Shown one piece after another: positions 1-33,381 of a stretch of 33,381 nt of DNA. Numbering within the stretch: the first letter of the stretch is position 1; the number at the start of each line of letters is the position of its first letter. Both the position numbers and the translations under genes were made by a program. This stretch comes from Bacillota bacterium (GTDB lineage: Bacteria; Bacillota; Clostridia; Oscillospirales; Oscillospiraceae). The notes under the pieces are model-generated. The model did no database searches, was not told the origin of the DNA, and saw only the letters and a program-made list of their open reading frames with translations. Where the stretch lies: NCBI GenBank assembly GCA_029268085.1, contig JAJUHD010000003.1:1-33381 (forward strand), in the 5' to 3' direction.

Positions 1-1
1 A

Positions 2-79
2 AAAATCGGAGAAGCTTATGTTTCAGCCGCGCGTACGCGCCCTAAATACATCGGCGGTTCAAGAGCGCAGTACGAATAA
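2..79 (+). CDS. Possible C-terminal tail of an upstream CDS cut by the window edge (...KIGEAYVSAARTRPKYIGGSRAQYE*)
   Basis: Open frame 2 from the window start to TAA at 77-79; too short to assign a family. Confidence 0.3.
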   Translation, partial: KIGEAYVSAARTRPKYIGGSRAQYE

Positions 80-248
80 TAGTTTTTGTAATCCTCAGAG
101 GCATCGGAGGGTGACAAGATTGCAAATAAATTTATTGCCTAATAGAATATTGTGAGAACTTGTTAGGAATAGCTTTTCTTTAAAACGGAATATTGTTATA
201 ATACCATACGGACTGAAATCTGCTTCAGTAATCGGCAAGGGGGTACAT

Positions 249-1100
249 ATGTACAGGATCGTAAAAAAGAGAGAATTGAATAGGGCGGGAACAACGATCG
301 AAATGGTCGTCGAAGCGCCTCTTGTAGCGCGGAAATGTCTTGCGGGGCAATTTATAATTTTCCGTCTTGACGAATTCGGTGAACGCGTGCCGCTCACGAT
401 TGCGGATTACGACCGCGAAAAGGGGACTGTGACTATCATGTTCCAGCCCGTCGGAAGGTCAACTCAGATGCTTGCGGAGCTTGGCGAGGGCGATTATATC
501 GTTGATTTTGCCGGACCGCTTGGAAAGCCTACGGAGATGGAAGGCTTAAAACGGGTTGCGGTAGTAGGCGGAGGCGTCGGCTGCGCTATAGCCTATCCCG
601 TTGCAAAGGCGATGCACGCCAAAGGCATCGAGGTGGATATGATAGCAGGCTTCAGAAACAAGGATATTGTAATGCTTGAAGAAGAAATGAAGGCGAACTG
701 CACCAATCTGTATATTACAACAGACGACGGAAGCTATGGTGAAAAAGGCTTTGTGACGGACAAGCTTAAAGCGCTGATAGAATCCGGCAGACAATATGAC
801 GAGGTAGTGGCTATAGGTCCCGGCGTGATGATGAAATTCATAAGCTTGACGACAAAGCCCTATGGGATTAAGACGGTAGTTTCTCTCAATCCTATAATGA
901 TAGACGGAACGGGAATGTGCGGCGGCTGCCGCGTATCGGTCGGCGGAGAAACGAAATTCGCCTGCGTAGACGGACCAGAGTTTGACGGGCACCTTGTCGA
1001 CTGGGACGAGCTTCTGCGCAGGGGCGCGTTCTATAAAGATGAAGAATCCGAGCAGAAAGAACATGTCTGCCATCTGACGGGAGGTGTACGCCATGCCTGA
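249..1100 (+). CDS. Ferredoxin-NADP+ reductase / sulfide dehydrogenase-type FAD/NAD-binding subunit (NfnA/SudB-like)
   Basis: 283-aa ORF with flavin-binding RVPLT, VVGGGVGCAIAYP nucleotide-binding segment and C-terminal [2Fe-2S] cysteines GMCGGCRVSVGGETKFAC; followed directly by the GltA-like partner. Confidence 0.88.
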   Translation: MYRIVKKRELNRAGTTIEMVVEAPLVARKCLAGQFIIFRLDEFGERVPLTIADYDREKGTVTIMFQPVGRSTQMLAELGEGDYIVDFAGPLGKPTEMEGLKRVAVVGGGVGCAIAYPVAKAMHAKGIEVDMIAGFRNKDIVMLEEEMKANCTNLYITTDDGSYGEKGFVTDKLKALIESGRQYDEVVAIGPGVMMKFISLTTKPYGIKTVVSLNPIMIDGTGMCGGCRVSVGGETKFACVDGPEFDGHLVDWDELLRRGAFYKDEESEQKEHVCHLTGGVRHA

Positions 1101-2487
1101 TATGTCTCTGAACAAATATCCGATGCCCGAACAGGAGCCGAACGTCCGGAATAAGAATTTCCTTGAGGTGGCAAAGGGCTACACAGCCGATATTGCCCAG
1201 AGTGAAGCTAACCGTTGTCTGAACTGCAAAAACAAGCCATGCGTTTCCGGCTGTCCTGTGAATGTCCGCATACCGGAATTCATCTCCAAGGTTGCCGAGG
1301 GAAGCTTCGACGAGGCTTATGAGATCATTACATCGACAAATTCCCTGCCCGCTGTCTGCGGCAGGGTCTGCCCGCAGGAAAGCCAGTGCGAGGGGAAATG
1401 CGTCCGCGGGATCAAGGGCGAACCGGTCGCGATAGGCCGTCTCGAACGCTTTGTAGCGGACTACCACAGAGATAATTTGTCGAATAATACCGAAACGGCA
1501 AAGAAGCCGGAAACTAATGGTCACAGGGTCGCGGTTATCGGCTCAGGACCCGCAGGGCTCACCTGCGCAGGAGACCTTTCGCGTCTGGGCTATGAGGTTA
1601 CGGTTTTCGAAGCTTTCCACAAAGCGGGCGGCGTGCTTGTTTACGGCATACCGGAGTTTCGTCTGCCTAAGGCAATTGTGCAGAGCGAGATAGAGAATCT
1701 TGAGGCGATGGGCGTTAAAATAGTTACGAATGCGATCGTAGGCAGGGCAATGAGCATAGATGAACTATTCGAGGATGGCTTTGAGGCGGTATTTATCGGC
1801 TCGGGAGCGGGACTTCCGCAGTTTCTTGGTATTCCGGGCGAAAACCTGCTCGGCGTGTATTCGGCTAACGAATACCTTACGAGGATAAACCTTATGAAGG
1901 CCTATTTGCCTGAATACGATACGCCGATAAAGAAGGCAAAGCGCGTCGCCGTCGTAGGCGGCGGAAACGTCGCGATGGATGCTGCACGCTGTGCAAAGCG
2001 CATGGGCGCGGAAGAGGTGTTCATCGTCTACCGCCGCAGTATGGAGGAACTTCCCGCGCGAAAAGAGGAAGTCCACCATGCTATGGAGGAGGGAATCGTC
2101 TTTAAGCTTTTGAATAATCCCGTTGCAGTTCTAGGAGATGAGAACGGGTATGTTAGAGGGCTTGAGTGCCTGCGAATGGAGCTCGGCGAGCCGGACGAAT
2201 CGGGACGCCGCAGGCCTGTCGAAATAAAGGATTCGAATTTTGTTTTGGACGTCGATGCCGTGATTATCGCTATCGGCACGAGCCCGAACCCCCTCATAAA
2301 GTCTACGACAAAAGGGCTTGATACGAACAAAAAAGGCGGCATAATCGCAGACGATAACGCTGCGACGTCAAGAGAGGGTGTTTTTGCGGGCGGCGATGCC
2401 GTTACGGGAGCCGCGACGGTTATACTTGCAATGGGCGCGGGAAAAACCGCCGCGCAGAGTATTGATAAGTACATAATGAGCAAATAA
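1093..2487 (+). CDS. gltA: NADPH-dependent glutamate synthase small-chain-like oxidoreductase (GltA/NfnB-like)
   Basis: ORF from 1084 (GTG); ATG at 1093 preceded by GGAGGTG is the likelier start. Fe-S motifs RCLNCKNKPCVSGCP and GRVCPQESQCEGKC; two dinucleotide-binding motifs (VIGSGPAGL, VVGGGNVAMD). Overlaps the upstream stop. Confidence 0.9.
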   Translation: MPDMSLNKYPMPEQEPNVRNKNFLEVAKGYTADIAQSEANRCLNCKNKPCVSGCPVNVRIPEFISKVAEGSFDEAYEIITSTNSLPAVCGRVCPQESQCEGKCVRGIKGEPVAIGRLERFVADYHRDNLSNNTETAKKPETNGHRVAVIGSGPAGLTCAGDLSRLGYEVTVFEAFHKAGGVLVYGIPEFRLPKAIVQSEIENLEAMGVKIVTNAIVGRAMSIDELFEDGFEAVFIGSGAGLPQFLGIPGENLLGVYSANEYLTRINLMKAYLPEYDTPIKKAKRVAVVGGGNVAMDAARCAKRMGAEEVFIVYRRSMEELPARKEEVHHAMEEGIVFKLLNNPVAVLGDENGYVRGLECLRMELGEPDESGRRRPVEIKDSNFVLDVDAVIIAIGTSPNPLIKSTTKGLDTNKKGGIIADDNAATSREGVFAGGDAVTGAATVILAMGAGKTAAQSIDKYIMSK

Positions 2488-2488
2488 T

Positions 2489-2520
2489 AATAGCGGGACT
2501 GCCAAAGCGGTCCCGCTATT
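2489..2520. terminator. Bidirectional intrinsic terminator between gltA-like gene and coaX
   Basis: AATAGCGGGAC (2489-2499) pairs with GTCCCGCTATT (2510-2520), followed by TT, between convergent genes. Confidence 0.8.
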
Positions 2521-2534
2521 TTGTGAGCATACTG

Positions 2535-3308
2535 CTATGCACGCCTGTTCTTTTTATAGATCATCCAGAGTCCCCGCATCAAAATCTCCTTGTCGGTAAC
2601 CATTCCCTGCCTTTTGCAATATGGCGTGATAGTATCCGCCCAGTCGCCGCAGCATACGACCGAAACGTGCTCGCCCAGCTCCGCTTCGACTCTTTCCAGC
2701 AGACCGTCTATCATAGCGGCGGAGCCGTGGACTATACCGCTCTGGATGCAGGAATTTGTGGTTTTGCAGATCACCTGAGGCGTTGGTGTAATGCTAACAT
2801 TTGAAAGCATGGCGGCGCCGCGCGCGAGAGCCTCCTGCGAAACCATGGGGCCGGGACTTATGATGCCGCCTACGTAATTGCCACCCTTGTCAATAATCCC
2901 CATTGCGATCGCCGTGCCCATGACGACGATGACGCAGGGCAGGGGATAATCCGCGATTGCGGCGACTGCCGACGCAACGAAGTCTCCTCCCAGTTCAGTG
3001 GGGTCCTCAAGGCGGATGTTGAGCCCTGTTTTGATACCTGGGCCAATTATGATGGGACTGTGTTTCGTTACGAGAGCGACCGCGTCCTTAATAACCGCCG
3101 TGAGCGGAGGAACAACGGAAGAGATGATTGCCCCCTCGACACTTTTTATTTCAAAACCGCGCTGGAGGAAAGCCGATTCAATCAGAACAGCGTATTCGTC
3201 GGCGGTTTTGTTCCTGTCCGAAGATAGACGCAGCATATAAAGAGCCTTTCCCTCATCCATGACGGCGAAGACCACGCTGGTATTATTTATATCGACAGTA
3301 AGTATCAT
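2535..3308 (-). CDS. coaX: Type III pantothenate kinase
   Basis: 257 aa, MILTVDINNTSVVFAV start, VVMGTAIAMGIIDKGGNYVGGIISPG typical of CoaX. Confidence 0.9.
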   Translation of the reverse strand: MILTVDINNTSVVFAVMDEGKALYMLRLSSDRNKTADEYAVLIESAFLQRGFEIKSVEGAIISSVVPPLTAVIKDAVALVTKHSPIIIGPGIKTGLNIRLEDPTELGGDFVASAVAAIADYPLPCVIVVMGTAIAMGIIDKGGNYVGGIISPGPMVSQEALARGAAMLSNVSITPTPQVICKTTNSCIQSGIVHGSAAMIDGLLERVEAELGEHVSVVCCGDWADTITPYCKRQGMVTDKEILMRGLWMIYKKNRRA

Positions 3309-3511
3309 AAAATGCCTCTTTATATCAACTATAATATAATAAACCTAAAAACGGCAGTGCATGTGTTGTTTTGCTGGCGAGCTTATTTTTAATAACTCCG
3401 CTGCGCGGCTATGATATATTATCATCACTCTAGCAGAATATATTGCTTATGTCAAATACTTGAAGAGCCTGTATAATAGCTCTAAAATGCTTGCAAAATC
3501 CAAAATAAGTC

Positions 3512-3540
3512 TTGCATATTAGTATTTTTTATGGTAAAAT
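3512..3540 (+). promoter_or_regulatory. Putative sigma-A promoter of the rimP-nusA-infB operon
   Basis: TTGCAT (3512-3517), 17-nt spacer, TAAAAT (3535-3540). Confidence 0.6.
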
Positions 3541-3569
3541 ATCAATGTTAGGCAGGAAGATGGAGTGAT

Positions 3570-3593
3570 GAGTGGGTTTCTCCCACTCTTTTT
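3570..3593 (+). terminator. Terminator-like hairpin in the rimP-nusA leader (putative attenuator)
   Basis: GAGTGGG-TTTCT-CCCACTC followed by TTTTT, between the putative promoter and the rimP start. Confidence 0.65.
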
Positions 3594-3635
3594 GTTGATT
3601 ATAAAAAAATTGTAAGAATATGGAATTGGTTTGTT

Positions 3636-4088
3636 ATGAGTAAAATTGTCGACATGGTAACAGAGCTTGCCCGGCCGATCGTTGAGGAAGCGGGCTGCGA
3701 ACTTTGGGACGTTGAATATGTTTCGGAAGGCGGTCAGTGGTATCTGCGCGTATATATTGACAAGGACGACGGAGTATCGATCGACGACTGCGAGAAGGTG
3801 AGCCGCGCTCTCGACCCGATACTCGACGAAAAGGACCCTGTTCCGACCAGCTACATCTTTGAAGTCTCCTCGGCAGGGCTTGAAAGACAGCTTAAGCTGC
3901 CTGCGCATTTTCAAAAGTTTTTGGGTGAAAATGTTGAGGTAAAGCTCTATAAGCCTTTTGAAGGCTCAAAGCTGCACAAGGGTGAACTTGCAGCCTATGA
4001 AAACGGCGGTTTAACTCTTGTCTCCGGCGGCAAATCGATAACTTTTACAAAAGAACAGATCGCAGGCGTGCACATCAGTCTGCTTTGA
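3636..4088 (+). CDS. rimP: Ribosome maturation factor RimP
   Basis: 150 aa; GCELWDVEYVSEGGQWYLRVYIDKDDGVSIDDCEKVSR; directly upstream of nusA. Confidence 0.95.
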   Translation: MSKIVDMVTELARPIVEEAGCELWDVEYVSEGGQWYLRVYIDKDDGVSIDDCEKVSRALDPILDEKDPVPTSYIFEVSSAGLERQLKLPAHFQKFLGENVEVKLYKPFEGSKLHKGELAAYENGGLTLVSGGKSITFTKEQIAGVHISLL

Positions 4089-4107
4089 AATCGGGAGGAA
4101 ATGACAT

Positions 4108-5166
4108 ATGAACGCTGATTTTTTTGCGGCAATCGACGATATAGAACGTGAAAAGGGCATACCCAAGTCCTATATGTTTGAAAAAATCACACAGGCTCTT
4201 TTGGCGGCCTATAAAAAGGACAATCCGGCCTGCGCCGACAATGTCGTCATCAACATGGACGATGAAAAGAAGCGCATCGAAATGTATCTCCGTATGGAGG
4301 TCGTTGATGAAGTAGAGAATCCCGCGACACAGATGCTCCCTGAAGCGGCACAGGGATACTCAAAGCGCGCCAAGGTCGGCAGCTTTGTTGAAGTCCCGAT
4401 TGAAACCAAAAAGTTCGGGCGTATCGCTGCGCAGGCCGCAAAGCAGGTCATAATACAGGGCATCAGGGAAGCTGAGCGCGGCATCATATTCGATGAATTC
4501 ACATCTAAGGAGCAGGAGATATTGACAGGAACCGTCTCCCGCATCGAGCCGCGCACGGGCAGCGTTTCAATAAAGATTAACTCAAACTCCGAATACACAG
4601 AGGCTATGCTTTCCCCAAATGAGCAGATTAAGGGTGAAAGGCTCGTTGAAGGTCAGATGGTCAAGGTCTATGTCGTCGAAGTCAGAAAGTCCACAAGAGG
4701 GCCGCAGGTGCTCATTTCCCGTACGCATCCGGGGCTTGTAAAGCGCCTTTTTGAAATCGAGGTACCCGAGATATTCGATGGTATCGTTGAGATCAAGAGC
4801 ATTGCCAGAGAGGCCGGCAGCCGTACAAAGATCGCCGTCTGGTCGAAAGATCCGGATGTCGACCCGATCGGCGCCTGTGTCGGACCCAAGGGCGGGCGCG
4901 TTGCGGGAATAGTCGATGAGCTCGGCGGAGAAAAGATCGATATCATCAAATACAGCGAGAAGCCCGAGGAATTCATCGCTGCGGCGCTCTCACCGGCGGA
5001 TGCCGTAACAGTTACGATGCTGGACGAGGGCAAGAGCTGCCGCGCTATTGTGCCGGACAGCCAGCTTTCGCTTGCTATCGGCAAGGAAGGGCAGAACGTG
5101 CGCCTTGCCGCAAAGCTTACGGGCTATAAGATCGATATCAAGCCCGAATCCGAAGCTGGATATTAA
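4108..5166 (+). CDS. nusA: Transcription termination/antitermination protein NusA
   Basis: 352 aa; S1/KH signatures incl. DPIGACVGPKGGRVAGIVDELGGEKIDII and LAIGKEGQNVRLAAKLTGYKIDI. Confidence 0.97.
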   Translation: MNADFFAAIDDIEREKGIPKSYMFEKITQALLAAYKKDNPACADNVVINMDDEKKRIEMYLRMEVVDEVENPATQMLPEAAQGYSKRAKVGSFVEVPIETKKFGRIAAQAAKQVIIQGIREAERGIIFDEFTSKEQEILTGTVSRIEPRTGSVSIKINSNSEYTEAMLSPNEQIKGERLVEGQMVKVYVVEVRKSTRGPQVLISRTHPGLVKRLFEIEVPEIFDGIVEIKSIAREAGSRTKIAVWSKDPDVDPIGACVGPKGGRVAGIVDELGGEKIDIIKYSEKPEEFIAAALSPADAVTVTMLDEGKSCRAIVPDSQLSLAIGKEGQNVRLAAKLTGYKIDIKPESEAGY

Positions 5167-5194
5167 ACATAAAAATCTGAAAGGGGTGGCCGAA

Positions 5195-5464
5195 GTGCCG
5201 AAAAAAATACCTATGCGACAGTGTACCGGCTGCCGCGAAATGAAACCCAAGCGCGAGCTTATCCGTGTCGTCAGATCGCCTGAAAATGAGATATCCCTCG
5301 ACTTTAAAGGCAAGGCTCAGGGCAGGGGCGCTTATGTATGCAGGAGTCAAGAATGTCTGAAAAAGGCTATTAAGAGCAAGGCGCTGGAGAGATCGCTTGA
5401 AGTGCCGATCCCCGACGAGATATACCTTCAGCTTCAGGAACAGATGGAGGCCGGGGATGAATAA
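5195..5464 (+). CDS. ylxR: YlxR family nucleic-acid-binding protein
   Basis: In-frame GTG at 5195 after AAGGGGTGG; MPMRQCTGCREMKPKRELIRVVR and GRGAYVCRSQECLKKA. The 5048 start in the ORF track lies inside nusA and is unlikely. Confidence 0.88.
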   Translation: MPKKIPMRQCTGCREMKPKRELIRVVRSPENEISLDFKGKAQGRGAYVCRSQECLKKAIKSKALERSLEVPIPDEIYLQLQEQMEAGDE

Positions 5465-5912
5465 AGCTCTCAACTACATCGGGCTGGCAAAAAAAGCGGG
5501 GGCGATCGAGATCGGCGAAACAAACGCCGGAGCTGTGATCCGCGCGGGCAAGGGCAGAGTGTTGGTTCTCGCGTCAGATGCTTCGGACAATGCGAGAAGA
5601 AGGGCGGAAAATTTCGTCTACGGAACGCAGACGCCGCTTATAACGCTGCCGTTCACAAAGGAAGAGCTATCGAAGATGACAGGCGTTGGAGGATGTTCGA
5701 TGGCAGCGTTTACGGACATCGGGCTCGCAGCCGCTTTTATGGCGGCGCTTGCGGAAAATGAGCCGTCCTTTATTGAAACGGCAAACCTGCTGGCTCAAAA
5801 GAACGAAAAAGCGCAGATGAGAAAGCGCGAGGCTTTGGCTCACGAGAAAAAGCTGAAGAGAGGAAAATCGGCCGAAATCCCCGCGACGGGTAAGAGGAGG
5901 AAAAACATATGA
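5457..5912 (+). CDS. ylxQ: L7Ae-family ribosomal-like protein YlxQ
   Basis: ATG at 5457 overlapping the ylxR stop; [48 protein letters not shown]. Confidence 0.87.
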
Positions 5913-8242
5913 GTACACTTATCAAATACAGAGTTCACGAGGTGGCAAAGGATTTCAAAATGAACTCCAAGGACATCGCGCAGATACTCACAGAGTATGC
6001 CACCACCCCGAAGAACCATATGCAGGTTCTGGAGGAGAACGAGCTGGACCTGATTTTTGAATATCTTACCCAGCATAATCAGGTCGAGGACCTTGCAGAG
6101 GTTTTTGCTGTTTCCGATAAGCCAAAGAAGGAAGAACCTGCGCCGGCGAAGGCTCAGGAAGCTCCCGCGAAGGAAAATGTTCAGGCTCAGCAGAAACCCG
6201 CAGATAACAGACCTGTCCAGCAGCAGCCTCAAAAGCCGGCTGAAAACAAGCCGCATATCCCCAGGGCTGTACCTGAAAAGCGTGTAATCGATACGCGCGG
6301 AGTGACCGTCAACATTGAAAAATACGACGAACGCCTGGAAAAATTCGTTCCCGACAAAATCCAGAATCTTCAGGGCAAGGAAAAGTTCCTCAACAAGAAC
6401 AAGAACCGTCAGGCTCAGTCAATAAGCCAAAAGAAAAGACAGGAAGAGAAGGAAAAGCTGCAGAGGCTCCAGTTTGAGCTTGCCAAAAAAGCTCCTGTCA
6501 AGGTTACAATACCCGATGAGATCAATGTCGGCGAGCTTGCAAGCCGTATGAAAAAGACAGGCGCGGAAGTCGTGCGCCAGCTTATCAGGATGGGTACGAT
6601 GGCATCGCTTTCCGACACGATCGACTATGAAACCGCGGCTCTCGTTGCAATGGAAATGGGCTGCAAGGTCGAAAAAGAAATCGTCGTTACAGTTGAGGAA
6701 AGGCTTATAGACGACAGCGAGGACAGTCCGGAAGACCTCGTTCCGCGTGCTCCCGTTGTAGTTGTCATGGGTCACGTTGACCACGGTAAAACAAGTCTCC
6801 TCGACCGTATCAGAGAATCAAACGTCGCGAGCGGCGAGGCCGGCGGTATCACCCAGCATATCGGCGCATACCGCATCGAGGTAAACGGCAGCCCCATAAC
6901 CTTCCTCGACACACCGGGGCATGAAGCGTTTACGTCCATGCGCGCACGCGGCGCAATGGTAACCGATATTGCGATCCTCGTAGTCGCGGCGGACGACGGC
7001 ATCATGCCGCAGACCGTTGAATCGATTAACCACGCAAAGGCTGCGGGGATTCCCATAGTTGTTGCTATCAATAAAATGGATAAGCCAACCGCAAATCCCG
7101 ACCGTATCAAGCAGGAGCTTACACAATACGAGCTGGTCAGCGAGGAATGGGGCGGCGACACGATTATCGTTCCGATTTCCGCAAAGACTGGCATGGGTAT
7201 CGATAAGCTGCTCGAAATGGTCGTTCTTACAGCCGAAATGCGGGAACTTAAGGCGAATCCGAACCGCGCTGCAAAGGGTACTGTCATTGAAGCCCGCCTC
7301 GACAAAGGCCGCGGCCCGATTATGACTGTCCTTGTCCAGAACGGTACATTGAAGCTGGGCGACATCATTATCGCCGGAACGGCTGTCGGCCATGCCCGTG
7401 TTATGACGAACGATAAGGGCGAACGCGTCACCGAAGCAGGACCATCGGTCCCCGTAGAGATCGCAGGACTTTCCGAAGTTCCGCAGGCTGGCGACACCTT
7501 CAATGCCGTCGACGACGAGCGTATGGCACGCGAGCTTGCCGAGCAGAGAAAGCAGCAGTCGAAGGAAGCCCAAATTGGCGCACCCAAGAAGGTTTCGCTC
7601 GAGGATCTGTTTGCGAAGATCCAGCAGGGCGAAATCAAGGATTTCAACATAATCGTCAAGGCAGACGTTCAGGGCAGCGCCGAGGCCGTCAAATCTTCGT
7701 TGGAAAAGCTCTCGAACGAAGAAGTGCGCGTACGTGTAATCCATTCTGCGGTCGGCGCCATCAGCGAATCGGATGTGATGCTTGCGGCGACGAGCGGCGC
7801 CGTAATCGTTGGCTTCAATGTGCGTCCGGATAACGCAGCGCGCGATTCTGCCGCAAGGGCAAACGTAGACATGAGAATGTACCGTGTTATTTATGACTGC
7901 ATAAACGAGATTGAGGCCGCAATGAAGGGAATGCTGGCTCCTAAGTTCAAGGAGGTTATCACAGGCCATGCCGAAGTCCGTCAGGTCATCAAGATTTCGA
8001 AGATCGGCACAGTCTGCGGAAGCTATGTTACCGACGGAAAAATCGTCAGGAACAGCAATGTCCGCGTTATAAGGGACGGCGCCGTCGTATTTGAAGGTAG
8101 TCTCTCATCTCTGCGGCGTTTCAAGGACGATGTCAAGGAAGTCGCGACAAACTTTGAATGCGGTATAAGCCTTGAAAAGTTCAACGATGTCAAGGAAGGC
8201 GACATCATCGAAGGATATATCATGGAACGCATTGTCGATTAA
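5909..8242 (+). CDS. infB: Translation initiation factor IF-2
   Basis: 777 aa; IF2_N-like N-terminus, GTPase motifs [21 protein letters not shown]. Confidence 0.98.
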
Positions 8243-8281
8243 CAATTTTTTTGCAAACACTATTATAAATGAGGTGAGACT

Positions 8282-8659
8282 ATGGCAGGCTACAGGCTGG
8301 ACAGAACAAACGACGACATTCAGCTCGTATTGAGCGAACTTCTGCGTTCTATCAAGGACCCGCGCGTTAATCAGGGAATGATTAGCGTCACGCGGACGGA
8401 GACGACCGGCGATTTGCGCTACTGCAAGGTTTACCTCAGCGTTTACGGGCTTGAGAACGAAAAGGAATTTAAAAAGGGTCTTAAGTCCGCCTCCGGTTGG
8501 CTGCGGCGCGAGCTTTCGCAGAAGCTCAGCCTGAGATATACACCGGAGCTTATATTCGAGCTTGACAATTCGATTGAGCACGGCGCGCACATCAACGAGA
8601 TCATCAGCAGGCCCGGTTTTTTGGGCGCTTCGGAGGAACAGAAGAATGACAATCGGTGA
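8282..8659 (+). CDS. rbfA: Ribosome-binding factor A
   Basis: 125 aa; GYRLDRTNDDIQLVLSELLRSIKDPRV, preceded by GAGGTGAG. Confidence 0.95.
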   Translation: MAGYRLDRTNDDIQLVLSELLRSIKDPRVNQGMISVTRTETTGDLRYCKVYLSVYGLENEKEFKKGLKSASGWLRRELSQKLSLRYTPELIFELDNSIEHGAHINEIISRPGFLGASEEQKNDNR

Positions 8660-9578
8660 AACAGCCGCGGTTCTCCGCGAAAACAACGATTATCTTATCA
8701 TCACGCATTTAAGGCCGGACGGCGACACGATGGGCAGCGCTTCCGCGCTCTGCTATGCGCTGCGGAAGATCGGCAAGACCGCATATCTGTACAATAACCC
8801 GCAGTTTGAAGACAGCTATCCTTGGCTGGCCGAGCCTTATCTTGCCCCCGAGGGCTTTAATGCAAAGTATATCGTCTGCGTCGATATGGCGGACGAGAAA
8901 CTGTTTCCCGAGGGTTTCAAAGGAACGGCGGATCTCTGCATAGATCATCATCCTTCGAATACATTTTACGCGAAAAATACCCTTTTATGGCCCGAGAAAG
9001 CCTCCTGCGGCGAAATTGTAATGGAGCTTGTCAAGGAACTCTGCGGGCTTGACCCCGAGGTTTCGGACCTTCTCTATGTGGCGGTTTCAACCGATACGGG
9101 CTGCTTTGTTTACGGAAACACTACTGCGGAGACCCTTAAGGCTGCCGCGGAGCTTTGCTTCGCGGGAGCAAGGAACGCTTATCTGAATAAAATCCTTTTC
9201 CGCACGAGCTCAAAGGCGAGACTCGCTCTCGAAGCTCTGATTCTGTCCTCTTTCCTTTATTTCCATGAAGGAAAGACGGTTATTTCGGTTGTCACAAAGG
9301 AAATGCTCGATAAAGCGGGAGCACAGGAAAAGGATTGTCAGGATATCGCGGCCCTGCCCGGAAGAGTCGAGGGAGCGTTTACAAGTGTGACGATCAAGGA
9401 AATCGATGCAAACAGCTGCAAGGTTTCTCTCCGTACGAACGGAATCGTCGACGCAAATAAGGTCTGCGCAGTATTCGGCGGAGGCGGGCACAAGATGGCC
9501 TCAGGCTGCACGATGGATATGGAGGCCTATAAGGCCGCCAAGGTTCTGGCGGACATAATCGGCGGAGAATATAAATGA
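8646..9578 (+). CDS. DHH/DHHA1 phosphoesterase (NrnA-like bifunctional oligoribonuclease/PAP phosphatase)
   Basis: ATG at 8646 overlapping rbfA; THLRPDGDTMGSASAL, VDMAD, IDHHPSN and C-terminal FGGGGHKMASG. Confidence 0.9.
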   Translation: MTIGETAAVLRENNDYLIITHLRPDGDTMGSASALCYALRKIGKTAYLYNNPQFEDSYPWLAEPYLAPEGFNAKYIVCVDMADEKLFPEGFKGTADLCIDHHPSNTFYAKNTLLWPEKASCGEIVMELVKELCGLDPEVSDLLYVAVSTDTGCFVYGNTTAETLKAAAELCFAGARNAYLNKILFRTSSKARLALEALILSSFLYFHEGKTVISVVTKEMLDKAGAQEKDCQDIAALPGRVEGAFTSVTIKEIDANSCKVSLRTNGIVDANKVCAVFGGGGHKMASGCTMDMEAYKAAKVLADIIGGEYK

Positions 9579-10444
9579 ACGGCATTATCCTTGTAGACAA
9601 GCCAGAGGGTTTTACGAGCCACGACGTCGTTGCGAAGCTCCGCGGGATACTTCGAGAGCGCCGCATCGGGCACTCGGGAACGCTCGACCCCATGGCAACA
9701 GGGCTTCTCGTCGTTTTCGCAGGCAGGGCGACAAGGGCCGTCGAATTCGCTGAGAACCACGAAAAGGAATATATCGCGGGTCTTCGGACCGGTATCGTCA
9801 CCGATACGCAGGACATAACGGGTTCCGTACTTAAAATGTCTGACAAGACCGTTACAAAGGAGGAGCTTTCTGAGATACTACCTGAATTTATGGGAGAGCT
9901 GATGCAGGTTCCGCCGATGTATTCGGCAATCAAAGTCGGAGGCCGCAAGCTTTATGACCTTGCCAGAAAAGGCGTTGAGATCGAAAGACAGAGCAGACCC
10001 GTTACGATAAAAAAGCTTGAGCTCATTGGCGAGGAGAACGGAGATTTTATTCTCCGTGTGGTCTGCTCTAAGGGCACATATATACGCACGCTCGTCAGCG
10101 ATATAGGCGAGAGACTCGGAACAGGCGCCGCTCTCTCGTCGCTCCGCAGAACGGCGGCGGGCGGCTTGTCGGTTGAGAACGCCCATACGATCAATGAAAT
10201 AGCGGAGCTTGCCGAAAAGGGCGGGCTTGATTCAATTCTTATGCCTGTAGATTCGCTTTTCTGTGAATATCCGAGGTTCGTTTTGTCAGGGCGGCAGCTT
10301 AAGCGCTGCCTGAACGGGAACAGCTTTGAAGTTTCCATTGAGGACGGACGTTATCGTGTGTATGACGAGAACGGGAGCTTTTTGATGCTTGGAAATGTCG
10401 AAAAAGGCATTATGAGCACGATAAAGAGCTTTTTTGAAATATAA
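9575..10444 (+). CDS. truB: tRNA pseudouridine(55) synthase TruB
   Basis: 289 aa; MNGIILVDKPEGFTSHDVV and GHSGTLDPMATGLL. Confidence 0.97.
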   Translation: MNGIILVDKPEGFTSHDVVAKLRGILRERRIGHSGTLDPMATGLLVVFAGRATRAVEFAENHEKEYIAGLRTGIVTDTQDITGSVLKMSDKTVTKEELSEILPEFMGELMQVPPMYSAIKVGGRKLYDLARKGVEIERQSRPVTIKKLELIGEENGDFILRVVCSKGTYIRTLVSDIGERLGTGAALSSLRRTAAGGLSVENAHTINEIAELAEKGGLDSILMPVDSLFCEYPRFVLSGRQLKRCLNGNSFEVSIEDGRYRVYDENGSFLMLGNVEKGIMSTIKSFFEI

Positions 10445-10471
10445 TAACCGATCTGCGGTAATTATTTCTCA

Positions 10472-10496
10472 CATATGCCGACTCTGTCGGCATATG
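10472..10496 (+). repeat. Perfect 11-bp inverted repeat with 3-nt loop in the truB-ribF intergenic region
   Basis: CATATGCCGAC-TCT-GTCGGCATATG; no following T-tract. Confidence 0.85.
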
Positions 10497-10549
10497 CAAA
10501 TTATAATAATCATGTCGCTTTGCGGCTATGAGACAGCAAATGGCTATGC

Positions 10550-10573
10550 GCCGAAAGCGGAGCGCTTATCGGC
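10550..10573 (+). promoter_or_regulatory. Hairpin immediately upstream of the ribF Shine-Dalgarno
   Basis: GCCGA-AAGCG-GAG-CGCTT-A-TCGGC (10 bp, one bulge), ending 4 nt before GGAGG (10578-10582). Confidence 0.5.
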
Positions 10574-10586
10574 ATCCGGAGGTAAT

Positions 10587-11498
10587 ATGTCAGCAAACCA
10601 GGAAAATAGGGCTGTGATTGCGCTTGGCTTCTTTGACGGCGTACACAGAGGACATGCAGAGCTAATTAAAATGGCGAAGCGACGCGCCGGGGAGCTTAAC
10701 GCTGTGCCTGCGGTGCTCTCCTTCGACGTAAGCCCTGAATCCGTCATCACGGGCCACAGCGTACCACTGATAGGCAGTGTAAACACCCGTGCAGATATAG
10801 TAAGGCGCTTGTTTGGTGTCGGTAATGTTATAATTTATCACTTTGATAAAAAGACCATGGAAATGCATTGGCAGGACTTCATAGACTCGCTTATTGCGGA
10901 GTATTACGCGGTGCACATTGTCATCGGTCATGATTTCCGCTGCGGATACAAGGGCGAAGGAAACCCCGAGAGGATATCAGAATACTGCGCGAGAATGGGT
11001 ATAGGCTGCGATGTCATACCAAAGTTTACGCTGGATGGGATAACCGTGAGTTCGACCTATATCCGTGAGCTTATTACCAACGGCGAGATCGAAAGAGCGA
11101 ATTATTTTTTGGGGCACCCGTACATTTTTGCCGGAACAGTCCGAGACGGGCGCAAGGTTGGGCGGAAGCTCGGAACACCGACGATAAATCTTGACGGAGA
11201 CGATGAGAGCCTTATCCTGCCTGCGAACGGCGTGTATGCGACAAAGGCAATTTTTAACGGGGCTGAAAGACCGGCGATAACCAATGTAGGAGTACGTCCG
11301 ACCTTCGGCGAGAACGGCAAGGTATCGGTTGAAACTTTTATTTTTGATTTTGACGGCGATCTTTACGGGCAGTATATTCGCATTGAATTCTATAAGTACA
11401 TCCGCGCGGAAAGAAAGTTCGGAAGCGCCGAGGAGCTCAGCGCGCAGATTGCTATGGATATCGAGGCGACAAAGCAGACTTTTTCGCTAATTGGATAA
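10587..11498 (+). CDS. ribF: Bifunctional riboflavin kinase / FAD synthetase
   Basis: ATG at 10587 after GGAGG; IALGFFDGVHRGHAEL, GHDFRCG, GRKLGTPTINL, PAITNVGVRPTFG. Confidence 0.93.
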   Translation: MSANQENRAVIALGFFDGVHRGHAELIKMAKRRAGELNAVPAVLSFDVSPESVITGHSVPLIGSVNTRADIVRRLFGVGNVIIYHFDKKTMEMHWQDFIDSLIAEYYAVHIVIGHDFRCGYKGEGNPERISEYCARMGIGCDVIPKFTLDGITVSSTYIRELITNGEIERANYFLGHPYIFAGTVRDGRKVGRKLGTPTINLDGDDESLILPANGVYATKAIFNGAERPAITNVGVRPTFGENGKVSVETFIFDFDGDLYGQYIRIEFYKYIRAERKFGSAEELSAQIAMDIEATKQTFSLIG

Positions 11499-11503
11499 TA
11501 ATA

Positions 11504-11537
11504 AAAAGAGCTTACGGCTGCTGCCGGAAGCTCTTTT
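11504..11537. terminator. Bidirectional intrinsic terminator between ribF and the PFK gene
   Basis: AAAAGAGCTT-ACGGCTGCTGCCGG-AAGCTCTTTT between convergent genes. Confidence 0.85.
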
Positions 11538-11555
11538 ATATTTATGGGCAAACCG

Positions 11556-12806
11556 TTATTTTGCGACGATCTTTTTCAGCCTTGCGTAGCGAGGCAGCGA
11601 GTTTTCGACCTCTCTCTTGGGCTGGCCCTGAATAAGGGGCATAGCATAGTCGATGAATTCCTTTGTTACGTTGTTGCCCTCCTTGTTGATCCATTCGAGG
11701 GGGACCTTCTTTTCAAAGTTTGCGACGCTGTTCAGCGGCAAAAGCTTTGTCCTGCAGGTATATTTTCCGTTCACATACTTGCGCTCGAAGGCGACCATTT
11801 TACCGCTTTCACCTTTGACTGCCGCCTCAACCGCCTTTTTGCCCGCGAGAACGGCCTCGTCGACATCAACCTTGGAAGCAAGATGCGAGGCGCAGCGCTG
11901 GAGCAAGCTGAGCTCAATGCCGCGAACCTTTGCGCCGGTCCTTTTCTTCAGCTCGTCCGCAAGCTGGACGGCGAGACCGCCGAGCTGGGCGTGGCCGAAA
12001 GCGTCCTTTTGTTGAGCGGTAGTTGAGCCGTATTCAGAGATAAATCTGCCCTGCGCGTCATGGATGCCTTCCGAAACGGCGACAAGCACGTTGCCTTGCT
12101 TTTTGTAGATTGAAATGACGTCCTCGCAAAATTTCTCATAATTAAAATCGACCTCTGGCAGATAGACAAGGTCCGGGCCGGAGCCGCAGTAGCTCGCGAG
12201 CGCCGCGCTTCCGGCGAGCCATCCGGCGTGGCGTCCCATAATCTCGACAACTGTTATCATTCCCTTGTCATAGACTCTTGCGTCCTTAGAAACCTCCATG
12301 CAGGAGGTCGCGATATACTTTGCCGCGCTGCCGAAGCCGGGGCAGTGGTCGGTTCCGAAAAGGTCGTTGTCTACGGTCTTTGGGACGCCAATAACACGGC
12401 ATTCGTAGCCGACATTTTTCATGTAGCGGCTGATCTTCTCGCAGGTATCCATTGAGTCGTTGCCGCCGTTATAGAAAAAGTAGCGCACGTCGTATTTTTT
12501 GAAAATCTCAAGGATTCGTTTGTAATCTGTATCGTCCTTTTCGGGATCGGCGATCTTGTACCTGACCGAGCCCAGTTCCGAGGACGGAGTGTTTTTAAGA
12601 AGCTCAAGCTCATGAGGGTCTTCCTCATCCATAATATATAGCTTATCATCCAGAACGCCCTTGATACCGTGAGCTGCGCCATAAACCTTGGTAATGCAGT
12701 CGGTATCCAGAGCTGTGCGTATAACGCCGTATGCGCTTGCATTTATAACGGCTGTAGGTCCGCCGGACTGCCCTATTATACAAGCTCCTTTGAGTTCTTT
12801 TTCCAT
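11556..12806 (-). CDS. 6-phosphofructokinase, probably diphosphate-dependent type
   Basis: ATG at 12806 with AAGGAGGTCATC upstream; IGQSGGPTAVINA, GVPKTVDNDLFGTDHCPGFGSAAKYIA, GRHAGWLAG. Lys in PKTVDND favours PPi use. Confidence 0.88.
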   Translation of the reverse strand: MEKELKGACIIGQSGGPTAVINASAYGVIRTALDTDCITKVYGAAHGIKGVLDDKLYIMDEEDPHELELLKNTPSSELGSVRYKIADPEKDDTDYKRILEIFKKYDVRYFFYNGGNDSMDTCEKISRYMKNVGYECRVIGVPKTVDNDLFGTDHCPGFGSAAKYIATSCMEVSKDARVYDKGMITVVEIMGRHAGWLAGSAALASYCGSGPDLVYLPEVDFNYEKFCEDVISIYKKQGNVLVAVSEGIHDAQGRFISEYGSTTAQQKDAFGHAQLGGLAVQLADELKKRTGAKVRGIELSLLQRCASHLASKVDVDEAVLAGKKAVEAAVKGESGKMVAFERKYVNGKYTCRTKLLPLNSVANFEKKVPLEWINKEGNNVTKEFIDYAMPLIQGQPKREVENSLPRYARLKKIVAK

Positions 12807-12861
12807 GATGACCTCCTTGTTGACACTTAAAAATAATTTTGTACGAAATGTCTCTAACATG

Positions 12862-12890
12862 TTGATGATATCATATTTTTGGAGTAAAAT
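12862..12890 (+). promoter_or_regulatory. Putative sigma-A promoter of the FBA gene
   Basis: TTGATG (12862-12867), 17-nt spacer, TAAAAT (12885-12890); the spacer overlaps the palindrome ATGATATCAT. Confidence 0.5.
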
Positions 12891-12949
12891 ACATAAGCAG
12901 GCTGATTTTGTTAGAAATTTTTTTAAATTATTAAAAGGAGTTGAGTTCT

Positions 12950-13885
12950 ATGCCAATCGTAACGTCAAAGGAAATGTTCAGGAAGGCCTATGAGGGCCAT
13001 TATGCGATAGGCGCATTTAACGTAAACAATATGGAGATCATCCAGGGGATCACCGAGGCGGCGGCGGAGGTCCGCTCTCCGCTCATTCTTCAGGTATCGG
13101 CCGGCGCCAGAAAATATGCTAAGCACGTTTACCTCATGAAACTTATCGAAGCGGCAATTGAGGATACAGACCTTCCTATCTGTGTTCATCTTGATCACGG
13201 TGACAGCTTCGAACTTTGCAAATCATGCATCGACGGCGGCTTTACATCGGTCATGATAGACGGGTCGCACCTGCCATTTGAGGAGAATATTGCACTGACA
13301 AAAAAAGTTGTCGAATATGCCCACGACAAGGGTGCGGTCGTTGAAGCCGAGCTTGGAAGGCTAGCGGGAGTCGAGGACGAAATCAACGTCAAGGCCGAGG
13401 ACAGTTCCTATACGCATCCCGACGAGGTGGAGGAGTTTGTCAACCGCACCGGCTGCGATTCGCTCGCGATTGCGATCGGTACGAGCCACGGTGCTTACAA
13501 GTTTAAGCCCGGTACAAAACCCCAGCTTCGCTTTGATATCCTTGCCGAAGTCGAAAAGAGACTGCCGCAGTTCCCGATAGTCCTGCACGGCGCTTCTTCC
13601 GTTATTCCGAAATATGTTGATATCATAAACGCCAACGGTGGACAGCTTAAGGACGCGATCGGCATTCCCGAGGAAATGCTCCGCGAGTCGGCAAGAATGG
13701 CTGTATGCAAGATCAACATCGACTCCGACCTGCGCCTTGCCATGACCGCCGGTATTCGCGAGACAATGGCAAAGAACCCCGACGCATTTGATCCCAGAAA
13801 GTATCTTGCCCCAGCGAGAGACTATATCCGTGAGCTTGTTAAGGATAAAATCGTTAACGTGCTGGGCAGCGACGGAAAAGCTTGA
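12950..13885 (+). CDS. Class II fructose-bisphosphate aldolase
   Basis: ATG at 12950 after AAAAGGAG; GAFNVNNMEIIQGI, CVHLDHGDSFE, AIGTSHGAYKF, VLHGASSV, KINIDSDLRLA. Confidence 0.95.
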   Translation: MPIVTSKEMFRKAYEGHYAIGAFNVNNMEIIQGITEAAAEVRSPLILQVSAGARKYAKHVYLMKLIEAAIEDTDLPICVHLDHGDSFELCKSCIDGGFTSVMIDGSHLPFEENIALTKKVVEYAHDKGAVVEAELGRLAGVEDEINVKAEDSSYTHPDEVEEFVNRTGCDSLAIAIGTSHGAYKFKPGTKPQLRFDILAEVEKRLPQFPIVLHGASSVIPKYVDIINANGGQLKDAIGIPEEMLRESARMAVCKINIDSDLRLAMTAGIRETMAKNPDAFDPRKYLAPARDYIRELVKDKIVNVLGSDGKA

Positions 13886-13933
13886 GAACATTTTTCCCCG
13901 GCAGATGCCTATATATAAATACGGTTCGGGAGG

Positions 13934-15844
13934 ATGGCAATGAAACCTGGTACTTTAGAGCGAATTTACCCCTCCTTGGGAGACGATTATAAGAACCCCG
14001 GAATTCTGCTGATATTTCGCTTGGCCATGTCCGCGGCGCTCCTCGGCGTCTTCAATTTCGTTGAGTTGTCAAAGAACATTGATCTCGTTCTGCTGAGCGC
14101 CGCAGCGCTTGTCAGCGGTTATGACGTTCTAATTAACGCTGTAAAGGATATCAGTCATCGGGTTCTGATGCGTGAAAACCTGCCTGTTTTGATCGCGGTT
14201 ATCCTGTCCTTTGCCATAGGCCGCGGAGCCGAGGGTGTCATAGCGCTTCTGCTGCTGCAGCTATCTTACATGGCCCGCGATTATGCTCTTTACAGGACGC
14301 GGAAGATGATCTGCGAGGCTATCGAACCGGACCGAAGGATACTTAAAGGAGCAGAAACAAACCCGAAAGGGGAGCCCCAGAAACTGGAATATCCAATAGG
14401 CAGCACTGTAATCGTTTACGAGGGAATGGCTGTTCCGCTGGACTGCGTCATAAAGGAAGGTTCGGGCTGCGCCGATATGAGCTTCATCACTGGAAGCCCC
14501 AAAAAAGTGAAGCTTGTCAAGGGTGATTACTTACCCGCCGGCAGCGTCTGTACGGAAGGGCAGTTCGTTGCCGAAGCCTCGCAGCTTCCAGAAAACGCGC
14601 TTTACAGGAAGATCGCTTCTGTGCTTAAATCAGACTACGGCGAGATGACAGAGATTGAGGAGCGCTTGATTAGAGCTACAGGTTTTTTTATACCGGCTGC
14701 GCTCGCAGCCAGCGTTGTTTTGCTGCTTGTTCTCCCGTTCGCTTATAAAATTGATTTCATGGAAACTATACGCCGTATAATCACGATAATCGCGGTCGCC
14801 TCACCCTGCGGAGTGCTCCTCTCGATACCTCTGACATGGTTTTCCGGAATGGCGGCGGGGCGAAGGAAGGGCATCCTGTTCACTCACGCAAAGGCGCTCG
14901 AAAACTCTGCCGTCATGAAGACGATTGTTTTCAACAAGGCAGGAACGCTAACAGATAGAAATTTCCTTGTGACCGAAATCAAAACCGACAGAATGGATCC
15001 CGCCACCTTCCTGAAAGTTGCGGCTTACGCCGCGGCGAACAGCAAGAACAGCTTGGCACGGGCAATAGTCAAAGCCTTCGGCGAGGAAATAGATACGAGG
15101 CTTGTAAAAGAGTTCGCCGAATATCCTGAAAAAGGCGTCTCCGTAACAGTAGACGGTATACAGATTATGCTTGGAATCGGCAGCTTTTTTTCCGAAAACG
15201 GCGTTGCGATACCGGAAAGAGCCGATGAGGGCACAAAAGTCCATATGGCCGTCAACGGCATATATGCAGGATGGATCTCACTTAGCGAGACTGTCAAACA
15301 AGACGTTTCCATCGGCTATTTCAACAGTCTGTCAAAGGCCGGTATCGACAGAGTAGCGATGATCTCAGGCGACAGCCGCGAAAAGGACAGGCTGGTTGCA
15401 AATGAACTCGGAATCGAAGAATACTATGCCGAATGTTCGAATGAGGAAAAACTCCGTCGCATAGCCGAAATCAAAGGACGTACCGAAAGAAGGAGCACCC
15501 TCGCATACGTTAGCGATTGCCTTAGCGGCGAGAAACTGTTCAAGGCTGCCGATGTAGGCATTTTAACGGACGGTATCACATGCCGTGACGAGCTGACGAA
15601 AACCGACATAGTTATTATGGAAAACGGCGTGGCACCGTTGCCTGATGTCATTCGGATATCACGCCGAACGAAAAGCTACATCATAAAAGGCGCTATATTC
15701 GGCTGCTGTGTAAAGGTTATTATTTTGGCTCTTGCGGTATTCGGATTTGCTCCGGTTTGGTTCGGGCTGCTAATCGATTTCTGTGCATCGCTTGCGGTTT
15801 TGCTCAACAGCACAGGAGTCTATTCACGCGATACAGTTGCCTGA
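13934..15844 (+). CDS. P1B-type ATPase homologue with degenerate catalytic motifs (putative pseudo-ATPase)
   Basis: 636 aa with the hydrophobic segments of a P1B core and C-terminal segment FAPVWFGLLIDFCASLAVLLNS. Catalytic motifs replaced: ITGSP, SPCG, NKAGTLTD, VSDCLSGE. Confidence 0.85.
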   Translation: MAMKPGTLERIYPSLGDDYKNPGILLIFRLAMSAALLGVFNFVELSKNIDLVLLSAAALVSGYDVLINAVKDISHRVLMRENLPVLIAVILSFAIGRGAEGVIALLLLQLSYMARDYALYRTRKMICEAIEPDRRILKGAETNPKGEPQKLEYPIGSTVIVYEGMAVPLDCVIKEGSGCADMSFITGSPKKVKLVKGDYLPAGSVCTEGQFVAEASQLPENALYRKIASVLKSDYGEMTEIEERLIRATGFFIPAALAASVVLLLVLPFAYKIDFMETIRRIITIIAVASPCGVLLSIPLTWFSGMAAGRRKGILFTHAKALENSAVMKTIVFNKAGTLTDRNFLVTEIKTDRMDPATFLKVAAYAAANSKNSLARAIVKAFGEEIDTRLVKEFAEYPEKGVSVTVDGIQIMLGIGSFFSENGVAIPERADEGTKVHMAVNGIYAGWISLSETVKQDVSIGYFNSLSKAGIDRVAMISGDSREKDRLVANELGIEEYYAECSNEEKLRRIAEIKGRTERRSTLAYVSDCLSGEKLFKAADVGILTDGITCRDELTKTDIVIMENGVAPLPDVIRISRRTKSYIIKGAIFGCCVKVIILALAVFGFAPVWFGLLIDFCASLAVLLNSTGVYSRDTVA

Positions 15845-15856
15845 TAGATTCAGCAG

Positions 15857-15888
15857 AAAGCGGGAAGCCTTAAGGCTTCCCGCTTTTT
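15857..15888 (+). terminator. Intrinsic terminator after the P-type ATPase homologue
   Basis: Perfect 13-bp stem AAAGCGGGAAGCC-TTAA-GGCTTCCCGCTTT followed by TT. Confidence 0.92.
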
Positions 15889-15889
15889 A

Positions 15890-17359
15890 TTATTCATTTT
15901 GAACCGTTTTCGAAACAGCTGCCATGCAATCTCCGGAGTCGGAATAGACGCCCGAAACTATCTGCTCCCAGTATTTTAGAAAAATATCTGCAAGCTCGGG
16001 ACAAAACAGGGATCCGCTTCCTTTCGATATCTCCGACCTGCACACATCTGGCGGGAGTGCCTGTCTATAGACACGCTCGATCATCATGGAATCGACCGCG
16101 TCGCATACGGCAATGATCTGAGAACCCTTCGGTATTTCTTCGCCTTTGAGTCCATCGGGATAACCGCTGCCGTCCCAATGCTCATGGTGGTGGCGGACTA
16201 TTTCGGCTACACGCTCCAATTTGCTGCCGGATTTAAGTATAATGTCTGCACCGATATCAGGATGACGGCGCATTTCAGACCACTCGCTGTCGCTTAGCTT
16301 ATCACATTTGTTGAGCGTAGCATCCGGCACGCCGACCTTTCCCAGATCGTGCAGCGATGCGGAAAGCTCAAGCAGTTCCGATTCCAACAGAGGTATATGA
16401 AGATATTTACAGAACCGTTTTGTCAGTACTGCCACGCGCCTGGAATGACCTGCGGTATATTCATCTCTCGCTTCAAGAACATCGATGACGGTTTCAAACG
16501 TACTCTTATATAAAGCTATGGGAAGGCTGGATAAGATGTCTTGAGGTTGATCGACAGGGAGCTGGCGCATCGCGTTCCTGCCAAGCCCGTTTCTGAAACG
16601 GAACCGGAGCTTTGCAATGCTGTCCTTATATCTGCCCTGCCTCAAACGGGGGTAGGCTTTTAGAATTCTCGACTGAACGGCACTGAGACCGAACCTGACC
16701 CTTGCGGAGCCGCATTCGATAGCTTCCTTGCCGGCTTCAAACTTTTCCACAGCGCTAATAGTGCCGCTTGCCAGAGCGCCTCCGATGCTGTCGGATACCT
16801 TTCGTATACCCTTTTCCGTATTGTCAAGAAAAACAAGCTTCATTCTGAGCTTCAGGGTCTCAATAAGGGTGACTGCCGTGTCGGCAAGAATAAGGAATGC
16901 AAAGACACCGAGCAGAACGTGGCCCAGAGTCAGCGGTATTAGCCAGATGAGTTTTGACGTAATAGGGTAGATAACGTCGACAATAAGTATGCAGGCAAGC
17001 CCCCATGCAAGAGAAAACCTGATGCAAATATATCCGCAGATATTAAGGGGTTCTTCCGAATAATCCCACCATTTGTCATCGAAGAATCTCTCAAGAATAA
17101 AGCCTGTTAAAAATTCGAGCAAGGAAGTCAGGATAACAGAGCCAAGAAACAGAAACGGCAAGCTATCTTTGACAGGGTCAAGACAAAGCGCTACGATTAG
17201 AACTCCGAAGCCGTAGATGGGGCAGACGGGGCCGTTCAAAAAGCCTCGGTTCAGAAATTTACCTTCCGAGACCGCATGGAAGATTACTTCTACGCACCAG
17301 CCCAGAAACGCGTATATGAAAAAAACCCAAACGGTCTGGTAAATATCGAACGGCAGCAT
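15890..17359 (-). CDS. Membrane protein with N-terminal PF06541-like (putative ABC transporter type IV/CmpB) region fused to a C-terminal HD-GYP domain
   Basis: N-term FFIYAFLGWCVEVIFHAVSEGKFLNRGFLNGPVCPIYGFG; C-term GHSRRVA, ASLHDLGKVGVPD, RHHHEHWDGSGYPDGLKGEEIP. Start has a GGAGG SD. Confidence 0.85.
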   Translation of the reverse strand: MLPFDIYQTVWVFFIYAFLGWCVEVIFHAVSEGKFLNRGFLNGPVCPIYGFGVLIVALCLDPVKDSLPFLFLGSVILTSLLEFLTGFILERFFDDKWWDYSEEPLNICGYICIRFSLAWGLACILIVDVIYPITSKLIWLIPLTLGHVLLGVFAFLILADTAVTLIETLKLRMKLVFLDNTEKGIRKVSDSIGGALASGTISAVEKFEAGKEAIECGSARVRFGLSAVQSRILKAYPRLRQGRYKDSIAKLRFRFRNGLGRNAMRQLPVDQPQDILSSLPIALYKSTFETVIDVLEARDEYTAGHSRRVAVLTKRFCKYLHIPLLESELLELSASLHDLGKVGVPDATLNKCDKLSDSEWSEMRRHPDIGADIILKSGSKLERVAEIVRHHHEHWDGSGYPDGLKGEEIPKGSQIIAVCDAVDSMMIERVYRQALPPDVCRSEISKGSGSLFCPELADIFLKYWEQIVSGVYSDSGDCMAAVSKTVQNE

Positions 17360-17374
17360 TTCGGAAACCTCCGG

Positions 17375-18328
17375 TTATTTTTTTGCGGCTGAAAGAATGC
17401 TTTGGCGCTCAAAGCCGATGCCGCGTGGAACTATGAAGTTTATCGCTTTTTCGACTATTTCTACGTTTACGCGCGGCTCCTCTATCAGTTCCCCGTCAAG
17501 AGCATAGCTAAAGTCCCTGCCGCCCTCGATGTCGATCTTTTTTGCGCGGCGATAGATTATATAGTCCTTAAACAGGGGGTTGTCCAGATGCTCGCCTCTT
17601 GTATAGAACTTTACGAGCCTAAAGAATGTCAGCCTTGATACTGGCTTAACAAAGCAAACCTCCAAAAGCCCGTCGTCGTTTTTCGAACGCGGTGCGCACT
17701 GGAAAGAGCTGCCTACATATGTTCCGTTTGCTACGGTACAGAGCAGGGCATATCCGCTGCAGATAACTTCTCCGTCGACGGTCATCTTGCAGGGGGTTTT
17801 CATTGAGGAAAACAGAGATTTTACGACTCCGTACAAATACGCATTTTTTCCGGTGAGAGTTTTTTTGGCCTTGACATTTTCCATGTGCTTGAGAACAGCC
17901 GTATCGAATCCGAAATCAAATACGTTGATGCAGTATTTACCGTTTGCAAGAATAAGATCGATAGGATGCTCGGCGCCTTCGATCAAAGCGTCAATATCAA
18001 GAAAATTTTCTGCTCCTCCGTAATACTTGACGAAGTCGTTTCCGCTTCCGCAGGGATAAACGCCGACGCTGGCGTTTGGAAAATTGATTGCGCCGTTGAC
18101 TACTTCGTTAAGGGTTCCGTCGCCGCCGCAGGCATAGAATCGGACCGGACCGGAGACCTGCGAGCATTTTCTCGCGACGAAATTTGTGGCATCGCCGGGC
18201 CCTTTTGTGCAGTAAAACTGGCAGTTTGCCGCATGCTTTGATCTTGCGATCGCTTCTGTTATTGTTCTTGTAGAGTCCGAAGGCCCCGCAGCAGGATTGA
18301 TTACGAAAATATGCTCCACGTTCTTCAC
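17375..18328 (-). CDS. YegS/Rv2252/BmrU-type lipid (diacylglycerol) kinase
   Basis: HIFVINPAAGPSDSTRTI, YACGGDGTLNEVVNG, GVYPCGSGNDFVKYYG. Start position (GTG at 18328) is inferred; the ORF extends to 18463. Confidence 0.85.
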   Translation of the reverse strand: MKNVEHIFVINPAAGPSDSTRTITEAIARSKHAANCQFYCTKGPGDATNFVARKCSQVSGPVRFYACGGDGTLNEVVNGAINFPNASVGVYPCGSGNDFVKYYGGAENFLDIDALIEGAEHPIDLILANGKYCINVFDFGFDTAVLKHMENVKAKKTLTGKNAYLYGVVKSLFSSMKTPCKMTVDGEVICSGYALLCTVANGTYVGSSFQCAPRSKNDDGLLEVCFVKPVSRLTFFRLVKFYTRGEHLDNPLFKDYIIYRRAKKIDIEGGRDFSYALDGELIEEPRVNVEIVEKAINFIVPRGIGFERQSILSAAKK

Positions 18329-18563
18329 CCTTACACCTGTATGTCTAATTAATAAACCGGCACAGCGGCAATTTGCCGAAACGTACGGATTTTGCTTTAT
18401 TTCTGTAATATCGCAAAATAAAGCACGCCACTCATTATACAACACCTGCTTTGTGCAGTTCAATATGTCAAGTGGAATTATTTTATCAAAAATGAAGAAA
18501 TGTTATAACAAAGATTTATATTTCTTTATACTGTAAAAATATTGCGAAAACTAAAGCTGATAC

Positions 18564-18592
18564 TTGACAACGGGAATTAACTCAATTATAAT
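18564..18592 (+). promoter_or_regulatory. Consensus sigma-A promoter upstream of tRNA-Ser
   Basis: TTGACA (18564-18569), exactly 17 nt, TATAAT (18587-18592). Confidence 0.88.
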
Positions 18593-18644
18593 AAACAAGC
18601 CGTGTGCGGCAAAAGAATATTGTTTCGGTTGCTGAGCAAAACGT

Positions 18645-18737
18645 GGAGAAGTCGCGTAGTTTGGTCGAGCGCGCACGATTGGAAATCGTGTAACGGTCAA
18701 AAGCCGTTCGAGGGTTCGAATCCCTCCTTCTCCGCCA
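18645..18737 (+). tRNA. tRNA-Ser (anticodon GGA), CCA encoded
   Basis: Acceptor GGAGAAG/CTTCTCC, anticodon stem-loop CGATTGGAAATCG, variable arm, T-arm GAGGGTTCGAATCCCTC, discriminator G and CCA. Confidence 0.96.
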
Positions 18738-18740
18738 AAA

Positions 18741-18779
18741 AAACCTTGTAGTCTGATGACTGCAAGGTTTTTCTTTTTT
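18741..18779 (+). terminator. Intrinsic terminator after tRNA-Ser
   Basis: AACCTTGTAGTC-TGAT-GACTGCAAGGTT followed by a T-rich tract. Confidence 0.85.
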
Positions 18780-18818
18780 TACTTATTAGCTGGCTTGATA
18801 TAATAAATAGGGCCGATG

Positions 18819-19253
18819 TTATCTTCTTCTACAGGAAATACATAAAATCATTGCTATAAAGGAAAACAACATGGTCCAAAAAGCTATTGAACCGATAAAA
18901 GCTAATATGGCTCTATCTATAAACGGGAAATAGGTTGCCAGAACGATCAGGGAAAAAACGATGAAAACAGCGGCAGCTATCAGAACTAGCGAAGAATACT
19001 TGCATACGCTCAAACAGGTACAGTCTATATGACATCCTTCTGCCGCAGATCTTAGGGAACACCCGCATTTTGCCTTCAGAATCGCCGTAACGACAAAAAG
19101 GACAATTGCAAAAACAAGAGCAAACGGAAGCATCTCTCTTACATACCGAACATATTGAGCTTCAAAATACCATACCAAGGCGGCTGCAACACCGAATAAA
19201 AGGCCGAGAAAAACCAATAAGCCGTTGGAAACGCATTCTCTTTTTCCACACAT
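18819..19253 (-). CDS. Small cysteine-rich four-TM membrane protein, unknown function
   Basis: 144 aa, four hydrophobic segments, 10 Cys; strong SD (TAAGGAGGTGTTATT) before ATG at 19253. Confidence 0.7.
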   Translation of the reverse strand: MCGKRECVSNGLLVFLGLLFGVAAALVWYFEAQYVRYVREMLPFALVFAIVLFVVTAILKAKCGCSLRSAAEGCHIDCTCLSVCKYSSLVLIAAAVFIVFSLIVLATYFPFIDRAILAFIGSIAFWTMLFSFIAMILCISCRRR

Positions 19254-19520
19254 AATAACACCTCCTTAACTGCGAACTGGTCCTCACCTATATACAATAT
19301 ATGCGAACCATAAGAAAATGTTTTGCCTTAATATGCCGGCGTTTCCGGGTTGCCTTGATATAATTGCGGCTATTTTTCTCTTTTGAAAGCACTTATAGAA
19401 CTTTTGATTTGGTTGGAGTTCTCATTGTCAGCATTTCTGAGGCTTGCATATATTGGAAGTGATAAAATCAGTGCGCTTTTCTTCATAAGAAGGCTTTGAA
19501 TTTGGGGGGATACGACCGGC

Positions 19521-21425
19521 ATGTACAGAGCTTTTTTCAAAAGATTATTGGATATTGTTTTGTCCATTTGCGGTACAATTGCGCTTTTGCCGGTGTTTCT
19601 GATTATAATGGCTGCGATCATTATCGATGATCCGGGGCCTGTGTTTTTTGTTCAAAAAAGGATCGGTATCCATAAAACCTGTTTTAATATTATAAAATTC
19701 CGAACCATGAAGATAAGTACGCCAAAGAATATTCCCACGCACCTGCTGGAGGATCCTGAAAGGTACATAACCGGATTTGGCAAGTATCTGCGCAGAAGCA
19801 GCTTGGACGAGTTGCCGCAAATTATGCAGATACTGACGGGGAAAATGAGCATAATAGGGCCTCGCCCCGCTCTTTGGAACCAGTATGATCTGATTGAAGA
19901 GAGAGACAAATATGGCGCCAACGATATAATGCCGGGGCTGACCGGCTGGGCACAGGTCAATGGAAGGGACGAAATTTCCATTGTTGATAAAGCGCGCTTG
20001 GATGGCGAATATGCAAAAAATATTAGCTTTTTATTGGATGTCAAGTGCTTCTGGCTTACGATCGTTAAGGTCCTTAGGCGTGAAAATGTTGTGGAGGGGA
20101 AGACAAAGGCTGAGTTGTCAGCAATCGAGGCAAGCAACCGACACATGAACATCTGGATATTCAATAATTATAATATGCTGCCAGAGCATGGCGCATTGAA
20201 CAGAAGCTATTACCTTGGCAGATATCTTAAAAAAATGGATCACAAACCGGTTGTATTCGCAGGCAGCCATCCGCATAATACCGACTTGCAGCTCATCGAA
20301 GGAAGAGAAAAATTCAAAGAAATCCATGACAGCGAATTTCCCTGGGTGCTTGTAAGAACCTGCAACTATGAAGGAAGCAGGCTTAAAAGAATATACTCAA
20401 TGTTTGAATACTATTTTAATCTAAGAAAAGCGGTGGGTTATTATGAGAAACCCGATGTAATAATCGGATCTTCCGCTCACCCTCTGGCAGCGATTGCAGC
20501 AATTAAACTATCTAAAAAATATGGGTGTAAAGGCATCGTCGAAATTCGAGACCTTTGGCCTGAAAGCTTTGCTGCATATAGAATAATCAGCAGGAAAAAT
20601 CCCTTGCTGAATCTGCTGTATGGCGGTGAGAAATGGATATACAAAAAAGCCGATGCGCTGATTTTTACAATGGAGGGCGGCAAAGATTACATAATCAGCA
20701 AAGGCTGGGACAAAGCACACGGCGGACCAGTTGAGCTGAGTAAAGTATTTCATATTAATAACGGTGTGGATCTGGAGGAATTCGAAGCCAGCCGGTCAAG
20801 GGACGACTATCAGGATACGGACTTAAACAATGCCGATATTTTTAAAGTTGTTTACACCGGCTCTATTCGCTTGGCTAATCAGGTGCAGGAGCTGGTCAAT
20901 GTTGCAAAAATATTGAGAAACAGACATGCGGATAACGTGAAAATCCTTATTTGGGGCACGGGAGACCAGTTCGGGAAAATAGACCGTTTAATAAAGGAGG
21001 AAGCACTAATAAATATTGTGCTTAAAGGTCCCGTTCCGAAAGCCTTGATTCCGCAAATCTTATCAAAAAGTGATCTTAATATCTACTTGCTGGCCAAAAC
21101 GCCGCTTCTTGATTATGGCCTTAGCCTAAATAAATCTTTCGAGTACTTCGCTTCGGGAAAGCCGGTAATAGCCAGTTCCAATTCCGGATATTCAATAATT
21201 GACAAGTATAAATGCGGCAGGTGTCTTGATAGCTTTACCCCAGAGGCAATGGCGGATGAGATAATACGTTTTTCCAATATGCCTAAGGAAGAATATCGCG
21301 CTTACTGCGAAAACTCAATGCGCGCCGCGCATGATTATGATTATAAAACGCTTGCTGAAAAGCTGCTTGAGGTAATTGAAAAACAGCGGCGCCCTTCAAA
21401 GCAATGCCTTACTGAAAAGGGGTAA
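19521..21425 (+). CDS. Fusion: monotopic phosphoglycosyl transferase (bacterial sugar transferase) + GT4-like glycosyltransferase
   Basis: N-term FFKRLLDIVLSICG...KFRTMK...RRSSLDELPQ...IIGPRPAL...PGLTGWAQVNGRD; C-term MNIWIFNNYNMLPEHGALNRSYYLGR...VYTGSI...LNKSFEYFASGKPVIAS. Confidence 0.88.
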   Translation: MYRAFFKRLLDIVLSICGTIALLPVFLIIMAAIIIDDPGPVFFVQKRIGIHKTCFNIIKFRTMKISTPKNIPTHLLEDPERYITGFGKYLRRSSLDELPQIMQILTGKMSIIGPRPALWNQYDLIEERDKYGANDIMPGLTGWAQVNGRDEISIVDKARLDGEYAKNISFLLDVKCFWLTIVKVLRRENVVEGKTKAELSAIEASNRHMNIWIFNNYNMLPEHGALNRSYYLGRYLKKMDHKPVVFAGSHPHNTDLQLIEGREKFKEIHDSEFPWVLVRTCNYEGSRLKRIYSMFEYYFNLRKAVGYYEKPDVIIGSSAHPLAAIAAIKLSKKYGCKGIVEIRDLWPESFAAYRIISRKNPLLNLLYGGEKWIYKKADALIFTMEGGKDYIISKGWDKAHGGPVELSKVFHINNGVDLEEFEASRSRDDYQDTDLNNADIFKVVYTGSIRLANQVQELVNVAKILRNRHADNVKILIWGTGDQFGKIDRLIKEEALINIVLKGPVPKALIPQILSKSDLNIYLLAKTPLLDYGLSLNKSFEYFASGKPVIASSNSGYSIIDKYKCGRCLDSFTPEAMADEIIRFSNMPKEEYRAYCENSMRAAHDYDYKTLAEKLLEVIEKQRRPSKQCLTEKG

Positions 21426-21429
21426 TGCT

Positions 21430-22596
21430 ATGGCTTTATTGCTTATAAAAATCGCACATATGTTCCAAAGAAAGAAAAACCCTTTGTTTTCCGCAGATAT
21501 AGGGGTTCAGCAGAAATATATGAGAAAGCTGGGCATACCGGGAGACAATATTGAGCGCGGGTATTTTCAATACCGATGCCAGATGCGGCTTTTGGGCTGT
21601 ATTTTAGCTTTTTTATATAACCTGACATCGATTCCTTTGATGTTTCTATATAAAAAAAGAATAGCGCGCGCGCAGGCCCCGAACTCCGATGATGTCTTCG
21701 ACGGTATCTTTATATTTGCAGGAGCCGATACGATACTTCCATTGAGCCTGAAGGAAAAATACAGCATCAAGCAGGTAAAGGACTGTCAGAGCCAGCAGCT
21801 TCTAATAAAAGAAGATATCCTGTTCCTGAACACTTTGCGGAAACGATATCCATTCGCGTGGCATTTCCGCTTTAAGTGCCTTATGAAAATTGCTATGTAC
21901 CGCTATCAGATCATGGCATATCGGCCCACAGCTTTAATCGTCAGCTCTGAATACTCTTTCACATCCTCTGTTTTAACTGCGTACTGCGAGGGCATGGGGA
22001 TTAAGCATATAAATGTGATGCATGGCGAGAAGCTTTTCTATATGCGTGATTCGTTTTTTCATTTTCATGAATGCTATGTGTGGGATGAGCATTACAGAAA
22101 ATTGTTTACAGATTTACAGGCAGAGCCGACGCAGTTCATAATCGACGTTCCGCCCTCTTTAGCGAAGCGGGAAAATTCCAATGTTCCTAAAACCGTTGAT
22201 TATACATACTATTTAGGTACAGAAAAAATCAGGGAAATGAAGCAAATAAAACGCTCGCTTGATTTGCTGGTTAAATCAGGAGGTATGGTTGCTATCCGGC
22301 CGCATCCGCTTTACTCATCCGCCCGTGATATCCAAAGTGTTTTTGGCGTCGATTCCAATTACATTATTGAGGATAAAAGCATTTTGCCCATAGAAATCTC
22401 CCTGCTGAGGACCCGATACGCAGTTTCCTGTTATTCTACAGTGCTGTTCCAAGCCATAAACAATGGCGTTACTGCCGTGATAGACGATACGGATAAGGAA
22501 AAATACAAAAAGCTGAAGAGCTTGCGATATATTTGCTTGGAGAAGGAGCACATGATTTTATCGGATCTGATAAATAAAACTATGAATAAGGAATAA
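21430..22596 (+). CDS. Putative GT-B-like glycosyltransferase/capsule biosynthesis protein, family unassigned
   Basis: ATG at 21430; LIVSSEYSF, INVMHGEKLF, GMVAIRPHPLYSS and late SCYSTVLFQAINNGVTAV, reminiscent of polysialyl-/sialyltransferase-type GT-B folds. Confidence 0.5.
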   Translation: MALLLIKIAHMFQRKKNPLFSADIGVQQKYMRKLGIPGDNIERGYFQYRCQMRLLGCILAFLYNLTSIPLMFLYKKRIARAQAPNSDDVFDGIFIFAGADTILPLSLKEKYSIKQVKDCQSQQLLIKEDILFLNTLRKRYPFAWHFRFKCLMKIAMYRYQIMAYRPTALIVSSEYSFTSSVLTAYCEGMGIKHINVMHGEKLFYMRDSFFHFHECYVWDEHYRKLFTDLQAEPTQFIIDVPPSLAKRENSNVPKTVDYTYYLGTEKIREMKQIKRSLDLLVKSGGMVAIRPHPLYSSARDIQSVFGVDSNYIIEDKSILPIEISLLRTRYAVSCYSTVLFQAINNGVTAVIDDTDKEKYKKLKSLRYICLEKEHMILSDLINKTMNKE

Positions 22597-22612
22597 GAAT
22601 AGAAGGTAAATT

Positions 22613-24379
22613 ATGGGTTTTGTAATTTCAAACAGGAAATTTGAAGGCGCTGAGGAATTTGAAAAGCTGTATTTTGACGGTTCGGACGTTATAACGTCAA
22701 ATGCAAGTTTGATCGCGGTTAAAACAAACGTTTTTGGTAAAAAACGCCGCGAGATAATTGATAATGTATTGGAACAAACGTCAAGCGACTCAACAATTGG
22801 CATTCTAAGCAAAGACGAGTTCTATGTTGCGCTTAGCTATAAAATCAATTCTGATATATTGAAAATACAAACTGATATTGTGGCGTATGAATCGGCGTTT
22901 ATTTATCGCTCCGGCGATTGCTTCGTTATTTCGGACAATGTGCTGAGAATAATTGAAATTCTTCAGTCTTTTGGCATTACTGTGGCGTTACTGGAAGACA
23001 AAGTCAGGAAGTTTGTTTATCTTGGAAATTACTTTACGTCTGAAACATTTTTTTCAGATATCTCAATATTACAGCCGGCAACAAATTATTTTTTAAATAT
23101 ATATAATTTGGAACTGCAATCTTCAGCTTATGATGATTTTTCCTTTTCGGGTAAAATCACCGATGCGGATGAAGCGGCGTCGCGTCTTTATTCTGTGCTC
23201 GATGAGTTATTTAAATCGAATTACTCAAAGGACATGAAATACGGCATAGGGATCAGCGGCGGGCTTGACTCGAGGGTCGCGGGCTATTTTGCAAAAAAGA
23301 ACGGATATAACGTTTATCCGTATTTCCTTGGCAGAAAACGAAACTCTTTGGGTTTCCTTACCAACGATGCCAAGCGAAGCCTTGAGGTCATTCATGAAAT
23401 CGGACTGAACGAACCAAGTTTTTATCCGACGGACATAGTACCTTATTCCAAAAAGCTCGAATATGATGCTGTGAAAGCTCCAACCGGCTCTCCGAACGTG
23501 ACACAAAACATCGGGTTTGATTGGCCGTATTTTGATGTGATGATACATGGAATGCTGGGCGGAGAGCTTTTTGGCGGAATCGGTTTTCTCAATAAAAATA
23601 ATATGGATTGTACATCCGAGGAGCTTTCGGCAAGTATTATCGCTACTTTGAATTGCTTGCCGAAATATAAAGCCAAGTATTCGCTTTCAGGAAAAATTAT
23701 AACAAAGCTTCCAAAAATTAGAGATAAGTATAGATTTACTGATTATGAAAAGGAGCGCATTATTTCTGAGCGCCTTCGGACAGAGCTTAAATCGGAATTA
23801 TGCGAATGGATAGAGCGGCAAAATGCAAACGGACTTTCCAATATAAATATCGCGATGAAATTCTTTTATTACTATTATTCAAGAAATGTTAGAACTGCAT
23901 ATTACGCAACTTTGGAGGACAGCATTTACTCGTTTGGAGCGTTCTTGAACCCGAAGGTAATATCGGAATTCCGCAATTGGAGCGATGGGCTGTTTTTAAA
24001 CAGAGTTGTCCAAAAGGCTTTAATTAAAAAATGCGGGAATTTATGCAGCGTTAGGGACCAAACGACTGCCGCTTCAATTTCAGAAAGCGAGTCAGGCCGA
24101 TCAATCAGAAAATATGCTTATATGCTTGAACGTGCCTTGCGAGGCAGCGGAATGTACTATACAAATTATGACAAAAAGGAATTTGCTTCTCAGCTTCAAG
24201 AATTAAATCAGCAAAAAATAATCAGAATGTTCGACTGCGATTTTGTTGAATTGTCTGAGGCAAAAGCAGATGTCTGCCACTTGATTATGAAGCTTGCATG
24301 GCTGGAAAAACGCTATAATCTGCCGGTAGCGGATGGTGATTATGAGGATTCTAATTTTATCTCCATATATCAGCGATAA
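22613..24379 (+). CDS. Asparagine synthase-related protein lacking the catalytic glutaminase Cys
   Basis: 588 aa; PPi-loop GIGISGGLDSRVAGY; N-terminus MGFVISNRKF has no Cys2. Confidence 0.75.
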   Translation: MGFVISNRKFEGAEEFEKLYFDGSDVITSNASLIAVKTNVFGKKRREIIDNVLEQTSSDSTIGILSKDEFYVALSYKINSDILKIQTDIVAYESAFIYRSGDCFVISDNVLRIIEILQSFGITVALLEDKVRKFVYLGNYFTSETFFSDISILQPATNYFLNIYNLELQSSAYDDFSFSGKITDADEAASRLYSVLDELFKSNYSKDMKYGIGISGGLDSRVAGYFAKKNGYNVYPYFLGRKRNSLGFLTNDAKRSLEVIHEIGLNEPSFYPTDIVPYSKKLEYDAVKAPTGSPNVTQNIGFDWPYFDVMIHGMLGGELFGGIGFLNKNNMDCTSEELSASIIATLNCLPKYKAKYSLSGKIITKLPKIRDKYRFTDYEKERIISERLRTELKSELCEWIERQNANGLSNINIAMKFFYYYYSRNVRTAYYATLEDSIYSFGAFLNPKVISEFRNWSDGLFLNRVVQKALIKKCGNLCSVRDQTTAASISESESGRSIRKYAYMLERALRGSGMYYTNYDKKEFASQLQELNQQKIIRMFDCDFVELSEAKADVCHLIMKLAWLEKRYNLPVADGDYEDSNFISIYQR

Positions 24380-25574
24380 TAATGAGCATAAAAAAAACAA
24401 AACCGGGTTCGGCATAATGGTTATGAGCATTGTTGATTCTTTGTGCGATCGGGGGAGTGAAGTATTTGTCCTGACGCATGCTCTATGTCGGGGAAGAACA
24501 GACGGGTTGCGCGTGATTCTTAAGCACTCGCTTTCGGAAGTGCTCCTGCATGCTCAAATCAGAGGGATATGCGCCCAAATTTCAGAACTGCGTAAGCTGC
24601 CGTGCCCATTTGGAACAAAACTCAGAATGCTTTATTATTACCTTGATAAAGGCTTTATAAAAAAAGCTATTCAAAGGATAAAGCCTGACATAGTCCATGT
24701 TCACGGCTTAGGTCTTGGTTCAAAAAATTATATCGATGCCTGTGAAGAACTTGAGGTTCCGTTTGTGGTAACGGCGCATGGCCTGATTCAAAACGACCAG
24801 GACGCTTCTCAGGAGGACCGAGAATTTGAAAGAGAGTTTTTTCGCTATAGCGAAAAAAATGGAGTTCATATAACGGTTGTCAGTACGGGCATAAAGAAAC
24901 GCCTATGTGGAGATTACTATGGTCTTGCCGACGCCGGCACTATTCACGTTGTAACAAACGGAACAGATTTACATATGATAAAACCGACAGGCACTATAAG
25001 GTCAAGGTACGGCATCCCGCCGACAAGCAAAATTTGCTTGGTCGTCGGAAGCGTTTGTGAAAGGAAAAATCAGATTCAAATCGTTAGGGCATACTCGAGA
25101 CTGCCGCAAAGCTTGCGTGAAAACACAAGGATACTGATCCTCGGAAGCATATCGGAAAATGATCCGGTCAAAGAGGAAATCTCAAGATTGGGTTTGAATA
25201 ACTCTGTTATATGCTGCGGATTCGTTCAGCACGAGGAACTCTGCAGCTATTACGCCGATGCAGACCTGAACATACTTGCAAGCAGGGACGAGGGCTTTGG
25301 CCTGCCGGTTATCGAAGGCTTTGTTTACGGATTGCCTTGCGTAACTTTTTCAGATCTTGACGCAGTTCCGGATATTTACGACGAAAATGCGGTAGAGTTG
25401 TGTTATGACCGCACAGACGAGTCTTTCGCAAAGACGATAACAGCCGCATTGGAAAGGCAATGGGACAAAGAAGCGATAAAGCTTTACAGCAAAAAGTTTT
25501 CGCTTGAGACTATGGCGGAACGGTATATGGATGTATATGCACAGGTAATAAACAGTTTGATATTTAATAAATAA
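24342..25574 (+). CDS. GT4 family glycosyltransferase
   Basis: MRILILSPYISDNNEHKK, VHVHGLGL, LVVGSVCERKNQ, EGFGLPVIEGFVYGLPCVTFSD; overlaps the upstream CDS. Confidence 0.88.
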   Translation: MRILILSPYISDNNEHKKNKTGFGIMVMSIVDSLCDRGSEVFVLTHALCRGRTDGLRVILKHSLSEVLLHAQIRGICAQISELRKLPCPFGTKLRMLYYYLDKGFIKKAIQRIKPDIVHVHGLGLGSKNYIDACEELEVPFVVTAHGLIQNDQDASQEDREFEREFFRYSEKNGVHITVVSTGIKKRLCGDYYGLADAGTIHVVTNGTDLHMIKPTGTIRSRYGIPPTSKICLVVGSVCERKNQIQIVRAYSRLPQSLRENTRILILGSISENDPVKEEISRLGLNNSVICCGFVQHEELCSYYADADLNILASRDEGFGLPVIEGFVYGLPCVTFSDLDAVPDIYDENAVELCYDRTDESFAKTITAALERQWDKEAIKLYSKKFSLETMAERYMDVYAQVINSLIFNK

Positions 25575-25592
25575 TGGGTATTGGAGAGAGCA

Positions 25593-26996
25593 ATGAACGG
25601 AAGGCTTACCTCGACGCATCTTAAAGGCCGTACCAATAGAAGTGTAGTCAGGATACGCTGCGACATGGTGATCGCTTTGGCTTCAACGTTTTTCGTGGGA
25701 CTGTCTGCTGTCACTAACAACGCGGTTTTCTGCTATATTGCGATGCTCTTTTTGCCTTTTGGACTTATTTATCCGACGTCGCTTATACCGGTACTTATGG
25801 TTACGTCTCTTTCGAGTAACTTTTTCGCTGCGGCAGAAGGGATTGGGGCTGCACGCCTGTTCGCTATTGCCATAGTACTCGGCGTTACAATATCTATGAT
25901 TCGAAATCGCAGAAAGATCAATCTTTTTTGGCTGCGTTTTCTTATATTAATCATGATAGCGACTTTGCTTACCACGGCAATAAACGGAGCTGTCAATATG
26001 CAAGCCTTGTCAACGATCGGCCTGAACCTATTGATCGCTTTTGCGTTTTCAAATATTAAGATCGACTCAAAAGAATTCGAAAGAATTCTTTTTTGCGTTT
26101 TTGCGGCGTTTTCTATAATTACTATACTAATTTTTATAAATTTGAGTTTTTCGGGGCTTCAAACCCTTTTTCAGGGTCGTATATCCATCGATTCCGATGT
26201 CAATACAAACCGTCAGGCAATGATGTGCGCGCAGCTTGGCGCATTTATGTTTGGCTATGCTGTTTACTCTCCAAAAACGAAGTATAAAGTGTTCTGCATT
26301 ATATTGGGACTCATTAACTTTTTTGTATGCCTGATTTCCGGCTCAAGAACCGGTTGTTTAGCGGTAATACTGGGCGTGATGGTATCCGTTATTGTTTTTA
26401 ATCGTATTAACAAAAAAAGCCTTAAGGGAATTGCGACAGTGGCATCAATCACGGTAATCGGTTTTTTGATTTTTCAGCTTGTTGTCGGCAAAAACGCAAT
26501 CCTTGCGGAGAGATATTCACTGCAGGGCATTTTGAAAAATGGCGGTACTTACCGATGGGAAAGAATAATCTGCGAAGTAAAATATATAATCCCGGAACAC
26601 CTGCTGTTCGGTATAGGACCTTCTTCAATATATGAAACACTGGCGCTGCGGCCGTATTTAGCTAAGCCCGGCTCGTCGCACAATATCATTTTCAGTATGC
26701 TGACGCAGATCGGCATATTGGGAAGCGCCGCATATGTTGCGGTTGTCAGTTCTGCTATCAGGAGGATTATTGCCGCGCTGAGAAGATTTCCCGCTGCTTT
26801 AATTCCGCTTTCCATGATTCTGACCGGCCTGTTTAACGGCATAGGAGAAGTGATGTATTGCGAACGTTTATTCTGGATGGTGCTTTCTTTTTCGATTCTT
26901 TGCATAAACAGCCGACCGTTTGAGGCGGACAGTGCAGACCGGTCAGAGAAATCCGCTTCAGAACATAGGAGGTATCTATGCCAGAGGTATCGATAA
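25593..26996 (+). CDS. O-antigen ligase / Wzy-like polysaccharide polymerase
   Basis: Polytopic; SGSRTGCLAVILGVMVSV and large loop with GIGPSSIYETLALRPYLAKPGSSHNIIFSMLTQIGILG. ATG at 25593 preferred to TTG at 25581. Confidence 0.82.
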   Translation: MNGRLTSTHLKGRTNRSVVRIRCDMVIALASTFFVGLSAVTNNAVFCYIAMLFLPFGLIYPTSLIPVLMVTSLSSNFFAAAEGIGAARLFAIAIVLGVTISMIRNRRKINLFWLRFLILIMIATLLTTAINGAVNMQALSTIGLNLLIAFAFSNIKIDSKEFERILFCVFAAFSIITILIFINLSFSGLQTLFQGRISIDSDVNTNRQAMMCAQLGAFMFGYAVYSPKTKYKVFCIILGLINFFVCLISGSRTGCLAVILGVMVSVIVFNRINKKSLKGIATVASITVIGFLIFQLVVGKNAILAERYSLQGILKNGGTYRWERIICEVKYIIPEHLLFGIGPSSIYETLALRPYLAKPGSSHNIIFSMLTQIGILGSAAYVAVVSSAIRRIIAALRRFPAALIPLSMILTGLFNGIGEVMYCERLFWMVLSFSILCINSRPFEADSADRSEKSASEHRRYLCQRYR

Positions 26997-29089
26997 TTAT
27001 ACCAGTATATAATGTTGAACTATATCTGCGGCATTGTCTGGACTCGGTACTCGCCCAGACATTCCGGGATATTGAAGCGATACTGGTGGATGACGGCTCC
27101 ACGGACGACAGCGGGAAAATATGCGATGAGTACGCTGAAAAAGACGCGCGGTTCAGAGTGGTTCATCAGGAAAACGCAGGGCTTTCTGGAGCACGAAATA
27201 CGGGCATTGAAAAAGCCCGCGGAAGCTATCTCTATTTTTTAGATTCTGATGACTGGGTTGAAAGGGATACTGTTGAAAAACTGTATGAAGGGGTAGCCGG
27301 AAGCGGCGGCCAGTATGCCGTTTGCGGCTACTATAAAGAAGCAAAGCCCAGAGGATACTTTTCTCCGCAAATGAGGCCGGAAGCCGATAACCGCTTGGGT
27401 AATTTACTTCGCTATGCAAGAAAAGAATTCTCTTACGCGGTGTGGAACAAACTGTACAGGCGCAGTATTGTTATTGAGAACAACCTTCGGTTCTATGAAG
27501 GAGAAAAGTATGTAGAAGACCATGCGTTTAATCTTAAATACCTTCTCTTCTGCGAAAAAGTCTCGGTAATACGGGCCCCGCTGTATCATTACAGAATAAG
27601 AGAGGGGCAGATAACAGCGGAAAGCCCCGAAAAGAGACTTCCGACTTACATAGAGGACACAAAAAAACTAATTGAAGATTTCAAGTCATACGGGAAATAC
27701 GAGGAGTACAAAGAGGTGTTGGCGGTTCATTTTGCTGCACGCTTTAACGAATACATAGGCGGGCTTGCGAAGGATAAATTTCTCTGCAAACCAAAATCAT
27801 TGCTTATAAAAGAAATAAAAAACCTATACAGAGAAACAGGCTTTTCAAAAGTATTAAAGCATGCGCCGCTAATAAAAAAGGAAAGGTTATTTCTGGCATT
27901 GCTGGGGCAGGGAAATGCAGGGGCAATAATCGGATGCTACCGCCTGTACGCTTTACTGCGAAGAGTGATGAGCCTATGGGGCAAAACAAAATATTGCCTG
28001 CGCGAGAAAATCAAAGATTTGGTTCTCTACAGGTCGATTTGGTTAAAGAGAAATTACCTCCGATATATCCAAAAGGATAATGATACCAATTTTTTGTCTG
28101 ATCAAAGCCTCAAAATCGGTACAAAGCCGCGTTTGTTTTTAATAGGTACGCCTGAATATGAAAATGTTGGTGATCACGCAATAGCCGTTGCCGAAAAACA
28201 GTATTTGGGCAAAGAGCTTGCTGATTACTCTCTGATTGAGGTTACCGAAAACGAGGCCGTCTTACATTTGCGAGAATTGAAAAAATATATTCAATCCACA
28301 GACATAATTCTGCTTCAGGGCGGAGGAAATATGGGGAGCGAATACCCCGATCAGGAAATGATAAGAAAACATGTAATCAAAGCGTTTCCGGATAACAAAA
28401 CAGTTGTATTTCCGCAGTCTGTGTTTTTTTCCGATAAACCGATAAATCATTTTAGAAAGAAAGAAATGCGCAGTTATTACTCCGGTCATATTAATTTGCT
28501 TCTTTGCGCGAGAGAAAGACGCTCGTATGAAATAATGCTGGAAAACTTTGAGGAATGCAAAATTGCGCTTATGCCGGATATGGCGTTTCGCTTGCAAAGC
28601 GCTGCTAAAGCATCTAAACGCAACGGCGTCCTGATATGCCTTCGGTCTGATAAAGAGAGCATCTTGTCATGGGATGATAAGGCTAAGATAAACTGCATTT
28701 GCAGGCAGAGGTTTAATAATGTTTCAGAGTCTGACACATGCATAGATTATCGGGTCAAAAAGGAAAACAGAGAAAAAATACTGGATCAGATTGTCATGCG
28801 GTTTAGGTCGTCCGAGCTGGTGGTAACGGACAGATTGCACGGCATGATTCTTGCGGCCGTTACGGAAACGCCCTGTGTGGCTTTCAGCAATTCAAACCAT
28901 AAAATTGTAGAGAGCTTTGAATGGATCAAAGGCCTTGGATTCGTAAGGCTTTGCGATAATTTGGAGAGACTCGGAGATTTAATAAGCGCAGCACTCTCGT
29001 GTGCTGCCGAATATGACCGTACGGCATTTGACGAGTATTATGACGCAATTACGCTGTTTATACGGGAGAATTCAAATGGACAGAATTAA
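26978..29089 (+). CDS. Fusion: GT2 glycosyltransferase + polysaccharide pyruvyl transferase family domain (PF04230-like)
   Basis: N-term VSIIIPVYNVELYLRHCLDSVLAQT, LVDDGSTDDSG, YFLDSDDWV; C-term LQGGGNMGSEYPD, VVFPQSVFF, CARERRSYEI, VVTDRLHGMILAA. Confidence 0.88.
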   Translation: MPEVSIIIPVYNVELYLRHCLDSVLAQTFRDIEAILVDDGSTDDSGKICDEYAEKDARFRVVHQENAGLSGARNTGIEKARGSYLYFLDSDDWVERDTVEKLYEGVAGSGGQYAVCGYYKEAKPRGYFSPQMRPEADNRLGNLLRYARKEFSYAVWNKLYRRSIVIENNLRFYEGEKYVEDHAFNLKYLLFCEKVSVIRAPLYHYRIREGQITAESPEKRLPTYIEDTKKLIEDFKSYGKYEEYKEVLAVHFAARFNEYIGGLAKDKFLCKPKSLLIKEIKNLYRETGFSKVLKHAPLIKKERLFLALLGQGNAGAIIGCYRLYALLRRVMSLWGKTKYCLREKIKDLVLYRSIWLKRNYLRYIQKDNDTNFLSDQSLKIGTKPRLFLIGTPEYENVGDHAIAVAEKQYLGKELADYSLIEVTENEAVLHLRELKKYIQSTDIILLQGGGNMGSEYPDQEMIRKHVIKAFPDNKTVVFPQSVFFSDKPINHFRKKEMRSYYSGHINLLLCARERRSYEIMLENFEECKIALMPDMAFRLQSAAKASKRNGVLICLRSDKESILSWDDKAKINCICRQRFNNVSESDTCIDYRVKKENREKILDQIVMRFRSSELVVTDRLHGMILAAVTETPCVAFSNSNHKIVESFEWIKGLGFVRLCDNLERLGDLISAALSCAAEYDRTAFDEYYDAITLFIRENSNGQN

Positions 29090-31163
29090 GAGGTTTTTTG
29101 ATGTCTATGTGCCGGTAAAGAGCTGCAACCTTAAATGCCATTATTGCTATGTAACGGAGGATGCCAAGTCAAAAATGGGGGACACCGCATTTGAATATAC
29201 ACCTGAGCAAATCGGGCGGGCTCTAGCCATAGAACGGTTGGGAGGCAAATGCCTGTTCCATATTTGCGGATACGGAGAAACCCTGATTCCTCCCGAAATA
29301 GCGGAAATAATTAAAGAAATACTGAAACAGGGACATTATGTTTTTGTTGTAACGAACGGACTTATATCAAAGAGGATAGATCAGATACTTGAGTTTCCGC
29401 AGGAATATCTGACGCGGCTTGGTTTTAAGTTCTCTTTCCACTACCTGGAGCTGCTGAGGACCAATCAGCTCGAAAAATTTACATACAACGTTAGCAGAGT
29501 CAGAACTGCGGGATGTTCGATATCTGTCGAGGTAACGCCAAGTGACGAGCTTGAACCCTATATCGACGAAATGAGACGGTACAGCATCGAAAAATTCGGG
29601 GCGCTGCCCCATATTACTGTTCCGCGTAACGGTGATGATCCGTCGTGGCCGCTGCTTTCAAAGCGCTCGCTTCAGGAATTTAAGGATATTTGGGGCCAAT
29701 TTGAATCGGAGCTATTTGATTTCAAGCTGTCCACATGGGGAATAAAGCGGAAGGAATATTGTTATGCCGGCGCATGGTCGGGTCTTCTCAATATAGGCAA
29801 CGGCGAACTGTCGCGCTGTTACGGAGGGAAGTATTCCCAGAATATCCTGAAGGACCCGACCAAGCCGATAATAGACCTGCCGATAGGAAATAAATGTTCA
29901 ATGCCTCATTGTGTCAACTCCCATATATTTCTGACTCTGGGTGATATTCAGAGTATTAATTCATACACATACGCTCAGGTCAGGAACAGAGTATGCGCAG
30001 ACGGAAGCGAATGGCTTCGGGAGCCGATGAAATCATTTATCAGCGGCAGGTTGGAAGATGCAAACGAAATACTGACGGAAAAAAAGAAGAAGCTGCTTGC
30101 ATGGAAAAGCTTCCTGCTGGTTTTGAGGTATCAGCTTTTTAAGAGACTTTATACCCTGTTAAGCAGAAAAATAAGGCTGATACTGGAAAAAAATAAACTG
30201 ATTCCCGCCCCGCGATACTGCTGTTCATTTGGGAGTGTAATCATGCGCCATATTTTCAAAAAGGCAAAGAAAGCGCCAAGGTACGCGAAAGCAAGGATCG
30301 AAAGATGCTACTATACGCTAAGGTACCGGTTTGCAAAAGGCAGTATCTATATAAAAACCGAAAGTATAGAAACAACTATTCAGAAGATCATTGACGAAAA
30401 GGTTTCGGTTTCACGCTTCGGAGACGGAGAATTCAAATGGATCGAAAAACTGCGGCACAACTCCTTTCAGGATGTTGACGAAAAGCTGTCCGAAAGGCTG
30501 CTGGAGGTTCTGAGAAGCGAAAGCGAGCGCCACATAGTATGCATAAGCCCGGCTTTCAGCGGACTTGAGTATGAAACAGAAGAGAGCAAAAAGTACTGGA
30601 GGGCTGTGCTTGGGCAATATGGAAAGCGTTGGGCGAGGCACCTCGATAGGAGCAGAGTTTACTTCAACGCAAATATCAGCCGCTTTTATTTGAATGATAT
30701 CAACAAAGCCTTGGTCAACAGCAGATTTTTACAATTGAAAAAAATATGGGATGGCAGAGATTTGCTTATAGTGGAGGGCGAAATGAGCCGGATGGGAGCA
30801 GGGAACGACCTGTTCGAGAATGCCAGAAGCATTCAGCGGCTTATCGCCCCCAAGCGCAACGCGTTCAGCAGATATGACGCAATTCTTGAAAAAGCAAAGC
30901 GCTACGGGAAAGAGAAGCTGATTCTCATTGCTCTGGGCCCGACCGCCACGGTTCTGGCCTATGATCTGGCAATGTCAGGTTATCAAGCGATCGACTTAGG
31001 CCATGTTGATATCGAATATGAGTGGTATCTGATGGGGGCGACAAAAAAAGTTCCTGTTCGTTGGAGAGAAGTCAATGAAGCAAGGACTGCCAATGAAATA
31101 CCTTTTACCGGCCCTGAACGCGTAAAATATGATTCTCAAATTATAGATGCAGTGCTGCTGTAG
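29076..31163 (+). CDS. Fusion: radical SAM protein with C-terminal Cys-rich region + GT-D-type glycosyltransferase (PF08759/DUF1792-like)
   Basis: ATG at 29076; CNLKCHYC (29124-29147), ICGYGETLIPPEI, later cysteines YCYAGAW...SRCYGG...CSMPHC; C-term VSVSRFGDGEFKWI...RVYFNANISRFYL...LIVEGEMSRMGAGNDLFENARSIQRLIAP. Confidence 0.82.
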   Translation: MDRIKRFFDVYVPVKSCNLKCHYCYVTEDAKSKMGDTAFEYTPEQIGRALAIERLGGKCLFHICGYGETLIPPEIAEIIKEILKQGHYVFVVTNGLISKRIDQILEFPQEYLTRLGFKFSFHYLELLRTNQLEKFTYNVSRVRTAGCSISVEVTPSDELEPYIDEMRRYSIEKFGALPHITVPRNGDDPSWPLLSKRSLQEFKDIWGQFESELFDFKLSTWGIKRKEYCYAGAWSGLLNIGNGELSRCYGGKYSQNILKDPTKPIIDLPIGNKCSMPHCVNSHIFLTLGDIQSINSYTYAQVRNRVCADGSEWLREPMKSFISGRLEDANEILTEKKKKLLAWKSFLLVLRYQLFKRLYTLLSRKIRLILEKNKLIPAPRYCCSFGSVIMRHIFKKAKKAPRYAKARIERCYYTLRYRFAKGSIYIKTESIETTIQKIIDEKVSVSRFGDGEFKWIEKLRHNSFQDVDEKLSERLLEVLRSESERHIVCISPAFSGLEYETEESKKYWRAVLGQYGKRWARHLDRSRVYFNANISRFYLNDINKALVNSRFLQLKKIWDGRDLLIVEGEMSRMGAGNDLFENARSIQRLIAPKRNAFSRYDAILEKAKRYGKEKLILIALGPTATVLAYDLAMSGYQAIDLGHVDIEYEWYLMGATKKVPVRWREVNEARTANEIPFTGPERVKYDSQIIDAVLL

Positions 31164-31185
31164 ATTTTGAATAAAGGGATGAACT

Positions 31186-32277
31186 ATGGACACAAGCCTG
31201 ATGCCCCGCAATAATTTTGACTTGCATCAAGATATAAAATCCATACTGGTTTGGGGGGAGCACGCTAAAGAGCCTCCCTTTCTGACTGTTTCAATCCCCG
31301 CATATAAGCGCGGAGGCCTTCTGAAGGAAGCTCTGGAGAGCATACTCCGCCAAAAAGAGAGCCCCTCCTTTGAAATAGTTATATCAGATGATGAACCCTG
31401 CGAAGCCCATGAGGAAACACAAGCTATAAAGATTGTAAAAGAGCTGAATGATCGGCGTATAGTTCTCTATCATAACGAGCGGAACCTTGGCCTGTGCGCA
31501 AACTGGAACCGCAGCGTGTCTTTGGCGAGATCCGAGTACGTTTGCGCGCTTGACGATGACGATTTGCTGGAGGATACATACTTTTCAGAGGCTTACAAAA
31601 TACTTGCCGCCCACCCTGAAATAGATTTGCTCGGAACCAAATGGGCAAAGCTGGACCAGCGGAGCCTATCCCCAAAGAAAAATGGTAAGGATAGATCCTT
31701 GCATTTTTTTGCCGCCTTCGCTCAGAAAGCGGCTGAAAACTCATATGGAAAGCTCACTCCGGTCAATCGCTGGCTGGTTTATCCGCACATTGTCCTCTTG
31801 CTTTCCGGCTCGATAATCCGGAAAGCCTCGGCCTTAGAACTGGGAGGCTTTAATAATGAATGGTTTCCCAGTATGGACTATGCGTTCCTTGCAAATGCGG
31901 CCCGTAATGTCAAGGTCTTTTTATACAATAAGGAATCAGTAATAACAAGGATATTGTCCAATACCAGCGCAAAGCCCGAAAACGTTCGGCGCTGCTGCAT
32001 TTCTGATTTTAAAATACATGAACTTATGAAAAGCTATTATCCGCCATGGCTGAAGCCTTTTATTTCCCTATCAAACAGGGTAATGGTCAGATCCCAGCTT
32101 GACGGTCTCAATTCGTTATGGGAAACTAACGTACCTTATGACGAAATTGCGAGGGAGTTGGGTATCGGAAGCTTCTATTCGTCTTACCTTGCGAAACTGC
32201 TTTTCAAGCTTTTTATGAGAACGTATTCGCTGTACAAACTGCATTATATCAATAAGCATTCCATCGATATCTATTAA
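31186..32277 (+). CDS. GT2 family glycosyltransferase
   Basis: LTVSIPAYKRGGLLKEALESILRQ, IVISDDEP, NRSVSLARSEYVCALDDDDLLE. Confidence 0.87.
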   Translation: MDTSLMPRNNFDLHQDIKSILVWGEHAKEPPFLTVSIPAYKRGGLLKEALESILRQKESPSFEIVISDDEPCEAHEETQAIKIVKELNDRRIVLYHNERNLGLCANWNRSVSLARSEYVCALDDDDLLEDTYFSEAYKILAAHPEIDLLGTKWAKLDQRSLSPKKNGKDRSLHFFAAFAQKAAENSYGKLTPVNRWLVYPHIVLLLSGSIIRKASALELGGFNNEWFPSMDYAFLANAARNVKVFLYNKESVITRILSNTSAKPENVRRCCISDFKIHELMKSYYPPWLKPFISLSNRVMVRSQLDGLNSLWETNVPYDEIARELGIGSFYSSYLAKLLFKLFMRTYSLYKLHYINKHSIDIY

Positions 32278-32299
32278 CATTCAAAAGGAGAGCTTATTA

Positions 32300-33381
32300 A
32301 TGAACCAAAAGCCTTCCGTAGCGCAAAACGTAATATGGAATTGGGTTCGCGTTTTGATGGGGATTGTATTTCCGTTAATTTCCTTCCCCTATATTTCCAG
32401 AGTCTTGGGACCCGATGGAATCGGAAAAGTCGGTTACATATATTCGATTGTCGGCTATTTTTCTCTTGTTGCCATATTCGGAGTTCCGAATTACGGCATA
32501 AAGGAAGGCGCAAAAGTTCGCGATGATAAGGAGAAGCTCGGCAGATTTGTTACCGAGATGGTGATAATCAACATCGTTACATCTCTTTTATCAACAGCTG
32601 CGTATTTGTGCCTGCTTGCCTTTCCGGCGTTTCAGAATTATAAAGCGCTGATAATTATTATGGCAGGATATATTCCGCTCAGTTCGCTTGGATTGGCGTG
32701 GATATACCAGGTTTTTGAAGATTACCGCAGGATCGCCATACAATCAATATGCATTCAGGCGGCTTCTCTGGCTCTGCTTTTTCTGCTTGTCCGTGATTCT
32801 GATGATTATATCCAATATGCGTTTGTACACGTTTTCTCAAGCGTCGGGTCGAATATCCTTTATCTGATTTCAGCAAGCAGGCGCGTCAAGCTTTTCGGAT
32901 ATGGACACTACGATATAAAAAAGCACCTTAAGCCTGTACTGATACTGTTCGGAATGAGCGCAGCATCGACACTGTATTTGAATTTCGATTTGACTATGCT
33001 GGGAAATATGGTGGGAGACACTTCTGTCGGACTGTATTCCGCAGCGAACAAGGTAACGATTATTGTATCTGCGCTGCTCAATTCTATTTGCGGAGTGATT
33101 CTTGCCAGAATGTCCCGCTATGCCGGTTTGGATCAAAAAGAAAAATTCCGCGATCTTCTGAGAAAGACAATAATATGTATGCTTATGCTGTCGATTCCGG
33201 CAGCTTTAGGCTTAATACTGCTGAGCAGACCAATCATCGTGCTTTTATGCGGAAAGCAATTTTTGGAAGCTGTCCCGGCAATGTGTATATTAAGCGTTAA
33301 CCTTATCATTTCACCGATAAACGGGCTTCTAGCCTATCAGGTGCTCCTTCCGTATAACAGGGAAAGGTATTCCGCAATTGC
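32300..33381 (+). CDS. Wzx-like oligosaccharide flippase, 3' end truncated by the window (absent from the ORF track)
   Basis: AAAAGGAG then ATG at 32300; open to the edge: MNQKPSVAQNVIWNWVRVLMGIVFPLISFPYISRVLGPDGIGKVGYIYSIVGYFSLVAIFGVPNYGIKEGAKVR. Confidence 0.9.
   Translation, partial: MNQKPSVAQNVIWNWVRVLMGIVFPLISFPYISRVLGPDGIGKVGYIYSIVGYFSLVAIFGVPNYGIKEGAKVRDDKEKLGRFVTEMVIINIVTSLLSTAAYLCLLAFPAFQNYKALIIIMAGYIPLSSLGLAWIYQVFEDYRRIAIQSICIQAASLALLFLLVRDSDDYIQYAFVHVFSSVGSNILYLISASRRVKLFGYGHYDIKKHLKPVLILFGMSAASTLYLNFDLTMLGNMVGDTSVGLYSAANKVTIIVSALLNSICGVILARMSRYAGLDQKEKFRDLLRKTIICMLMLSIPAALGLILLSRPIIVLLCGKQFLEAVPAMCILSVNLIISPINGLLAYQVLLPYNRERYSAI

Follow-up and report, generated by a model that had tools for sequence, protein, structure and literature searches.

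A putative pseudo-P1B-type ATPase encoded downstream of a class II aldolase gene in one genus of the Oscillospiraceae

P-type ATPases are named for an aspartate residue that becomes phosphorylated. The stretch of DNA analysed here (the window; 33,381 nucleotides, contig JAJUHD010000003.1 of a Bacillota bacterium of the family Oscillospiraceae) includes a gene of this superfamily in which that residue is replaced, which raises the question of what such a protein is and what it could do. The gene is located at nucleotides 13940 to 15844 (+ strand) and consists of a single unbroken frame coding, most probably, for 634 amino acids, as supported by translation, Pfam and NCBIfam matches and ten full-length orthologues, that of the window included. 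A preliminary description of the window had proposed an ORF of 636 amino acids; its frame is indeed uninterrupted, but the ATG at 13934 is a less likely start than the second ATG, at 13940. The latter is probably the start codon because the Shine-Dalgarno sequence GGGAGG (13928-13933, + strand), which most orthologues share in the form (T)TCGGGAGG, abuts the first ATG, and because a spacer of 5-7 nt separates TTCGGGAGG from the counterpart of the ATG at 13940 in the majority of orthologues. A terminator-like hairpin of 15 pairs with a T tail (15855-15888, + strand) is found downstream, so that both signals reported previously are in place.

Matches along the protein to the Pfam families E1-E2_ATPase (1e-25) and Hydrolase (8e-13) and to the NCBIfam model TIGR01525 (295 bits, 1.1e-87) identify it as a P1B homologue. 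The features that define the P1B-type sequence and fold family are present, namely an A domain, a HAD-type P domain with an inserted N domain, and the P1B membrane layout. The AlphaFold model (pLDDT 81.7, pTM 0.77) retains the full P1B fold, and in a structural comparison of the kind that had been suggested, ZntA (4umw) had the best E-value and 7r0g the best TM-score (0.78). Since the 16-sequence input alignment, partly from viral contigs, contains active pumps and pulls the prediction toward the pump fold, the model indicates compatibility with this fold and is not proof of it. The sequence establishes descent from a Zn/Cd-type (P1B-2) pump, and the ORF is, on the same grounds, a full-length P1B-2 (ZntA/CadA-like) ATPase homologue without nearly the whole catalytic apparatus. 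Its score against TIGR01494 (97 bits, cut-off 62) means that automatic annotation would label it a pump.

Loss and retention were counted at positions with a conservation of 95% or more among 63 active relatives and checked in the ten full-length orthologues. Translation confirmed every motif replacement of the preliminary description, with its coordinates. HAD motif I, DKTGT, is NKAGT (14933-14947, + strand); Thr336 is lost in all ten orthologues and the Asp in eight, where N, A or E takes its place, with G in one fragment. The variants found at the same locus are NKAGT, NKPGT, NKVGT, AKSGT, GKSGT and EKKGT. Two deep-branching orthologues keep the Asp (DKAGT, DKVGT) and have lost TGES, CPC and GDGIND. 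The A-domain TGES is TGSP (14489-14500, + strand), the catalytic Glu being lost in nine of the ten, and the CPC of M4 is SPC (14801-14809, + strand), its first cysteine (Cys290) missing from all orthologues and its second (Cys292) from five. HAD motif IV, GDGINDxPxL, reads VSDCLSGEKL (15509-15538, + strand) by translation and orthologue alignment, and most of GDGIND is gone across the clade. The N-domain HP is replaced by NSKNSLARAIV in the window protein, and only one orthologue in ten has its histidine (H372). The P1B-2 signatures Nx7K and DxGx7N are incomplete (N586 0/10, G617 0/10, N625 5/10), the equivalents of M187 and E214 are also lost, and the Cys/His-rich N-terminus of several intact relatives is absent. 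Measured against the 63 active relatives, structural glycines stay while catalytic residues go. The protein thus lacks what a functional P-type ATPase requires (the DKTGT Asp, TGE and the GDGxNDxP loop) as well as P1B and P1B-2 hallmarks (the M4 CPC, the HP motif and complete Nx7K and DxGx7N). From these losses we infer that phosphoenzyme formation and metal pumping have been lost, although loss of activity was not measured.

Of the 12 genomes of the genus, 11 have an orthologue, which is full-length in ten (window included; 37-65% identity to the window protein) and split across two contig ends in one. The remaining genome, which is 78% complete, has neither the orthologue nor the neighbouring aldolase gene fba, and the locus may therefore simply be missing from that assembly. 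Because orthologues at the same locus carry degenerate motifs, chance and sequencing error are excluded, in agreement with the earlier argument against a single sequencing error; assembly contamination is ruled out by the 11 genomes that share the locus. In the tree the degenerate genes are monophyletic (UFBoot 96-100), with a stem branch about 1.0 substitution per site long, and are nested among arsR-linked intact pumps, so that homologues with shared substitutions form the conserved clade that the preliminary description had made a condition of its proposal. The order of the motif losses can be read from tip states only. Surveys of the order (394 genomes), the class (341) and the phylum (349), whose samples overlap in part and amount to about 1,000 genomes, gave no member of the clade outside the genus: the next matches in the order were ordinary ZntA-like pumps (about 428 bits versus more than 1,000), and the class and phylum surveys gave nothing else past 1e-140. 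A wider distribution was rejected on the basis of these searches. A scan of viral contigs with the pseudo-ATPase profile gave no match.

None of the ten full-length orthologues has an internal stop. Codon models gave omega values of 0.128 (ten sequences), 0.130 (four) and 0.14 (seven), and about 0.03 for the active pumps. Fixing omega at 1 was rejected at a cost of 384 and 666 log-likelihood units (lnL -7558 versus -7942, and -12406 versus -13072). The values are approximate because dS is saturated between species; neutrality is still excluded, and the proposed dN/dS check, with omega far from 1, speaks against a decaying pseudogene. The loss of catalytic residues under purifying selection across orthologues meets the definition of a pseudoenzyme, the absence of activity being inferred.

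At each of the 11 orthologous loci for which upstream sequence is available, the pseudo-ATPase gene lies directly 3' of fba, which codes for a class II fructose-bisphosphate aldolase (12950..13885, + strand). The stop codon of fba is 54 nt before the pseudo-ATPase start, and in the congeners the gap is about 26-62 nt, with a conserved Shine-Dalgarno sequence and no arsR. A conserved neighbour, pfp (PPi-dependent phosphofructokinase, 11556..12860, - strand), is divergent from fba. Co-transcription of fba and the pseudo-ATPase gene, in a unit that would end at the hairpin described above, is probable, although there are no expression data. Intact P1B-2 pumps, which by sequence belong with the closest intact lineages, occupy the same locus downstream of pfp and fba in two further genera of the family (represented by G064 and G552). 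Unlike the pseudo-ATPase, they have the canonical motifs and an arsR/SmtB-family repressor gene between fba and the pump, and in G064 a consensus promoter-like site (12/12) is also found there. The simplest history compatible with these sequences would have an arsR-pump unit shed both regulator and promoter and pass under the control of fba, with pump function being lost as well. The gene family can be considered a natural series, from the intact pump at the same locus through Asp-retaining to Asp-less orthologues, of how a pump becomes a non-pump.

Constraint on each domain was expressed as mean pairwise amino-acid identity, comparing degenerate with active genes of the same genus. Identity is lower in the degenerate genes for the A domain (0.41 versus 0.57) and P2 (0.44 versus 0.64), as it is for the membrane regions considered below. 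The sole region more conserved in the degenerate clade than in active pumps is the N domain (14969..15298, + strand; 0.528 versus 0.455, or 1.19 versus 0.78 in relative terms), which includes the clade-specific signature D-x-M-D-x-x-T-F-x-K-x-A-A (residues 352-366; 14987..15031, + strand). About 50 clade-specific near-invariant residues were identified, including C171, C206, C501, D352, D355, K361 and D485. Per-domain omega fits were too saturated to rank domains, and the statement about the N domain relies on amino-acid identity only. The gain in conservation, confined to this domain, suggests that a new role is centred there.

We consider the protein to be, with a probability of roughly 0.5, a neofunctionalised pseudo-P1B-ATPase that would act as a membrane regulator or scaffold, centred on its N domain and linked to glycolysis by the position of its gene behind fba; this role is inferred from sequence and gene order alone. 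The monophyly of the clade, an omega of about 0.13 and the active paralogues in the same genome support the selected non-catalytic homologue of the preliminary description. In this view the protein does not pump; it would be anchored in the membrane and regulate or act as a scaffold through its cytosolic head, chiefly through the N domain. Of the roles put forward earlier, metal sensing is weakened by the disappearance of the CPC cysteines, of the Cys/His-rich N-terminus and of the arsR metal repressor; channel activity, or a role as scaffold or regulator, can only be considered possible. Motifs II (S478, T in active pumps; 15365..15367, + strand; Ser in 10/10) and III (K506; 15449..15451, + strand; Lys or Arg in 9/10) are kept, as is D480 near motif II (10/10). 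Since the nucleophile of motif I and the Mg2+ loop of motif IV are lost, a non-hydrolysing phosphate pocket could remain. By a weaker inference, this pocket of the P domain may accommodate a phosphorylated ligand, either a nucleotide or a glycolytic metabolite, without turnover, and the N domain may pass the ligand state on to a partner or serve as its docking site, the upstream-encoded aldolase being one candidate. The specific version, a glycolysis-linked membrane sensor in which a phosphorylated metabolite occupies the dead HAD pocket and the aldolase is signalled to, or tethered, by the N domain, is doubtful as it stands; the link to the aldolase is inferred from gene order only, with no biochemical or expression data. 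A passive conduit, a ZntA partner and residual transport of the ERMA kind rank below a regulator or scaffold, and decay is excluded in practice.

The explanation that competes best, although we regard it as unlikely, is a passive or gated conduit in which the membrane half conducts an ion (Zn2+, another divalent cation or H+) through a path of E, K and D residues without ATP coupling. Like the P1B-2 ATPases ZntA and CadA (4umv/4umw), the pseudo-ATPase has the full-length domain order, the fold, the M2 Glu, and the M5 Lys and M6 Asp expected of P1B-2 proteins; unlike them, it lacks CPC, TGE, HP and GDGIND, the Cys/His-rich N-terminus and an arsR partner, and the catalytic Asp is missing from most members of its clade. 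The retained residues are E81 (ZntA E184, entry funnel; 14174..14176), E100 (E202, exit pathway; 14231..14233), each kept in 9/10, K594 (K693; 15713..15715) and D615 (D714; 15776..15778), all on the + strand. The last two, which the preliminary description had noted as retained in the C-terminal TM segments, are invariant in all ten full-length orthologues. In ZntA these four residues are assigned to the zinc pathway and the built-in counterion. Charged conserved membrane sites are retained above other conserved membrane sites (6/10 versus 7/49, Fisher p 0.005). Class II aldolases are classically zinc enzymes, and the upstream gene encodes one, which would suit a conduit for this metal. The equivalents of K693 and E202 are also essential in HMA4 (PMC6305203). 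Against conduction, the CPC cysteines, M187, E214 and the N and G of Nx7K and DxGx7N are lost, the membrane regions lost most conservation (M3-M4 from 0.730 to 0.427, M5-M6 from 0.61 to 0.40), and the K-D pair could be purely structural.

The protein could instead be a regulatory partner, in a hetero-oligomer, of an active ZntA-type pump of the same genomes. The search for an active P1B paralogue in the genome of the window found a ZntA-type gene with DKTGT accompanied by arsR and an HMA protein (G000:C66), as well as a CopA-type gene (G000:C186), and intact DKTGT paralogues also occur in most congeners. We nonetheless give this partnership little weight: the pseudo-ATPase gene is linked to fba and not to an active pump or its arsR, two congeners (G003 and G007) have only CopA-like and no ZntA-type paralogues among the matches listed, and we know of no solved P1B-2 pump described as an obligate oligomer.

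An equally improbable reading is that of a working ATP-driven transporter with non-canonical chemistry. The nearest analogue is human TMEM94/ERMA, which has DKQGIL and GSSANL, lacks TGES, and for which transport has been claimed (PMC13322241). Both proteins combine a P-type fold with the absence of TGES and with changes in DKTGT and GDGxND; TMEM94/ERMA is eukaryotic, has 10 TM segments and keeps the Asp, whereas the pseudo-ATPase belongs to a bacterial P1B lineage in which the Asp is lost in most species. This precedent, the Asp of two orthologues and the persistence of motifs II and III favour residual transport, but the replacement D427N abolishes ERMA transport (PMC13322241), N, A or E stands at this position in eight of ten orthologues (and G in a fragment), HP and GDGIND are lost too, and the activity of ERMA is itself disputed (PMC12134183). 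No description of a bacterial pseudo-P-type ATPase, without the Asp yet conserved as a lineage, was found in the open-access literature searched, subscription papers being outside the scope of the search. Finally, a slowly decaying pseudogene or a relaxed gene kept by chance, for which the long stem branch and an identity below that of neighbouring genes could be cited, is ruled out for practical purposes by the omega values and the rejection of omega = 1, the absence of in-frame stops, the conserved Shine-Dalgarno sequence and the new invariant residues.

Other features were observed in and around the locus. A gene convergent with the pseudo-ATPase gene (15890-17359, - strand) encodes a CmpB-like ABC-transporter membrane domain (PF06541) fused to an HD-GYP-type domain (PF13487), and in several congeners it adjoins a YegS-type lipid kinase gene; an operon with the pseudo-ATPase gene was rejected as it is on the opposite strand and is not adjacent in G004. 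A 160-amino acid frame antisense to pfp (11544-12026, + strand), open in many relatives, is probably a shadow of pfp codon constraint and not a gene. Two ArsR-family repressors (L050, 8341-8709, and L051, 10262-10576) have SEFRVSD and GELRVSD where ELCVCD or EMCVCD is found elsewhere, and judging from these motifs the cysteine metal site may have been lost in both, beside two intact relatives. A polysaccharide cluster includes two large ORFs (21376-24379, + strand; 406 and 588 amino acids) with no Pfam match at 1e-8 and a radical SAM domain joined to a GT-D glycosyltransferase domain (29001-31163, + strand). At 26978-29089, a GT2 domain is joined to a polysaccharide pyruvyl transferase.

Follow-up and report, generated by a model that had tools for sequence, protein, structure and literature searches.

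The window, by which we mean the whole 33,381-nt stretch of DNA analysed here, encodes a genuine fusion of a radical SAM domain to a GT-D glycosyltransferase domain. The conserved feature among relatives of the radical SAM half is a neighbouring polysaccharide pyruvyl transferase (PF04230); the GT-D half is not conserved. Because in anaerobes of the gut type the radical enzyme is nearly always found beside one kind of pyruvyl transferase, it probably alters pyruvate-bearing capsule sugars. From comparative sequence evidence, we put at roughly 0.58 the probability that this radical SAM family tailors pyruvylated polysaccharide repeat units (substrate and role together, oxidation apart). Pyruvylation is a widespread mark on surface sugars; if the radical enzyme depends on the pyruvyl transferase, the capsules of gut Clostridia would carry modifications so far unrecognised, and an unnamed radical SAM family would gain its first substrate class. 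Our literature search retrieved no radical step tied to pyruvylation, nor any paper that treats radical SAM together with a (polysaccharide) pyruvyl transferase.

The fusion protein and its locus

The fused radical SAM/GT-D protein (29076..31163, + strand; 695 aa) is encoded by a single open frame without internal stop, and the whole-genome copy reads identically. It consists of a radical SAM and twitch region (residues 1–340; 29076..30095; supported by Pfam, family alignments, an AF2 model, and Foldseek), a basic linker with a net charge of +21 (residues 341–428; 30096..30359), which is predicted with low confidence to be mostly helix, and a GT-D domain (PF08759/DUF1792; 30360..31160; Pfam, NCBIfam, and structure matches). 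A longer start is available in the same frame (GTG at 29001, giving 720 aa), but the ATG at 29076 is favoured because aligned relatives start MDKIKR. The original prediction had named two things that would count against it, a frame error joining two genes and a C-terminal half that is not GT-D. The former is rejected, as the frame is open, the genome copy agrees, and G+C content is alike on either side of the junction; for the latter, profile searches returned a clear GT-D.

That GT-D lies in the same frame, as originally proposed, is borne out by a PF08759 match at residues 445–668 (E 5.1e-88; 295 bits, cut-off 27) that covers profile positions 1 to 224 out of 225, by a score over the cut-off for TIGR03728 (NCBIfam, SP_1767 GT-D family), and by matches to solved GT-D structures (E 2e-55), among them GalT1 (4pfx, 5v4a). 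The C-terminal half is thus a clear member of GT-D/DUF1792 and, by profile, a predicted transferase of sugar from a nucleotide sugar; unlike GalT1-type GT-D enzymes it is fused to a radical SAM domain, an arrangement met once in our survey. The full-length AlphaFold model has low confidence in the GT-D half owing to too few aligned relatives, and is therefore uninformative.

The setting in a glycan-assembly locus also stood, with Wzx, Wzy, and glycosyltransferase genes around the fusion. On the same (+) strand, Pfam identifies a fusion of GT4 with a sugar-phosphate transferase of the initiating kind (Bac_transf; 19521..21425), a GT4 glycosyltransferase (24333..25574), a Wzy-type polymerase or O-antigen ligase-like membrane protein (25581..26996), a GT2 fused to a PF04230 polysaccharide pyruvyl transferase (26978..29089), and, downstream of the fusion, a GT2 glycosyltransferase (31186..32277) and a Wzx-type flippase truncated by the window end (32300..33379). 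The pyruvyl transferase domain (28163..28897, + strand; assigned by Pfam, a subfamily profile, and alignment with Pvg1p), which is the radical SAM domain's conserved partner, forms the C-terminal half of a gene whose end shares 14 bases with the radical SAM start. The original prediction made no mention of this PF04230 domain.

A pyruvyl transferase as conserved neighbour

The survey comprised 34 distinct radical SAM genes, 32 of them with full-length radical domains. Relatives of the radical half are mainly stand-alone proteins of 334–382 aa, and a search for the same fusion, as had been suggested, found it in the window only (1 of 34 genes). Alternative fusion partners are an FkbM methyltransferase (L003), a GDSL hydrolase (L054), and a pyruvyl transferase (L049). 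GT-D was rejected as a conserved partner, being present only in the loci of the window, L174, L177, and L066 (about 6 kb away). The original prediction had made GT-D the functional key to a bifunctional enzyme: the fusion and the expectation of unusual surface-glycan chemistry by the radical half survive, the latter still as the best reading, but GT-D as the key is not supported, since no other surveyed member of the family is fused to it.

PF04230 adjoins or is fused to 26 of the 34 radical SAM genes (23 upstream, 2 downstream, and 1 fused) and lies one to two genes off in 4 more, while 2 are at contig ends; it was absent near 2 of the 34, L054 and L066, the latter with a broken radical frame. 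PF04230 accounts for just 30 of the 386 genes that the surveyed loci contain. Radical SAM and PF04230 share a single 794-aa chain in L049, and L064 carries two such pairs in tandem. The partnership of radical SAM enzyme and pyruvyl transferase is, we consider, very probably real. The pair is also present in Lachnospira eligens ATCC 27750 (NC_012780), a cultured gut species with a finished genome, where EUBELI_RS11775 is the radical SAM gene and EUBELI_RS11780 the pyruvyl transferase gene, and is therefore testable by glycan analysis.

Adjacency might instead reflect operon habit, with the radical enzyme making an unrelated precursor sugar and merely travelling with the pyruvyl transferase. The surveyed loci are mosaic, and the radical gene often occupies a fixed slot between the pyruvyl transferase and Wzx, so that part of the adjacency could arise in this way; moreover, distances among radical enzymes and among partners correlate weakly (mirror-tree test with one L064 pair probably mismatched; Mantel r=0.19, p=0.026). 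The L049 fusion and L064 tandem pairs argue against this explanation, as do the restriction to one PF04230 subfamily and the partner tree, which calls for about 8 or more gains or losses of the radical link, and we regard it as improbable.

One subfamily and a one-way dependence

The partner always belongs to a single Pvg1-like PF04230 subfamily: radical-linked PF04230 proteins score 116–366 bits against one subfamily profile, vs. 25 bits or less for radical-unlinked PF04230 proteins of the same genomes, except for two that sit on a 3.6-kb contig with the neighbour out of view. The PEP-binding and catalytic residues of Pvg1p are N103, D106, R217, R337, L338, and H339 (PMC4872226, PMC10435577), and their equivalents are invariant in 10 aligned partner members. 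In the window partner, whose PEP-binding residues are kept in alignment with Pvg1p (5ax7), the position of Pvg1p H101 is Tyr; unlike Pvg1p, this transferase is fused to GT2 and adjoins a radical enzyme.

Across 397 genomes, the radical SAM gene was found in 16, the partner in 26, and both in 15 (Fisher p=2e-19, uncorrected for kinship). The partner is thus present in 15 of 16 radical-SAM genomes, and the radical enzyme is absent from 11 of 26 partner genomes; on Lactobacillaceae plasmids, the partner domain was matched in 107 records and the radical domain in only 2. With the partner commonly found without the radical enzyme, these plasmids included, the dependence is one-way. In the partner alignment, no column separates members with the radical enzyme from those without it, and there is therefore no sign of the transferase adapting to the radical enzyme.

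Cysteine motifs and radical SAM class

The CxxxCxxC motif near the N-terminus (CNLKCHYC, residues 17–24; 29124..29147, + strand), already pointed out in the original prediction, supplies the SAM-cluster ligands C17, C21, and C24 and falls within a Pfam Radical_SAM match above cut-off (residues 12–112; E 4.7e-13). Motif and profile together place the radical half in the radical SAM superfamily (PF04055) as a predicted member, and among the named radical SAM families of NCBIfam none scored above cut-off for the window protein (best 31 bits vs. 380).

Additional cysteines had been proposed in a SPASM- or twitch-like position, of which the twitch part holds. The first half of the auxiliary motif, CX13GX4C (C229, G243, C248; 29760..29819, + strand), fits the twitch pattern CX9-15GX4C (PMC6231123), and the second half is CX4C (C274, C279; 29895..29912, + strand), vs. 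CX2C. Since C229, C248, C274, and C279 occur in every one of the 32 full-length radical domains, their conservation is not due to chance; G243 and the three SAM-cluster cysteines are equally invariant, and beyond the seven cysteines the alignment contains no other invariant Cys. The auxiliary set is of the twitch type and would bind one predicted cluster. The SPASM class is rejected, with four invariant auxiliary Cys against the seven needed and no SPASM Pfam match.

The AF2 model of residues 1–340 has a pLDDT of 80.5 and a pTM of 0.85, with the auxiliary region among its lowest-certainty parts. Foldseek matched it to SPASM/twitch enzymes at a modest TM of about 0.5, the top neighbours being SuiB, SkfB, and anSME; BlsE, DesII, MoaA, and EpeE are also among the neighbours, as is, weakly, BtrN. 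SuiB, SkfB, and anSME work on peptides or proteins, and GT-D enzymes are known in Fap1 glycoprotein assembly, both of which would suit chemistry of a RiPP (SPASM-like) or glycoprotein kind on an acceptor that is a peptide or protein. The SPASM-type peptide modification originally allowed for nevertheless finds little room here and we judge it very improbable: there are only four auxiliary Cys, RRE and SPASM matches are absent, no peptide or precursor-peptide gene was recognised among the neighbours searched, and the loci are polysaccharide assembly sets of the Wzx/Wzy or ABC type.

EpeE, itself a radical SAM epimerase, raises the alternative that the lipid-linked unit is epimerised at a sugar carbon, comparable to NeoN and EpeE on their own substrates, and capsules commonly hold epimerised sugars. 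The two clusters, however, would use up the seven invariant cysteines, leaving no invariant Cys spare as hydrogen donor; a donor residue other than Cys is possible, yet we consider an epimerase quite unlikely.

BlsE, DesII, and MoaA, which act on sugar- or nucleotide-like substrates, match the radical region at E 1e-7 to 1e-5, but with 12–17% identity and in different operons, and the auxiliary cluster of MoaA has an open site. The closest functional parallel may be BtrN, the twitch dehydrogenase of butirosin biosynthesis, which holds its auxiliary cluster on four Cys and performs a two-electron oxidation (PMC9012708, PMC6231123). CxxxCxxC, CX9-15GX4C, and a (here predicted) four-Cys auxiliary cluster are common to both, and BtrN acts on a carbohydrate-like substrate, as is proposed for the present family. 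The fold match to BtrN (4m7t) is modest (E 1.5e-3, TMq 0.26, 130 columns), and the CX4C second half, polysaccharide loci, and tie to a pyruvyl transferase set the family apart. By analogy, the best reading of the radical enzyme is a BtrN-like radical tailoring enzyme on a pyruvylated lipid-linked glycan.

Proposed role in polysaccharide assembly

A pyruvylated glycan is probably the substrate of the radical enzyme. A cytoplasmic glycosyltransferase, here perhaps the fused GT-D domain, would extend the lipid-linked repeat unit by a sugar, and on this unit the adjacent Pvg1-like transferase would place pyruvate from PEP; pyruvylation has been reported to be cytoplasmic, on the lipid-PP-linked repeat unit (PMC11447030). 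The 5'-deoxyadenosyl radical of the radical SAM domain would then take H from a C–H of the pyruvylated unit, and an electron would pass to the auxiliary [4Fe-4S] cluster, the simplest outcome being that a sugar carbinol undergoes two-electron oxidation in the manner of BtrN. Oxidation as the specific radical chemistry is tentative and rather less likely than not. Wzx/Wzy would subsequently flip and polymerise the unit.

The radical enzyme could also act on the pyruvate group itself. For example, it might open the ketal, leaving a 1-carboxyethyl (lactyl) ether and a sugar carbon that is oxidised or deoxy, or it might add to or reduce an enolpyruvyl ether. MqnE is a radical SAM enzyme that works on a carboxyvinyl ether, and a vinyl reductase occurs among FrhB relatives. 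Dependence on the pyruvyl transferase runs one way, and pairing of other PF04230 proteins with FrhB Fe-S proteins suggests a recurrent redox follow-up to pyruvylation. Family scans gave no link to MqnE, though, the literature search returned nothing of use on the biosynthesis of Butyrivibrio or 1-carboxyethyl sugars, and the partner residues resemble those of an ordinary ketal-forming enzyme; such chemistry is unlikely.

Tailoring of pyruvylated units could extend to a more ambitious picture, which we offer as doubtful: a new kind of polysaccharide chemistry, with a radical SAM family of anaerobes dedicated to rebuilding pyruvyl ketals or their sugars on lipid-linked capsule units, parallel to an FrhB route on another pyruvyl transferase branch, with the sugar-adding and radical steps on one chain in the window organism. 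FrhB_FdhB proteins (PF04432) are Fe-S redox proteins that likewise lie beside or are fused to pyruvyl transferases, but they constitute a separate protein family associated with a separate PF04230 branch. None occurs inside the surveyed radical SAM loci; in the same genomes, all 12 of 12 FrhB genes are paired with or fused to other PF04230 proteins.

Conservation of a radical SAM enzyme and a pyruvyl transferase

The main result, read from sequence, is a conserved pair consisting of a radical SAM enzyme and a Pvg1-like polysaccharide pyruvyl transferase (PF04230), which shows a one-way dependence and occurs in a cultured species. In the window, the radical SAM enzyme is fused to a GT-D domain in an intact 695-aa frame (29076-31163, +), present in a single copy in its own genome. 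Pfam places the radical SAM core at residues 12-112 and a complete GT-D domain at residues 445-668 (PF08759, E 5.1e-88); the protein scores over the cut-off of TIGR03728, and its GT-D half matches solved GT-D enzymes (E 2e-55), bearing out the predicted fusion. Its gene content marks the locus as an operon for polysaccharide assembly, encoding an initiating transferase with GT4, a GT4, a Wzy-type polymerase, a GT2 + pyruvyl transferase (26978-29089, +), the fused protein, a GT2, and a Wzx-type flippase. Genes of this stretch have a G+C of ~0.39-0.47, vs. 0.52-0.53 in the upstream housekeeping genes checked. The locus starts shortly past a tRNA-Ser gene (region 18645-21425) and has a G+C of ~0.43 (vs. 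~0.53 in upstream housekeeping genes), a pattern frequent in acquired DNA. The locus also encodes a 406-aa protein (21376-22596, +) with zero matches in Pfam and NCBIfam scans, and a 588-aa protein (22613-24379, +) that weakly matches asparagine synthase-type proteins (E 1.9e-4).

Scanning genomes with the radical half (residues 1-340) as query turned up nine relatives with good matches (L002-L010), spread over Herbinix, Lachnospiraceae, Oscillospiraceae, Clostridiales, one Gastranaerophilales bin, and one rumen bin. Profile searches of whole genomes identified the enzyme in 2/149 relatives, 3/392 genomes of the same class, 16/397 in the family of genome G534, and 6/245 in that of G350; thus, the radical SAM family is sparse and patchy, chiefly in anaerobic Clostridia. 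A plasmid collection search added Lachnospira eligens. A 5.3-kb record from feces labeled Bacteriophage sp. (L186, MT838384.1), probably bacterial DNA, carries the pair among polysaccharide genes. The original prediction of a bifunctional enzyme giving unusual surface-glycan chemistry is partly supported, but most family members are stand-alone proteins, fusion partners vary (GT-D in the window, FkbM methyltransferase in L003, GDSL hydrolase in L054, pyruvyl transferase in L049), and the conserved neighbor is PF04230.

PF04230 adjoins the radical SAM gene in the first nine loci and the window (Pfam on neighbors). Across 34 distinct radical SAM genes (L010 and L052 being the same gene, and frame pieces of L066 and L067 counted once each), PF04230 is directly upstream in 23, directly downstream in two, fused in one, and one or two genes away in four (L053, L058, L063, L067); two genes lie at contig ends (L069, L072), and PF04230 was not found near the gene in two loci (L054, L066). 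Because PF04230 accounts for only 30/386 genes in these loci, direct adjacency is far above random gene order. L064 (G730 C2) has two tandem pairs in a single operon. Proteins of ~231-250 aa whose start is of the H(F/I)SIDD type recur near the radical SAM gene (L063:7667-8362, L064:9691-10410, L061:5882-6601, L002:2250-3002); a Pfam scan of one, from L063, gave zero matches.

One-way dependence on one transferase subfamily

PF04230 occurs 64 times in 26 of the radical SAM genomes. A subfamily profile built on ten transferases linked to radical SAM genes gives 116-366 bits for linked transferases, ~20 of them outside the training set, and <=25 bits for other PF04230 proteins, except two high scorers on a 3.6-kb contig (L127), where the neighbor lies outside the visible sequence. 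Among 397 genomes, 26 encode the partner subfamily, 16 the radical enzyme, and 15 both (Fisher p 2e-19, uncorrected for kinship); the sole radical SAM genome lacking the partner, G814, has a frame-broken radical gene. In the 11 partner-only genomes the neighbors differ, often including a flippase, with a stand-alone GT-D in L174, a GT2-GT-D with FrhB pieces in L177, and FrhB in L183. Similarly, 107 plasmid records, chiefly from Lactobacillaceae and relatives, match the pyruvyl transferase domain of the window, and the radical domain has matches in only two, both from L. eligens. Thus, the transferase is found without the radical enzyme, and the radical enzyme hardly without the transferase, as would be expected of a radical enzyme that acts on the transferase's product. 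On the transferase tree, the link to the radical enzyme changes at least about eight times.

FrhB_FdhB_C (PF04432) occurs 12 times in nine of the 26 genomes with PF04230 counts, always fused to, or no more than ~1.7 kb from, a PF04230 belonging to another branch (e.g., L119, L120, L121, L131, and L134; genomes G884, G350, G537, G999, and G888), and in zero of the radical SAM loci surveyed. Two unrelated Fe-S redox proteins therefore accompany two pyruvyl transferase branches. Our literature search returned no paper explaining either pairing.

Predicted activities

Among solved structures, the best match to the partner is fission-yeast Pvg1p (5ax7; profile E 6e-32). The window transferase keeps the residues corresponding to Pvg1p N103, D106, R217, R337, L338, and H339 (PMC4872226, PMC10435577), which are invariant in ten members, and has Tyr in place of H101; the transferase looks active. 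In Bacillus subtilis, cytoplasmic pyruvylation of lipid-linked repeat units by EpsI/EpsO has been described (PMC11447030).

Exactly seven cysteines (17, 21, 24, 229, 248, 274, 279) are invariant in 32 full-length radical SAM sequences. C229-X13-G-X4-C248 agrees with CX9-15GX4C, with which SPASM/twitch motifs open (PMC6231123), and the four auxiliary cysteines suggest one cluster of the twitch type, possibly fully ligated like that of BtrN, which oxidizes a carbinol by two electrons (PMC9012708). No NCBIfam radical SAM family matches the window protein at cut-off. An AF2 model of the radical domain (pLDDT 80.5, pTM 0.85) matches SuiB, BlsE, MoaA, SkfB, anSME, DesII, PqqE, and EpeE (TM ~0.4-0.5). 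An epimerase using a cysteine donor is less likely, because the predicted clusters account for all seven invariant cysteines and leave none as donor. For the reaction, our tentative first choice is oxidation of the pyruvylated unit in the manner of BtrN; chemistry on the ketal itself would be the most novel alternative.

GT-D, on the same chain as the radical enzyme in the window, adjoins the partner transferase in two loci lacking that enzyme (L174, L177), and would probably add the sugar destined for pyruvylation or that sugar's neighbor. The linker (residues ~341-428) is basic (net charge +21), and may tether the protein to the membrane, the site of lipid-linked units.
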